The notes beneath the pieces are model-generated. The model searched no databases and was not told the DNA's origin. It worked only from the letters and a program-made list of their open reading frames with translations. Positions 1 to 64,000 of a stretch of DNA of 64,000 nt are shown one piece after another (position 1 is the first letter of the stretch; each line of letters opens with the position of its first letter). The stretch is from Acetobacteraceae bacterium (GTDB taxonomy: Bacteria > Pseudomonadota > Alphaproteobacteria > Acetobacterales > Acetobacteraceae). The stretch spans positions 1-64,000 of the forward strand of contig JAMXLO010000103.1 in assembly GCA_024280945.1 (NCBI GenBank). Direction: 5' to 3'. Position numbers and translations under genes: made by a program.

Positions 1-13
1 AGGTCGCGCGAGG

Positions 14-29
14 CGCGCCGCAAGGCGCG
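14..29. other. GC stem-loop with GCAA tetraloop
   Basis: The arms CGCGCC (14-19) and GGCGCG (24-29) enclose the loop GCAA, a GNRA tetraloop. No T-run follows, so this is not a textbook intrinsic terminator. It could be the 3' end of the transcript entering the window from the left. Position and pairing are seen; the role is inference. Confidence 0.3.
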
Positions 30-109
30 TCCTAGAGGAATGGCCGTCCCGCACCAAAACGGTGCGGACAGAACCCGGCTTACAGGCCGTCTGGCATTTC
101 GCCCCCAAA

Positions 110-138
110 TTGATCCACAGGAACAAAAGCACAACAAT
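110..138 (+). promoter_or_regulatory. Possible sigma-70 promoter of the dcw cluster
   Basis: TTGATC (110-115) and AACAAT (133-138) are separated by 17 bp and match the housekeeping -35 and -10 hexamers at four of six positions each. The site lies in the 284-bp gene-free leader of mraZ and upstream of the four MraZ-type boxes, which would then fall in the transcribed leader. The match is weak and other starts are possible. Confidence 0.3.
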
Positions 139-202
139 CATGCGCTTAACCCGCTGATACCTAGGCAAAATCTCCAGCCGTGGGGAGCAAATGTCCTTGC
201 TG

Positions 203-236
203 CCCACAATCGCCCATGCTATCCCATGCCATCCCA
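203..236 (-). promoter_or_regulatory. MraZ operator: four TGGGN boxes, 10-bp period
   Basis: CCCA occurs at 203-206, 213-216, 223-226 and 233-236, an exact 10-bp period. Read on the minus strand these are four TGGGN pentamers separated by 5-nt spacers. This is the arrangement described for the E. coli MraZ binding repeats (TGGGN with 5-nt spacers). The block starts 82 bp and ends 49 bp upstream of the mraZ ATG, so it is well placed for autorepression of the dcw operon. The spacing is seen directly; binding is inferred from the family. Confidence 0.8.
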
Positions 237-284
237 AACAGGCTGGCGCAGAGGGGCGTCGGGCCGGAAAGGCACCAGGTACGG

Positions 285-749
285 ATGGCGAGCTTCCTTG
301 GCACCCACCAGAACAGGTTGGACGCCAAGGGCCGCGTCTCTGTTCCGGCTTCGTTTCGTGCCTCATTGCGCGCTCGCGACGACAACAACGGAACGCACCT
401 CGTGCTGCGGCCATCGCATCAGCATCGCTGCATCGAAGCTTGGCCAACCGTTGAATTTGAAGCACTGGCCAAGCCATTGAACCGACTCGATTTGTTCAGT
501 CAGGCTCACGATGACTTGGCAGCATCACTTTATTCGGATGCATTCCCGGTCGAAGCCGACAAGGAAGGTCGAATCCTCCTGCCCGATAACCTCGTCAGCT
601 ATGCTGGACTTGGTGAGACCGTGGTATTCATGGGTCTCGGCCGCATCTTCCAGATCTGGGAACCCGAGGCGGCAGAGCGCCGGCGAGCCGAGGCACGCGA
701 GCGGGCGAGGACCCATGGGCTGACGCTGCCCGGGAGCGGTTCGCAGTGA
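285..749 (+). CDS. mraZ: MraZ, transcriptional regulator of the dcw cluster
   Basis: The product is 154 residues, the normal MraZ length. It has two SpoVT-AbrB half-domains, each with the conserved D-x-x-G-R turn: [13 protein letters not shown] near residue 13 and [12 protein letters not shown] near residue 88. MraZ forms a ring-shaped oligomer that binds TGGGN repeats upstream of its own gene and represses the dcw operon; four such repeats lie just upstream. I chose the ATG at 285 because family proteins begin with a short M-x-x-F-x-G-x-x stretch. The frame is open back to 180, but that extension has no family resemblance. The stop overlaps the rsmH start by 4 bp (GTGA), so translation is coupled. 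Confidence 0.96.
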
Positions 750-1672
750 CCCACATTCCCGTCATGTTGCCGGACGTCGTTCGCCTGATGGCACCGCACG
801 CCGGTGGCGTGTATCTCGACGGCACGTTCGGCGGTGGCGGTTATGCGGTCGCCCTGCTTGAAGCGGTGCCCTGCACGGTCTGGGCGATCGACCGCGATCC
901 TGATGCGATCGCGCGCGGTGCCGCGCTCGCCGCGCGATATTCCGGCCGGCTGCATCTGATCCAGGGTCAGTTCGGGGACATGCTGGCGCTGCTGGCCGAG
1001 AATGGGGTCGCGGCGCTGGACGGCGTCATGCTGGATCTGGGCGTCTCGTCGTTCCAGCTCGATGACTCGGCGCGCGGCTTCTCGTTCCGCACCGACGGCC
1101 CGTTGGATATGCGCATGAGCCGCAATGGCCGAACGGCGGCGGACCTCGTCAATACGCTGCCCGAACGCGAACTGGCGGATCTGCTGTACGAACTCGGCGA
1201 AGAGCGTGCGTCGCGGCGGATTGCACATGCCATCGTTGCTGCCCGAGCCGAGGCGCCGATCACCACGACGGGCCGCCTCGCCGCCATCATCCGCGGCGTG
1301 TTGCCGCCCGACCGCTCCGGCATCGATCCGGCGACGCGCAGCTTCCAGGCACTGCGCATCAGCGTGAACGATGAACTCAGCGAGGTCGCGCGCGCGCTGG
1401 CGCAGGCGAGTGAGCTTCTGGCCCCTGGCGGCCGCTTGGTCGTGGTCTCGTTCCACTCGCTGGAAGACCGCATCGTCAAGCGGTTCATGACCGAGGCCGC
1501 CGGTCGCGCGCCATCACCGTCGCGGCACGATCTGCGCGGCCTTGCTGCACGCCCGGCCCCCCGGTTCCGTTTGCTCACCACCCGCCCGCTGCGTCCGACT
1601 GCGGCGGAGACAGCAATCAATCCGCGCGCCCGTAGCGCGCGGCTGCGTGCAATGGCGCGCGTCGTCGCATGA
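746..1672 (+). CDS. rsmH: 16S rRNA (cytosine(1402)-N4)-methyltransferase RsmH
   Basis: This 308-residue protein methylates N4 of C1402 in 16S rRNA in the ribosomal P site, using S-adenosylmethionine. The N-terminus [10 protein letters not shown] and the SAM loop DGTFGGGGY (residues 25-33) are typical, as are LDLGVSS near residue 92, RMSRN near 122, and the C-terminal [15 protein letters not shown]. Length matches the family. Translation starts at GTG 746, overlapping the mraZ stop as GTGA, and ends in an ATGA overlap with ftsL. mraZ-rsmH-ftsL is the conserved opening of dcw clusters. Confidence 0.97.
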
Positions 1673-2415
1673 TCCGGCCGTTCACCCTGGTCTGTTTTCT
1701 GCTCGCCTGCGGATCGGGCCTCTACCTCTACCAGGCCAAGCACCGCGTGCAGGTGCTGGATCATGCAATCGAGAAGATCGTCCGCGAAACCAACGAACGG
1801 CGCGAGCGCATTCGCGTTCTGCATGCCGAGTGGACTTTGCAGAACGACCCGCAGCGGCTGCAGGTCCTGGCGGATCAGTTCCTGGCATTGAAGACGGTTG
1901 CGCCAGGGCAATTCACCAGCCTGGCAGATCTGAACAACCGCCTGCCCCCCGTGCCGCCACCCGAGGATGCTAGTCCGCCGCCTGCGCCGCCCTTGCCCCC
2001 GGTGGCCGATGCGGCGCCGCCCGAAGAGCCGAAGCCAGTCCCAGTCGCGGTCAACAGGCCGCCGCCACCCCCGCCGCCGGCTCCGGTGGCGCCAAAGCCC
2101 GCGTCGGTGGTGGCAGCAGCGTCGCCACCGCCGCGTCCGCCGGAGCGCGAGCACGAACCGGAGCACAGGTCGCCGCCATCGCCGCCGCGCCCGGTGATCG
2201 CGGAAGTGCGGACAGAAGGGCGCGCACCGGTGCGGCCGACGCCGGTGCCGACGCGCCCGGTGCTCGCCCCCGAAGCACCACGACCCCCGGCGGCGGCGCC
2301 CGCTGTCACTAGCGGCTCGGCCCTCGGCATGGCGCGCAACGGATCCGTGTCGCTGCCGCGCCCGATGCCAGTCACCGCATCGCAGTGGGTCTCCAACGGC
2401 GGCGGCGGAGGCTGA
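1669..2415 (+). CDS. ftsL: FtsL-like division protein with long proline-rich tail
   Basis: The position between rsmH and ftsI, a single N-terminal membrane segment (about residues 4-21) and a following heptad-like region (about 25-60) identify FtsL, the small bitopic protein that scaffolds FtsQ and the FtsWI synthase. The segment [16 protein letters not shown] after the coil matches alphaproteobacterial FtsL. The protein is 248 residues, against about 90-130 usually. From about residue 90 it becomes a Pro/Ala/Glu/Arg-rich, probably disordered periplasmic tail with runs such as [14 protein letters not shown]. The start overlaps rsmH (ATGA). The core call is firm; the function of the tail is unknown. 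Confidence 0.88.
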
Positions 2416-2417
2416 CG

Positions 2418-4412
2418 ATGACCGACGCCCCGCCAGCGAATGCAATCCCCCGCGAAACCCCGGCCTGGCGCCGTGGTGCCGCCACCGGCGATGCCGTCCC
2501 GCGCATCGAAATGGTGCGCGTGACCCAGCCGGACCTGCAGCGTCGTGGCGCGCTGGAGAAGACCCGCGGTCGTCTCGTCTATGCGGCGTTCGGTTTCGGC
2601 CTGCTGTTTCTCGCCGTGATCGCCAAGTTGGCGGACGCGACGATCCTGCAGCCGCTCGCGCCGCACCGGCCAGAGAAATCCATCGAAGCGCTGTTCACTG
2701 CACCGAAACAAAGCAACTCGACGATGGCTGCCGCTCAGCGCGCCATGATCACCGATCGCAACGGCCAGATCCTGGCAATATCGTTGCCGACCGTCGCGGT
2801 GTTCGCCGATCCCCGGCAGATCATCGATCCGGCCGATGCTGCACACCGGTTGAAGCAGGTGCTGCCGCGACTGAACGAGGACGAGGCGCGGACCCGGCTG
2901 TCGGACACCAACCGGCAGTTCGTCTACCTGGAGCGCCAGATCACCCCACGCGAACAACTGGCGATCAACAACCTGGGCATTCCCGGCATCGATTTCCGTC
3001 CGACCGAGCAGCGGCACTATCCGATGGGCCGCACCGCATCGCAGGTGCTCGGGGGCACCGACGTCGATGAACACGGCGTCGCGGGCGTGGAAAAATATTT
3101 TGATCGCCGCCTGTTCGACGACAACACGCCGTTGCGACTGTCGCTCGATGTGCGCGTTCAGGCGGTGGTGCGCGACGAGCTTTCCAAGGCGATCGACTTC
3201 TTCCAGGCGATCGGCGGCTGCGGCATTGTCATGGATGTGCGCACCGGCGAAGTGCTCGCAATGGTCAGCCTCCCCGACTATGACGCCAACGACTATCGGA
3301 AGGCGATCGACGACCAGAAATTCAATCGTGCGGTCACCGGCATGTACGAGCCAGGCAGCACTTTCAAGCTGCAGACCGCATCGATGGCGCTGGACTCCGG
3401 CATCGTGCACATCTGGGACAAATTCGACGCAGCGCACGACATCCACATCGGCCGGTTCACCATCAGCGACTTCGAGGGCAAGCACCGGATCCTGTACTTG
3501 CCCGAGGTGCTAGCTTACTCCTCCAACCTCGGCGCTGCGCGCATCGCCGAAACGGTGGGTGGCGAGCGGCAGCGCGCGTGGCTCCGGAGCATGGGCATGT
3601 TCGCCCGGGTCGGCATCGAGCTGCCGGAGGCGGGATTGCCGATCATTCAGCCGGCATCGGCCTGGAAAGAGATTGTCACGATGACGGTGGCGTTCGGCCA
3701 CGGCATTTCGGTCTCGCCGCTTCACGTGGTTCGCGGCACGGCCGCGGTGGCGACCGGGGTCCTGCAGCGTCCCACCATCGTCGCGCTGCCACCCGGTGAT
3801 CGGCCACCTGCGGGCGCGCCGGTGATGGAGCCAGCCGTAGCGGACACGATGCGCAGGCTGATGCGCCTGGTGGTCACTGACGGGTTTGGCAAGCAGGCGG
3901 AAGTTGCCGGCTACTATCCGGGCGGCAAGACCGGCACTGCCGAAAAGGTTGGAAAGCACGGCTACAAGCGCGGCTTCAAGGAGAATTTCAACGTTGCGGC
4001 GTTCACCAGCGTGTTTCCCATGAACGGGCCACGCTATGCCGTCTACATGATGGTCGACGAGCCGCACGGCAATAAGAGCACCTATGGCTACTCAACCGCG
4101 GGCTGGGTGGCCGCACCTGCTGCCGGCCGGGTGATCGCCCGCGTTGCGCCGATGCTGGGCATGTTGCCTGATACCCAGGACGCGCCGCAGATCAACCAGG
4201 CGCTCTACATTCCGTTGCAGCCGGCGCGTCCGCCCGCCGCGCCGCGCGGTCCGGTGACCGCCGGATCACCTCCTGCTCCGGCGCCGCGGCCAGCGCTGAC
4301 ATTGCCGGTAAGTCCGCTCGCGCCAGCACGCCCGATCGCGCGTGATCCGCGCCACGAAGCTGCGTCGTCCCCCGCACCGGCCGCGGCCGCTCCTTCCCTT
4401 GCGGCTCGCTGA
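2418..4412 (+). CDS. ftsI: Peptidoglycan DD-transpeptidase FtsI (PBP3)
   Basis: This class B penicillin-binding protein cross-links septal peptidoglycan. The 664 residues contain one N-terminal membrane segment (about residues 52-75), a dimerisation region, and a transpeptidase domain with all three catalytic motifs: S-T-F-K with nucleophile Ser314, S-S-N at 368-370 and K-T-G at 504. The start ATG 2418 lies 8 bp after GGCGGAGG, which overlaps the end of ftsL. An in-frame start at 2385 would lie inside ftsL and is less likely. The C-terminus (after about residue 600) is a Pro/Ala-rich extension past the catalytic domain, echoing the tail of FtsL. The stop lies inside or just before the murE start region. 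Confidence 0.97.
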   Translation: MTDAPPANAIPRETPAWRRGAATGDAVPRIEMVRVTQPDLQRRGALEKTRGRLVYAAFGFGLLFLAVIAKLADATILQPLAPHRPEKSIEALFTAPKQSNSTMAAAQRAMITDRNGQILAISLPTVAVFADPRQIIDPADAAHRLKQVLPRLNEDEARTRLSDTNRQFVYLERQITPREQLAINNLGIPGIDFRPTEQRHYPMGRTASQVLGGTDVDEHGVAGVEKYFDRRLFDDNTPLRLSLDVRVQAVVRDELSKAIDFFQAIGGCGIVMDVRTGEVLAMVSLPDYDANDYRKAIDDQKFNRAVTGMYEPGSTFKLQTASMALDSGIVHIWDKFDAAHDIHIGRFTISDFEGKHRILYLPEVLAYSSNLGAARIAETVGGERQRAWLRSMGMFARVGIELPEAGLPIIQPASAWKEIVTMTVAFGHGISVSPLHVVRGTAAVATGVLQRPTIVALPPGDRPPAGAPVMEPAVADTMRRLMRLVVTDGFGKQAEVAGYYPGGKTGTAEKVGKHGYKRGFKENFNVAAFTSVFPMNGPRYAVYMMVDEPHGNKSTYGYSTAGWVAAPAAGRVIARVAPMLGMLPDTQDAPQINQALYIPLQPARPPAAPRGPVTAGSPPAPAPRPALTLPVSPLAPARPIARDPRHEAASSPAPAAAAPSLAAR

Positions 4413-5841
4413 GATCATGCGATCGGTCCCCGCAGCTTGTGGTGGTCTGGACATCGCTGGCGTCACCGCCGACAGCCGTCGCGTCGTGCCCGGCTTTCTG
4501 TTTGCCGCGATCCCCGGCAGCCGTGACGACGGCCGCCTCTATATCGCCGATGCCGTATCACGCGGCGCCGTTGCGGTGCTGGCGCCGGAAGGCACAAGCT
4601 GGCCACCTGGCGTGCCGCCGCGTCCGCTGCTTCAGGACCCGGAGCCACGCCGCCGCCTCGCTCAGCTTGCTGCAGCGCTCGCCGGCATCCAACCGCGCGT
4701 CCTGGTCGCGGTCACCGGCACCAATGGCAAGACCAGCACGGTCGAATTCCTCCGTCAGCTCTGGGCGGCCAACGGCCGGCCCGCCGCCAGCCTGGGCACG
4801 TTAGGACTGGTCGCGCCGGGCTTCGATCCGGGGCCGGGCCTCACCACCCCGGACCCGGTCAGTCTGGCCGAGACCCTGGCCGAGATTGCCCGCGCCGGCA
4901 TCCAGCACGCAGCGATGGAGGCATCCTCGCACGGTCTCGACCAGTTTCGCCTGGACGGCGTCCGGCTGACTGCCGGAGCCTTCACCAATCTCACGCGCGA
5001 CCATCTGGATTACCACGGCTCGCTTGACGCCTACCGCCAGGCGAAGCTGCGTCTGTTCGCCGACCTGTTGCCCGCGGGTGCACCGGTCGTGGCGAGCAGC
5101 GCTATGGACGCGGCAACGCTCTCGGTCCTGGCCGATATCGCCGCGCGGCGCCGGCTCGACCTGCGCACCGTTGGCGACGCCGGCCGCGCGATCCGGATCG
5201 TGGCAGTGCAGCCACGATCCGATGGTCAGCTGTTGCGCCTGGATGCGGCTGGCATACGGCGGGAGGTCATGCTGCCGCTGCCGGGCCGCTTCCAGGTGGA
5301 CAATGCATTGCTGGCCGCCGCGCTCGCCATGGCCGTGGGCGAGCGTGACGTGCTGGACCAGCTGTCAGCGCTGCAAGGCGTGCGGGGTCGTCTGGAACTC
5401 GCGGCGCGGCTCTCCAATGGGGCAGCCGTCTACGTCGATTATGCCCACACCCCGGATGCGCTGGAGCGCCTGCTGGTCGCGCTGCGCCCACATACGTCGG
5501 GCCGGCTGCATGTGGTGTTCGGTGCCGGCGGCGATCGCGACCGTGGCAAGCGGCCTCTCATGGGCGCCGCCGCCGCGCGCTTCGCCGATGTGGCGATCGT
5601 GACCGACGACAATCCGCGGAGCGAAGACCCGGCCGACATCCGCGCAGCCATCCTTGCAGCCTGCCCGGGCGCACGCGAGATCGGCGATCGCAAGCGCGCC
5701 ATCGCCGAGGCGCTGAATGGCCTCGGGCCCGGGGACGTACTGGCCGTCGCGGGCAAGGGCCACGAGCAGGGCCAGACAATCGGCAACACCGTCATCCCGT
5801 TCGACGACGTGGACGTGGTACGGCGGCTGGTCGGCGCATGA
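4399..5841 (+). CDS. murE: UDP-MurNAc-tripeptide synthetase MurE (meso-DAP type)
   Basis: MurE adds meso-diaminopimelate to UDP-MurNAc-L-Ala-D-Glu in the cytoplasm. The ATP loop GTNGKTST lies at about residues 107-114, and DNPRSED (from residue 404) is the DNPR signature of enzymes that use meso-DAP rather than lysine. The start is uncertain. The family N-terminus resembles MRLAEIM, which TTG 4399 would supply and which overlaps ftsI by 14 bp. ATG 4417 begins 6 codons later and would lose that motif; GTG 4342 adds a basic stretch overlapping the ftsI tail. The stop overlaps the murF ATG (ATGA). Confidence 0.95.
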   Translation: MRLAEIMRSVPAACGGLDIAGVTADSRRVVPGFLFAAIPGSRDDGRLYIADAVSRGAVAVLAPEGTSWPPGVPPRPLLQDPEPRRRLAQLAAALAGIQPRVLVAVTGTNGKTSTVEFLRQLWAANGRPAASLGTLGLVAPGFDPGPGLTTPDPVSLAETLAEIARAGIQHAAMEASSHGLDQFRLDGVRLTAGAFTNLTRDHLDYHGSLDAYRQAKLRLFADLLPAGAPVVASSAMDAATLSVLADIAARRRLDLRTVGDAGRAIRIVAVQPRSDGQLLRLDAAGIRREVMLPLPGRFQVDNALLAAALAMAVGERDVLDQLSALQGVRGRLELAARLSNGAAVYVDYAHTPDALERLLVALRPHTSGRLHVVFGAGGDRDRGKRPLMGAAAARFADVAIVTDDNPRSEDPADIRAAILAACPGAREIGDRKRAIAEALNGLGPGDVLAVAGKGHEQGQTIGNTVIPFDDVDVVRRLVGA

Positions 5842-7211
5842 CCACGCTCTGGACAGCGGCGGATCTGCTGGAGGCGACCGGCGGCAGGATGGATACGCCG
5901 TTTGCCGCCACAGGCGTGTCGATCGACACCCGCACCCTGCAGGCGGGCGACCTCTTCATTGCCCTTGCAGGCGAGAATGGCGATGGCCACGCCTTTGTCG
6001 CCGAGGCGCTGGCGAACGGCGCGGCCGGCGCCATGGTGCATCGCGACGTCGCGGGTGCTGATCCCTCGCTGCGGGTCGATGACACGCTCGCGGGCCTGCA
6101 TCGTCTCGGAGGCTACGCGCGGCTGCGCTTCAATGGCCGGCTGGTCGCAGTGACCGGCAGCGTCGGCAAGACCACGACCAAGGAGATGCTGCGGACGCTG
6201 CTGTCCGCGCTCGGTCGCACGCATGCCGCCGTTGCCTCCTACAACAACCACTGGGGCCTGCCGCTGACATTGGCGCGCACCCCGTTGGACACCCAGTACT
6301 GCATCGCCGAAATCGGCATGAACCACGCCGGCGAGATCGCCCCGCTCGCACGTCTTGCGCGGCCGCACGTCGCGGTGATCACCTCAGTGGAAAAGGCGCA
6401 TATCGGCTTCCTTGGTTCGCTCGAGGCGATTGCAGACGAGAAGGCGGCCATCCTGGAAGCATTGCGGCCCGACGGTGTCGCGGTGCTGCCGGCGGACACG
6501 CCGTTGCTGCCGCGCCTGCGCGCGGCTGCGGGCAACGCGCGTATCGTCACCTTCGGTATGACACCCGAGGCGGACGCGCGTCTCCTGCACCTGTCGATGG
6601 ATGCCGAAGGCAGCGACGTAACCGCGGAATTCGCGTGTGAGCGGCTGCACTTCCGCCTGCGCGCACCAGGGCGGCATATGGCGATCAACGCGCTTGCCGC
6701 GATCGCTGCCGCGGCAGTGCTGGCGGATGCCGCACCCGAACCCATCGTCCGCGCGGTCGAACGATTTGCGCCGGTGGCAGGTCGTGGCGCGCGCCGGCAA
6801 ATCGATGTTCCCGGCGGCGCAGCGCTGCTGCTGGACGAGAGCTACAATGCCAATCCCGCCTCGATGCGCGCCGCGCTTGCCGTGCTGCGCCTGCAGCCCG
6901 CGCGTCGCCGTGTGGCTGTTCTCGGCGACATGCTGGAACTTGGTGATTCGGCGCCCGCCGAACACAGCGCGCTTGCCATCGATGTCGCCGCCGCAGCCGA
7001 CTCTCTGTTCGCCTGCGGGCCGCTGATGCGGGGCCTCTACGACTCTGTTCCAGAATCCATCCGCACCGCTTATGCCGCCGACTCTGCCGCGCTGGCCCCC
7101 ATGGTGGTCCGGGCCATCGCGCCGGGCGACGCTATCCTGATCAAAGGCAGTCTCGGCAGCCGGATGAAGCTGGTGGTCGATGCCCTCCCATCACATGCAA
7201 AGGCTGCCTGA
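5838..7211 (+). CDS. murF: UDP-MurNAc-tripeptide:D-Ala-D-Ala ligase MurF
   Basis: MurF completes the UDP-MurNAc-pentapeptide by joining D-Ala-D-Ala to the tripeptide. The 457 residues show the three-domain Mur ligase layout: N-terminal substrate domain ([14 protein letters not shown]), ATP domain with [11 protein letters not shown] from residue 107, and C-terminal domain with [11 protein letters not shown] near residue 334. [10 protein letters not shown] near 135 is typical of MurF. The gene overlaps murE by 4 bp and mraY by 1 bp (TGATG). Confidence 0.97.
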
Positions 7212-8299
7212 TGCTGTATGATCTCGCGCGGCCGTTTGCCAACCAGTTCATCCTGTTCAACCTGTTTCGCTACATCACGTTTCGCTCGGGCGCCGCGTGC
7301 CTGACCGCACTGGTGGTCAGCTTCATTCTCGGCCCACCATTGATTCGTTGGCTGAAGTCGAAGCAGACGAATGGCCAGCCGATTCGCGATGACGGTCCGG
7401 AGCGTCATCTCATCGAGAAGAAGGGCACGCCCACCATGGGCGGCGTGCTGATCCTGTTCGCGCTGACGATCTCTACGCTGCTCTGGGTCGATCTTCGCAA
7501 TGCCTATGTCTGGGCGGTGATCTTCGTCACGCTCGGCTACGGCGCACTGGGCTTCGCCGACGACTACCGCAAATTGTCACGGCAGAACCACAAAGGCATC
7601 TCGCCGCGGGCGAAGCTGCTGGCGCAGATGCTGATCGGCTTGGTCGCGGGCGTTTGGCTTATGCTGCTCACGAAGGGCGAGTTGGCGACATCGCTGACCA
7701 TACCCGTATTCAAGGACGTGCTGATCCCACTCGGCATCATGTTTCCGTTGTTCGCAATGTTGGTGATGCTCGGCGCATCCAACGCCGTGAACCTGACCGA
7801 CGGCCTGGATGGCCTCGCGATCGTGCCGACCATCATCTGTGCCGGCGTATTCGCGCTGATCGCCTATCTCGTCGGCAACCGGATCTTCGCCGATTATCTG
7901 CAGCTCAACCCGGTGCCTGGTGTTGGCGAACTGCCGGTGTTCTGCGGGGCTCTGATCGGCGCGGGGCTTGGGTTCCTGTGGTTCAACGCGCCCCCCGCTG
8001 CGGTCTTTATGGGCGATACCGGATCGCTTGCACTGGGTGGCGCGCTGGGTGCCGTCGCGGTCGCGACCAAGCATGAGATCGTTCTGATGATCACGGGCGG
8101 CCTGTTCGTGGTGGAAACCGTCTCCGTCATCATTCAGGTGTTCTGGTACAAGCGCACCAAACGGCGCATCTTCCTGATGGCGCCGCTGCATCATCACTTC
8201 GAAAAGAAGGGCTGGTCGGAACCGACGATCGTCATCCGCTTCTGGATCATCTCGATGATCCTGGCTCTCGTCGGCCTGGCGACGCTGAAGATCCGATGA
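7211..8299 (+). CDS. mraY: Phospho-MurNAc-pentapeptide transferase MraY
   Basis: MraY transfers phospho-MurNAc-pentapeptide from UDP to undecaprenyl phosphate, making lipid I at the inner membrane. The protein has the usual 362 residues and about ten hydrophobic segments. Family motifs visible are KKGTPTMGG near residue 73, FADDYRK near 115, [10 protein letters not shown] near 195 and [12 protein letters not shown] near 322. The start ATG forms TGATG with the murF stop. At its 3' end the stop overlaps the ATG of a 27-codon ORF instead of the murD gene expected here. Confidence 0.97.
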
Positions 8300-8379
8300 A
8301 GCGTCCCATGTCACTTCGGCCATTGTCGCGAATCGTGCGGTTCCGCTTCCCTGCTCACTCGACGGCGGGATCAGCCTGA
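8296..8379 (+). CDS. 27-codon coupled ORF in the murD position
   Basis: An ATG at 8296 overlaps the mraY stop (ATGA). The frame stays open for 27 codons and ends in a TGA that overlaps the ftsW ATG (TGATG at 8377-8381). The peptide begins MKRPMSL, is Arg/Ser-rich and resembles no family I know. In most alphaproteobacteria this is exactly where murD sits, with the same two kinds of overlap. It may be what is left after an in-frame murD deletion, kept because it carries ribosomes from mraY to ftsW. Geometry is seen; origin and role are inference. Confidence 0.45.
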
Positions 8380-9506
8380 TGCCAACACTCTCGCGCGCCG
8401 ATAATTCGATTCTTGGCCGCTGGTGGTGGACAGTGGATCGCTGGACGCTGGGCGCGATCGGCGTGCTGATCGGCTTCGGTTACATCATGATGCTGGCAGC
8501 GAGCCCAGCAGTGGCAGAGCGCATCGGCTCCTCGCGCGACATCTTCATCCTCAAGCAGGTGTTCTTCCTGGCCGCCGCCGGCGGGGTCGTTGTCGCCGTA
8601 TCGCTGCTCTCGCCGCGCAGCATCCGGCGCGTGGCGATCATCGGCTGCATCATCGCGCTGGCGCTGACCGTCGCGACCATGTTCATCGGCGTCGAGATCA
8701 AAGGTGCACGTCGCTGGATCGCCTTGCCCGGCCTGTCGGTGCAGCCTTCCGAGTTCCTCAAGCCCTGCTTTGCCGTGGTTGCCGCCTGGCTCATCAGCGA
8801 GGGCCGCCGCACACCTCGCTTCCCAGGCAAGCTGTTGGCGATCGGCGTCTTCCTGGCGATCGCACTGCTGCTCAAGTCGCAACCGGATGTCGGCATGCTG
8901 GCGGTGATCTCCGCAGTGTTCTTCGCCCAGCTCTACATCGACGGCCTGAACCTGTTTCTGGTGGCCATGCTGCTGATCACCGCAGCGTTCGGCGGCGTCG
9001 GCGCCTACATGTTCTTCCCGCATGTGCAGCGCCGCGTCGAGGCGTTCCTGCATCCCGGCAACGGCATCGGCACCGACTATCAACCGCGCACTGCGCTGGA
9101 GGCCTTCGGCAACGGCGGACTGCTCGGTCGCGGTCCGGGTGAAGGCCATGTCAAAGATGTGTTGCCCGACGCGCACGCCGACTTCGTCTTCGCAGTCGCC
9201 GGCGAAGAGTTCGGCATGATCGTCTGCCTGATCATCATCGCCGTGTTCGGTTTCATCGTGCTGCGCGGCCTGCTGCGGCTGTTGAAGGAGCAGGACCTGT
9301 TCGTGGTGCTGTCCTGCACCGGCCTGGTCGCCGGTTTCGGCCTGCAGGCGTTCATCAACATGGCCTCGTCGCTGCAGCTCATCCCGACCAAGGGCATGAC
9401 GCTGCCGCTGATCTCGTACGGCGGCTCGTCGGCGCTGGCGGTGGCAATCGGCATGGGCATGCTGTTGGCGCTGACGCGACGCCGCCATCACGCGGACGCG
9501 GCATGA
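8379..9506 (+). CDS. ftsW: Septal peptidoglycan glycosyltransferase FtsW
   Basis: FtsW is the SEDS-family glycan polymerase of the divisome and works with FtsI. The 375 residues contain about ten membrane segments. Family features include GARRWI with QPSEFLKP near residue 110-128, KSQPDVGMLAV near 166, and the C-terminal PLISYGGSSAL near 345. FGNGGLLGRGPGEG near 245 is the conserved loop that carries the catalytic region. Translation is coupled to the small upstream ORF (TGATG) and to murG downstream (ATGA at 9503). Confidence 0.97.
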   Translation: MPTLSRADNSILGRWWWTVDRWTLGAIGVLIGFGYIMMLAASPAVAERIGSSRDIFILKQVFFLAAAGGVVVAVSLLSPRSIRRVAIIGCIIALALTVATMFIGVEIKGARRWIALPGLSVQPSEFLKPCFAVVAAWLISEGRRTPRFPGKLLAIGVFLAIALLLKSQPDVGMLAVISAVFFAQLYIDGLNLFLVAMLLITAAFGGVGAYMFFPHVQRRVEAFLHPGNGIGTDYQPRTALEAFGNGGLLGRGPGEGHVKDVLPDAHADFVFAVAGEEFGMIVCLIIIAVFGFIVLRGLLRLLKEQDLFVVLSCTGLVAGFGLQAFINMASSLQLIPTKGMTLPLISYGGSSALAVAIGMGMLLALTRRRHHADAA

Positions 9507-10615
9507 GAGGCCCCGCTGTCCTGCCGATCGTGATCGCCGCAGGTGGCACCGGCGGTCATTTCTTCCCGGCCGAAGCGCTGGCGAGCGAATTGTTGTCGCG
9601 CGGGCGACGCGTCGCGCTGATGACCGACGCGCGCTCCGGCGGACTGCAGAGCCCGGCGTTCGCTGGTCTGGAACGGTTTGTCATCCGCGGCGCCGGCATC
9701 GCCGGCCGCGGTGCATGGCGTGCTGGCAAGGCAACGATCGCGCTTTCTGGCGGCGTGCTTCAGGCACGACGCATCCTCGCGCGCATCAACGCCGGCGTCG
9801 TCGTTGGCTTTGGCGGCTATCCGAGTGTCGCGCCGGTGCTGGCGACGCGCCTGATGCGTCCTCGGCCAGCCGTGCTTCTGCATGAGCAGAATGCCGTGCT
9901 TGGCCGCGCCAATCGTTTCCTGGCGCGCCACGCCGATCGTCTGGCGCTCAGCTTCGCCGCGACGACGCGCGTGCCGAAGGTGGCAACCGTAGTAACCGGC
10001 AATCCGGTGCGCCCTGTCATCGCAGCGCTTGCGCGAACCAACTACCTGCCACCCGACGACACCATTCGTCTTCTGGTGCTCGGTGGCTCGCTGGGCGCAC
10101 GCGTGTTCAGCGACGTTGTGCCGGCGGCGCTCGCATCGCTCCCAGACGATCTGCTGTTGCGAATCAGGGTCGCGCAGCAATGTCGTCCCGAGGATCTGGA
10201 TCGGGTGCGCGCCACGTATGATCTCGCGGGAGTTGACGCCGATCTGTCTCCATTCTTTCCGGACGTCGCCGAGAGGCTTGCATCGGCGCATCTGGTGATT
10301 GCCCGCGCCGGTGCATCCACCATCGCGGAACTGGCGATTGCCGGGCGGCCGGCCATTCTCGTGCCTCTGCCTGGTGCGATCGACGAGCATCAGACGGCGA
10401 ATGCGCGCGCCCTCGTCGAGGCCCGCGGCGCATCGATGCTCCTACAGCGCGACCTTTCCCCCGCGACGCTGCGCGGCCAACTTGCTGCGCTGCTGGCCCA
10501 GCCCGAGTTGCTGAACCATGCCGCTCTCGCCGCGCGCACGATCGCGTGCCCGGACGCGGCAGCGCGATTGGCGGATCTGGTGGAGGAACTCATGCCTCAG
10601 GAGGCCAAGCCATGA
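9503..10615 (+). CDS. murG: UDP-GlcNAc:lipid I GlcNAc transferase MurG
   Basis: MurG makes lipid II by adding GlcNAc to lipid I on the cytoplasmic face of the membrane. The 370-residue GT28 protein has the glycine-rich [13 protein letters not shown] near residue 14, [11 protein letters not shown] near 128, GNPVRP near 168 and the donor-binding region with [11 protein letters not shown] near 267 and [10 protein letters not shown] near 290. It overlaps ftsW by 4 bp. Unlike other junctions here it is separated from the next gene, murC, by 103 bp that contain a palindromic repeat pair. Confidence 0.97.
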
Positions 10616-10625
10616 CCGCCCCTCC

Positions 10626-10703
10626 GTCATGGCCGGCCTCCGTGCCGGCCATCAGTTCCACCGCAATGCCGCGAGCGATGGCCGGGACAAGCCCGGCCGT
10701 GAC
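10626..10703. repeat. REP-like double hairpin between murG and murC
   Basis: ATGGCCGGC (10629-10637) pairs perfectly with GCCGGCCAT (10644-10652) around a 6-nt loop. ATGGCCGGG (10678-10686) pairs with CCCGGCCGT (10692-10700) around ACAAG, with one mismatch. The outer ends GTCATGGCCGG and CCGGCCGTGAC are themselves inverted. This layout of two hairpins within an outer inverted repeat is like BIME/REP doublets. The hairpins lie between the murG stop and the murC ribosome-binding site and have no T-tract. They could stabilise mRNA or weaken coupling at this single gapped junction. Confidence 0.8.
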
Positions 10704-10718
10704 AGAAGAGGCTACCCT

Positions 10719-12152
10719 GTGAGAGCCCTCCCACTTTCCATCGGCACGATCCATTTCGTCGGCATCGGCGGCATCGGCATGTCGGGCATTGCCGAGGTGC
10801 TGCATAATCTCGGCTACTCGGTGCAAGGCAGCGATATCGCCGAGTCGGCCAATGTTCGTCGGCTGCGAGAGGCTGGCATTCCGGTGTCGATCGGCCACGA
10901 CGCGGCAAACCTCGGCAATGCTCAGGTCGTGGTCGTGTCATCCGCGGTGAAGCCCGACAACCCCGAAGTCGCCACGGCGCGCGTGCGGCTGATCCCGGTG
11001 GTGCGACGCGCCGAGATGCTGGCCGAGCTGATGCGGCTGAAGTGGTCGGTGGCGATCGGCGGCACGCACGGCAAGACCACCACCACCAGTCTGATCGCTG
11101 CGGTGCTGGAAGCCGCGCATCTCGATCCGACGGTGATCAACGGCGGTATCATCAACGCCTATGCCACCAACACGCGGATGGGCGCCGGTGACTGGATGGT
11201 GGTGGAGGCCGACGAAAGCGACGGCAGCTTCCTGCGCCTGCCGGCGGTGATCGCCGTTGTCACCAACATGGACCCCGAGCATCTCGACCACTGGGGCACA
11301 CCCGAAGCGATGGTTGCCGGCTACGACCAGTTCGTCGCCAACGTGCCGTTCTATGGCTTCGCCGTCCTCTGCATCGACCACCCCGAGGTGCAGCAGATGA
11401 TTCCGCGCCTGTCGGACCGGCGCATCATCACCTACGGCTTTTCGCCGCAGGCCGACGTACGCGCCGATCGCATCGTGCCCGACAAGCTTGGCTCGACGTT
11501 CGATGTCACCGTCACCGATCGCGCGCGCAACCGTTCGCGCAAGCTGGGCCCGTATCGCCTGCCGATGCTCGGCCAGCACAACGTGCAGAATGCACTGGCC
11601 GCGGTTGCCGTCGGCATCGAGATGGAAATCGATGACGACACGCTGCGCGGTGCCTTCGCCGGGTTCCGAGGCGTGAAGCGGCGCTTCACCAAGACCGGCG
11701 AGTCGGGCGGCATCACCGTCATCGACGATTACGGCCACCACCCGGTGGAAATCGCCGCCGTGCTGAAAGCCGCGCGCCAGGCCGGCGCACGCAACGTGAT
11801 CGCGGTGGTGCAGCCGCATCGATTCAGCCGTCTGCATTCGTTGTTCAGCGAGTTCTGCACCTGCATGAATGACGCCGGCACGGTCATCGTCGCCGATGTG
11901 TACCCGGCCGGTGAGGCACCGATCGAGGGCGTCAACCGCGACGCGCTGGTGGATGGGCTGCGCGCACGTGGCCATCGCAGCGTCGTGCCGTTGCCATCGC
12001 CGGTGCGTCTCGCCGAGATGGTCTATGCCATCGCCAAGCCAGGCGACTTCGTCGTCTGCCTCGGTGCCGGCAACATCACCCAATGGGCCGCCGCATTGCC
12101 GGGCGAACTGGCGGAATTGCAGAACCGCCGCATCGCCGGGAGCGCTGCATGA
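10719..12152 (+). CDS. murC: UDP-MurNAc:L-alanine ligase MurC
   Basis: MurC starts the peptide stem by ligating L-Ala to UDP-MurNAc. The 477 residues include the N-terminal [12 protein letters not shown] loop (residues 10-21), the ATP loop GGTHGKTTT from about residue 114, [10 protein letters not shown] near 162 and [10 protein letters not shown] near 337. I chose GTG 10719 because GAAGAGG lies 7 bp upstream and family homology begins there. The open frame continues upstream into the palindromic spacer and murG, but that stretch has no resemblance to MurC. The stop overlaps the murB start (ATGA). Confidence 0.96.
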
Positions 12153-13195
12153 ACCACCACCCCAACAAAATCCGGCCTCCCCCCGCGGGAGGGGAGCCTG
12201 CCCCGGACTTGATCCGCGGCCACGGGGAAGGGGCGCTGCCACCGCTACGTGGTCGCGTTCAAGTGCGTGCCCCGCTGGCACCTTTCACCTGGTTCCGCGT
12301 CGGCGGACCGGCCGAGGTGCTGGTACGCCCGGCAGACGAAATAGATCTCGTACAGTTCCTGCGCGCGCTGCCGCTCGACATTCCCGTGCATGTGATTGGC
12401 GCCTGCTCGAACCTGATCATTCGCGACGGTGGGCTGCCCGGCGTCGTGATCCGCCTGGCGCGAGGTTTCGGCGCAATCACCGTCGGTATCGACGGTGTGA
12501 TTGCCGGCGCCGCGGCGCTCGACGTGACCGTGGCTGAACATGCTGCTGCCGCCGGGCTGACCGGGTTGGAATTCCTCTCAGGCATACCGGGCAGCATCGG
12601 CGGTGCCGTGGTGATGAACGGCGGCGCTTATGGCGGTGATATCGCCTCCTGTCTCGAGTGGGCAGACATCGTGACGCGCACCGGCGCGCAACGCCGCATG
12701 ACAGCCGCGGATCTCGCCTTTGCCTATCGCCACTCACGTCTGCCGCAAGGTGCCGTGGTGGTACGCGCCCGACTGCGTGCGAAACCTGGCGCACCGGCGG
12801 CTATTGCAGCGCGCATGGCAGAAATCCGCACGGCTCGTGAGGCGTCGCAGCCGGTCCGTGCGCGAACCGGAGGATCGACCTTCCGCAATCCACCCGACAT
12901 GAAGGCGTGGGAACTGATCGACTCCACCGGCTGTCGTGGACTGACGCGCGGTGGTGCCCAGGTCTCCGAAAAGCACTGCAATTTCCTGATCAACACTGGA
13001 GATGCCTCTGCCGCTGACCTTGAAGGTCTCGGCGAAGAAGTGCGACGCCGCGTGCATGAGGCGACCGGCATAACGCTCGAATGGGAAATCCACCGCATCG
13101 GCGTGCCCGTCCCGTCAATCCCCCTCCCCTCGCGGGAGGGGCCTGCCCCGGACTTGATCCGGGGGGGAGGGGGGAGCGGGCAGTCCATCCCATGA
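12149..13195 (+). CDS. murB: UDP-N-acetylenolpyruvoylglucosamine reductase MurB, with repeat-derived ends
   Basis: MurB reduces UDP-GlcNAc-enolpyruvate to UDP-MurNAc using FAD and NADPH. The FAD-binding segments [12 protein letters not shown] and [19 protein letters not shown], catalytic Ser243 in GGSTFRNP, and the late Glu in LEWEIHRIG are all present. The ends are odd. Native-looking sequence (LPPLRGR...[13 protein letters not shown]) begins only near residue 30, and the preceding codons are a palindromic repeat translated as ...[10 protein letters not shown]. After the last family motif the C-terminus is a second copy, read in the same frame as ...[10 protein letters not shown]. The ATG at 12149 overlaps the murC stop and the gene stop overlaps ddl, so this frame is fixed by coupling. 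A later GTG (12263) would skip the first copy but truncate the conserved N-terminus. Confidence 0.95.
12174..12232. repeat. Palindromic element translated at the MurB N-terminus
   Basis: A GC-rich hairpin (CCTCCC...GGGAGG around 12178-12193) is followed by CCTG and an imperfect copy of the CCCCGGACTTGATCC-type palindrome (from 12201), then GGGGAAGGGG. The same order of modules recurs at 13121-13174 and, reversed, at 45793-45853. Here the element lies wholly inside the murB frame and adds about 20 codons. Confidence 0.8.
13119..13175. repeat. Palindromic element translated at the MurB C-terminus
   Basis: CCCCTCCC (13121-13128) and GGGAGGGG (13134-13141) pair perfectly around CTCGC. CCCCGGA (13146-13152) and TCCGGGG (13158-13164) pair perfectly around CTTGA. 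A GGGAGGGGGG tail follows. This is the most complete long-form copy in the window. It is read in the same frame as the copy at the MurB N-terminus and ends just before the ATGA overlap with ddl. Confidence 0.85.
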
Positions 13196-14112
13196 CCCGC
13201 GTCGCAGTTCTCTACGGCGGCATCTCCGCCGAATGCGAAGTCAGCCGCTCAACCGGCCTGCAGGTGATCCCTGCACTGCGCGAGGCCGGTTTCGAGGTGA
13301 CCCCGATCGAAGTGGGCGAAGACATCGGCGCCGTCATTGCCGCGCTGAATCCACGCCCCGATGCGGTGTTCAACGCACTGCATGGACGGTTCGGCGAGGA
13401 CGGCGTGATCCAGGGTGTGCTCGATTGGCTCGGCATTCCCTACACGCATTCCGGCGTGCGCGCTTCGGCATTGGCGATGGACAAGGTTGCGGCGAAGACG
13501 ATCTTCGCCGCGGCAGGCCTGCCGACCGCGCATGGTCGCGTCGTGCCGACCGATGAACTGGCAGAAGCCGATCCATTGCCGCTGCCCTACGTGGTGAAGC
13601 CGGTCAGCGAAGGCTCATCCGTCGGGGTCGAAATCATCAAACGCGGTGACAACCGCCGAGCCGAGGTCGCGTGCAACTGGCGCTATGGCAAAACCGCACT
13701 GGTGGAGGAATACATCCCAGGTCGCGAACTCACTGTCGGCGTGATGGGCGACCGTGCTCTCGCAGTCACCGAGATCATCGCCGAAGCTGGCGTATTCTAT
13801 GACTACGAATCCAAATACGCCGATGGCGGCTCGCGCCATATTATCCCTGCGCGCGTGCACCCGGATATGTACCATCGTGCGCTCGATGTCGCGCTGGCGG
13901 CGCATCGCGCGCTCGGCTGTCGCGGCGCCACACGTTGCGACTTCCGTTACGACGACACGAAGGGCGAACCCGGCCGGCTCGTACTGCTCGAGATCAACAC
14001 CCAGCCCGGTCTGACGCCGACATCGCTGTTGCCCGAACAGGCGGCGCATCACGGCATCAACTTCTCGCAGCTCTGCGCGTGGATGGTGGAGAATGCAGCA
14101 TGCCGCGTGTAG
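13192..14112 (+). CDS. ddl: D-alanine--D-alanine ligase
   Basis: Ddl makes D-Ala-D-Ala for MurF. The 306 residues form an ATP-grasp enzyme: N-terminal VLYGGISAECEVS, HGRFGEDGVIQGVLDWLGIPYTHSG split over residues 63-87, the lysine in PYVVKPVSEGSSVGV near 138-150, and the metal-binding C-terminus with LLEINTQPGLTPTSLLPEQA near 265. ATG 13192 overlaps the murB stop (ATGA). The 3' end overlaps ftsQ by 13 bp. Confidence 0.97.
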   Translation: MTRVAVLYGGISAECEVSRSTGLQVIPALREAGFEVTPIEVGEDIGAVIAALNPRPDAVFNALHGRFGEDGVIQGVLDWLGIPYTHSGVRASALAMDKVAAKTIFAAAGLPTAHGRVVPTDELAEADPLPLPYVVKPVSEGSSVGVEIIKRGDNRRAEVACNWRYGKTALVEEYIPGRELTVGVMGDRALAVTEIIAEAGVFYDYESKYADGGSRHIIPARVHPDMYHRALDVALAAHRALGCRGATRCDFRYDDTKGEPGRLVLLEINTQPGLTPTSLLPEQAAHHGINFSQLCAWMVENAACRV

Positions 14113-14933
14113 CCCGCGGCCCCCGCACGTCGGTGAATGACCGGCCTGGCCGGCTGAAGCTGTTGCTGCGCCGACAGAAGCGATTGCTGCGTCCTGCGGG
14201 CTGGGTTGCATCGGTCCTGCTTGTCGTGAGTTTGGTGCTGGGCGCGATCCACTCCAACGCTCCCGGCGGCACGGTGGCCACGTTGCGCGAACGGCTGGGC
14301 AACGCCACCGCGGCCGCCGGCCTGCGCGTCACTGACGTCGTCATCCAAGGACGCGCCAACACGCCGGAACCGTTGCTGCGCGCGGCGATCGGCGTCAGCA
14401 AGGGCGATCCGATCCTCAGCTTCTCGGTCGAGATGGCGCGTCAACGCATCGAAACGCTGTCATGGGTACAGCACGCCACGGTCGAACGACGCTTGCCAAG
14501 CACCGTGGTGGTCTATCTGCAGGAGCGGGGACCGTTCGCCATTTGGCAGAACCAGGGCAAGTTCGTCCTGATCGATCGCACCGGCGCGGTGGTCACGAAC
14601 GAGCATCTTGCCGAGTTCCACCAGTTGCCTCTGGTCGTCGGTCCCGGTGCACCGGCCGCCGCCGCCGCCCTGATTGACGCACTGACAGATCATCCGGATC
14701 TGCAGAAGCGCATCACTGCCGCGGTGCGCATTGGCGAGCGTCGGTGGAACCTGCGGCTCAACAACGGCGCCGATGTGATGCTGCCGGAAGGTCACGAGGC
14801 TCAGGCGATCGCGCGCCTGATGCAGTTGCAGCAGGACCATGCATTGCTCGATCGTCCCCTCGCTGCGATCGACATGCGTCTCGGCGATCGCCTCGTTGTG
14901 CGGCCGCGCCCCGGTGAGAACAAGCCGACATGA
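14100..14933 (+). CDS. ftsQ: Cell division protein FtsQ
   Basis: FtsQ is a bitopic divisome protein that recruits FtsL and FtsB. The 277 residues have a basic cytoplasmic N-terminus (RLKLLLRRQKRLLRP), one membrane segment at about residues 36-55, a POTRA domain beginning near VTDVVIQGRANTPEPLLRAAI (VIQGRANT at about 81), and an FtsQ domain with WVQHATVERRLPSTVVVYLQER split across residues 121-142. ATG 14100 lies inside the end of ddl, and the family N-terminus agrees with it. The stop overlaps ftsA (ATGA). Confidence 0.95.
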   Translation: MPRVARGPRTSVNDRPGRLKLLLRRQKRLLRPAGWVASVLLVVSLVLGAIHSNAPGGTVATLRERLGNATAAAGLRVTDVVIQGRANTPEPLLRAAIGVSKGDPILSFSVEMARQRIETLSWVQHATVERRLPSTVVVYLQERGPFAIWQNQGKFVLIDRTGAVVTNEHLAEFHQLPLVVGPGAPAAAAALIDALTDHPDLQKRITAAVRIGERRWNLRLNNGADVMLPEGHEAQAIARLMQLQQDHALLDRPLAAIDMRLGDRLVVRPRPGENKPT

Positions 14934-16228
14934 ACGACATGTCCCGCCGCGTGCTGCCGCCGCCGAATGACACCGATGAGCCAGCGCGCCCGCGGCATGG
15001 CCGCAGCGGACCATTTGGCGTGCTCGACATCGGTACCACAAAGATCGTCTGCCTGATCGGCCGTACCGAGAGCGATGGCTCGCTGCGTGCACTTGGTTTT
15101 GGTTGGCAGAAAGGGCGGGGCATTCGTGGCGGCGGCATCGTCGATCTCGATGCGGCGGAAAAAGCCATTCGCGTTGCGGTCGGCCAGGCCGAGGATATGG
15201 CCGATACGCGGCTGCACTCGGTGACAGTGAACCTCACCTGCGGGCAGCCGGAATCGCGACTGTTCAACGTTCAGTGGCCGGTTGGCGGCCGCGCGGTGGA
15301 AGAACAGGACGTCCGTCGCGTGGTGCACGAGGCGCGGGTGCGTGCCGCCGCCGACGGGCGCGAAGTGATTCACGCACTACCGCTCACGTTCTCCGTCGAT
15401 CAGACGGACGGTGTCACCGATCCTCGTGGCTTGTTCTGCGAAGAACTCACGGCGCGGCTGCATATCGTCGATGCCATGTCGACAGCGCTGCGCTCTCTCG
15501 GTGCGTGCATCGCGCGCTGCGATCTCGACGTCGGGGAACTGGTCTCCGCGCCGATGGCTTCGGGTCTTGCGACGCTGGTGGCGGATGAGCGGGAACTTGG
15601 TGCAACGGTCATCGACATGGGCGGCGGCACCACGGGTATGGCGGTATTTGCCGAAGGTCAGTTGCTGCATACCGCGCAATTGCCGGTTGGTGGCCAGCAC
15701 GTGACCAACGATCTCGCGCGGATGCTTTCCACACCAGTGGTGCACGCCGAAAGATTGAAGACGCTGTACGGCAATGCGCAGCCATGCAAGGATGACGAGA
15801 GGGAGATGCTGCCCGTGCCGCTGGTTGGCGAAGAGGAGCACCAGATCGCCAAGGTGCCGCGCAGCATGGTGGTCAACGTCATTCGTCCACGGCTGGAAGA
15901 GACGTTCGAGATGGTGAAGGAGCGTCTCGACAACTCGGGCCTGACGCGCGCGGCGGGTACACGCGTGGTGCTGACCGGTGGTGCCTGCCAGCTTGCCGGT
16001 GCGCGCGATCTCGCCGGTCGCATTCTCAACAAGCAGGTGCGCCTTGGTCGCCCAAGCGCACTGCGTGGGCTGCCGGATTCGGCAACCGGTCCTGCGTTCG
16101 CCACGGCAGCCGGGCTGCTTGCTTGGACAGCCGGTGAAGGACGCACCATGCGGGACGTCGATCTCGAGGTCGATCGGCCCACTGGATTCGTCCGTCGCAT
16201 CGTCAACTTTTTGCGGGAGCGCGTCTGA
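14930..16228 (+). CDS. ftsA: Cell division protein FtsA
   Basis: FtsA is the actin-like protein that tethers FtsZ filaments to the membrane. The 432 residues show the nucleotide-binding motifs GVLDIGTTKIVCLI (residues 29-42), IDMGGGTTGMAVF near 225 and VLTGGACQLAG near 347. The C-terminus GFVRRIVNFLRERV is amphipathic and fits the membrane-targeting helix. The gene starts in an ATGA overlap with ftsQ. A 115-bp gap follows before ftsZ, the first clear break in coupling since murG-murC. Confidence 0.97.
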   Translation: MNDMSRRVLPPPNDTDEPARPRHGRSGPFGVLDIGTTKIVCLIGRTESDGSLRALGFGWQKGRGIRGGGIVDLDAAEKAIRVAVGQAEDMADTRLHSVTVNLTCGQPESRLFNVQWPVGGRAVEEQDVRRVVHEARVRAAADGREVIHALPLTFSVDQTDGVTDPRGLFCEELTARLHIVDAMSTALRSLGACIARCDLDVGELVSAPMASGLATLVADERELGATVIDMGGGTTGMAVFAEGQLLHTAQLPVGGQHVTNDLARMLSTPVVHAERLKTLYGNAQPCKDDEREMLPVPLVGEEEHQIAKVPRSMVVNVIRPRLEETFEMVKERLDNSGLTRAAGTRVVLTGGACQLAGARDLAGRILNKQVRLGRPSALRGLPDSATGPAFATAAGLLAWTAGEGRTMRDVDLEVDRPTGFVRRIVNFLRERV

Positions 16229-16343
16229 TGCCTGAATTTTTTGCCGGCGCGCTCAGTCGCCGCGACACGAATCGAAGTTTGTGGCGTAACAACGACTGCA
16301 ACGACTCGGCTCGACTGGGAGCTCCACTTGGGGAGAAGTCGCC
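16229..16343 (+). promoter_or_regulatory. ftsA-ftsZ intergenic leader with two GANTC sites
   Basis: This 115-bp stretch holds GAATC (16269-16273) and GACTC (16303-16307). GANTC is the CcrM methylation target, and such sites mark cell-cycle promoters of ftsZ in Caulobacter. The sites may be chance, and no clear -35/-10 pair is visible. GGGGAGAAG at 16328-16336 is a strong ribosome-binding site for ftsZ. Confidence 0.35.
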
Positions 16344-17900
16344 ATGACTCTGAATCTCACCATACCGCAGACTCAGCACACCGACTTCAGCCCGAAAATA
16401 ACGGTGATCGGCGTCGGAGGCGGCGGCACCAATGCGGTGGACAATATGATCGCCGCGAACCTGCAGGGCGTTGAGTTCGTCGTCGCCAATACGGACGCCC
16501 AGCAACTTATCCACAGTCGTGCTGATCGTCGCATCCAATTGGGGCCGCACATCACGCAAGGTCTTGGTGCCGGTGCGAAGCCGGACATCGGCAAGGCTGC
16601 AGCGGAAGAAGCTTCCGACGAACTGGCACGTCATCTCGATGGCGCGCATATGGTGTTCATCACGGCCGGTATGGGTGGCGGTACTGGCACTGGTGCCGCG
16701 CCGGTGATCGCGCGCATGGCGCGCGAACGCAACATCCTGACCGTCGGCGTGGTGACCAAGCCTTTCGGCTTCGAAGGTGTGCGACGTGCACGCTGCGCCG
16801 ATCAGGGAATTGATGAGCTGCAACGCCATGTAGATACGCTGATCGTTATCCCCAACCAGAACCTGTTCAGGATGGCCAATGAACGCACCACGTGGAAGGA
16901 AGCGTTCAAGATGGCCGACCAGGTGCTCTACATGGGCGTGCGCGGCGTCACCGATCTTATGATGGCGCCTGGCCTGGTGAATCTCGACTTCGCCGACATC
17001 CGCACCGTGATGGCAGAAATGGGCAAGGCGATGATGGGAACCGGCGAAGCGGAAGGCGAGAACCGATCGATCCGCGCCGCCGAGGCTGCGATCAGCAATC
17101 CATTGCTGGAAGACACCTCCATGTCCGGCGCGCGGGGATTGCTGATCAACATTACCGGTGGCGATGATCTGACATTGTTCGAAGTCGATCAGGCGGCGAA
17201 CCGCATCCGCGAAGAAGTCGACGAAGAAGCCAACATCATCTTCGGCTCGGCGATCGATGCGGAATTGCAAGGCCGGATCCGCGTATCGGTGGTGGCGACC
17301 GGCATCGACACGCCAGCACATGCCGAGCACGAACGCCCCCGTCTCGCCGTGGTTGGCGGCGGTGCCATGCCGATGCCGCAGCCGATACCGCTGCCGGCGC
17401 ATGCCACACTGTCCGTCGCGGTGCCTGCGAGCGCGACGCCTGGCCACGCGCCGATGATGATGGGACTGCATCCGTTGCGGCAGGCGTCCCCCGCCACGGC
17501 CGCAGCGGCGGAAACCATGCCGGATACCGCGCCAATGATGGAGGCAATGGTTTCGACCGCGCCGTACCCCATCTCTCACGCGGCGGCCGCACCTGCCCCA
17601 GTCGCCGCACAATATCCGCGCGTCGCCGCGGCGGCTTCGCGCTCGGAACTGTTCGCCCCGCCAGCGGCGGCGCCGGTGTCGTCCGAGCCACCCCGCCCAA
17701 GCCTGTTCAGCCAGGTCACCGGCGTGCTCCGCCGCCGACTTCCGTCAGCGCCGCCATCGCAGTCGGAAGCGGCACCCGTGCGCTCGGAGCCAGCCCTGCA
17801 TGAACCCCGGCCCGAGCCGTCACGCGCCTCGGTGCGGCAGACTGCCGGAGAAGAGGTCGGCCTGGACATTCCAGCCTTTCTCCGCCGACAGTCGTCGTAG
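16344..17900 (+). CDS. ftsZ: Cell division GTPase FtsZ
   Basis: FtsZ polymerises into the cytokinetic ring. The 518 residues begin with a globular GTPase: [14 protein letters not shown] near residue 19, the signature GGGTGTG at 111-117, [11 protein letters not shown] near 214, and the catalytic T7 region within it. After about residue 320 comes a Pro/Ala-rich linker of some 180 residues, longer than in E. coli but common in alphaproteobacteria. The end DIPAFLRRQ is the conserved C-terminal peptide that binds FtsA. The ATG has GGGGAGAAG 8 bp upstream. Confidence 0.98.
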
Positions 17901-18017
17901 CAGGAAAGCTATAAAGTCAATGGCATAGAGGGAAATACTCAGAAACAATCATTGACTGGCCAGTGCCGCACCGCACAACTAACCTTCTGAACGAATCGAA
18001 GTCGAGAGACGGAGCGG

Positions 18018-18947
18018 ATGGACGGGCTGGCGTTTTCTGTGGCGGCAGATGGCGCCGTTGGCGAGGCGGTGACGGCGCCCCAGCGCACGCTGAAGGCGGC
18101 AATCGGTTGTGTGGGTGTCGGTCTGCATACCGGGCAGCGCGTCTCGCTCAGCTTCCAGCCGGCGCCCGTGGACCATGGCATCGTGTTCCGTCGCGTCGAT
18201 CTGGGGATCGACATTCCGGCGCGCTTCGACCGTGTGGTCGACACGCGCCTCTGCACAATCCTGGAGCACGACCGCGCCCGCGTCGGCACGGTTGAGCATG
18301 TCATGGCGGCACTGGCCGGCTGCGGCATCGACAACGCTGTGGTCGAACTCGATGGACCGGAACCGCCGATCTTCGATGGCTCTGCCGCACAGTTGGTATT
18401 CTTGCTGGATTGCGCCGGCACGGTTGTGCAGGACGCGCCGCGCCCGGTGATCGAGATCCTGCGGCCGGTCCGCGTCAGCGACGGCAATGGCTTCGCCGAA
18501 CTGCGGCCGGAACCGACCGGCTTCGAGATGGCGCTGTCGATCGACTTCACTGCAGCGGCGATCGGCCGCCAGGCTTTGGCATTGCATCTGACGCCGCAGA
18601 GTTTCCGCCATGAACTTGCGCGTGCGCGCACTTTCGCTTTGGCGGAGGAGATCGACCAGTTGCGCGCCAGCGGACTCGCACAGGGCGGCAGTCTGGATAA
18701 TGCCGTGGTGGTCGATCAGGAACGCGTACTGAACCCTGCCGGCCTGCGGGTGCCGGACGAGTTTGTCCGCCACAAGCTGCTGGACGCGGTGGGTGATCTG
18801 GCACTGGCGGGAGCGCCGTTGCGAGGCCGCTTCACCGCCCATCGCTCCGGGCATACATTGAACAACCGCTTGTTGCGTGCACTGTTCGCTGATCGGGCGG
18901 CATGGCGAGAAGTCGAGCCTGCGCCCCTGGCGATTGCAGCCGAATAG
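18018..18947 (+). CDS. lpxC: UDP-3-O-acyl-N-acetylglucosamine deacetylase LpxC
   Basis: LpxC is the zinc deacetylase that commits UDP-acyl-GlcNAc to lipid A. The 309 residues carry VGLHTGQRV near the start, the zinc ligand in GTVEHVMAAL, LDGPEPPIFDGSA near residue 114, and the later ligands in HKLLDAVGD and AHRSGHTLN. ftsZ-lpxC is the usual order in alphaproteobacteria. A TTGACT at 17952-17957 in the 117-bp upstream gap could be a -35 element, but I see no good -10. GGAGCGG precedes the ATG. Confidence 0.97.
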   Translation: MDGLAFSVAADGAVGEAVTAPQRTLKAAIGCVGVGLHTGQRVSLSFQPAPVDHGIVFRRVDLGIDIPARFDRVVDTRLCTILEHDRARVGTVEHVMAALAGCGIDNAVVELDGPEPPIFDGSAAQLVFLLDCAGTVVQDAPRPVIEILRPVRVSDGNGFAELRPEPTGFEMALSIDFTAAAIGRQALALHLTPQSFRHELARARTFALAEEIDQLRASGLAQGGSLDNAVVVDQERVLNPAGLRVPDEFVRHKLLDAVGDLALAGAPLRGRFTAHRSGHTLNNRLLRALFADRAAWREVEPAPLAIAAE

Positions 18948-18990
18948 CCCAGCGCTTCGCGCGATGGCGCCGCATGCTATAAGTGGCGCG

Positions 18991-19848
18991 ATGCAGTCCA
19001 TTCATTTCATGTCTTTGCGGCGGATGTGGCTGGTAGTGCCCATGCTGCTGCCGTTGCTGGGCGGCTGCGGTAGCTCGAGGGACGAATCCAGCACCAGCAG
19101 CAAGCAGGTCGCCCCGGTCGAGGACCTTTACAACAACGGCGTCGACGCCCTGAACGCCCAGCGCTATGAAACGGCGACGGACCAGTTCAACCTGGTCGAG
19201 CAGAACTATCCGTATTCCAGTTGGGCGGTGAATGCGCAGCTGATGCAGGGCTACACGCAGTACCTGCGCAATCGCTACACCGATGCAATCTCGACGCTGG
19301 ATCGCTTCATCCAGTTGCACCCGACGCACCGTGATATTCCCTATGCCTACTATCTGCGTGCGCTCTGCTACTATGAACAGATTGCCGACATCCAGCGTGA
19401 CCAGCGCGGAACCGAGCAGGCGATGAATGCCCTGCAGGAGGTTGTCAACCGGTTCCCTGACAGTGCCTACGCGCGCGACGCGCGACTGAAGATCGATCTC
19501 TGCCGCGACCATCTCGCCGGCAAAGAGATGGAGATCGGTCGGTGGTATGAAAGTCAGCACCTCTACGAGGCGGCGATCGGCCGCTTCCAACGCGTGGTGG
19601 ACGATTATCAGACCACCAATCACGTGCCAGAAGCGCTGTTTCGGTTGACCGAGGTCTACCTCAAGCTTGGCCTCAAGGATGAGGCGAGGAGGACGGCCGC
19701 CGTCCTGGGCTACAACTACCCCGGCAGCGGTTGGTACGAAGACAGCTATGCCAACCTGTTCGACAACGGCCTTGTCCAGCAGCCCGGTCCGGCGCGTCCG
19801 CCGGACACCCGCGGCTTCTTCGCCCGCGCCTGGAATTCGATCTTCTGA
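18991..19848 (+). CDS. bamD: Outer membrane assembly lipoprotein BamD
   Basis: BamD is the essential lipoprotein of the Bam complex that inserts beta-barrels. The 285-residue product has a lipoprotein signal ending LPLLGGC at Cys26, then tetratricopeptide-like repeats (LYNNGVDALNAQRYETA; PYAYYLRALCYYEQI; RDARLKIDLCRDHLA). Its length and QRDQRGTEQAMNALQEVVNRFPDS-type segment (about residues 137-160) match BamD. ATG 18991 was chosen because it gives an intact signal; ATG 19009 is also possible. lpxC-bamD-recN is a common alphaproteobacterial order. Confidence 0.95.
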   Translation: MQSIHFMSLRRMWLVVPMLLPLLGGCGSSRDESSTSSKQVAPVEDLYNNGVDALNAQRYETATDQFNLVEQNYPYSSWAVNAQLMQGYTQYLRNRYTDAISTLDRFIQLHPTHRDIPYAYYLRALCYYEQIADIQRDQRGTEQAMNALQEVVNRFPDSAYARDARLKIDLCRDHLAGKEMEIGRWYESQHLYEAAIGRFQRVVDDYQTTNHVPEALFRLTEVYLKLGLKDEARRTAAVLGYNYPGSGWYEDSYANLFDNGLVQQPGPARPPDTRGFFARAWNSIF

Positions 19849-19872
19849 GCCGGAGCGGCGGGCGCGAGCCGC

Positions 19873-23705
<3,833 letters not shown>

Positions 23706-23787
23706 CGGCCTGTGTCAATGTGAGCCAACTCACTGCAGGTAGCCGACCGCTTTCATAACGTCGCTCCAGACGATCGGGAGAGCGACG

Positions 23788-23988
23788 ATGAACGATATGC
23801 CACTCGTATGGGCCATGTCGGATGAGCACGTGCGCCGTGTGCGCAGCAAGAAGCGGGCCGGGCTCTTGCTTGTGGCAGCGCTGCTATGTGCGATGGCCGC
23901 AGCCGAGGTGCTGTTCCTCAACTACGTCGCGGGACCGGACAGTGTGGCGATGATGATGGCTGCGGAGGGCGTCGCCAGCGCCGACTGA
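23788..23988 (+). CDS. Small single-pass membrane protein, unknown
   Basis: A 66-residue ORF starts at ATG 23788 with GGGAGAG 6 bp upstream. It has a charged N-terminus (HVRRVRSKKR) followed by one hydrophobic segment (about residues 24-48) and a short acidic end. I do not recognise the family. The good ribosome-binding site and topology argue for a real gene. It is the only candidate in the 392-bp gap between ligA and the next gene; the rest shows only a small GTGAG/CTCAC inverted repeat just after ligA. Confidence 0.5.
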   Translation: MNDMPLVWAMSDEHVRRVRSKKRAGLLLVAALLCAMAAAEVLFLNYVAGPDSVAMMMAAEGVASAD

Positions 23989-24097
23989 AAGTCGGTCCCC
24001 GGAGTTCGGCTACATTTGTAGTGATTCAGTCTGCGTGCCGACATATCGCAGTAATGCTGTCGGTCCAGGCTCCTTCAGCAGCAGCGAGGAGTCTTCG

Positions 24098-25483
24098 ATG
24101 GCACAGGTTGAAGCCAGGCAGAATGGTGGAACATCGGCCGCATTCATCGGCAGGCACGCTATCGTCGTCGGTGCCGGTGTCGCCGGCTTGGCCGCCGCAG
24201 GGGCGCTCTCGGCCTATTTCGAGCGTGTGACTGTGCTCGAGCGCGATGGCGCTTTCAGCGGCACAGTGCCGAGATCAGGAGCCTCCCAGGGTTGGCACGC
24301 ACATGGACTGTTGGTAGGCGGTCAGCTCGCATTGAGCGAGCTCTATCCCGGCATCGGGCAGGACTTTCTTGCCGCAGGGGCAGTGCCGATGCGAGTAAAC
24401 CAGGATCTGCGTGAGGAGTACCCTGGTCGCGATCCGGTGCCGCAGCGCGATTTCGGATTGCATGGCTATACGATGACCCGTCCACTGATCGAATCGACGT
24501 TGCGGCGGCGTGCTCTGCAGCGGGGCAACATCGTGATTTGTCAGAATAGCGCTGTTCGCCAGCTCGAAGTCGATCGCAACGGCCGCGTCTCGGCAGTATA
24601 TCGCACGACAATGGACGGTGACACCGTCGAGAAACTGTCCGCGGACCTCGTGGTCGATGCATCGGGTCGCGGCCAACTCACGCTCGACCTGCTGCAATCG
24701 ATCGGCCACCCACAGCCGCGCGAAACGAAGATTGGCATCGACCTTTGCTACAGCACGGCGATCGTAGCTATGCCGGAGAATGCACCGAATGATTGGAAAC
24801 TGGTGCTGACCCAGCCCGACATACCGCACTCGTATCGGCGGGCCGTCATGCTCCCGATCGAAGGCGGGCGCTGGATGCTCACAGTGGCTGGTCGAGGTTG
24901 CGAACGTCCACCGGTGGAATGGGATGCGCTGCTGAAATTTCTGCAGGGACTGTCCACCCCGACGATCTACAACGCGGTCAGGCGAAGTGAGCCGATCGGC
25001 AGGCTGGCGCGGTTCCTTTTGCCGGAAAACGTCTGGCGGCATTTTGAAGGCCTGGACACCATGCCAGATGGCGTGATTCCCATTGGCGACGCGATTTGCC
25101 GGTTCAATCCGGTTTATGGCCAGGGCATGTCGGTGGCCGCCAAGGAGGCGGTGCTGTTGCATCACCTGCTTGGCGCACGGGCATCGCAATCGGATCCGTT
25201 GTGCGGGCTCGGCCGGGAGTTTCTTGCTGAAACCAGGCTGCTGATCGAGACGCCCTGGTCCATGGCGGCGGTACCCGACTTCGCCTATCCCGATACAAGA
25301 GGCGACAGGCCCGCCGACCTGGAGCGCTCTCTGCAATTCGCCGCTGCGTTGTCCCGCCTCGCGGTGCGCGATGCATCGGTGCAGCGGCTGGCGATCGAGG
25401 TCTGGCACATGCTGAAGCCGCGCAGTGCCTACCGGGATCCTGAACTGATCAGGCGGGTGGAAGCGGAAATGGCCGCCGCTTAG
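24098..25483 (+). CDS. FAD-dependent oxidoreductase, monooxygenase-like
   Basis: This 461-residue flavoprotein has an N-terminal dinucleotide fold, AIVVGAGVAGLAAAG at about residues 16-30 and VLERD near 44, then VVDASGRG near 186 and a GDAICRFNPVYGQGMSVA motif near 329, where GD contacts the FAD ribityl chain. This layout is that of squalene-epoxidase/geranylgeranyl-reductase-like and PHBH-like flavoproteins. The substrate cannot be read from the sequence. ATG 24098 has GCGAGGAG upstream; an open frame to 24035 has no ribosome-binding site. It is convergent with the amidohydrolase downstream. Confidence 0.85.
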   Translation: MAQVEARQNGGTSAAFIGRHAIVVGAGVAGLAAAGALSAYFERVTVLERDGAFSGTVPRSGASQGWHAHGLLVGGQLALSELYPGIGQDFLAAGAVPMRVNQDLREEYPGRDPVPQRDFGLHGYTMTRPLIESTLRRRALQRGNIVICQNSAVRQLEVDRNGRVSAVYRTTMDGDTVEKLSADLVVDASGRGQLTLDLLQSIGHPQPRETKIGIDLCYSTAIVAMPENAPNDWKLVLTQPDIPHSYRRAVMLPIEGGRWMLTVAGRGCERPPVEWDALLKFLQGLSTPTIYNAVRRSEPIGRLARFLLPENVWRHFEGLDTMPDGVIPIGDAICRFNPVYGQGMSVAAKEAVLLHHLLGARASQSDPLCGLGREFLAETRLLIETPWSMAAVPDFAYPDTRGDRPADLERSLQFAAALSRLAVRDASVQRLAIEVWHMLKPRSAYRDPELIRRVEAEMAAA

Positions 25484-25541
25484 AGCCGCCGCCGATCGCG
25501 CCTTCTCACATGTGAATCTTGTCGGCACAGTGCGAGGCGGG

Positions 25542-27041
25542 TCACGGAGACCTCTGCACGTACCCATAGCGCAAGTTGCTCGGCACCGGTCCGGCCGCCT
25601 CGTACTGCTGCTTCAACTCGGCGAAGCGGTCGGACATCGGCAGCGCGGCATGCTGTTCGAACTTGTAAAGCCGCGCGGAATTGCCGCTGAAGATCGCGGT
25701 CTTCACCGGCCCGTCGGCGGCACCAAGCGGGGCGAAGCCGTAACGCTTCTGCATCTCCTCGGGAATCTCCAGCCGGCGCAGGCCCTCGATTTGCCATTGC
25801 GGCGAACCGGTCCACACGGCGTCGGTGCCCCAGGTGACATGATCGGCGCCCATGCCCTTGATCAGCACGCCGAGCAGCGCCGCGGCAAGGCGTGGCTCGG
25901 CCACAGTGCTGTTGGCAAAGATCTGGCCAAGATCGCCGTACACGTTGTTCACATTGTAAAGCTCGGCAATCTCCGCGAGATCGCTGACCCACGCGATGCG
26001 TCCGGTGCGATCGAATTCCGCCATCGCCTCGGCCGGATCAGCACCTTCGCCGACATGTCGATAGCCCGAGTGGTAGATGATGAAGTTGAGCTGAGGCCAG
26101 TCGTGTGCCGCTTGGCCGACGTCGCTGACATCGGCATAGCCGCGCAGATTGGGAAAGCGGCGATCCAGTGATGGCGGAAACAGTCCCTTGTGCACACAGA
26201 CATTGCGAATGCCGGCGTCGAGCATCTTCTGATACGCGGGATACACCAGCTTCTCGTCGTCCATGCGCCATGGATGCTGGCTGCTGGCCTTGTGCGTGTT
26301 GTCGCCGATCGTATAGCCCTTGAATGAATCAGGTCCGAGCGAGGTCGCGTGATCCAGCGCCTCCATCCAGCCCGGCTGGCCAGGTGTAAAGATCGCATGC
26401 GCGAACATCCGCTTGGAGCCGGCCTTGGCATTCACCTTCTCGCGTGTCGCCGCCATCATCTCGTTGGTCAGGAACCAGTCCTGCACGATTTCGGACGGCG
26501 CGCTGGAGATCAGCGCCACCTTGGTGTCGCTGTCGAGGTAGATTTCCTTGAAATAGTTGTCGAACTTCAGGTCCTCGATGGTCTGCGGCTTGCCGGCAAG
26601 CTCGGGATTCCAGCCGGCCTTGCCCACCGCCCGCCGCATATTGACGAAGCCGGTCAGACGCGTGTCGTCGCGCAGGAAATGCGTGTGCATATCCATGATG
26701 AACTGGTCCTTCAGTCCGGCTGCGCGCGCATCGGCGAGTTCCGGCGTTGCGGCTTCGGCCGTGGTCGCCGCGAACAGATTGCCGTATGTCTCGTTCATCG
26801 CCACGAACGCCGCAGCCATGCCCGATGCAGTCTGAAAGAAGCGGCGGCGGCTAACGCCTTGCCGTTTCGCCAGTCTCTCGCCTATGTCCAGCAGGCGCGC
26901 TTCCACCTCGCGCTGCCTGGCATTCTGCGCGGCCGGGAAATACTCGTCACTAGACACGATCTGCGTCGGGATCGGCGTTGGTTCGCCAACCAACTCGGAC
27001 GGAACCAACGTCGCGAGATCATCATCGCTGAGAAAGCCCAT
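25542..27041 (-). CDS. Exported amidohydrolase (amidohydrolase_2 family)
   Basis: The 499 residues have a metal-dependent amidohydrolase fold: MDMHTHF near residue 115 supplies the first metal histidines, HKGLFPP near 290 and HSGYRHVGEG near 324 fall on later strands, and GTDAVWTGSPQW near 416 holds the catalytic Asp. Before the domain is SRRRFFQTASGMAAAF (about residues 63-78), a twin-arginine-like signal preceded by an unusually long N-terminus, as in related proteins. GAAGGAG precedes the ATG. The substrate is unknown; family members act as decarboxylases or hydrolases on carboxylic acids. The hydrolase gene upstream is on the same strand, 65 bp away. Confidence 0.85.
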   Translation of the reverse strand: MGFLSDDDLATLVPSELVGEPTPIPTQIVSSDEYFPAAQNARQREVEARLLDIGERLAKRQGVSRRRFFQTASGMAAAFVAMNETYGNLFAATTAEAATPELADARAAGLKDQFIMDMHTHFLRDDTRLTGFVNMRRAVGKAGWNPELAGKPQTIEDLKFDNYFKEIYLDSDTKVALISSAPSEIVQDWFLTNEMMAATREKVNAKAGSKRMFAHAIFTPGQPGWMEALDHATSLGPDSFKGYTIGDNTHKASSQHPWRMDDEKLVYPAYQKMLDAGIRNVCVHKGLFPPSLDRRFPNLRGYADVSDVGQAAHDWPQLNFIIYHSGYRHVGEGADPAEAMAEFDRTGRIAWVSDLAEIAELYNVNNVYGDLGQIFANSTVAEPRLAAALLGVLIKGMGADHVTWGTDAVWTGSPQWQIEGLRRLEIPEEMQKRYGFAPLGAADGPVKTAIFSGNSARLYKFEQHAALPMSDRFAELKQQYEAAGPVPSNLRYGYVQRSP

Positions 27042-27106
27042 GACGTGTCGCTCCTTCTTTGATCGCGCGATCCGGACCTACGGCGATTCCGCCTCCGGCC
27101 ATCACT

Positions 27107-28096
27107 TCATGCGGTGGGTGGCGCGGGCATGGTGAGAAATGCCTGCATGGCGTGCCAGAACGCCACGCGGCTCTTGCTGGTACCAAGCGCGTGCGCCGCT
27201 CCCGCGACGATGACAAACTGGCGGTCACCGTTCGGCAACTGGCGGAAAAAGTCCCACAGGTCCTCATTGGTGGCGATGCCGTCATATTCGCCGCGCAGGA
27301 TGCACACAGGGCACATCACCTTCGTGGGATCGACCAGCGGCAGCTTCGAGGTCATGTCGAGATAGGTGCCGGTCGGCACCGTGTCGCCGTACACCAATTC
27401 GGCATCGGCCATCGCGGCAGGAACCGCGGGGTCGGTCGTGCCGGAACGATCGCGGGTAAAGATGCTCTCGATCATCGCCCGGTCGCGCGGCCGGCGATTG
27501 TGGGTGCGAAAATACTCCAGGCCCTCGGCACGCTTGGTCAGCGTGGGCGAGCCTTTGCCGGTATAGGTGAAGGCGGCCAGCATCACCCGGTCGACCCGAT
27601 CGGGCGCCTCCATGGCGAAGGCGCCGGCGCGAATGGCGCCGGATGATTCGCCCATGAAGGCGCAGCGTCGCAAACCGGTTTCATGGGCAACCACATCGAC
27701 CGCGGCCTTCAGATCTTCGACGCCGCTGGCGATATCGGAGTTGCCCTCGGTGCGGCTGGATTGGCCATAGCCCTCATGATCCATCGTCCAGACGTCGAAG
27801 CCGGCGCGGGCGAACACGTCCATGGTCGAATATTCGCCATGCCCAGGCACTGCGAGGTCGAAACTCGACTTGGCCCCGCTGGACGAACCATGCACCAGGA
27901 ACAGCACCGGTCGCGCCGCCTCGCCGGGCTGCGGCGCACCGAGCCGCTTGCGATACATCGCCAGCCAGATCTTCTTGCCGTCCCGCCACTTCACCGCCCA
28001 GTAATTGCCGGACCAGAGATCGGCTTCCGCGGCGGAGGCTGGGACAGTGAGCGCCGCGGCAGTCGCGGCGAGCGTCGATCGGCGTGACAAGGTCAT
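27107..28096 (-). CDS. Secreted alpha/beta hydrolase
   Basis: The 329-residue protein starts with a signal sequence MTLSRRSTLAATAAALTVP cleaved after ASA, with a twin arginine. The mature part is an alpha/beta hydrolase: oxyanion region LVHGSSSG near residue 68, nucleophile in GESSG near 149, an acid in RGEYDGIA near 269, and histidine in GAAHALG near 302. GGAGGAG lies 6 bp before the ATG. It probably forms a two-gene unit with the downstream exported amidohydrolase, suggesting joint extracytoplasmic breakdown of an ester or lactone. The substrate is unknown. Confidence 0.87.
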   Translation of the reverse strand: MTLSRRSTLAATAAALTVPASAAEADLWSGNYWAVKWRDGKKIWLAMYRKRLGAPQPGEAARPVLFLVHGSSSGAKSSFDLAVPGHGEYSTMDVFARAGFDVWTMDHEGYGQSSRTEGNSDIASGVEDLKAAVDVVAHETGLRRCAFMGESSGAIRAGAFAMEAPDRVDRVMLAAFTYTGKGSPTLTKRAEGLEYFRTHNRRPRDRAMIESIFTRDRSGTTDPAVPAAMADAELVYGDTVPTGTYLDMTSKLPLVDPTKVMCPVCILRGEYDGIATNEDLWDFFRQLPNGDRQFVIVAGAAHALGTSKSRVAFWHAMQAFLTMPAPPTA

Positions 28097-28297
28097 GCGT
28101 CTCCTCCTTGTCTCGTTGGACCAAGGCTACACCTGCCCAGGCGAAGCAGCCATCGTGCGGAAAACGCCTGTGCGCGAAACCCGTCACCGATCCCGCTGAC
28201 CGGTGTCGTATTAGTTAATAAGAATTGCTATTGAAGTCTGTGAATCTAACGCCAACTTTACTGATTTCGCTACCGGCAAAAGGACGGCCGCCACGTC
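28097..28297. other. Divergent intergenic region with AT-rich core
   Basis: This 201-bp gap separates the minus-strand hydrolase from the plus-strand unknown protein. Around 28210-28260 it is markedly AT-rich for this genome (ATTAGTTAATAAGAATTGC and neighbouring bases), so a promoter for the gene at 28298 is likely there. I could not fix -35 and -10 boxes. Confidence 0.35.
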
Positions 28298-28996
28298 ATG
28301 CATGCCATCCCGAACATTCCCGAGGCTCTCTCGCGTGCCATCTACGCCGACCTGCTGGCCCATCTGCCCCAAGGTTCCGACGATACGCCGGAGGGCATCG
28401 AGCTCCGTAACCAGCGCGCCATGACCGTCGTCGCCCATCTTCTTCCCGAGAACGGCGCCGAGGCCGACATCGCAGTACAGATTGTCGGCGCGCAATTTCA
28501 TGCCAGGGACGCGCTCCGGGCGGCGGTTCGCGCCGCGGAGGACCCTGCCGAGGTGCGCCGGTGCCGTGCCCAGGCGAGCAGCATGATGCGTCAGGCCGAC
28601 AGTGGCATCCGCACTCTCCTGCGGCTTCAGGCCGAAAGGACCAAGGCCGAGAAGGAACTGCGCCCCGCTGCCATGGAGCGCGCCGGTTACTGGTTCAAGT
28701 CAGTCTCGGTCCCCGAGCCGGAACCGCCAACAGCACCTCAGCCAGCCCTGCCGCCGCCTCCCATCCCGCCGAAACTGCAATACGGAGCGATGACCCCAGC
28801 CGAGCGATACGCCACGCTCTACCCCGACCGCGCCACCCATATCCTCGTTGAACAAGGGTTGCCCCCGAACCTCAATTTCCCACCGCCCGAGCCGGAGGTG
28901 GTTCAGGAACTTCTCAGCAGCGGCAGCCCGATCATTCGCGCGCTCTACGAGACCGCTCAGGCAACGTGGCCCAGCCCGTGGGATGGTGTCTCGTGA
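28298..28996 (+). CDS. Protein of unknown function
   Basis: This 232-residue protein is not recognised. It appears soluble, with no signal or membrane segment. Residues 1-140 are mainly helical and rich in Ala, Arg, Glu and Gln (for example RQADSGIRTLLRLQAERTKA, about 109-128, looks like a coiled coil). A Pro-rich stretch (about 147-166, PPPPIPPK) leads to a short C-terminal part with MTPAERYATLYPDRA. GCCGCCACGTC precedes the ATG, so there is no clear ribosome-binding site. Similar helical, Pro-linked proteins are common in Acetobacteraceae, which is a recollection rather than evidence. Confidence 0.65.
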   Translation: MHAIPNIPEALSRAIYADLLAHLPQGSDDTPEGIELRNQRAMTVVAHLLPENGAEADIAVQIVGAQFHARDALRAAVRAAEDPAEVRRCRAQASSMMRQADSGIRTLLRLQAERTKAEKELRPAAMERAGYWFKSVSVPEPEPPTAPQPALPPPPIPPKLQYGAMTPAERYATLYPDRATHILVEQGLPPNLNFPPPEPEVVQELLSSGSPIIRALYETAQATWPSPWDGVS

Positions 28997-29042
28997 AGCG
29001 GAACGATGAGGCAGTCATGAGCCTGGGCTGATGAAGCGAAGA

Positions 29043-29618
29043 TCAGGTCCGCTCCACCGCCTGTGCTGCTGCATCGAGCGCCGCCGCAATGGTTTCCGCC
29101 GCAGCCTGGTCGAGCGGGCCGCGCTTGAGGCGAAGCCGCAGCGCGAGCTTCAGGTTCTCCATCCCGCGCAGCACGGGGGCTGGCACGCCGCCGCCGGCTC
29201 CGGGTTCGCCGGTTCGCGACAACAAGTTCTCGACGGCGGCGCGATTGGCGGCAAGGAAAGCCTCGCCCTCCGCGGTGATCCGGTAACGCTTGCGGCCGGT
29301 GGCTTCGGATTCAACGGCCGCGTATCCCATGTCTTCGAGCCAGGAGAGCGTCGGGTAGATGACGCCCGGGCTCGGGCTATAGCTGCCCCCCATGCGGTCC
29401 TCGATCGCCTTCATGAGCTCGTATCCGTGACGTGGCTGCCCGGCGATCATGGCGAGGGCGAGCAGGCGAAGCTCGCCGTAGTCGAACAGCCGCTGGCCGC
29501 GGCGACCGCCGAACCGGCGCCCGTGGTGACGATGGTGATGCTCCCCGTGACGGCGATCCGCCAGCTCCTCGGGATGGGCGAAACGACGGTCTGAGCCGTC
29601 CCTGTGTCGATGTCTCAT
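29043..29618 (-). CDS. PadR-family transcriptional regulator
   Basis: The 191-residue protein has the PadR winged helix at about residues 45-120: LRLLALAMIAGQPRHGYEL, SPSPGVIYPTLSWLED near 80 and a wing GRKRYRITAEGEAFL near 105. A long C-terminal helix follows for dimerisation. Before the domain is a 40-residue basic extension rich in His and Arg (EHHHRHHGRRFGG), which is unusual. I chose ATG 29618, directly after a promoter-like sequence. PadR proteins usually repress neighbouring genes in response to small molecules. The likely target here is its own promoter; no efflux gene remains directly divergent. Confidence 0.88.
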   Translation of the reverse strand: MRHRHRDGSDRRFAHPEELADRRHGEHHHRHHGRRFGGRRGQRLFDYGELRLLALAMIAGQPRHGYELMKAIEDRMGGSYSPSPGVIYPTLSWLEDMGYAAVESEATGRKRYRITAEGEAFLAANRAAVENLLSRTGEPGAGGGVPAPVLRGMENLKLALRLRLKRGPLDQAAAETIAAALDAAAQAVERT

Positions 29619-29624
29619 GCATAA

Positions 29625-29662
29625 CGATATAGGTCTCGATATAACGCAAGTCAAGATATATC
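29625..29662 (-). promoter_or_regulatory. padR promoter overlapped by TATATCG operator repeats
   Basis: On the minus strand TTGACT (29654-29649) and TATATC (29631-29626) are separated by exactly 17 bp. CGATATA repeats at 29625 and 29637 on the + strand are 12 bp apart, and the palindrome GATATATC lies at 29655-29662, so operators cover both promoter boxes. This AT-rich dyad pattern suits PadR binding and autorepression. The predicted transcription start falls within 1-2 nt of the padR ATG, implying a nearly leaderless mRNA. Confidence 0.6.
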
Positions 29663-29732
29663 GAAGAGGCGAGGCGCATATGGGGCAGAGAAGATGCCAG
29701 CCGCGTCCGGCCCCGGGTCACGGACCCGTTAG

Positions 29733-29900
29733 TCAGTCGAGCCCCAGGGTTCGCAGTAGCGGCTGTATCTCAGGATCACGACCGCGAAAGTCGCGATAGA
29801 GCTCCATAGGATCGGCGGTGAGACCACGGCTCAGCAGCTTGTCACGGAAGCGCTCGCCATTTTCCCGGGTGAGTCCGCCGTGCTCCGCGAACGTCGCCAA
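29733..29900 (-). pseudogene. dcp: 3' remnant of a dcp-type dipeptidyl carboxypeptidase gene
   Basis: About 55 codons match the C-terminus of Dcp (M3 metallopeptidase): EHGGLTRENGERFRDKLLSR followed by DPMELYRDFRGRDPEI and a short end before TGA. The catalytic HExxH domain is missing. Upstream codons (to an in-frame stop near 29993) do not resemble Dcp, so the break lies near 29900. The fragment sits beside padR in a 486-bp stretch (29655-30140) that holds no intact gene. Confidence 0.7.
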
Positions 29901-30140
29901 CGGGACCAATCGCCGCAAGAGACTGATCGCCGCCTCGGGTGACTTCGCGACCTGTGTCGCCAGCGCGTACTCCGCAAAACAGCAGGGTTCTCAGCGGTAA
30001 CCGGCGGCAGAGGAGTCCGAACACCAAGAAGGTCGGAACGAAGGTCAGCGGTCATTATGCGTTATATCATGAGCAAGATGGCAAACTGCACGGGCCAAAC
30101 CTGCGATCCCCGCCTTGCTCCACCGATGACGATACGTGGA

Positions 30141-33728
<3,588 letters not shown>

Positions 33729-33887
33729 GCCGGCTCTCCCGCCCGTTGTCGTGCGCCCGCGATTCACGCCCTCCGACGATTTCGCCTCGGACGATCGCGG
33801 GCGGCCGTCGCCATCGTGGGCGCGATTCCTCATGCGGCGCAAACGCGAGATTTTCAATCGCTGTTGAGCTAGATTGCACGGCAATGG

Positions 33888-33937
33888 TGGGCGGGTCGTG
33901 CCCGCCCATGACGATAGAGGACCGGGCTGCCGCCCGG
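33888..33937. repeat. REP-like hairpin pair upstream of lysR-type gene
   Basis: TGGGCGGG (33888-33895) and CCCGCCCA (33901-33908) pair perfectly around TCGTG, with TGAC following as in the murG-murC element. CCGGGC (33922-33927) and GCCCGG (33932-33937) pair around TGCC. The pair lies between the divergent ABC exporter and LysR genes and ends 8 bp before the LysR ATG, so it may affect LysR translation. The family link to the murG-murC element is inferred from shape and the TGAC end. Confidence 0.65.
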
Positions 33938-33945
33938 GACCACGC

Positions 33946-34863
33946 ATGACCGATCGCATCCCGCCACTCGCCGCCTTGCGCGCATTTGCCGCGGTGGCGC
34001 GGCACGGCAGCTTTGCGCGTGCTGCCGCGACGCTGCATGTCAGCACCAGCGCGGTGAGCCATCAGATCCGCGGCCTGGAGGCATCGCTGGGTACTGTGCT
34101 GCTGAGCAGGGCGCGCAACGGCACGGGACACACGCGGACCGCAGTGACCACCGAGGGCGAGTCGCTGCTGCGCGCGGTGGAGGCAACGTTCGCGCAACTG
34201 GCCACGGCGTGCGAGGCGTTACGGGAACGCGCGCGCGGCACGCGGCCGGTGCTGGCGATCTCGGCCAACGGATCGGTGGCGTCGCTATGGCTGGCGCCGC
34301 GACTGGCAGCGTTCGCCGCGCTGCATCCGTCGGTGCAGTGGCAGGTGCGCGCCATCGAGGAAGAACCCGACATGGTGCGCGAAGGCCTGGACCTTGCGAT
34401 CCTGCGCGCTCACCGCGGGCAGCGAGCGGAGGGCGACCGACTGCTGTTCAGCGAAACGGTGTTTCCGGTCTGCAGTCCTTCGCTGTTGCCGGTGGCGACG
34501 GCTCAAGACTTGCTGTGCCACAACCTGCTGCAGGAGGATCATGGCAGCAGTCGCGAGAAGGCCTGGTCCACGTGGCTCGACCTGCTCGGCGGGGCGGCGC
34601 AATCCAAGCCGACCATCGTGCGGTTCGACACGTTCAGTGCCGCGATCGGCGCGGCCATCGCGGGTGCGGGAATCGCGATCGGGCGACGGCCGCTGATCGA
34701 TTTCGAGCTGGCGAGCGGGCGGCTGGCGCGGCTGTTTCCAGATCGCTCGTTGCCGGGTTCGTCGGACTTCGTCATCCGCGGAAGGCCGGATGCAGCGCGC
34801 GATGGGCATGTCGATCAGCTGCGGGATTACCTGCTGTCTCAGGCGACCGTGAGCGCCACCTGA
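33946..34863 (+). CDS. LysR-family transcriptional regulator (GcvA-like)
   Basis: The 305 residues have an N-terminal winged helix, LAALRAFAAVARHGSFARAA (residues 8-27) and STSAVSHQIRGLEASLG near 34, and a C-terminal effector domain. PLAALRAFEAVAR-type starts and LRERARG linkers are typical of the GcvA subgroup. ATG 33946 gives the family length; the open frame further upstream runs through a palindromic repeat. LysR proteins often control the divergent neighbour, here the double ABC exporter, which is a reasonable guess. Confidence 0.93.
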   Translation: MTDRIPPLAALRAFAAVARHGSFARAAATLHVSTSAVSHQIRGLEASLGTVLLSRARNGTGHTRTAVTTEGESLLRAVEATFAQLATACEALRERARGTRPVLAISANGSVASLWLAPRLAAFAALHPSVQWQVRAIEEEPDMVREGLDLAILRAHRGQRAEGDRLLFSETVFPVCSPSLLPVATAQDLLCHNLLQEDHGSSREKAWSTWLDLLGGAAQSKPTIVRFDTFSAAIGAAIAGAGIAIGRRPLIDFELASGRLARLFPDRSLPGSSDFVIRGRPDAARDGHVDQLRDYLLSQATVSAT

Positions 34864-35153
34864 TTACGCGACCGAGGGCGCAACATGGGCCGTAATATTT
34901 GCGAGCATGTTGTCGCCAACTCCTTGCAGCCCCTCAAGTGAGCAGTTGCCCCTGGTCTGCCGTTTGAGACGACACAACCAATGAAGCAGATGCTGGCGCA
35001 GCTTGGCTGGTTCGGCAGCATCCAGCGAGGACCGACTGCCTCTTTCGCTTCGCGGCTCTGTTATTGGTGGCACGTATCGCGACCCCGAGAGCGCTCGCAA
35101 CCAAAGTCGAATGACTGTGTTCACGTCAGCTGGGAGCATTGGGAGGTTCACGG

Positions 35154-35417
35154 ATGCGCAGGACTCTGATCATAGCTGGCGTCGCGTTGCTGGCCGGTTG
35201 CTCAAATACGTATGATCCCGGCCAACGCGCCTTGGGCGGCGGCTTGATCGGTGGCGCCGGAGGGGCCGCGATTGGCGGACTTGCGGGCGGGGGCAAGGGC
35301 GCGCTGATCGGTGGTGGTGTCGGCGCCGCTGGGGGTGCCTTGGCTGGTGCGGCCACGACACCGGAACCGCGACGCGGCATGTACAGCAGCGGCAGCGGCA
35401 GTTACTATGCCTATTGA
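35154..35417 (+). CDS. Small glycine-zipper lipoprotein
   Basis: The 87-residue precursor has a lipoprotein signal MRRTLIIAGVALLAGC with lipobox LLAGC. Residues 31-70 are a glycine zipper (repeats of GxxxG such as GGGLIGGAGGAAIGG), which packs in membranes in SlyB/OmpA-associated lipoproteins. GGGAGG lies 8 bp before the ATG. It probably sits in the outer or inner membrane. The 290-bp gap before it holds no gene I can support. Confidence 0.8.
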   Translation: MRRTLIIAGVALLAGCSNTYDPGQRALGGGLIGGAGGAAIGGLAGGGKGALIGGGVGAAGGALAGAATTPEPRRGMYSSGSGSYYAY

Positions 35418-35467
35418 GGCCAGTTAAGGCGCGGCGCTCGCTCGGCATGGTCAAGAGCAGCTAAGTC

Positions 35468-35698
35468 GTGCAGAGCGAGGTGCCGCGCAATCTTTTGCCG
35501 GCGCTGGCCGCCGCCAGCGTGGGCGGGACGACGGCGGCGAGCGGCCTGATCGTCGTCAATACCGGTTCGCTGCGCGAGCTTATTCTCCATAGCGGGAGCG
35601 GGTGGCTGGCCGCGCTGCTGCTCTGCATGGGATTTGTCACAACATTCGGTGCAGTCGCCCTAGGTCTCGCCGCAAGCCGCGGCGAGACAGCGGATTAG
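35468..35698 (+). CDS. Small two-pass membrane protein, unknown
   Basis: A GTG start at 35468 opens 76 codons for a protein with two hydrophobic segments (about residues 10-30 and 43-68). I do not know a function. It lies 50 bp after the glycine-zipper lipoprotein on the same strand. The ribosome-binding site is poor (AGAGCAGCTAAGTC upstream). Hydrophobicity in only this frame and the gap-free reading support it moderately. Nothing else is visible in 35699-35852. Confidence 0.5.
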   Translation: MQSEVPRNLLPALAAASVGGTTAASGLIVVNTGSLRELILHSGSGWLAALLLCMGFVTTFGAVALGLAASRGETAD

Positions 35699-35852
35699 GC
35701 GCCGACACATCCGGATCGCGACTGCGGACCAACGTCCCACGAGCGGGTACATCGCGCGACACTTGTCATTCTGGCCGTCTAGACAGCCCATACCATGTCG
35801 AAGGCGGAGATGGCGTCGCGAACCTGCCTGATGCGAAGTGCTCGCTGGTGCC

Positions 35853-36899
35853 TCATTGTGCGGCCTCGGCCTGCGCCGGTTCGGCAAACAGCGGCATCAC
35901 CTCGCGCGCCAAGCGGCGCATGCTCTGCCGGCCACGCTCGCCGCCGCCCGAACCACCGCCATTGACCAGCACGTAACCGACACCGGCCTGGCGCAGCGTT
36001 TCCAGCCGGTGCGCAATTTCGTCCGGGCTGCCGTACATCGCGCTGTTGACGTTGACCGTGTGCGGATCGCCGGTGGCGCGGTCGGGGCCACCGTGCACTG
36101 TGCCGTCAGGCTGCGTTGCCAGCTTCAATTGGCGCAAGCGGTTGTGCAACCGCCGCTCCAGCGCTGCGTCGCGTTCATCGGCTCTGTCCGTAACGAAGAA
36201 CGCGCGCGTTACGCCGACCCGCATTGGATCGTAGCGCCGCCCTTGCAACTCGACGGCGGCACGGAACCAGGCGATGCTCTGCGCCACGTCCTCGGGCGAC
36301 GCATATTGCCCGAGCAGCAGGTTGAATCCGCGTTCGGCGACGCTGCGGATCGAGCGCTCGCTGCCGGCGCCCATCCAAATCTGCGGATGCGGCTTCTGCG
36401 CCGAAGGCGGTTCGACGACGATGTCGTTGAACCGCCAGTACTTGCCGCGATGCGAGAAGCGCTGCTCGGAGGTCCATGCCTTCAGCAGTATTTCGAGCGA
36501 CTCTTCGAAGCGCGCATCGGCTTCTTGCATCGGCATGTCGAAGCCGGCGAACTCGTTGTAGCGATAGCCTTTGCCGATGCCGAAATCGAGCCGGCCGCCG
36601 GACAGCAGGTCGAGCGTTGCCGCCTGCTCGGCCAGCAGCACGGGGTTGTGCCAAGGCAGCACGATCACCGCCGTGCCGAGACGCAGCGTGCGCGTGCGAG
36701 CGCCGAGCCAGGTCAGCAGGTTCAGTGTGGCCGAGACCTGGCCGAAGCCGGTGAAGTGATGTTCGACGACAAAGGTTCCGTGGAAGCCAAGTGCCTCGGC
36801 TTCGATGTTGTATTCGATGAAGTCACGGTAGCCCTCGGCGCTATCGAACTCGCCGCTGCCGCGGCGCGCAGCGGCGCTGCCGAACAATCCGAACCGCAT
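35853..36899 (-). CDS. Luciferase-like (LLM class) flavin-dependent oxidoreductase
   Basis: The 348-residue protein has the bacterial luciferase-like fold: MRFGLFG start, VVEHHFTGFGQVS near residue 43, LGTAVIVLPWHNPVLLAEQAATLD near 73-96, and RLDFGIGKGY near 103. These enzymes are FMNH2-dependent monooxygenases. The substrate cannot be read. A flexible Gly-rich stretch (NGGGSGGGERG, about 315) is near the C-terminus. The gene is divergent from a second, distinct luciferase-like gene with only 70 bp between their starts, so they may share control. Confidence 0.9.
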   Translation of the reverse strand: MRFGLFGSAAARRGSGEFDSAEGYRDFIEYNIEAEALGFHGTFVVEHHFTGFGQVSATLNLLTWLGARTRTLRLGTAVIVLPWHNPVLLAEQAATLDLLSGGRLDFGIGKGYRYNEFAGFDMPMQEADARFEESLEILLKAWTSEQRFSHRGKYWRFNDIVVEPPSAQKPHPQIWMGAGSERSIRSVAERGFNLLLGQYASPEDVAQSIAWFRAAVELQGRRYDPMRVGVTRAFFVTDRADERDAALERRLHNRLRQLKLATQPDGTVHGGPDRATGDPHTVNVNSAMYGSPDEIAHRLETLRQAGVGYVLVNGGGSGGGERGRQSMRRLAREVMPLFAEPAQAEAAQ

Positions 36900-36969
36900 G
36901 TGATGGTCTCCATTGTCGAGGGCAGGTTACGCGTTGCGCAGTGGCCGGCCAAATGCCACGCTGACACGC

Positions 36970-38001
36970 ATGGAGTTCGGCTGGTACCACGAGTTCCACC
37001 GTCAGGTGGAACAGCAATCGGACGCCGATGCCTTCGCCCAGGCGCTTGAGCAGGTGGTGGAGGCCGAGCGCTGGGGGCTGGATGCAGTCTGGCTGGCGGA
37101 GATTCACCAGCAGGCCTCGCGTTCCGTGCTGAGCGCGCCGCTGACCGTCGCGGCCGCGATCGCCGCACGAACCAGCCGTCTTAAGATCGGCACCGGCGTG
37201 CAGGTACTGCCACTGTGCCATCCGCTGCGGCTGGCGGAGGAGACTGCGACCATCGACCAGATCAGTCGCGGGCGGCTGCTGCTGGGTGCGGGTCGCAGCG
37301 GCAATCCGCGTGCCTATGCCGCGTATGGCGTGCCGTATGCGGAAAGCCGCGAGCGGTTCTACGAGACGCTGGACATCCTCAAGCAGGCATGGACGCAGCC
37401 AAGCTTCTCCTACGCGGGCAAATACTGGCAGTTCAACGAGGCGCGTGCGGTGCCGCGGCCGTACCAGCAGCCGCACCCGCCGATCCGTATCGCCGGCGCC
37501 AGCGAGGACACGTTCCCGGTACTCGGCGCTCTTGGTTACCCGCTGTTCGTCGCTGTGCGCAGCGGCTCGCTGTCCGGGTTGGCGCCCGATCTGCAGGCGT
37601 ATCGCGACGCCTATCAGGCCGCCGGCCATCCGGGAAAAGGCGGTGTGTATCTACGCCTGTCGCTGCATCTCGCAGATACCGATGCGCGCGCGCTGGAAGA
37701 GGCCGAGCCGAGCGTGATGCAGGGCTACCGGACCCTGACGACGCGGCTGGAAGGTTCTCCGAACGCCCGCCGGCGTGCCGAGCTGGAGACGGTGCGCAGC
37801 ATCACCTATGAACAGGTGCTGCGTGACAAAGTCGTGGTGGGCTCTCCCGGGCACGTTGCAGAAAGGCTGCTGCAGCTGCATCGGGAACTGGAGATTGATG
37901 GCATCCTGGCCGAGTTGAATTTTGGCGGCGCCATCCCGGCAGAGCTGATGATGCGTTCGCTGCGGCTGCTGTGCGAAGAAGTGAAGCCGCGGTTCGTCTG
38001 A
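36970..38001 (+). CDS. Luciferase-like (LLM class) flavin-dependent oxidoreductase
   Basis: This 343-residue luciferase-like monooxygenase starts MEFGWYHEF and shows WLAEIHQQ near residue 42, LKIGTGVQVLPLCHPLRLAEE near 72-92, and RLLLGAGRSG near 104. ATG 36970 was chosen from the family N-terminus; the frame opens earlier at 36913. It is divergent from the related gene at 35853-36899, but the two sequences differ clearly, so this is not a recent duplication. The substrate is unknown. Confidence 0.9.
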   Translation: MEFGWYHEFHRQVEQQSDADAFAQALEQVVEAERWGLDAVWLAEIHQQASRSVLSAPLTVAAAIAARTSRLKIGTGVQVLPLCHPLRLAEETATIDQISRGRLLLGAGRSGNPRAYAAYGVPYAESRERFYETLDILKQAWTQPSFSYAGKYWQFNEARAVPRPYQQPHPPIRIAGASEDTFPVLGALGYPLFVAVRSGSLSGLAPDLQAYRDAYQAAGHPGKGGVYLRLSLHLADTDARALEEAEPSVMQGYRTLTTRLEGSPNARRRAELETVRSITYEQVLRDKVVVGSPGHVAERLLQLHRELEIDGILAELNFGGAIPAELMMRSLRLLCEEVKPRFV

Positions 38002-38061
38002 GGATCCTGTGCACGCCAATGTGATGGAGCCCGAACCGCCCGTGCGAGTTGTCATACGCCC

Positions 38062-38946
38062 ATGACCGTTCTGCGCGTTATCCACCGCACGCACTATCGT
38101 TATTCGGGACCGGTCACTTTCGGCCCGCACCGACTGATGATGCGGCCACGGGATAGCCATGATCTGCGGTTGCTCGACACCGGGCTCACTATGTCGCCAC
38201 CGGCGTCGGTGCGGTGGCTGCACGACGTATTCGACAACTCCGTCGCGATCGCCCGATTCTCCCAGCCGGGCGCCGAGTTGCTGGTGGAGTCGTCGTTCCG
38301 CGCCGAGCATTTTCCGCTGTCAGAGGCAGCGGTGGTGTTGGAAGAGTATGCGCGGCGATATCCGTTCAGCTATGACGCACTGGAGATCCCTGATCTCGGC
38401 CACACAATGGAGCGTCACTATCCCGATCCGGAACGCCGGATCGATGCCTGGGCACGACGCTTCGTTGAGCAGCGCCAGGATGGCGACACAATGGCGATCC
38501 TGCACGACATGGTCCGGGCGATCGCCGCCGAGTTCAACTACAACTGGCGTGATGAGATGGGTACCCAGGACCCTCTGGTGACGCTGAACACGGGCACGGG
38601 CACCTGTCGCGATTTTGCATTGTTCCTGATGGAGGCGGCACGGAGTCTGGGCTTCGCTGCGCGTTTCGTCTCGGGTTATCTGTACGACGAAGAGCGGGTC
38701 GGTGAACCGCAGCTGGTGGGCGGCGGCGTCACGCATGCCTGGGTGCAGATCTATCTGCCGGGTGGCGGATGGGTCGAGTTCGATCCGACCAACACGCTGG
38801 TGGGTGGGCGCAACCTGATCCGGGTGGCTGTCGCGCGAGACCCGAGTCAGGCGGTCCCATTGAGCGGCAGTTTCACTGGGCCGACCAATGCGTATCTTGG
38901 CATGGACGTGCAGGTGCAGATCACCGCGGATGCTGGAGGCAATTGA
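38062..38946 (+). CDS. Transglutaminase-like protease family protein
   Basis: The 294-residue protein has an N-terminal beta domain (MTVLRVIHRTHYRYSGPV, typical of this family) and a transglutaminase core with catalytic Cys in GTGTCRDFA near residue 178, His in THAWVQIYLPGGGWVEFDPT near 225, and Asp in the same stretch. All three catalytic residues are present. It probably acts as a cysteine peptidase on proteins or peptides; no signal peptide is visible, so it is cytoplasmic. The stop forms TGATG with the next small gene. Confidence 0.92.
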   Translation: MTVLRVIHRTHYRYSGPVTFGPHRLMMRPRDSHDLRLLDTGLTMSPPASVRWLHDVFDNSVAIARFSQPGAELLVESSFRAEHFPLSEAAVVLEEYARRYPFSYDALEIPDLGHTMERHYPDPERRIDAWARRFVEQRQDGDTMAILHDMVRAIAAEFNYNWRDEMGTQDPLVTLNTGTGTCRDFALFLMEAARSLGFAARFVSGYLYDEERVGEPQLVGGGVTHAWVQIYLPGGGWVEFDPTNTLVGGRNLIRVAVARDPSQAVPLSGSFTGPTNAYLGMDVQVQITADAGGN

Positions 38947-39191
38947 TGAGCGATTCGGGTTCGGGCGGTCTTCGTGACTCTATCACAGATGCAGCACAGC
39001 ACGTTGCCGGTGGCGTTCACTCGGCGGCGGACCAGGTGAGCAATGCTGCGTGCCGGGCGCATGATGGCATCGGCGAGGTGCGCCAAGTGATCCGCGCGCA
39101 GCCGATCACCGCCGCGCTTGTGGTGTTCGCGCTGGGTTATCTGTTCGGACGGCTGGGCGCCCTCATTCCGAGCGGGTCGCGGCGTGCCTGA
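38946..39191 (+). CDS. Small membrane-anchored protein, YqjD/DUF883-like
   Basis: The 81-residue product has an amphipathic N-terminal half (DSITDAAQHVAGGVHSAADQ) and one C-terminal membrane segment (ITAALVVFALGYLFGRLGAL), followed by a short basic end. This layout is that of YqjD/ElaB-type ribosome-associated membrane proteins; similarity is structural and weak. It is translationally coupled to the transglutaminase gene (TGATG). Its last 29 bp overlap the convergent permease gene. Confidence 0.75.
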   Translation: MSDSGSGGLRDSITDAAQHVAGGVHSAADQVSNAACRAHDGIGEVRQVIRAQPITAALVVFALGYLFGRLGALIPSGSRRA

Positions 39192-39993
39192 TCAGGGCGA
39201 TCGCGGCGAGCGCTGCAGCGATGACCAGGAAGGATAGCCCGGTGGTGACCGTGCCGAGTGCGTACAGCACCGGTGTGGTGACGTTCGTCGTCATACCGAA
39301 GATTTCCAACGGCAGTGTATTGTCGCTGCCGGCGGTGAGCAGAGTGCGGGCAAATTCGTCGTAGGACAGCGTAAAGCCGAACAAAGCGACGCCCACCACG
39401 CTGGGGGCGATGATCGGCAGCACCACGTGACGAAATCGCTGCCACGGCGAAGCCCCGAGGTCGAGAGCTGCTTCCTCCCAGGCGCGGTTGAAGCGGTTGA
39501 ACACGGCGAACATGATCAGCAGGCCGAACGGCAGCGTCCAGGTGAGCTGGGCGCCGAAGGCTGAGGTGTACCAGGTCGGATCAAGCCCCGCGAGATTGAA
39601 CAACAGGCCGATGCCGAGACTGACCAGGATCGATGGGATGATCAGGCTGGCGACGGTGAGGGTGAACAATGCGCCGCTGCCGATGAAGCGACGGCGAAAT
39701 GCGAGGCCGGCGGCAATCGAGATGACCACGGTTGTCGCCATGACCATGCTGCCAAGCAGCAGCGATCGGGTGAGGGCACCCGCGAAGTCGCCGACGGCCT
39801 GCGGCTCGAACAGGCGTGCGAACCAGTGCAGCGAGACGCCATTCATCGGAAAGGTGAGGCCCCCGTTCGGTCCCTGGAACGAGAGGATGATGATGGTGAG
39901 AGTGGGTCCGTAGAGGAACAGCACGAACAGGCAGAAGAACGCTGTCAGGACGGTGCGGCCGATGAGTGTGAGGGTCACCGGTGGCCGCCGCAA
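39163..39993 (-). CDS. ABC importer permease, PotC-like
   Basis: The 276-residue inner-membrane protein has six hydrophobic segments and the permease EAA loop EEAALDLGASPWQRFRHVVLP near residue 171. SFNRFNRAWEEAA-type context and N-terminal LYGPTLTIIILSF match the spermidine/putrescine (PotC) group. It follows a second permease and a binding-protein gene on the same strand, separated by a 118-bp gap holding an inverted pair of palindromic repeats. The cluster has no ATPase gene. Confidence 0.92.
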   Translation of the reverse strand: MRRPPVTLTLIGRTVLTAFFCLFVLFLYGPTLTIIILSFQGPNGGLTFPMNGVSLHWFARLFEPQAVGDFAGALTRSLLLGSMVMATTVVISIAAGLAFRRRFIGSGALFTLTVASLIIPSILVSLGIGLLFNLAGLDPTWYTSAFGAQLTWTLPFGLLIMFAVFNRFNRAWEEAALDLGASPWQRFRHVVLPIIAPSVVGVALFGFTLSYDEFARTLLTAGSDNTLPLEIFGMTTNVTTPVLYALGTVTTGLSFLVIAAALAAIALIRHAATRSE

Positions 39994-39995
39994 TT

Positions 39996-40091
39996 CTCCC
40001 CCTTCCCTTGCGGGAGGGGGTGAGGGGGAGGGGACCCGCGTCTATACGCAGACCCCTCCCCCCGCCCCCCTCCCGCGAGGGGAGGGGGAGT
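39996..40091. repeat. Head-to-head pair of short palindromic elements
   Basis: Two copies face each other: CCCCCTTCCC-TTGC-GGGAGGGGG (39998-40020) with GAGGGGGAGGGG after it, and on the right the mirror CCCCTCCCCCCGCCCCCC then CTCCC-GCGA-GGGGAGGGGG (to 40091). A short near-palindrome CGCGTCTATACGCAGA lies at the centre. The whole could fold into one long hairpin. It lies between the two permease genes and could stabilise the 5' mRNA segment and lower expression of the second permease. Confidence 0.8.
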
Positions 40092-40111
40092 AGTTCGTGC
40101 GATCTTCGCCG

Positions 40112-40978
40112 TCACAGCTCCTTCCTGATGGCGACGATGCGCAGGATCGCGGCGATCATCAGCAGCACGACGGCGAGCAGCACCACCGCGTTGGCGCAGG
40201 CGGCGGGGTATTGCAGCAAAGAGATCTGGTTGGAGATCATCAGACCGACGGATGCACTCTGCCCGCCGCTCATCAGCCGCACGGTGATGAAGTCGCCCAT
40301 CACCAGCGTGACGACGAAGATCGAGCCTATGGCGATGCCGGGCTTGCACAACGGGATGATGACGTGCGCAACGATCTGCCAGAAGCGGGCGCCACCGTCG
40401 ATCGCCGCCTCGATCAGACGCCGGTCGATCCGCATCATGGTATTGAAGATCGGCGTCACCACGAACAATGTATACAGATGCACATACGCAAGCACCACAG
40501 CGAAGTCGGAGAACAGCAGGAACTCCAGCGGTTGGCGGATCAGGCCGAGGCGCAGCAATACCGTGTTGAGCAGGCCCTCGCGGCCGAGAAAGGGCACCCA
40601 GGAGATCATGCGGATGATGTTCGAGGTGAGGAACGGGATCGTGCATACCAGAAACAGCACGAGCTGTGTCACCCGTCCTTGCACCACGAAGGCGAGATAG
40701 AACGACACCCAGAAGCCGACGACCAACGTTATCGCCCAGACGATGGCGGTGAAGCGCAATGTGCTGAGATAGGTGCGCCAGGTGACCATGGATCCCAGGA
40801 CATCACGATAGTTCGTCAGCACGAAGCTGGGGATGATCTGGACGCTGTCGTAGTCGAAGAAGCTGACAACGACCAACACGATCATCGGCAGCAGTAGGAA
40901 GGCGGCAAGGATGACCGCGAGCGGCGCCGCCTGCAGGTAGGGCGCGCGCAGCTTCACGCGGCGATGAACTCGTTCCAT
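40112..40978 (-). CDS. ABC importer permease, PotB-like
   Basis: The 288-residue protein has six membrane segments and the EAA loop EAAIDGGARFWQIVAHVIIP near residue 190. LPMIVLVVVSFFDYD near 30 and TSNIIRMISWVPFLG near 117 are typical of PotB-type permeases for spermidine/putrescine or related solutes. Its start overlaps the end of the binding-protein gene by 25 bp, indicating coupling. No ATP-binding subunit lies nearby. Confidence 0.92.
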   Translation of the reverse strand: MERVHRRVKLRAPYLQAAPLAVILAAFLLLPMIVLVVVSFFDYDSVQIIPSFVLTNYRDVLGSMVTWRTYLSTLRFTAIVWAITLVVGFWVSFYLAFVVQGRVTQLVLFLVCTIPFLTSNIIRMISWVPFLGREGLLNTVLLRLGLIRQPLEFLLFSDFAVVLAYVHLYTLFVVTPIFNTMMRIDRRLIEAAIDGGARFWQIVAHVIIPLCKPGIAIGSIFVVTLVMGDFITVRLMSGGQSASVGLMISNQISLLQYPAACANAVVLLAVVLLMIAAILRIVAIRKEL

Positions 40979-42228
40979 TTCTGGATCATGTAACGATCCT
41001 CGGTCATCACCGAGTTCCAGCAGGCCACGTGGCCCATGCGCTCGTAGAAAGAACCACCATCGCGCACTGCGCCGGCTTTTTCCATGATCTTGCCCTCGGG
41101 GCTTTTGATGTCGGCCTGTGCGGGCTTACCTTCGATCCAGAAGCCCCATTCGTCCGGGCTCATATAGTTTTTCGACGTCTCCAGCACCGCGCTGTAGTAG
41201 CCCTGGCGATTGAGATATGCGCCGACCCAGCCGGACAGATACCAGTTGATGTACTCGTAGGCAGCATCCAGTTCGAGCCCGCTCAGATGTTTGGCGATGC
41301 CGAGGCCGCCGGCCCAGGCACGATAGCCTTCCGCCAATGGCTGGTAGGTGCAGGCAATACCCTTGGATCGCACGGCGGCGACCGCCGGCGACCACATCGA
41401 CTGGATCACCACCTCGCCGGACGTCATCAGGTTGACGCTCTCATCAAAGGTTTTCCAGAAGGCCCGGAACTGGCCGGATTTCTTGGTGTCGATCAGAAAG
41501 GCGACGGTCTTGTCGATCTCCGGGCGGGTCATGTTGCCCTTGTCGACGTATTGCATCGTGCCGAGCGATTCCATGACCATCGCAGCGTCCATGATGCCGA
41601 TGCCGGGGATATTGAGGATCGCCGCCTTGCCCTTAAAGGTCGGATCGACCAGATCCTTCCAATTCCTGATCGGCCGGCCGACGAGATCGGGGCGGATCCC
41701 GAGGGTGTCGGCGTTGTAGATGGTCGGAATAAGTGTCGCCCATTGGGTTGGATGCGGCGCAAACTTCGTCGAGGCCTTGCTCTCGACGAAGGCCACAGTG
41801 TGCGGCGCGGTGCCTTGGGCAACCTGCGATGTCGGCGTGAGCTTGCCGCTGGTGAAGATCGGCACGATCTTGTCGAACAGTTTTATTCGTTTGGTGTCCA
41901 TCGGCTGCAGCACGCCGGTGGGGAATACCTTCTTGGTGATGAAGTATTCGATGTCGGCCACATCATAAGATTTGGGCTGCGTCACCGCCTTTTGTGTGAC
42001 GGCGTCGGTGTCGAGGGCGGTCATCTGCAAGGTGAAGCCCAGATCCGCTTTCACCTTGTCGGCGATCGCATTGAGGTTCGATACACCGGTGCCGAACTGG
42101 CGCAGCGTCACGTTCTTGATGTTCTGCGCCCAGATGGTGGGAAAACCGGCCAGTGTTCCGGCTGTGGCGAGGCTGGCGGTGCGCAGCAGGCGGCGACGGC
42201 TGAAGGGGCCGGCAAGTTTCCTGATCAT
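40954..42228 (-). CDS. Periplasmic solute-binding protein, PotD/spermidine-type
   Basis: The 424-residue precursor has a twin-arginine signal, SRRRLLRTASLATAGTLAGF near residue 9, cleaved after WAQ. The mature protein is a type II periplasmic binding protein: YFITKKVFPTGVLQPMD near 90, IPTIYNADTLGIRPDLVG near 162 and SGEVVIQSMWSPAVAAV near 265 are like iron/spermidine-binding proteins. ATG 42228 lacks a strong ribosome-binding site; the frame opens further upstream without family sequence. The gene leads a three-gene importer unit and is divergent from an M81 metallopeptidase. Confidence 0.92.
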   Translation of the reverse strand: MIRKLAGPFSRRRLLRTASLATAGTLAGFPTIWAQNIKNVTLRQFGTGVSNLNAIADKVKADLGFTLQMTALDTDAVTQKAVTQPKSYDVADIEYFITKKVFPTGVLQPMDTKRIKLFDKIVPIFTSGKLTPTSQVAQGTAPHTVAFVESKASTKFAPHPTQWATLIPTIYNADTLGIRPDLVGRPIRNWKDLVDPTFKGKAAILNIPGIGIMDAAMVMESLGTMQYVDKGNMTRPEIDKTVAFLIDTKKSGQFRAFWKTFDESVNLMTSGEVVIQSMWSPAVAAVRSKGIACTYQPLAEGYRAWAGGLGIAKHLSGLELDAAYEYINWYLSGWVGAYLNRQGYYSAVLETSKNYMSPDEWGFWIEGKPAQADIKSPEGKIMEKAGAVRDGGSFYERMGHVACWNSVMTEDRYMIQKWNEFIAA

Positions 42229-42408
42229 GGTGGCGGGGCGTCCTCTTTCCCGGTTCGTTCGGTGGGCGACAGTGCACGCGGTGTACCAGCGGCTGAAGGA
42301 CCGAGACGTTCTGTCACGGCGCCAATTGCCTCTGCCGGAGGCACACGTTGGCGCGGAGAGCGGCAACGGCCGTATGCTGGGCGGATCGACCTATGTCCGG
42401 GGGACCCG

Positions 42409-43902
42409 ATGCGGCTGCTGCTGGCGACGATGTCGCACGAGACCAACACCTTCTCGCCGGTGCCGACCAGGCTGGAGCGGTTCTGTCGCGATGGGACCGC
42501 GCTGCTGGCCGGTCAGACAGCAATCGACTTCTATCGCGGCACGGGAACCTGCATGGGCGGCTACCTTGCGGTGGCGGACGAGGTTGGGGCGGAGGTGGTG
42601 GTGCCCGTGTGCGCCAGCGCTCCACCCAGCGGGCCGGTGGACGGTGAAGCCTACGAGACGTTCTGCCGCATGATCACCGATGAGGTGGCGAAGGGCGGGT
42701 TCGATGCTCTGTGGCTCGACCTGCATGGCGCCATGGTCACCGACCGGTTCGACGATGGCGAGGGCGAACTGCTGCGCCGCATCCGCGCCATCGACAGGAC
42801 GACGCCGCTCTGTGTGGCGTATGACATGCACGCCAATGTTTTCGACGCGATGGTCGGTAACGCGCAGGTGGTCACCGGCTACCAGACCTATCCGCACATC
42901 GACCAGAAGCAGACGGCGGAGCGTGCCGCGCGGGCATTGTTGTGCGTCATGCGCGGCGAGGTGCGTCCGACGTCCGCCTGGCGGTCGGCGCCGATGCTGC
43001 CGCATGTGATGGCGCAGGGGACGCATCGGACGCCGAACAGGGACCTGCAGGCGATGTGTGCAGCATGGGAGGCGAGCGGGCGCGCACTGGCCGCCAGTCT
43101 GTTCGTCGGTTTCCCTCACGCCGATGTCGAGATGGCGGGACTGTCGGCGGTGGTGACGACGGACAACGATCCGGCGGACGCACGCGCGATGGTGGATGAA
43201 CTGGTCAGCGCAGCCTGGCAGGCGCGGCGCGATTTCATGTTCCACATCGAACCGCTGGAGGCGTCGGTACGGCGCGCCAAGGCGCTCGGTGCGCCGGGGC
43301 AGTTACCGGTGGTGCTGCTTGATCACTACGACAACTGCGCCAGCGGCGGGACGATGGATACCACAGACACGTTGCGCGAGATCATCCGGCAGGAGCTCGA
43401 CGATGTGGTTTTCTTCGGCATCTACGATCCGGACGCGGTACGGCAGGCGGTGGAGGCGGGTGTCGGTGCGACGGTCACGGTGTCGATCGGCGCCAAACTG
43501 CCGATGCCGCAACTGCCGGTGGCGAGTTCGCCGCTGAGCGTCACCGGCGTGGTGCAGACGATTTCTTCCGGAGCTTTCCGGCTGAAGGGCGGGCTGACGC
43601 CCGGGTTGCAGGTATACATGGGGCGCACGGTGGTGCTGGATACCGGCAAGGTGCAGATCGTACTGCTGAGCCGCCACATCGAACCGACGGCACAGGAAAT
43701 GCTGCAGGTGTTGGGGATTGATCCCTCGCGCAAGAAATACATGGCGATCAAGAGCCGCGTACACTGGCGTGCCGACCTCGGCAAGATTGCGCGGGAGATC
43801 GTCGAGTGCGCTGGTGTGGGGGTGTGCACATCCGACTATGGGCAGTTGACGTTCCGCAAAGTACGCCGGCCGGTGTTCCCACTCGATCCCGATATGCAGT
43901 AG
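42409..43902 (+). CDS. M81-family metallopeptidase (MlrC-like)
   Basis: The 497 residues match the MlrC family: MRLLLATMSHETNTFSPVPT at the start, WLDLHGAMVTD near residue 104, DMHANVF near 142, and DHYDNCASGGTMDTT near 305. The conserved Asp and His residues likely bind zinc. MlrC was named for microcystin-degradation; most homologues have unknown peptide substrates and lie next to ABC importers, as here. ATG 42409 was chosen from the family start. The frame is open far upstream, but that sequence is antisense to the binding-protein gene. It is divergent from the importer, with 180 bp between starts. Confidence 0.93.
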   Translation: MRLLLATMSHETNTFSPVPTRLERFCRDGTALLAGQTAIDFYRGTGTCMGGYLAVADEVGAEVVVPVCASAPPSGPVDGEAYETFCRMITDEVAKGGFDALWLDLHGAMVTDRFDDGEGELLRRIRAIDRTTPLCVAYDMHANVFDAMVGNAQVVTGYQTYPHIDQKQTAERAARALLCVMRGEVRPTSAWRSAPMLPHVMAQGTHRTPNRDLQAMCAAWEASGRALAASLFVGFPHADVEMAGLSAVVTTDNDPADARAMVDELVSAAWQARRDFMFHIEPLEASVRRAKALGAPGQLPVVLLDHYDNCASGGTMDTTDTLREIIRQELDDVVFFGIYDPDAVRQAVEAGVGATVTVSIGAKLPMPQLPVASSPLSVTGVVQTISSGAFRLKGGLTPGLQVYMGRTVVLDTGKVQIVLLSRHIEPTAQEMLQVLGIDPSRKKYMAIKSRVHWRADLGKIAREIVECAGVGVCTSDYGQLTFRKVRRPVFPLDPDMQ

Positions 43903-44075
43903 GAGTGCAGCCGCTGCTGTAAGCCAATCAGTCAGTTGCCAATCAGGAACAGAACCCGTTTTAGTCAGATACACACCGTCGAAGTTTAGGGAAGGTCAGG
44001 TCTGCGGGATGGCCGGGTCATGTCTGCCATAGTGTCGCCTTGCTGGCTGTGGCGGCTCGGCCGCTCGTACACAGC

Positions 44076-44702
44076 ATGACCGCCGTCATCGCGATGGCTG
44101 TGGCTTGGATCGAGGCAAACCCCGCGCTGACCTGGGCAGCGGCGTTTCTCGTTTCGGCTTCCGAGGCGATCGTTCTGGTCGGAGCGCTGGTGCCCGGCTC
44201 GCCGATCCTGATTGCGATTGGTGCGGCGGCGGGCATCGGGCACGTCTCACTCAGCGGCGTCATCATTGCAGCCATCGGGGGCGCGGTGGTTGGCGACGGG
44301 CTATCCTATTGGATCGGGCATCGCTACCGAGACCGGCTGCTGGTGGGCTGGCCCTTCGCCAGGCGGCCTGGCTTGCTCAGGCAGGGCACGGCATTCTTCG
44401 GCCGCTGGGGAATGCTTGGCGTGGCGACGGCACGGTTCCTGCCGGGCCTTCGCGCCGTGGTGCCCGTGGTGGCCGGCATGTTCGGTATGCGCCCGACAGC
44501 TTTTTACGCCGCCAATGTCACCTCGGCGATTGTCTGGGCGCCGCTCCACATCCTTCCCGGCACGGTGGCAGTGCTGCTCGCAGATCTGTTGCTGCCGCTT
44601 GAAACGGACGGCCTTGGCGACTTCGCGCTGCCTGGCATCGCGATCTTGGGCCTGCTGCTCTTGGGTGCTCGCCGCCTGTGGCGGCGCAGGGCGGCTGGAT
44701 AA
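44076..44702 (+). CDS. DedA-family membrane protein
   Basis: The 208-residue inner-membrane protein has the DedA (SNARE-associated/VTT) features: VLVGALVPGSPIL near residue 33, GDGLSYWIGHRY near 71, FFGRWGMLGVATARFLPGLRAV near 107-128 with the key arginine, and VAGMFGM near 131. DedA proteins act in lipid flipping, especially undecaprenyl phosphate recycling. I chose ATG 44076; a TTG at 44040 is possible. Confidence 0.9.
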   Translation: MTAVIAMAVAWIEANPALTWAAAFLVSASEAIVLVGALVPGSPILIAIGAAAGIGHVSLSGVIIAAIGGAVVGDGLSYWIGHRYRDRLLVGWPFARRPGLLRQGTAFFGRWGMLGVATARFLPGLRAVVPVVAGMFGMRPTAFYAANVTSAIVWAPLHILPGTVAVLLADLLLPLETDGLGDFALPGIAILGLLLLGARRLWRRRAAG

Positions 44703-44805
44703 TCACACCAGGTGATCGGCCAGTAGTCGGTCATCGAGGGCAGCTGGGCTGCGACCGCCGACAGCGCGGCTTTTGTCAGGGCGCGTGCAACGCCATATTC
44801 GGCCG

Positions 44806-45855
44806 ATGGTCCCATTGTCCGTCCTCGACCTTTCTCCCATTACCGAAGGCAGCGATGCCGGGCAGGCGCTGCGCAACTCACTCGACCTCGCGCGGCATGT
44901 CGAGGCGCTGGGTTATCGGCGCTATTGGATGGCGGAGCACCACAATCTGCCGGGGATTGCCAGCGCCGCGACCGCAGTTGCGCTGGCCCACGTGGCGGCA
45001 GGGACACGCAGCATCCGCATCGGCGCCGGCGGCATCATGCTGCCTAACCATGCGCCGCTGCTGATCGCCGAGCAGTTCGGGACGCTTGCAGCGCTGCATC
45101 CAGGGCGCGTCGAACTCGGGCTGGGACGCGCGCCGGGGTCCGACCAGATCACTGCGCGCGCGATGCGGCGGACGCTACACAGTACGGGAGAGGAATTTCC
45201 GCAGGACGTCATCGAGCTGATGGAGTACTTCAAGCCGGTGGAGCCCGGGCAGCGCGTGCAGGCGGTTCCCGGCGCGGGGCTCGATGTGCCGATCTGGATC
45301 CTGGGGTCGAGCACGTTCGGCGCGCAGTTGGCGGCGTATCTCGGACTGCCGTTTGCATTCGCTTCGCATTTCGCGCCGGCGATGATGGTGGAGGCGATGG
45401 CGATCTATCGGCAGCGGTTCCGGCCGTCGGAGCAGCTGGCGGCGCCGCATGTGATGCTGGGGCTGAACATCGTCGCGGCGGAAAGCGATGACGAGGCGCG
45501 GTACCTGTTCTCGTCGTTGCAGCAGTCGTTCATCAATAGCCGCAGCGGACGGCCAGGGCCACTGCCGGCGCCGGTGGAAAATTTCGACGCGCATATCGAT
45601 CCGTATGCACGGGCGATGCTGGACGATGCACTGAGCTGCGCGATTGTCGGCGGTGCGCAGACGGTGCGGGAGGGGATGGAGGCATTCGTTGCGCGGACCC
45701 GGGCGGACGAGCTGATGGTGACGGCAAATGTCTTCGATCACGCGAAGCGGAAGCGATCGTTTGCGATCGTGGCGGAGGTCGCGGGGCTGGCTCCTCTCCC
45801 CATCCCCCCGGATCAAGTCCGGGGCAGGCTCCTCCCGCGCGGGGAGGGGGAGTAG
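44806..45855 (+). CDS. Luciferase-like monooxygenase (MsnO8/YhbW-type), repeat-derived C-terminus
   Basis: The 349-residue protein begins [20 protein letters not shown] and has [17 protein letters not shown] near residue 42, [15 protein letters not shown] near 70 and [13 protein letters not shown] near 103, which define the MsnO8/YhbW luciferase-like group. ATG 44806 was chosen from the family start. After about residue 326 the native sequence stops and the last 20 or so codons ([20 protein letters not shown]) come from a palindromic repeat read to the stop. Confidence 0.92.
45793..45853. repeat. Long-form palindromic element at the end of a luciferase-like gene
   Basis: CCCCGGA (45806-45812) and TCCGGGG (45818-45824) pair around TCAAG; CTCCCC precedes and CCTCCC-GCGC-GGGGAGG follows (45831-45847). 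This is the same composite as in murB, in the opposite orientation. It supplies the last codons and is followed by the TAG stop of the gene. Confidence 0.82.
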
Positions 45856-45865
45856 AGGTTTCTGC

Positions 45866-46324
45866 TCAGAGCCTCGCCGCGAGCGCGGCGAGCTGGTCGG
45901 CGCACTGGCTCCAGCCTTGGTGAAAGCCCATCTTCTCGTGGGTCTCGCGGTCTTCGGTAGTCCAGTGACGCACACGGGCGGTGTAGCGGGTCCTGCCGCC
46001 CTCTTCCTCGAAGGTAAGGATCACCGTCATGAACGGCTTGCCCGATGGCTCCCAGGCGCTGGTATAGGCGTCTGTAAATACAAGGCGCTGGTTCGGCACC
46101 ACCTCGAGATAGACGCCGCCGCAGGGAATGTCGTTGCCGTCGGGACTGCGCATGACAACCGAGTTCGCACCACCGACGCGGACGTCGAGTTCGGCATGCG
46201 GCGTGGAGTATGGTGCAGGAGCGAACCACTGCTTCAGCAGTTCGGGTTCGGTCCAGGCACGGTATAGCTTTTCACGCGGAGCATCGATCAGCCGCGTGAG
46301 TACCAGGTCGCGTTCGCCGGTCAT
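45866..46324 (-). CDS. SRPBCC/AHSA1-family protein
   Basis: The 152-residue protein has the AHSA1 fold: LTRLIDAPREKLYRAWTEPE at residues 9-28, QWFAPAPY near 32, GGVYLEVVPNQRLVFTDAY near 69 and HEKMGFHQGWSQCADQLAAL near 128. Such proteins bind hydrophobic ligands and often accompany ECF42 sigma factors. The start overlaps the stop of a 28-codon minigene (ATGA). It is the last gene of the ECF42-type operon. Confidence 0.92.
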   Translation of the reverse strand: MTGERDLVLTRLIDAPREKLYRAWTEPELLKQWFAPAPYSTPHAELDVRVGGANSVVMRSPDGNDIPCGGVYLEVVPNQRLVFTDAYTSAWEPSGKPFMTVILTFEEEGGRTRYTARVRHWTTEDRETHEKMGFHQGWSQCADQLAALAARL

Positions 46325-46407
46325 GCGGCTTCTCCGTTATGTGCTTGTTGCCCTTCGACGACGTCGAGGTTGCTGTGGGACCAGAGAAAGGGCGCGATCT
46401 TCTGCAT
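46321..46407 (-). pseudogene. 28-codon remnant of a VOC/PhnB-like gene
   Basis: The ORF starts at ATG 46407 with a full AGGAGG (46417-46412) 4 nt upstream. Its first residues MQKIAPFLW match the start of PhnB/3-demethylubiquinone-like VOC proteins (usually followed by FD), but the rest is short and unrelated. Its TGA overlaps the AHSA1 ATG (ATGA). I read it as a VOC gene deleted in frame that still couples translation between its neighbours. It could also be a functional leader. Confidence 0.5.
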
Positions 46408-46415
46408 CCGGCCTC

Positions 46416-46814
46416 CTACGCGCTCTTCTGCTCATTGAGTGCCCAGGTCACGCCGAACGGGTCACGCAGCTGCCCATAACGGGCGCCCCAGAACATGTCG
46501 GCAACCGGCATGACCACCTCGGCGCCTGCATCGACCGCGCGCCGCCACCATGCGTCGATATCCGCCACCATCAGTGTCATGGTGAACGCCTGCGGCTTTT
46601 GCGGCGGATGGCCGTGCTCCGGGTAGAAGTCGCACAGCATTACCGAGCTACCGTTGATGTAGAGGTGCACGTGCATGGTGCGCCCCTTGTCATCCGTCGG
46701 ATGTGCAGCAGCGATCTCGGCGCCCAACGCCCGCTGATAGAAGTCGGCGGCCCGCATCGCGCCGTCGACGTTCAGATAGGCGACCACGCCGCCCTTTACT
46801 TCCGGTGTGTCCAT
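46416..46814 (-). CDS. VOC-family protein (glyoxalase/PhnB-like)
   Basis: The 132-residue protein has a vicinal-oxygen-chelate fold: VVAYLNVDGAMRAADFYQRAL near residue 9, GAEVVMPVADMFWGARYGQL near 94 and RDPFGVTWAL near 116. It resembles PhnB-like proteins found with ECF42 sigma factors. GGAGAGAG lies 4 nt upstream of ATG 46814. It is 69 bp after the sigma-factor gene and 8 bp before the VOC minigene. Confidence 0.92.
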   Translation of the reverse strand: MDTPEVKGGVVAYLNVDGAMRAADFYQRALGAEIAAAHPTDDKGRTMHVHLYINGSSVMLCDFYPEHGHPPQKPQAFTMTLMVADIDAWWRRAVDAGAEVVMPVADMFWGARYGQLRDPFGVTWALNEQKSA

Positions 46815-46883
46815 CAGCTCTCTCCTTTCGTCACGCCCCAAGGACGCAGCTCACATCGGGTTGCCGACAAGCGTCCGAAGTTT

Positions 46884-48131
46884 TTATTGCTGCGTCGCGC
46901 GGCTGCTCAGCTGATCGAGGTGCCTGCGGATGTGCGTCGCCTGTGCGGGTGTATCGGCTAGTGCGATCGCCCGATCGAACGCGACGCGAGCGGCGTCGTT
47001 GCGGCCGAGCTGCATCAGCAAGGCGCCCTTGACGCCGAAGTAATAGAAGTAGCCGGAAAGGCGTTGCGACAGCGGCTCGATCAAGGCGAGCGCTGCTTCG
47101 GGACCGTGCACCTTGCTCACGGCAACGGCACGATTGAGCGTGATCACCGGTGAGGGCTGCATGCGCTCCAGCGCCGCGTACAGCGATGCGATCTGCTCCC
47201 AGTCGGTATCCTGCGAGCGCTTCGCGCGGGCGTGCGCCGCCGCTATGGCGGCCTGGATCTGATATGGCCCAGGCTGCTGGTGGCGCACAGCCTTGTCGAC
47301 CAGTGCAAGCGCTTCGGCGATCATCCTGCCGTTCCAGAGGCTCCGATCCTGCTCCTCCAGCAGCACGATATCGCCCGCGTCGTCGAATCGCGCCGGGCTG
47401 CGGGCGTGCTGCAGCAGCATGAGCGCGGCCAGGCCCATGATCTCCGGCTCGGTCGGGAACAGGCGGAGCAGCAGGCGAGCGAGCCGGATCGCCTCGTCGC
47501 AGAGCTGCGCCCGGGCTGGATCATTGCCCGCCGAGTAGCCTTCGTTGAACACGAGGTAGATCATCGCGGCGACGACGGCGAGGCGTTCGGCACGTTCAAC
47601 CGCACCCGGGGCTTCGAACGGGACATCGGCCTTGGCGACGCGGGCCTTCGCGCGGGTGATCCGCTGCTCCATCGCGGCCTCGCTGACCAGAAAGGCGCGT
47701 GCGATCTGCGCGACGGAGAGGCCGGAGACGATGCGGAGCGCCAGCGCGATCTGTTGGGTCGCGGGCAGGTCCGGGTGGCAGCAAATGAACAGCAAACGCA
47801 GGATGTCATCGCGATAGTGGGACTCGTCCAGCCGATCGGCCAGCGGCGCCTCGACGTCCTCGAGATCAGAGATCGCTTCATCCGGCGGCAAGGGATCCTG
47901 CCGTTCACGCCGGCGGGCGGCGTCGAGCGCGGCGTTGCGGCCGACCAGGACGAGCCAGGCCGTGGGGTCGCGCGGGGGACCGTTCAGTGGCCAGGTTCTC
48001 AGGGCGCGTAGACAGGCCTCCTGGAAGGCTTCCTCCGCCGTGTCCAGATCGCGGAAATAGCGCAGCAAGGCACCGGTCGCGCGGGGGCGCGCGGCGGTCA
48101 GCGCCGCCTCGATCCATCCTGCGTCGGTCAT
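46884..48131 (-). CDS. ECF RNA polymerase sigma factor, ECF42 group
   Basis: The 415-residue protein has sigma2 (LLRYFRDLDTAEEAFQEACLRALRTWP, about residues 22-48) and sigma4 regions (ALRIVSGLSVAQIARAFLVSE near 130). It continues with a large C-terminal TPR-like domain (RAERLAVVAAMIYLVFNEGYSA near 180, LNRAVAVSKVHGP near 333). Length and layout are those of ECF42 sigma factors, which work without a classic anti-sigma factor and activate the adjacent DGPF gene. It overlaps that gene by 4 bp (ATGA). It probably controls its own operon. Confidence 0.94.
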   Translation of the reverse strand: MTDAGWIEAALTAARPRATGALLRYFRDLDTAEEAFQEACLRALRTWPLNGPPRDPTAWLVLVGRNAALDAARRRERQDPLPPDEAISDLEDVEAPLADRLDESHYRDDILRLLFICCHPDLPATQQIALALRIVSGLSVAQIARAFLVSEAAMEQRITRAKARVAKADVPFEAPGAVERAERLAVVAAMIYLVFNEGYSAGNDPARAQLCDEAIRLARLLLRLFPTEPEIMGLAALMLLQHARSPARFDDAGDIVLLEEQDRSLWNGRMIAEALALVDKAVRHQQPGPYQIQAAIAAAHARAKRSQDTDWEQIASLYAALERMQPSPVITLNRAVAVSKVHGPEAALALIEPLSQRLSGYFYYFGVKGALLMQLGRNDAARVAFDRAIALADTPAQATHIRRHLDQLSSRATQQ

Positions 48132-48508
48132 TCTGCCGCAGATTTCCGCTGGTCGGGGAAATACAGCGCGATCGGGCGGATTTCGTACGTGCTGCCGGTC
48201 TTCGCCGCGGCTAGCTCGCGGGCAATGCCCAGCGCTTCGTCGAGGCTGGCCACGTCGACGATGAAGAAGCCGAGGAGCTGTTCCTTCGTCTCGGCGAAGG
48301 GTCCGTCGATCACCAGCGGCTCACCCTGCGACTTGCGGAGCGTCGTTGCGGCGGTGGTGGGCAGCAGACGGAGCGAGGGCCCAAGCTTGCCGGCCTTGAC
48401 CAGCCGCTCCTGCACGACGCTGAGGCGCGCCATGACCGCGGCGTCTTCCTCCTTGCTCCAGGACCAGACGACGTCTTCGTCATTGTAGCAAAGAATGGCG
48501 TACTGCAT
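48128..48508 (-). CDS. DGPF-domain (YCII-related) protein
   Basis: The 126-residue protein begins MQYAILCYNDED and contains VIDGPFAETKEQLLGF near residue 65, the DGPF signature of YCII-related proteins linked to ECF42 sigma factors. Function is unknown; the family may bind a small molecule. ATG 48508 was chosen because AGAGG precedes it and the family starts there. It is the first gene of the operon; an ECF42-like promoter lies upstream. Confidence 0.93.
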   Translation of the reverse strand: MQYAILCYNDEDVVWSWSKEEDAAVMARLSVVQERLVKAGKLGPSLRLLPTTAATTLRKSQGEPLVIDGPFAETKEQLLGFFIVDVASLDEALGIARELAAAKTGSTYEIRPIALYFPDQRKSAAE

Positions 48509-48533
48509 GCGGATTGCCTCTTTGTGCTTCAAG

Positions 48534-48560
48534 GACGCTGGTGTATGGCCGATGCCGACA
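48534..48560 (-). promoter_or_regulatory. Putative ECF42-type promoter
   Basis: On the minus strand TGTCGG (48560-48555) and CGTC (48537-48534) are 17 nt apart. ECF42 promoters studied in Streptomyces have TGTCGA at -35 and CG(A/T)C at -10, so one mismatch remains. The predicted start is about 20 nt before the dgpF ATG, leaving room for the AGAGG ribosome-binding site. The match is seen; activity is inference. Confidence 0.6.
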
Positions 48561-48624
48561 GGGCGCTGCAGAAAATCTGGCGCGAAGCAAGAACCCGTGC
48601 CAGCCCCGCTCCTTAGGGCTCAAA

Positions 48625-49389
48625 TCATTCGCGTATGGTGCCCCGACGCAACACTGCGGTCATCGAATCAGCGCCGAGAACGTCCAGGTCGATACCGCAC
48701 TGGCACGTCATGGCTACGAAATCGAAATCATCGGTGCCGCAGGCAAAGCAGCGCAGAGGCAATGTAGCGCGGCGGAAAATGTCGATCTCTTCTATCATGT
48801 CTGCCAACCGGCTCACGTCAGCTTGTGTAAAGACACCTCCCTGGGAAATCCGCTCTATGTCGTTGGCCCGCAGCGCCTGGCCGGACGCACGGCGATGCTC
48901 GATCAGCAACAGCAGATGGATGCTGTCAGGCGTACCCGGTGCGCAATATTGGCGATAATTAGCATGCCCAGGATGCGAGGTATGCAAGTCTTCTAGCACG
49001 TACTTGCCCCCGGCCCGCAGATACGGAAACGTCTCGGCGAGACAGTTGGCCTGATGCGCCGGCACATGGCGGCCATCCTCGATGACCAGATCGAAAGTCC
49101 GGTTCAGGGTTTGCAGCATGCGTGCAATGCCCGGCCGATCGCCTTGATCGGCTGTCAGGTAGGTGATCCCCGGTCCAGTCGGCCACGCAGGCTGTTGCGG
49201 CAGGATGTCAACGCCGACGATCGCGGCCTGCGGGAAGATCCGGCGCAGCCAGCGAATGGAGGCTCCCTGGAAAACCCCATACTCGAGGATCGATGCCCCG
49301 TTTCCGATCGCGGCAAGATGTCGTTGATAGAAACGGCTGTATCGATGCCAGTAATGCTTATCCGAATCTATTGGATCGTACCAGTTCAC
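48625..49389 (-). CDS. Class I SAM-dependent methyltransferase with Cys4 tail
   Basis: The 254-residue protein has a Rossmann methyltransferase domain: ILEYGVFQGASIRWL near residue 33, AAIVGVDILP near 54, FDLVIEDGRH near 99 and YVLEDLHTSH near 131. This set resembles macrocin/cephalosporin-hydroxylase-type methyltransferases. The C-terminus has CFAC and CQC pairs near residues 217-236, a possible zinc site. I chose GTG 49389 because GGGGGGAGAAG immediately precedes it. The substrate is unknown, perhaps a sugar or surface glycan. Confidence 0.82.
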   Translation of the reverse strand: MNWYDPIDSDKHYWHRYSRFYQRHLAAIGNGASILEYGVFQGASIRWLRRIFPQAAIVGVDILPQQPAWPTGPGITYLTADQGDRPGIARMLQTLNRTFDLVIEDGRHVPAHQANCLAETFPYLRAGGKYVLEDLHTSHPGHANYRQYCAPGTPDSIHLLLLIEHRRASGQALRANDIERISQGGVFTQADVSRLADMIEEIDIFRRATLPLRCFACGTDDFDFVAMTCQCGIDLDVLGADSMTAVLRRGTIRE

Positions 49390-49605
49390 GCTTCTCCCCC
49401 CGGCAGCCACCTACCTGCTGCATGTTGCACGTCTCCTTCGATCCCGGTTGGATAGCGGTCTGGTAATACCGCTATGCCGCGCCGCCGGCGGGGTCTGCGA
49501 GGCCGACCCAAGTGGCAACAAGAATGGACGCCTTGACCGAGACTGCTTCGTCCCGCCACGCTCTGTTCCTGGCTCTCGCGCATGACACGGGGCGGAGGAG
49601 AATCC

Positions 49606-50625
49606 ATGATCATCGATTGTCATGGCCATTACACGACGTCGCCTCGCCAGCACGAAGCATGGCGTGGCGAGCAGATCGCTGCCCATGGCGCGGGCAAGGC
49701 GGCACCCAACCGTCCCGCCATCTCCGATGATGAGATCCGTACCGGCATAGAGAACGGCCAGCTGAAGGTGCAGCGGGAGCGCGGCACCGATCTGACCATC
49801 TTCTCGCCGCGCGCCGCCGGAATGGGGCACCATCTCGGCGATGCCAAGACGTCGGAAGCGTGGGCGACGGCATGCAACGAGCTGATCCATCGGGTTTGCA
49901 CATTGTTCCCACGCAACTTCGTGGGCGTCTGCATGTTGCCGCAGTCTGCGGGAGTTTCTCCGGCCAACTGCATCGCCGAGCTCGAACGCTGCGTGCTGCA
50001 GTATGGCTTTGTCGGCTGCAACCTCAACCCTGATCCGTCAGGTGGGTTCTGGAAGGACCCGCCGCTGGGCGATCGCTACTGGTATCCGCTGTACGAAAAG
50101 CTGGTGGAGCTGGACGTGCCGGCGATGATTCATGTCAGTGCGGCATGCAATCCGGCCTTCCATACCACCGGGTCGCATTACCTGAACGGCGATACGGCCG
50201 CGTTCATGCAGTGCCTCACTTCGGATTTGTTCAAGAATTTCCCGACGCTGAAATTCATCATCCCGCATGGCGGAGGTGCGGTTCCGTATCATTGGGGGCG
50301 TTTCCGCGGCCTCGCGCAGGATATGAAGCTGTCCCCGTTGTCCGAGCTGCTGCTGAACAATATCTTCTTCGACACCTGCGTATACCACCTGCCTGGCCAG
50401 GAGCTGCTGACCAAGGTCATCCCGCTGGATAACATCCTGTTTGCCTCGGAGATGATCGGCGCCGTGCGTGGGATCGATCCAGAGACCGGTCATCACTACG
50501 ACGACACCAAGCGCTACATCGAGCAGCTGCCACTGTCGGCCGGCGACAAGGCAAAGCTGTACGAGGGGAATGCGCGCCGCGTTTACGGCCGACTGTCCGG
50601 TCAGCTTGCCAGGCAGTTGGGCTGA
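49606..50625 (+). CDS. ligJ: 4-Oxalomesaconate hydratase-like amidohydrolase (LigJ type)
   Basis: The 339-residue protein begins MIIDCHGHYTTSP, the typical LigJ start with the first metal ligands (H6, H8). PAMIHVSAACNPAFHTTGSHY near residue 171 and IPHGGGAVPYHWGRFRG near 222 carry further ligands, and FASEMIGAVRGID near 282 the catalytic acid. LigJ hydrates 4-oxalomesaconate in protocatechuate 4,5-cleavage. No other lig gene lies in this window, so a related carboxylic acid is possible. GGAGGAGAATCC precedes the ATG. Confidence 0.85.
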   Translation: MIIDCHGHYTTSPRQHEAWRGEQIAAHGAGKAAPNRPAISDDEIRTGIENGQLKVQRERGTDLTIFSPRAAGMGHHLGDAKTSEAWATACNELIHRVCTLFPRNFVGVCMLPQSAGVSPANCIAELERCVLQYGFVGCNLNPDPSGGFWKDPPLGDRYWYPLYEKLVELDVPAMIHVSAACNPAFHTTGSHYLNGDTAAFMQCLTSDLFKNFPTLKFIIPHGGGAVPYHWGRFRGLAQDMKLSPLSELLLNNIFFDTCVYHLPGQELLTKVIPLDNILFASEMIGAVRGIDPETGHHYDDTKRYIEQLPLSAGDKAKLYEGNARRVYGRLSGQLARQLG

Positions 50626-50637
50626 GGCGACCTGGTC

Positions 50638-50856
50638 TCAGCCGGGGCGGATACTGGCGGCTGGCGGCCAAAGCCACACACCACGGCGGCCATTCTCGAT
50701 GGCCTGCGGTGAAGGCGAGACGATGTAATTTGGGTGGTTGGCGTCGTGATACCGATAGCCGATCACCTCGCCGGGGGATTCTGCCGATTCGGGTGGGACT
50801 GCACAGCCGGCCGGTCCGGCGCAGAGCCCGCACAATGCGAGGTAGCGCAGCTTCAT
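50638..50856 (-). CDS. Small lipoprotein, unknown
   Basis: The 72-residue precursor has a signal MKLRYLALCGLCAGPAGC with lipobox-like AGC at Cys18, and a short mature part with YRYHDANHPNYIVSP and GVWLWPP. The ATG overlaps the hldE stop (ATGA) with GGAG just upstream, so it is coupled to hldE. I do not recognise the family. An outer-membrane or periplasmic partner of LPS biogenesis is possible but only from context. Confidence 0.65.
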   Translation of the reverse strand: MKLRYLALCGLCAGPAGCAVPPESAESPGEVIGYRYHDANHPNYIVSPSPQAIENGRRGVWLWPPAASIRPG

Positions 50857-52340
50857 TGCAGCTCCTTGGTCATCCGCCGGATCGTGCCGGTGGTGCTATG
50901 GCCGGCCTGTAGCTCCACCAAAAGTACTGTGCCGCCCCAGCTTTGCACAAGATCGGCACCGACGACCTGATCGATGCTGTAGTCGGCGCCTTTGACCAAC
51001 ACATCCGGCCGCAGTGCCTTGATCAGTTCCAGCGGTGTGTCCTCGTCGAACAAGACGACCAGATCGACCGGTGCCAGCGATGCCATGACGGTCGCACGCG
51101 CCGTCTCATTCTGCAGCGGGCGGGTCGGTCCCTTCAGCCGTTGCACCGAGGCATCGGTATTTAGAGCGACGATGAGCCGGTCGCAACGGGCGCGTGCCTC
51201 GCGCAACAGCCGGACGTGGCCTGGGTGGATCAGATCGAAGCAGCCGTTGGCGAACCCGATACGCCGTCCCCGGGCGTGCCACGCCGCCGCCCGCTGAGTG
51301 GCTTCGGCACGCTCGACGATCTTGCGGTCTGTGGCGATCAGGTCTTCCAGGTGGAGGACGCCAAGCAGCTCCTCCTGGCTGACCGTCGCGGTTCCCGGCT
51401 TGCCGACAGAGATACCGGCGGTGACATTGGCGAGCATGGCGGCTTCCGGCAGGGCGGCGCCTGCGCCGAGTGCCACCGCCAAGGCTGCCACCAGGGTGTC
51501 GCCGGCACCCGATACGTCGGCCACCTCGCGTGCCCTGGTCGGCAGATGCAGCGGGGGAGCATCGCGGCGTACCAGTGTCAGGCCCTTCGCCGATCGTGTC
51601 ACCACAACCGCCTGGCAACCTGCGTCTTCGAGAGCGCGCTGGCCGGCCCGCGTGGCCTCACGGTCCTCGGCTGCGTCGATTTGCGTCGCCTGGCGCACCT
51701 CATGCTCATTCGGCGTCAGCACCGTCGCACCGTGATATGCGGCGAAGTCGGTGCGCTTCGGGTCAGCGATCAAGATCCGGCCGAGAGCCCGAGCCCGCTC
51801 CAGTGCAACTGAGAGCACGGCATTGCTCAGCACCCCCTTGGCGTAGTCCGACAGCACGACGACGTCGGCGGTATGCAATACGTTCGCAAAAGTCGCCAGC
51901 ACGAGGTCGGCGGTGGCCGCGTCGATCTCCGTTGTGGTCTCCTCATCCAGCCGCAGCAGTTGGTGGGTGCCGACCATGAACCGGGTCTTGGCCGTGGTCG
52001 GCCGGCCCGGCGCAACAACGAGGTGTGGGACAATGCCGCTGGATCCCAGCAGGCTGGTCAGCTCGGCGCCCTCGGCATCTTTACCGATTACCCCGACGAG
52101 TGATGCCTGGCCGCCGAGTGTTGCGATGTTGAGCGCCACGTTGGCTGCACCGCCCAAGGTGGCCCGTCTGGCGGTCGGGCGCAGGACGGGAATCGGTGCC
52201 TCAGGCGACAGGCGGCTTGCACTGCCGCTGACATAGCGGTCGAGCATGACGTCGCCGAGCACCAACACGCGCGCCTCGGTGAAGCGGCGGACCAATTGGG
52301 CCAGTTCGGTGTCGCCTATCGATGCAGGCGCAATATCCAT
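50853..52340 (-). CDS. hldE: Bifunctional heptose-7-P kinase / heptose-1-P adenylyltransferase HldE
   Basis: HldE phosphorylates D-glycero-beta-D-manno-heptose 7-phosphate and then adenylates the 1-phosphate, making the ADP-heptose precursor of the LPS inner core. The 495 residues hold a PfkB kinase (VLVLGDVMLDRYVSGSASRL near residue 25; GAGDTLVAA near 280) and a nucleotidyltransferase (GFANGCFDLIHPGHVRLL near 361, with the HxGH motif). VVDLVVLFDEDTPLELI-type and KGADYSIDQVVGADLV segments (about 455) match the family. It overlaps the small lipoprotein downstream by 4 bp. It fits the glycosyltransferase block across the divergent 180-bp gap. Confidence 0.96.
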   Translation of the reverse strand: MDIAPASIGDTELAQLVRRFTEARVLVLGDVMLDRYVSGSASRLSPEAPIPVLRPTARRATLGGAANVALNIATLGGQASLVGVIGKDAEGAELTSLLGSSGIVPHLVVAPGRPTTAKTRFMVGTHQLLRLDEETTTEIDAATADLVLATFANVLHTADVVVLSDYAKGVLSNAVLSVALERARALGRILIADPKRTDFAAYHGATVLTPNEHEVRQATQIDAAEDREATRAGQRALEDAGCQAVVVTRSAKGLTLVRRDAPPLHLPTRAREVADVSGAGDTLVAALAVALGAGAALPEAAMLANVTAGISVGKPGTATVSQEELLGVLHLEDLIATDRKIVERAEATQRAAAWHARGRRIGFANGCFDLIHPGHVRLLREARARCDRLIVALNTDASVQRLKGPTRPLQNETARATVMASLAPVDLVVLFDEDTPLELIKALRPDVLVKGADYSIDQVVGADLVQSWGGTVLLVELQAGHSTTGTIRRMTKELQ

Positions 52341-52520
52341 GCGTCCGTTCCCTTTCGCAGACCGGCTATCTCATAACACGCAGCGGCGGCCAAATGCACA
52401 AGTGGCTCGCAATTTTCGCGTGAATCGCCGAAAACGGGTTCCATCGGCGATGGCGGGCGGATAACCTGACGAACCGCAAGGTTGTTGCGATAGAGCTATC
52501 TTCATCTCACCGAGGGCGCC

Positions 52521-52916
52521 GTGACGTATCTCCCACCCTTCGATCTGATAAGGCGCATGGTGGAAGTCTCGACGGAGCGTGGCGAACTGCGGGTCAAGCT
52601 TTCCTACGATGACTTCATCAAGATTCTGCGGATGATGATCTCCGGCGTGGACGTCGACGAGAGATGGTACCTCGACCAGAACGAGGATATCGCCAAGGCG
52701 GTCGGTGGTGGTGCGGTGAGTTCGGCAAAGCAGCACTTTGTCGACGATGGCTACTTCGAAGGCAGGCTGCCGTTTCCGATGCCGGTCAATGAGCGGTGGT
52801 ATCTACAGCAATACCCGGACGTGGCTGAGAGCGTACGCAAAGGCGTGGTCGCGTCCGGCGAGCAGCATTTCGCAGAAGACGGTTATCGCGAGGGGCGACT
52901 GCCCTTTCCGCTATGA
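52521..52916 (+). CDS. Small protein with two WYL...EGRLPF repeats
   Basis: The 131 residues contain two tandem repeats of about 40 residues: one from about residue 47 with ERWYLDQNEDIA, QHFVDDGYFEGRLPF, and one from about 88 with ERWYLQQYPDVAESV, QHFAEDGYREGRLPF. This repeat (W-Y-L-x-x-x-P-D-V-A, G-x-x-x-G-R-x-P) is found alone or joined to glycosyltransferases in several alphaproteobacteria. Function is unknown. The gene lies just upstream of a giant glycosyltransferase on the same strand. The GTG start at 52521 follows CGAGGG. Confidence 0.8.
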   Translation: MTYLPPFDLIRRMVEVSTERGELRVKLSYDDFIKILRMMISGVDVDERWYLDQNEDIAKAVGGGAVSSAKQHFVDDGYFEGRLPFPMPVNERWYLQQYPDVAESVRKGVVASGEQHFAEDGYREGRLPFPL

Positions 52917-52983
52917 GCGTGCGGGAACACCAGCTTGAAGGTAGCGCGACAGGCCGCGTAACGAGGGGGATCAGCGCCGCAGC

Positions 52984-55900
52984 ATGAGCCGGGAACCTCG
53001 GACGCGGTCGCCGGGCAGGGGATCAGGGCGCCGGCGTAATGTCCCCCTGGTGGTGAGTGAACCGGTCGAGTCGGTTGACGTCGCTGCGCCTGTCCCGGAG
53101 CAGACCGTGGCGGCGCCCGTCACGATCGATATCGATCCGGTGGTCAGCGCGGGTCATATCCATGACCGTTATGACCTGCTGATTCGCGGCAGGGCGGTAT
53201 CAGCACTGGCGATCGAAGAAGTAACCGTCAGTTTGGACGACGAGGTGGTCGGTCGCGTGCAGTTCGGCGACACCGGCCAACTTGAACTCGACTATGACGA
53301 CAGGATCCAACACGTCTTCCACATCAACGTCCCGTTGCGTCGCGCACAGGCGCGTCGTACGTGCCAGTGCGTCGTTACGGCGCGCAGCGCGGCCGGCGGC
53401 GTGCAGGCGGAAGTCTTCGATCTGATCGTCGACCCGGCCGGTCCAATGCCCGTGTCTGTGGCTGCCGGACCGACGATCTCGTCGCACGCTTATTCACACG
53501 CGCATCCGCCTGTGGTGCTCTATGTCGAGCGGGCGGCCATGGATGCTTCCGGACAGGTCCTGGTGCATGGCTGGGCGGTGTCGCGGAATCCAATGGTCAC
53601 CGTTCAGGTGTTCATCGGCGATGAAAGGATCGGCGCTGCGCAGCTTGGTGGCCAGCGTGATGATATCGGCGCAGCTTTTCCGTTCTATCCGAATGCACGC
53701 CAGGCCGGTTTCACGCTGTCGAAAAGCGTCATCAGTGTGCAAAGCGATAGCGTGGCGGCGCTCAGGGTCCAGGCGATCAGCCGCCATGGGTTCATGCATG
53801 AGGCGGTATTGCCTGTTGAACGCGTGCGCGCACTGGCGACGGGTCAGCCGGTCGAGGCAACGCCCGAACCGGCCGCCACGGTTTCCTGGTCACCCGCCTT
53901 GCAACCACCTGCCTATCGGCTTGAGGCGAGCTTCCGGATCGCGCCAGATCCGCCGAACCCGATTCCGACCTCGCTTGCTCCATCGCCGGCGATGGCGGCG
54001 GAGCGGAGCGATATCCACTTCTTTTGCGATGAGATTGACGTCGATCCGGAGGGAGTGCTGCGAGCGATTGGTTGGGCGGTGTGCGCCGTCGGGATCGCAG
54101 CGATCATCGTGTATCTGGACGACGAGCAGGTCGGCGACGCGGAACTTGGGCTGCCACGGCAGGATGTGGGGGAGGAATTTCACCATATCCCGATGGCGCG
54201 CTATTCGGGATTTCGTCTGACCAGGCCGCTCGGCGCGCTGCCTTCCGGTGAGCATTCGGTCCGTTTGGTAGTGCGGAACTGTCTCGATGACATCCAGGAA
54301 GAAGTCAGGCGCATAGTCATCGACCGCGCTCCGCCGGTTGCCGAGCCGGTTTCCCCGGCGGAATTCCGATTGGAAATCGACACGCCGATGGTTGTCGCCG
54401 GTGCTGCCATCGAGCCGGTCACGGCACGGCTGACGATCGAGGGGTGGGCGCTTGCCCGTTCCGGCATAGCAAGCATCGAAGTATTGCTGGACGATCAGCG
54501 ATTAGGCGATGCGCATTACGGTCTGGCGCGACAGGATGTCGGTTCAGCCTTTCCGGACTGGCCCGATTCGCTGCGCAGCGGCTATGCCTTCCATTGCCCG
54601 CCGCGCAGCCTGCGCAATGGCGAGCACATCGTGCAGCTCAAGGTGCGCGCACGCAGCGGACAGGTGCTGGAGCATCGATTCAGCGTCCAGGTGCGAAAAT
54701 CTGAGGAAGCCGAAGACGGACTGACAATCCGCCGGCGGGTGATCCAGGCGGAGCAGGATGTCGCAGAGGAGTTGCTGGACAATCTTGGTCAACGGCGAAG
54801 TTTTCGGCTGATCCTGCGCCAAACCGGTGATGTCGATCCTCCAGCGTTGCTGGCGACGATAGGTTCTTTGCGGGAACAGGTTTACCGCGATTGGCAGCTC
54901 GAGATTCTGGCCCCTGGCAAAGTCGCGCTTGCCGAAGTGGGCGTAGTGCTTGCCGAGTCGACAGCGGATGTGTCGGATCGCATCAGTGTCATCGATAGTC
55001 TGGAAGCGACAGTTGGGCGGCCGATTGGTGGCAGTGATCCGCCAACGACGCTGATCGGATTTTTGACGCCAGGTGACCGGCTGGGCTGCGACGCGCTGCT
55101 GCGGATTGTTCTGGCCAGCGGCCTGCACCCGGATGCGGACCTGTTGTATGCCGACGAGGTGCGGGTGAGCCCGGCGAGCCATGAGTGCGAGCCGTTCTTC
55201 AAGCCGGATTTTTCGCCAGACCTGCTTCTATCAACCAACTACATCGGTCGTCCGTGGTTCGCCTCGGCTGCGTTGTTCGAACGTACCGGCCTGCGGCGCC
55301 GGGACCTGTTGGAGGCGGGTGAATACGATGCCATCCTGCAATGCGCGGAACATGCGAAACATGTGCACCATGTGCCGGCTCTGCTGTGCCAGCGTGGTTC
55401 GCCGCAGATCGACAGTCTGACACTGGAGGAGGCGGCGTTGGTGCGCGCGGCAGGGCGTCGTGGGATTGCTGCCGCGGTATCGGCGGGCGCTGTGTCTGGG
55501 ACATGGCGTCTGCAGAGAACGCAGCCAGCCTCTGGCCTGGTGTCGATCATCATCCCTACCTGCGCCTCGCGAGGCTTGATCGAGAGCTGTATCAAGTCGC
55601 TGCGTGAACGCACGGCTTATCGCAATTTTGAAATCGTCTGCGTTGAGAACATTCCGGACAGGCAGGTCGCCTGGAAGCTGTGGCTGCAGCAAAACGCTGA
55701 CACGATCGTGCCGGCGCCGGACGTCTTCAACTGGTCGCATTTCAACAACATCGGGGTTCAGCACGCCAAAGGTGAGTTCCTGCTGTTTCTGAACGACGAC
55801 ATCCAGGTGATGCAGTCCGACTGGCTGGATGCGATGCTGGAGCACGCCCAGCGGCCAGAGGTGGCCGTGGTCGGACCGCAGCTACTCTATCCCGACAACA

Positions 55901-57549
55901 AGGTTCAGCACGCCGGCATGTTCCTGGCCAAGCGCGGCACGGCGCGGCACGCGTTTCGCTTCGCGGCGGCCGATGAGCCCGGCTATTTCGGATTGGCGCT
56001 GACGCAGCGGAACGTCATTGCGGTGACCGGTGCAAGCATGTTGATGCGGCGCAGTGTCTACGAGGCGCTGGGCGGATTCGACGAAGCGCACGAGGTCATC
56101 AACAACGATCTGGACTTCTGCCTGCGCGCACATCAGGCGGGCATGCGGATCGTGTTCACGCCGTATGCTTCGCTGATTCACTATGAGGCGGTGAGCCGTG
56201 ACCGCCTGGAGGAGGTGTTCGATCTCGGCCACTTCGAGGCGCGCTGGAACACGTTGTTTGCCGCAGGCGATCCTTACTTCAGTCCGCGACTGTCGCGGCA
56301 ATCAGACGACTATCGTCCGGACGATGAGCCGATCGAGACGGTATTCCCCGGGCATCCGCTGTTCCGCCATGCCGAAATCAAGCGGATCCTGGTGGTGAAG
56401 GTCGATCACATCGGTGATTTCGTCACCGCGATCCCGGCGATTCGCCGACTGAAGCAGATTTTTCCGTCCGCCTCTATCCACGTGTTGGCAAGCCGCGCCG
56501 CGCGGGCTTTCGTTGCGGTGGAGGACTGCATCGATGAGCTGATCGAGTTCGAATTCTTTCACTCGGTCTCTGGCCTGGGGCAGAAACAGATCAGCAACGA
56601 AGAATATCAGGCACTGCGCGAGCAACTGGCTGGGTATCAGCTCGACATCGCCGTCGATCTTCGCAAGCATCCTGACACGCGCGAGGTGCTGCGTCATGTG
56701 CCGGCGCGGTTTCTGGCTGGCTATGACTACATGGGGCAGTTCCCGTTCCTGGATATCGCGCTGGAGTGGGAGGGCGACAGGCAACTGCAGCGCAAGCGCA
56801 GCCACGTCACGGACGACCTTATCAACTTGGTCGAAGCAATCGGCACAGCCGGGACTGCAGAACGTACAAAGCTCTCAATCGGTGCGTCAGCAGGTGGGCC
56901 TCCGGATTTCCTGCCCGAAAATGTGCGCGCTCTGTTCGACAAGCCGATCGTTGCGGTACATCCAGGCGTGGGGAACGCGATGCGGCAGTGGCCTCCAGAG
57001 CATTTCGCATCGCTGGTCGACCTCCTGGTGGAAAGAAACGGGATCAACGCGGTGCTGATCGGCGGCCGCGAGGAGGCCGAGCTCGCCGATGCCGTGTTGG
57101 CGAAGATCGCCAACAACGCCTGTGTGGCATCCCTGGTCGGCAAGACCTCGCTGCAGCAGCTGCCGGCGTTGCTGCACGCCTGTGCGCTCTATGTCGGCAA
57201 CAATTCCGGACCGAAGCACATCGCGGCGGCGCTGGGGGTGCCGACGATCGGCATCCATTCCGGCGTGGTGGACCCGATCGAATGGGGACCGATCGGCCAG
57301 CGCTCCGTCGCGGTTCGTCGCAACATGTCGTGCAGTCCCTGCTATCTGGCGCGCCCGGAAGACTGTCCGCGTGGATTTGCCTGCATGAGCGGGCTCGAAC
57401 CGATGGCGGTGCAGGAGGTGGCGGAACAGCTGTTGGGCCGCCGGGTGGAGCGTCGATCGATCGAGCCATTGGTCGAGCCGGTGCCGAAGCGGGCGACCAA
57501 GCCGCGGCGCAGTCGCAGGCGGCGGGTCTCGGTTGTGCCGGCTGATTAG
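52984..57549 (+). CDS. Giant fusion: beta-sandwich repeats, GT2 domains and GT9
   Basis: The 1521 residues carry, in order: four beta-sandwich repeats (about residues 50-570; each has a [VI]-x-[LI]-D-D-x-x-[VL]-G-x-A-x-x-G core such as YLDDEQVGDAELGLPRQDVG); a degenerate GT2-like domain (about 600-820) that keeps PDADLLYADE and FFKPDFSPDLLLS but has FLTPGDRL in place of the catalytic DHDD; an intact GT2 domain (about 848-1100) with VSIIIPTCASRGLIESCI, FLLFLNDDIQVM and NNDLDFCLRAHQ; and a GT9 heptosyltransferase domain (about 1130-1480) with ILVVKVDHIGDFVTAIPAIR, VAVHPGVGNAMRQWPPEHF and YVGNNSGPKHIAAALG. A basic tail ends the protein. It probably adds heptose and another sugar to a surface glycan. 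hldE nearby supplies ADP-heptose. No signal or membrane segment is visible. Confidence 0.88.
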   Translation: MSREPRTRSPGRGSGRRRNVPLVVSEPVESVDVAAPVPEQTVAAPVTIDIDPVVSAGHIHDRYDLLIRGRAVSALAIEEVTVSLDDEVVGRVQFGDTGQLELDYDDRIQHVFHINVPLRRAQARRTCQCVVTARSAAGGVQAEVFDLIVDPAGPMPVSVAAGPTISSHAYSHAHPPVVLYVERAAMDASGQVLVHGWAVSRNPMVTVQVFIGDERIGAAQLGGQRDDIGAAFPFYPNARQAGFTLSKSVISVQSDSVAALRVQAISRHGFMHEAVLPVERVRALATGQPVEATPEPAATVSWSPALQPPAYRLEASFRIAPDPPNPIPTSLAPSPAMAAERSDIHFFCDEIDVDPEGVLRAIGWAVCAVGIAAIIVYLDDEQVGDAELGLPRQDVGEEFHHIPMARYSGFRLTRPLGALPSGEHSVRLVVRNCLDDIQEEVRRIVIDRAPPVAEPVSPAEFRLEIDTPMVVAGAAIEPVTARLTIEGWALARSGIASIEVLLDDQRLGDAHYGLARQDVGSAFPDWPDSLRSGYAFHCPPRSLRNGEHIVQLKVRARSGQVLEHRFSVQVRKSEEAEDGLTIRRRVIQAEQDVAEELLDNLGQRRSFRLILRQTGDVDPPALLATIGSLREQVYRDWQLEILAPGKVALAEVGVVLAESTADVSDRISVIDSLEATVGRPIGGSDPPTTLIGFLTPGDRLGCDALLRIVLASGLHPDADLLYADEVRVSPASHECEPFFKPDFSPDLLLSTNYIGRPWFASAALFERTGLRRRDLLEAGEYDAILQCAEHAKHVHHVPALLCQRGSPQIDSLTLEEAALVRAAGRRGIAAAVSAGAVSGTWRLQRTQPASGLVSIIIPTCASRGLIESCIKSLRERTAYRNFEIVCVENIPDRQVAWKLWLQQNADTIVPAPDVFNWSHFNNIGVQHAKGEFLLFLNDDIQVMQSDWLDAMLEHAQRPEVAVVGPQLLYPDNKVQHAGMFLAKRGTARHAFRFAAADEPGYFGLALTQRNVIAVTGASMLMRRSVYEALGGFDEAHEVINNDLDFCLRAHQAGMRIVFTPYASLIHYEAVSRDRLEEVFDLGHFEARWNTLFAAGDPYFSPRLSRQSDDYRPDDEPIETVFPGHPLFRHAEIKRILVVKVDHIGDFVTAIPAIRRLKQIFPSASIHVLASRAARAFVAVEDCIDELIEFEFFHSVSGLGQKQISNEEYQALREQLAGYQLDIAVDLRKHPDTREVLRHVPARFLAGYDYMGQFPFLDIALEWEGDRQLQRKRSHVTDDLINLVEAIGTAGTAERTKLSIGASAGGPPDFLPENVRALFDKPIVAVHPGVGNAMRQWPPEHFASLVDLLVERNGINAVLIGGREEAELADAVLAKIANNACVASLVGKTSLQQLPALLHACALYVGNNSGPKHIAAALGVPTIGIHSGVVDPIEWGPIGQRSVAVRRNMSCSPCYLARPEDCPRGFACMSGLEPMAVQEVAEQLLGRRVERRSIEPLVEPVPKRATKPRRSRRRRVSVVPAD

Positions 57550-57643
57550 CTGTGCGTCGTGGTTGGCGCCGGCCGGTTGCCAGAGCTCAGGAGCAATGCT
57601 CCTGGCGTTTGCCAGACTTGTCCGCGGCCGGTAAGAGCCCTGC

Positions 57644-58417
57644 ATGAACGATGAGGAGCTGATCTTTCTGGCTGCATCGCTGGCACTCGATGCCGGCGCG
57701 GCGATCCTAGAGGTGCGGCGTCGCGGCTTCGATGTCGAGCGCAAGCAGGACCGCTCGCCAGTGACCGAGGCGGATCACGCTGCCGAAGCGGTAATCGTGA
57801 CCGGATTGCGCGCGGCCGTGCCCGACGTCCCGGTGATCGCCGAGGAGGAGGTGGCGGCGGGGCACGTTACGCAACCGACGGCGACCTATTGGCTGGTGGA
57901 TCCGCTGGACGGTACGCGCGAGTTTGCCGCCGGCAATGACGAGTTTGCAGTGAACATCGGCCTGGTGCGCGATGGAAGACCCGTGCTCGGCGTGGTGGGA
58001 ATTCCCGCGAGCAGAGAACTGTTCGGCGGCATCGTTGGCCGTGGTGCCTGGAAGCGGATCGGCTCGCATCAGACGCCGGTAAGCGCGCGGTTACCGCCCG
58101 AAGAGGGACTGACAGTGCTGGCCAGCCGTTATCACGGCAGCAGTGCGCGGCTGGATGAATTCCTGCGCGACAAGCGGGTGGCCAGGCTGATCAACTTTGG
58201 CTCGAGCGTGAAGTTCTGCCGTCTGGCGGAAGGCATCGCCGATCTCTATCCGCGTTTCGGCCGCACCATGGAGTGGGACACCTGCGCACCGCAGGCGGTA
58301 CTTGAGGCAGCCGGCGGGACAGTCCGGACCTTCGAGGGTGAGGAACTGCGCTACGGCAAGCCCGGGTGGGAGAATCCCCACTTTGTGTGCACCGGGCGAC
58401 TGCCGCCGGCTCACTGA
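57644..58417 (+). CDS. cysQ: 3'(2'),5'-bisphosphate nucleotidase CysQ-like
   Basis: The 257-residue protein has the inositol-monophosphatase fold: VTEADHAAE near residue 41, EEE at about 66-68, DPLDGTREFAAGNDEFAVNIGL near 88-109 and the late metal-site motif EWDTCAPQAVLEAAGG near 210-225. The set matches CysQ, which removes 3'-phosphoadenosine 5'-phosphate. GCCGGTAAGAGCC precedes the ATG with a weak ribosome-binding site. Convergent with aapM, with a 7-bp stop overlap. Confidence 0.93.
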   Translation: MNDEELIFLAASLALDAGAAILEVRRRGFDVERKQDRSPVTEADHAAEAVIVTGLRAAVPDVPVIAEEEVAAGHVTQPTATYWLVDPLDGTREFAAGNDEFAVNIGLVRDGRPVLGVVGIPASRELFGGIVGRGAWKRIGSHQTPVSARLPPEEGLTVLASRYHGSSARLDEFLRDKRVARLINFGSSVKFCRLAEGIADLYPRFGRTMEWDTCAPQAVLEAAGGTVRTFEGEELRYGKPGWENPHFVCTGRLPPAH

Positions 58418-59520
58418 TCGCGGGACAACCGCCGTTCCATGCTGCGGCCATAGGCAGACATGGCGTAGCAGCAGACAAAGAATATCAGCGCCGCGAAGGC
58501 GTAGCCTTCCTTGGCGAAGCCGAGCCAGGCGGGGTCCTTCAACGCCTGCTCCACTGCTCCGAGCAGATCGAACAGACCGATGATCGTCACCAGGGTCGTG
58601 TCCTTGAACAGATCGACCACCGTATTGATGATGCCGGGGACAGCGATACGCAATGCCTGTGGCAGGACGACGAAGGCCTGCACATGCCACCAGTGCAGAC
58701 CGAGCGTATGCGCTGCTTCCTCCTGGCCATGGTCGACGCCTTGCAGACCGCCGCGTACGACTTCGGCCATGTAAGCAGCGTTGAACAGCACGAGTGCCGC
58801 CATTGCGCGCAACAGCCGGTCAACCGAGACGCCCTGCGGCAGGAACAACGGCACCAGCACCGCGGATATGAACAACACGGTGAGCAGCGGTACGCCGCGC
58901 CACAGTTCAATATATCCCATCGACAGCGTGCGCACGATCGGCAGCTGCGAGCGGCGGCCAAGCGCAAGCAGGATGCCGAGAGGCAGCGATCCGGCGACCG
59001 TGACGAAGGCGACGATGAAGTCGAGCATCAGGCCGCCCCACAGCGTCGTATCGACATAGTCGAGACCGAAGATGCCGCCCCACAGGAGTACTGCGGCCAG
59101 TGCTGGGAACAGCGTGAGCAGCAGAATGACCCACAGCCAGCGATGCGTCATGCGCTCGCGCAGGACCGGAACACAGCATGCCACCAGCAGAATGGCGACA
59201 AGATCAACACGCCAGTAGTCGCTGGGCGGATAGCGTCCGTAGAAAAACAGCGGCAGCCGGACACGGATAAAGGTCCAGCACGCGCCGTCGCCAGTGCAAT
59301 CGGCGCGGGTCGTGCCGTGCAGTGTGGCTTGCGTGACGCCCCAGCGAATCAGGGGCGGAAGGATGAGAGCGGCGAGCGCCAGCACGAGGATGGTCAGCAG
59401 CGTGTTGAGCGCGGAACCGAAGAGGTTGCGTCGGGTCCACTCGATTATGCGCGCGCCCGGTGTGCCGGGCTCGAAGTTACGCCTGACCGTCAGGCGTTGG
59501 CCGGCAGTGGCCTCGCTCAT
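58411..59520 (-). CDS. aapM: General L-amino acid ABC importer permease AapM
   Basis: AapM is the second permease of the broad amino-acid importer AapJQMP. The 369 residues have an extra-long N-terminal region and about eight membrane segments; GYIELWRGVPLLTVLFISAVLVPL (about 206-229) and QEEAAHTLGLHWWHVQAFVVLPQALR (about 277-302) are the permease hallmarks. RADCTGDGACWTFIRVRLPLFFYG (about 81-104) is typical of AapM. ATG 59520 overlaps the aapQ stop (ATGA); an earlier frame opening at 60114 is a shadow. Confidence 0.95.
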   Translation of the reverse strand: MSEATAGQRLTVRRNFEPGTPGARIIEWTRRNLFGSALNTLLTILVLALAALILPPLIRWGVTQATLHGTTRADCTGDGACWTFIRVRLPLFFYGRYPPSDYWRVDLVAILLVACCVPVLRERMTHRWLWVILLLTLFPALAAVLLWGGIFGLDYVDTTLWGGLMLDFIVAFVTVAGSLPLGILLALGRRSQLPIVRTLSMGYIELWRGVPLLTVLFISAVLVPLFLPQGVSVDRLLRAMAALVLFNAAYMAEVVRGGLQGVDHGQEEAAHTLGLHWWHVQAFVVLPQALRIAVPGIINTVVDLFKDTTLVTIIGLFDLLGAVEQALKDPAWLGFAKEGYAFAALIFFVCCYAMSAYGRSMERRLSRDQ

Positions 59521-60632
59521 CGACCCACCAGCGCGATGCGTCGATTGTACCAGTTCATCAGCGCCGAGGTCGCCAGGTTGATCGAGAGAAAGATCGCCAT
59601 CAGCAGGAACATCGTCTCGATCTCGCGCGCGGTCTGCTGCAGTACTGTGCCGGCGAAGATCTGGAACAGCTCGGGATAGGCGACAGCCGCGCCGAGTGAG
59701 CTGGACTTGATGATGTTGAGGTACTGGCTGGTCAATGGTGGGATCATCACCCGCAGCGCCTGCGGCAGCACGACCTTGGACAGTACCTGCCGGGGTCTGA
59801 GGCCCAGGCTGAGGGCAGCCTCGCGCTGTCCCTTGTGGACCGAGAGGATCGCGGCGCGCACGATCTCCGCTATGAAGGCCGAAGCATAGATGCTGAGGCC
59901 TGCCCAGAGCGCGATCAGTTCGGGAATGACCTGAATGCCGCCGGCGATGTTGAAGCCGCGCAATTGCGGATAGTCGATGTGATCGATGCCGATGACGTAC
60001 AGAACGATGGCAAGCAGTGCCAGCAGCAGCGCTCTCGACCCCAATGGCAGTCCGCGCCAGGTGAGGCGCCAGACGAATGGCGTGGCGATGAGCAATATCC
60101 CCGCGATCGGCCATAGCGTCGTCGCCGCGGCGCCCGGCTCAAGGCTCGGCAGATAAAGGCCACGCACGTTGAGCAGGGAACCTGCAGGCAGCGGAATGCT
60201 CTGACGCGGCCCGGGCAGCGTCTGCAGAACGGCGACGTACCAAAAGATGATCTGCACGAGCTGAGGCGTGTTGCGCACCAGCTCGATAAAGCCGAGTGCG
60301 ACGTTGCGGACGAGCCAGTTGGCCGACAGTCGCATGATGCCGACCATCAGCCCGAGCAGTGTTGCAGCGACGATGCTCAAGGCGGAGACCAGCAGCGTGT
60401 TGAGCACGCAGACCAGCAGCGCGCGGCCGTACGTGTCGCCGACCTCCCATGGGATCAGTCGGAACGGGATGTCGAAGTTGGTGCTGTCGGCCAGGAAGCC
60501 GAAGCCGAACGTTGCGTGCCGCCGGCCGATGTTGACGGCGGCCTGTGAGCCGAGATACCAGGCGACCGCCACGCCGGCGGCGAGCAGCAGCCACTGTGCA
60601 GCGCGCGAACGCGGTGACGGTCGCCTGATCAC
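59517..60632 (-). CDS. aapQ: General L-amino acid ABC importer permease AapQ
   Basis: AapQ is the first permease of the AapJQMP importer. The 371 residues have about eight membrane segments and a characteristic periplasmic stretch near residue 40-60 (FGFGFLADSTNFDIPFRLI). ELVRNTPQLVQIIFWY near 111 and REAALSLGLRPRQVLSKVVLPQALR near 270-294 are the conserved loops. Translation begins at GTG 60632, 1 bp after the aapJ stop. Confidence 0.95.
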   Translation of the reverse strand: MIRRPSPRSRAAQWLLLAAGVAVAWYLGSQAAVNIGRRHATFGFGFLADSTNFDIPFRLIPWEVGDTYGRALLVCVLNTLLVSALSIVAATLLGLMVGIMRLSANWLVRNVALGFIELVRNTPQLVQIIFWYVAVLQTLPGPRQSIPLPAGSLLNVRGLYLPSLEPGAAATTLWPIAGILLIATPFVWRLTWRGLPLGSRALLLALLAIVLYVIGIDHIDYPQLRGFNIAGGIQVIPELIALWAGLSIYASAFIAEIVRAAILSVHKGQREAALSLGLRPRQVLSKVVLPQALRVMIPPLTSQYLNIIKSSSLGAAVAYPELFQIFAGTVLQQTAREIETMFLLMAIFLSINLATSALMNWYNRRIALVGR

Positions 60633-60633
60633 G

Positions 60634-61665
60634 TCAGTGCCAACTGGGCGTAAACATAAGCCCGCCTTTGGAGTAGAGATTGTTCATGCCACGTGGCAGG
60701 CCCAATCCACCTTTGTCCCCGAACGTCGCGTCGTAGACCTCGCCGTAGTTACCAATGTCCTTGATGATGCGATAACCCCAGTTGTTATCGACGCCGAGCA
60801 GCTTGCCGAAGTCGCCTTCCAGGCCGAGCAGGCGCCGCGTGTCTGGATCGTTGGTGGATGCCTTCACCTGCTCGATGTTGGCCTTGCCAACACCGAACAC
60901 CTCGCCCGCGACCATGGCGTAGTGCACCCACTTCACCAGGCGGGTCCAGGCCTCGTCGCCCATGCGGGTGAACGAGCCGAGCGGCTGTAGCCCGCCGATC
61001 GTCTCCGGCAGGAACATCCAGTCGCCAGGCTGCTTCATGGTGGAACGGGCCGCCGCCACGGAACCGCCGTCATCGGTGTAGCCGTCGCAGCGTCCCGCAT
61101 CGGCCGCGGCGAACGCCTCCTCGGGCTTGTCGAACAGCAACGTGTTGATCTTGATGTTGTTGGCGCGATTATAGTCGGCGATGTTGGTCTCCAGCGTCGT
61201 GCCGGTCAGCAGACAGATGGTGGCACCGTTGAGGTCCTTGGTGTGCGCGACACCCAGGCTCTTGCGCACCATGAAGGTCTGGGCGGTGTAGAAATTGTCC
61301 GCCGGCTCATCCAGGCCTAGCTGCGTGTTGCGTATGAACGTGTGCTCGGAATCACGGATCAGCACGTCGATCTCGCCCGACTGCAGCACCGAGAAACGCA
61401 CCTTGGACGTGACGCCGATATACTTCACCTTGGCCGGTGAGCCGAAGATCGCGTCGGCGATGGCGCGGCAATAGGCTATGTCCAGCCCCTGCCATTCGCC
61501 CTTTGAGTCCTGGTAAGCGTACCCCGGAATGCCTGTGTCGATGCCGCAGATCAGCTCGCCGCGCTTCTTCACCGCATCCAGCGTGGGGCTCTTCACTTCA
61601 GTCTGTGCGCGGGCCGGCGCAACGATCAGCAGCGCCCCCAGTACGGCAATGCAAAGCCGCAACAT
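60634..61665 (-). CDS. aapJ: General L-amino acid ABC importer binding protein AapJ
   Basis: AapJ captures amino acids in the periplasm for AapQM. The 343-residue precursor has a Sec signal, MLRLCIAVLGALLIVAPARA, then a family 3 binding protein with ELICGIDTGIPGYAYQDSKG near residue 36, VLQSGEIDVLIRDSEHTFIRN near 92-112 and CDGYTDDGGSVAA near 192. ATG 61665 was chosen since GGAGGGG lies 5 nt before it; ATG 61668 is adjacent. It leads the operon. The ATPase gene aapP is not in this window. Confidence 0.95.
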   Translation of the reverse strand: MLRLCIAVLGALLIVAPARAQTEVKSPTLDAVKKRGELICGIDTGIPGYAYQDSKGEWQGLDIAYCRAIADAIFGSPAKVKYIGVTSKVRFSVLQSGEIDVLIRDSEHTFIRNTQLGLDEPADNFYTAQTFMVRKSLGVAHTKDLNGATICLLTGTTLETNIADYNRANNIKINTLLFDKPEEAFAAADAGRCDGYTDDGGSVAAARSTMKQPGDWMFLPETIGGLQPLGSFTRMGDEAWTRLVKWVHYAMVAGEVFGVGKANIEQVKASTNDPDTRRLLGLEGDFGKLLGVDNNWGYRIIKDIGNYGEVYDATFGDKGGLGLPRGMNNLYSKGGLMFTPSWH

Positions 61666-61848
61666 CATCCCCTCCATGTGATTGATTGCATACCGTGCAA
61701 GCCTAGCGGACGCCGCGAGTCTCGTCACGGGACGCCGTGGGGGAAATGCGGTGGCGGAGCGCTCAAGCGGTGGAGCGGTTTGGGACCGGCATCGACATGG
61801 GGTTCCGCTGTCCGCGACGGATACGCCGCAACTCTGTCGGCGATCGGC

Positions 61849-62376
61849 CTAGACCTCGAAGACCGCCGCGTTGAATCGGCGCAAGCTGGTGAAGCCGGCG
61901 GCTGCGGCGACCTGGGGCATCGGCAGATCGGTAGTGTCGAGCAGACGTTTTACGCGCTGCACGCGCAGAGTCTTCCCTACCTGACTGGGGCTTGCTCCAA
62001 GGTGTTTGGTGAAAAGGCGCACGAGATGCCGCTCGCCAATCCCGAGCCTGCCGGCCAGCTCACCGACTTTCGCATTCGCGCCATCCAGCGCCCCGTTGCA
62101 GATCAGGCGCAGGCCTCGCGCGACCGTCGTGAGCGAGCCGTTCCAAGCCGGTGAGAATGGCGCGGTTTCCGGACGACAGCGCAGACAAGGACGAAATCCC
62201 GCGGCCTCGGCAGCGGCCGCCGAGGGGAAGAAGCGCACATTCCTTGATTGCGCCGGGCGCACCGGACACACCGGACGACAATAGACGCCGGTCGAGCGAA
62301 CACCGGAATAGAACAGCCCATCATAAGCCGGATCACGTGCCAACCTGGCACGGTCGCATTCGACGGCATCCAGCAT
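61849..62376 (-). CDS. Ada-like regulator, truncated after the AraC domain
   Basis: The 175 residues hold an Ada methyl-phosphotriester zinc domain (STGVYCRPVCPVR near residue 29 and GFRPCLRCRPE near 60, with four Cys ligands) and an AraC helix-turn-helix (ELAGRLGIGERHLVRLF near 105; VAAAAGFTSLRRFNA near 156). Homologues of this type usually continue into an AlkA 3-methyladenine glycosylase domain of about 200 residues. Here the chain ends at RRFNAAVFEV with TAG and no glycosylase sequence follows. It may sense methylation and act as a regulator only, or be a broken gene. GGAGG lies upstream of ATG 62376. Confidence 0.85.
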   Translation of the reverse strand: MLDAVECDRARLARDPAYDGLFYSGVRSTGVYCRPVCPVRPAQSRNVRFFPSAAAAEAAGFRPCLRCRPETAPFSPAWNGSLTTVARGLRLICNGALDGANAKVGELAGRLGIGERHLVRLFTKHLGASPSQVGKTLRVQRVKRLLDTTDLPMPQVAAAAGFTSLRRFNAAVFEV

Positions 62377-62532
62377 TTCGGTTCGTCCCTCCTGCACCTC
62401 ACCGGGGATGGAGTCCATTTTCGGCGAGCACGTGCGCGGTTCGCCGCGTTAAGGCTAGCGCGCTATCGCGGGAGTGGCGAGGATGCGGAAATCTCTGTGG
62501 GCCATCCGGCGGTGGATCGGACGCGCGGGCCG

Positions 62533-63165
62533 ATGACGATCACCACCTTTCGACCCTACGCCCGCGTCGATCTTGTGCAGCTCTTGTCGCGCCGTTCCTT
62601 CGCTACCCTGTCTGCGTCCTTCGCTCTCGGCATGTTTGCTCAGGTCGGCGCGGTTGCGCATATGGTCACACGTCTCGCTCCGGTTCTGGGCACGGTGGAA
62701 GCGGCTGCGGCATTGAGTGTAACCACAGCAAGCGCCGTTATCGGTCGAATATTGCTGGGCGCTGCACTCGGCGACGCGGATAGGCGCGTGGTCGCGGCAG
62801 CAAACTTTGCCATACAGGCATGACAGGCATGCGGCATGACATTGCTGGCGGTCGGCACGGCAGTGATCACGATCGTGCCGGGGTGTATTCTGTTCGGCCT
62901 GGGCGTCGGCAACCTGCTGACCCTTCCGCCCTTGATTGCCCAGCGCGAGTTCCCGCCTGAAACAATATCTCGCGTTGTGGCGCTGATCACTGCCGTCAAC
63001 CAGGCGGTCTTCGCGTTTGCACCGGCAGTCCTTGGCATTCTGCGAGACATATCCGGCTCGTACCTGGTCGCTTTTCTGGTCGCAGCCGCGGTTGAACTCG
63101 TCGCAGGTTGCGTGGTCATCCTTGGTCGCGGCATCGCACCTGCGGGAGAGTTGCCACGGGACTGA
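62533..63165 (+). pseudogene. MFS transporter pseudogene, 5'-truncated and with internal stop
   Basis: Reading from ATG 62533, TM7-like sequence (RRSFATLSASFALGMFAQ) begins soon after, so the first six membrane segments of an MFS carrier are missing. The frame hits TGA at 62821-62823 and continues in frame to 63165 (AVNQAVFAFAPAVLGILRDI, SGSYLVAFLVAAA). The stop lies in a 9-bp tandem duplication of ACAGGCATG (62814-62822, 62823-62831); with one copy the frame reads IQACGM with no stop. Two defects make function unlikely. Confidence 0.85.
62814..62831. repeat. 9-bp tandem duplication creating a stop codon
   Basis: ACAGGCATG occurs twice back to back. Being 9 bp it keeps the frame, but the junction spells TGA. 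A single copy would restore continuous MFS coding sequence. The event looks recent because the copies are identical. Confidence 0.9.
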
Positions 63166-63236
63166 CACGGTGCTGGTCCGGCGGTAAGGTCTGATGCAAG
63201 TCGCCATATCGCCCCGAAGCATACGGAGCCCCGTCC

Positions 63237-64000
63237 ATGACGATCGAATTCATAGGTATGATCCATCATCGGCATGCGTCGGAAATTCATCCGCCAGGGC
63301 CGCTGCTGTTCGACCGTGGCTATGTGCGGGAGTTTGCGCAGGCGGCGGAGACGGGTGGATTCGATCGCGTGCTGGTCGGCTATTTTTCGGACGGACCCGA
63401 TGGATTCCTGCTTGCCGCTGCGGCCGCGGCGCATACCGAGCGGTTGGGCTTCCTGGTCGCGCACCGACCGGGCTTCATCGCGCCGACGCTGGCGGCGCGC
63501 AAATTTGCGACGCTGGATCAGATCACCGGCGGGCGCGCGGCGATCCACGTGATCACCGGCGGCGACGATGCCGACCAGTTGCGCGATGGCGATACGCTGC
63601 CGAAGGACCAACGTTATGCGCGCACCGATGAGTACGTGCACATCCTGAAGCGCATTTGGACTGAAACGGGCACAGTGGACCACGCGGGTACGTATTACCG
63701 CTTCATCGGTGCCTCCACCGCCATGCGCTGCGTGCAGCAGCCGCGCATTCCGATCTATTTCGGCGGAGCGTCTGATGCAGCGATCGCAGTCGCAGGCAAA
63801 CATGCTGATGTCTATGCGCTGTGGGGCGAGACGCATGAGCAGGTGCGGGACCTGACGGCGCGGGTTCGGGCGGCGGCGGCCCGGCACGGACGCGAGGTGC
63901 GGTTCAGCCTGTCATTCCGCCCGATACTGGCCGCCACCGAAGATGCGGCCTGGGAACGCGCCGAACGGATCAAGCAGCAAATCATTGAACAGCGTGCCAA
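63237..64000 (+). CDS. Luciferase-like monooxygenase (SsuD-like), partial
   Basis: The gene begins at ATG 63237 and runs off the window after 254 codons. It has MTIEFIGMIHH, GGFDRVLVGYFSDGPD near residue 40, LVAHRPGFIAPTLAARKFATLD near 73-94 and RAAIHVITGGDDADQ near 100, typical of the SsuD alkanesulfonate-monooxygenase-like luciferase group. PIYFGGASDAAIAVAGKHADVYALWGE (near 175-201) fits too. The 3' end, and so the length and termination, are not visible. The substrate is unknown. It is the fourth luciferase-like gene in the window. Confidence 0.9.
   Translation, partial: MTIEFIGMIHHRHASEIHPPGPLLFDRGYVREFAQAAETGGFDRVLVGYFSDGPDGFLLAAAAAAHTERLGFLVAHRPGFIAPTLAARKFATLDQITGGRAAIHVITGGDDADQLRDGDTLPKDQRYARTDEYVHILKRIWTETGTVDHAGTYYRFIGASTAMRCVQQPRIPIYFGGASDAAIAVAGKHADVYALWGETHEQVRDLTARVRAAAARHGREVRFSLSFRPILAATEDAAWERAERIKQQIIEQRA

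Follow-up and report, generated by a model that had tools for sequence, protein, structure and literature searches.

In the window (the whole 64-kb stretch of DNA analysed), murB lies between murC and ddl and carries one composite palindrome near each end of its 348-aa reading frame. The features are as follows:

12149..13195, plus strand: murB, UDP-N-acetylmuramate dehydrogenase (NCBIfam NF010480 equivalog, 379 bits, residues 29-319)
12174..12236, plus strand: N-terminal composite palindrome (unit A 12176-12194, hairpin B about 12195-12219, degenerate 3′ arm about 12220-12235)
13117..13186, plus strand: C-terminal composite palindrome (unit A 13119-13141, hairpin B 13142-13164, 3′ arm 13165-13181)

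ATGA overlaps are present at both the murC/murB and the murB/ddl junctions, and the two palindromes form one direct-repeat family (D10; 12176-12219 versus 13121-13164) with 82% identity over 44 nt; both the overlaps and the presence of one copy at each end had been predicted originally. In the 64-kb window, the hairpin pattern was matched 3 times against a shuffle mean of 0.03, and the outer palindrome pattern 10 times against a shuffle mean of 0.29. The closest named MurB relatives place the host in Acetobacteraceae near Rhodopila, and when the host genome was searched for a second murB, the other matches fell on the repeat-encoded ends.

The original prediction also held that both copies are read in one frame. 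This is true of the hairpin B half, which encodes PAPDLIRG in both copies, but not of the A half: the linkers between A and B (GGGAGGGGAGCCTG versus GGGAGGGGCCTG) differ by 2 nt, so that A gives PPPAGGE in one copy and LPSREG in the second. Both linker types were found again at other sites in the genome, which makes two separate insertions into murB likelier than the duplication of a single one.

We regard as rather unlikely the reading in which the N-terminal copy is untranslated, murB starts at an internal TTG or later, and the C-terminal copy alone is translated. Although an in-frame TTG (about 12209) lies within the N-terminal copy, in PDLIR, ATG 12149 has GGGAG upstream of it and overlaps the murC stop, as does the ATG of the same-genus orthologue L010. 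The codon-usage gene caller picked GTG 12263, a start that the original prediction had named as an alternative, and a published caution holds that many REPs placed at N-termini may lie outside the gene (PMC3733652); however, R34-G35-R36 (about 12248-12256), encoded ahead of this GTG, do not vary among 18 aligned MurB sequences, the host sequence included, and for this reason GTG 12263 is an unlikely start. The other alternative named at the outset, an early stop, was also checked, and no in-frame stop lies ahead of the C-terminal copy in the murB ORF.

In an AlphaFold2 model built with 18 sequences (mean pLDDT 76.0, pTM 0.63), most of the MurB core is folded, and pLDDT falls below 50 at residues 1-19 and 322-348. 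The model suggests that the tails are probably disordered, although low confidence would be expected there anyway, the tails being missing from the alignment. MurB presumably works with both tails, judging from a gene that is undamaged and sits in an ordinary mur operon. The same operon has a third repeat at 10625-10705, another palindrome with GTCATGGCCGG-type ends; it follows murG (stop about 10615) and precedes murC, whose probable start, GTG 10719, gives an N-terminus as in relatives.

Empty sites in MurB orthologues

The alignment of orthologues proposed with the original prediction did reveal empty sites. In a genome of the same genus (G001), MurB is 89% identical over the core and has both ATGA junctions and neither repeat; it starts as MTHPATRTPDFIATLPRLR and ends in AGKPEAVT*. 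In DNA alignments, the N-terminal copy adds 45 nt compared to the same-genus orthologue L010, and the C-terminal copy adds 60 nt compared to L010 and L040 and 48 nt compared to L042; the L040 row was unusable at the N-terminal site. Among 110 MurB loci (106 distinct core sequences, the host included), A or B was found only at the host locus when up to 3 mismatches were allowed within 160 nt of either end. Since the same-genus orthologue keeps both ATGA overlaps and is without the repeats, the sequence comparison indicates that a multicopy palindrome was inserted at both places in the murB reading frame.

In another Acetobacteraceae genome (L094), a different GC-rich palindrome lengthens the MurB C-terminus by about 40 residues, before ddl at about 2630. 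From its sequence, this extension is a possible parallel case at the same junction.

Structure and distribution of the repeat family

Unit A has a 36-nt GC-rich palindromic core, roughly CCCCCTCCCCTYGCGGGAGGGGG-NNN-GGGGGAGGGG in 98 copies lined up with at most 1 mismatch, and these copies typically start with CTCCCCC and end with GGGGGC. The search of the genome and its relatives proposed with the original prediction showed that the unit is multicopy, with 114 matches in the host genome (64 forward and 50 reverse), while the reversed control gave 0 matches there. Hairpin B (24 nt, AGCCTGCCCCGGACTTGATCCGGG) is nested in A in about 20 copies, giving a 60-nt core; these composites comprise 19 in the locus survey and the N-terminal murB copy, and B takes two positions in the G-run, 2 nt apart. 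B is preceded by CCTG in the host genome and by CGTC in copies from relatives (L175 and L180). In a DUF4159 gene (L164, about C111:47.67-47.77 kb), four copies of B follow one another in tandem at 24-nt intervals, and B therefore can multiply without A. Apart from the murB copies, the window contains the following members of the family:

45797..45853, minus strand: third composite, read in frame at the C-terminal end of a predicted luciferase-like monooxygenase, whose gene starts at 44773 or 44806 and ends at 45855
32726..32766, plus strand: simple A copy within a gene predicted to encode a 1176-aa double ABC transporter (30141-33671, minus)
21581..21621, plus strand: simple A copy upstream of a gene predicted to start at 21690
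39996..40100, no strand assigned: REPIN-like inverted pair of simple A units between predicted genes

Of 100 Acetobacteraceae genomes, the host included, 32 have at least one A match, most of them only 1-2 matches, and such low counts mean little. High counts are few (G015 171, host 114, G001 86, G102 60, G081 39, G003 38); two further genomes, G083 (28) and G087 (19), have many matches to the reversed control and none to A. B with the CCTG prefix (at most 3 mismatches) was found in 8 of the 100 genomes, including 29 matches in the host. G015 has 22, mostly with another prefix, and other genomes have at most 2; none with the CCTG prefix was found in G001, a genome only 73% complete. A distant blastn search of a plasmid collection gave no match to the element, and carriage by plasmids was rejected on this result.

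We surveyed the regions around 100 of the 114 A places, as listed, together with the composites; with the window, these make up 72 regions and 653,674 distinct bases. The surveyed regions contain at least 88 element loci, of which 19 are inverted A pairs (17 '+A -A' and 2 '-A +A'). According to gene calls by a codon-usage caller trained on the window, 24 loci lie inside genes, 4 partly inside and 38 between genes, and 22, including the N-terminal murB copy, lie ahead of the chosen start but still within a longest ORF. The 28 loci that overlap predicted genes, which include a variant hairpin without A that may be a chance match (C7:29290), compare with 76.6 expected at a coding fraction of 0.870. 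Thus, insertions into genes have mostly been removed or were never fixed.

Core lengths were counted for 62 single or composite elements, leaving out pairs and tandems and then excluding 10 elements in which no 3′ arm was recognised. The core length is divisible by three in 42 of the 52 measured elements, comprising 14/18 genic, 20/26 intergenic and 8/8 upstream-ORF elements; the C-terminal murB copy was scored as 53 because an earlier G-run was caught, whereas to the homologous arm it measures 60 (61 to a point one base further on), and the counts given here keep the original score. Since intergenic copies share the threefold length, it is a property of the element and not of selection in genes, and selection in genes was rejected as its origin. 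All six frames are open in 33 of 44 simple copies, and five are open in 14 of 18 composites. From these sequences, we take the open frames and the threefold length to be a contributing cause. A common frame as a sign of selection was also rejected: only hairpin B shares its frame between the murB copies, and the genes hit read the element in several frames.

Inserts in other proteins

Homologues were compared for 8 of the 27 genes that the elements overlap, and the others rest on the codon-usage caller. NarG, which gives a full-length TIGR01580 match, has an in-frame insert of 66 nt that is absent from 19/19 aligned homologues, with about 2 flanking residues apparently replaced. A DinG/YoaA-like helicase has 21 nt of hairpin B only, absent from 22/22 covering sequences (23 given), and a BatA/DUF4159 protein has 96 nt in four tandem 24-nt units, absent from 21/21 homologues. 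The DnaE2 insert is absent from 3/3 plasmid homologues. A YbbP-like permease has an insert in a variable region; it is absent from 17/17 covering sequences from 15 genes, two of them represented twice (20 sequences given). The DNA alignments of YbbP and of the L255 row were unusable, and YbbP was read from the protein alignment. For UbiG, the one homologous structure compared (4kdc) is about 10 residues shorter at the insert site. By sequence, the UbiG and YbbP-like inserts appear less clearly in frame than those in NarG, MutS, the DinG-like helicase, DnaE2 and the DUF4159 protein. Net insert lengths vary, and the alignments fix neither the borders nor a target duplication such as a MITE would leave. 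Further C-terminal copies, in Obg, a Y-family polymerase, Queuosine_synth, Kdo transferase and others, are predicted by the gene caller alone.

In MutS, the host genome carries an inverted A pair, and 18 of 19 relatives are without such an insert. In the sister species G001, mutS (L378) contains just one A unit, in frame and at the same site, which suggests that the MutS insert is probably older than the split of the two species and has been kept.

The 1176-aa gene with a simple A copy resembles a fusion of two ABC exporter halves, the first CydD-like and the second CydC/MsbA-like, and its A copy lies between the first membrane and ATPase domains.

Interpretation and relation to known palindromes

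From the copies, frames, empty sites and element lengths observed here, we consider it very probable that a REP-like mobile palindrome was inserted separately twice in murB and is tolerated inside proteins, as are RPEs and the intragenic REPs already published. The Acetobacteraceae element would consist of the 36-nt palindromic core A, in the host species often carrying the 24-nt hairpin B, and the family would have spread by copying into new places. It would persist mostly between genes, and in genes where it lands in frame at tolerant spots such as termini and variable loops; with core lengths mostly multiples of three and most frames open, it would be unusually frame-compatible. Host proteins, MurB included, would gain about 7 to 40 residues, probably disordered or on the surface, and keep working. 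By inference, the cell makes the predicted insert-bearing proteins in active form, the inserts are nearly neutral in effect and the element is still moving.

Another reading takes the murB-junction repeats as regulatory RNA or DNA elements that act in coupling, mRNA stability or termination among murC, murB and ddl, with translation incidental. Both repeats lie at gene junctions of the operon, the native sequences alone fold at -32.1 and -46.8 kcal/mol, and REPs near a stop codon can reduce translation (PMC12306157). However, the same family occurs away from junctions in NarG, MutS, DnaE2 and the DinG-like gene, and the sister species is without either murB copy, so that we find this reading rather unlikely. 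It is very unlikely that the inserts were recruited for a function, as flexible linkers or interaction tails held by selection: although two species of one genus have an insert at the same MutS site, the peptides and frames vary between genes, the compared homologues are without the insert in all cases except MutS, and genes are avoided overall. An assembly or binning artefact is extremely unlikely even in a genome of 156 contigs, where repeats are prone to misassembly, given that the frames are open through the inserts and that a second genome of the genus has A at the same MutS site.

Rickettsia palindromic elements (RPEs), named in the original prediction, are a fitting comparison. They are palindromic repeats that lie in frame in many conserved genes and also between genes (PMC2229807, PMC3733652), and in-frame palindromes are known in Rickettsia and cited for Wolbachia (PMC2229807, PMC6649704). 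Likened to RPEs by description, the present element shares the in-frame genic position with empty orthologous sites, whereas its cores of 36 nt (A) and 60 nt (A with B) are outside the RPE size of 105-146 bp (PMC2229807) and its 6.4-Mb host genome belongs to another family. Size alone is indecisive, since RPE-4 and RPE-6 are themselves shorter, being counterparts of short CGTC repeats (PMC3733652). With REPIN/RAYT systems, the family shares short GC-rich palindromes and inverted pairs; in contrast, no Y1_Tnp (PF01797) match at E <= 0.001 was found in the host genome (99% complete), in a search that gave matches in 5 of 14 control genomes, and a RAYT-driven REPIN was rejected on this basis. MIRUs of mycobacteria are repeats at overlapping stop and start codons that extend reading frames. 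By that description, the present element shares with them the junction position and the frame extension.

E. lithoralis and S. alaskensis are Alphaproteobacteria. These two are among several species with REPs lying wholly within ORFs (PMC3733652), and thus the original claim that no comparable system had been described is not supported, at least in kind. The same source reports that more than half of the intragenic REPs are dimers or groups encoding 20-30 aa, that many lie in genes for DNA synthesis and repair, dnaE2 included, and that CGTC is the tag of one REP superfamily (PMC3733652). The present repeat family shares short stem-loops, high copy number, a mostly extragenic location, a partial occurrence as dimers and the presence of both single and paired units in ORFs with the GTAG/CGTC REPs, but the ends of unit A carry neither tag, and B follows CCTG and is nested inside A; hairpin B resembles the hairpins that follow CGTC in relatives (L175, L180). 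The principle of intragenic palindromes is therefore not new, with published REPs in ORFs and also in DNA-repair genes (PMC3733652). What is new here is an untagged family, a nested module, the lack of a detected Y1_Tnp transposase and the double insertion in MurB. A literature search covering few subscription papers found no description of the A/B family and no report of in-frame palindromes in the host lineage.

These results suggest that protein-coding palindromes are not peculiar to a few published lineages, and the element reaches MurB, a respiratory nitrate reductase and several DNA-repair proteins. The same-genus genome supplies empty sites (MurB, DinG-like, DUF4159) and one common filled site (MutS), and such clean filled and empty pairs make the effects of the inserts on enzymes directly testable. 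As a RAYT seems to be absent, one may ask which agent copies the element. Tentatively, the two-level palindrome in whole codons (36-nt A, 24-nt B) might act as a frame-neutral cassette: B would enter A and genes alone, AB would spread further, and the family, owing to lengths divisible by three and to mostly open frames, would leak into essential and DNA-repair proteins, the copying agent being something other than a Y1_Tnp RAYT.

DNA-repair genes with the element encode DnaE2, a Y-family polymerase, AddA, the DinG-like helicase and MutS (L355, L361, L324, L155, L329). Enrichment of such genes (5/27 genes, P 0.0002 to 0.004) is not claimed, since these P values depend on an assumed background share of 2-4%. 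The five genes hit here echo the repair-gene REPs of PMC3733652.
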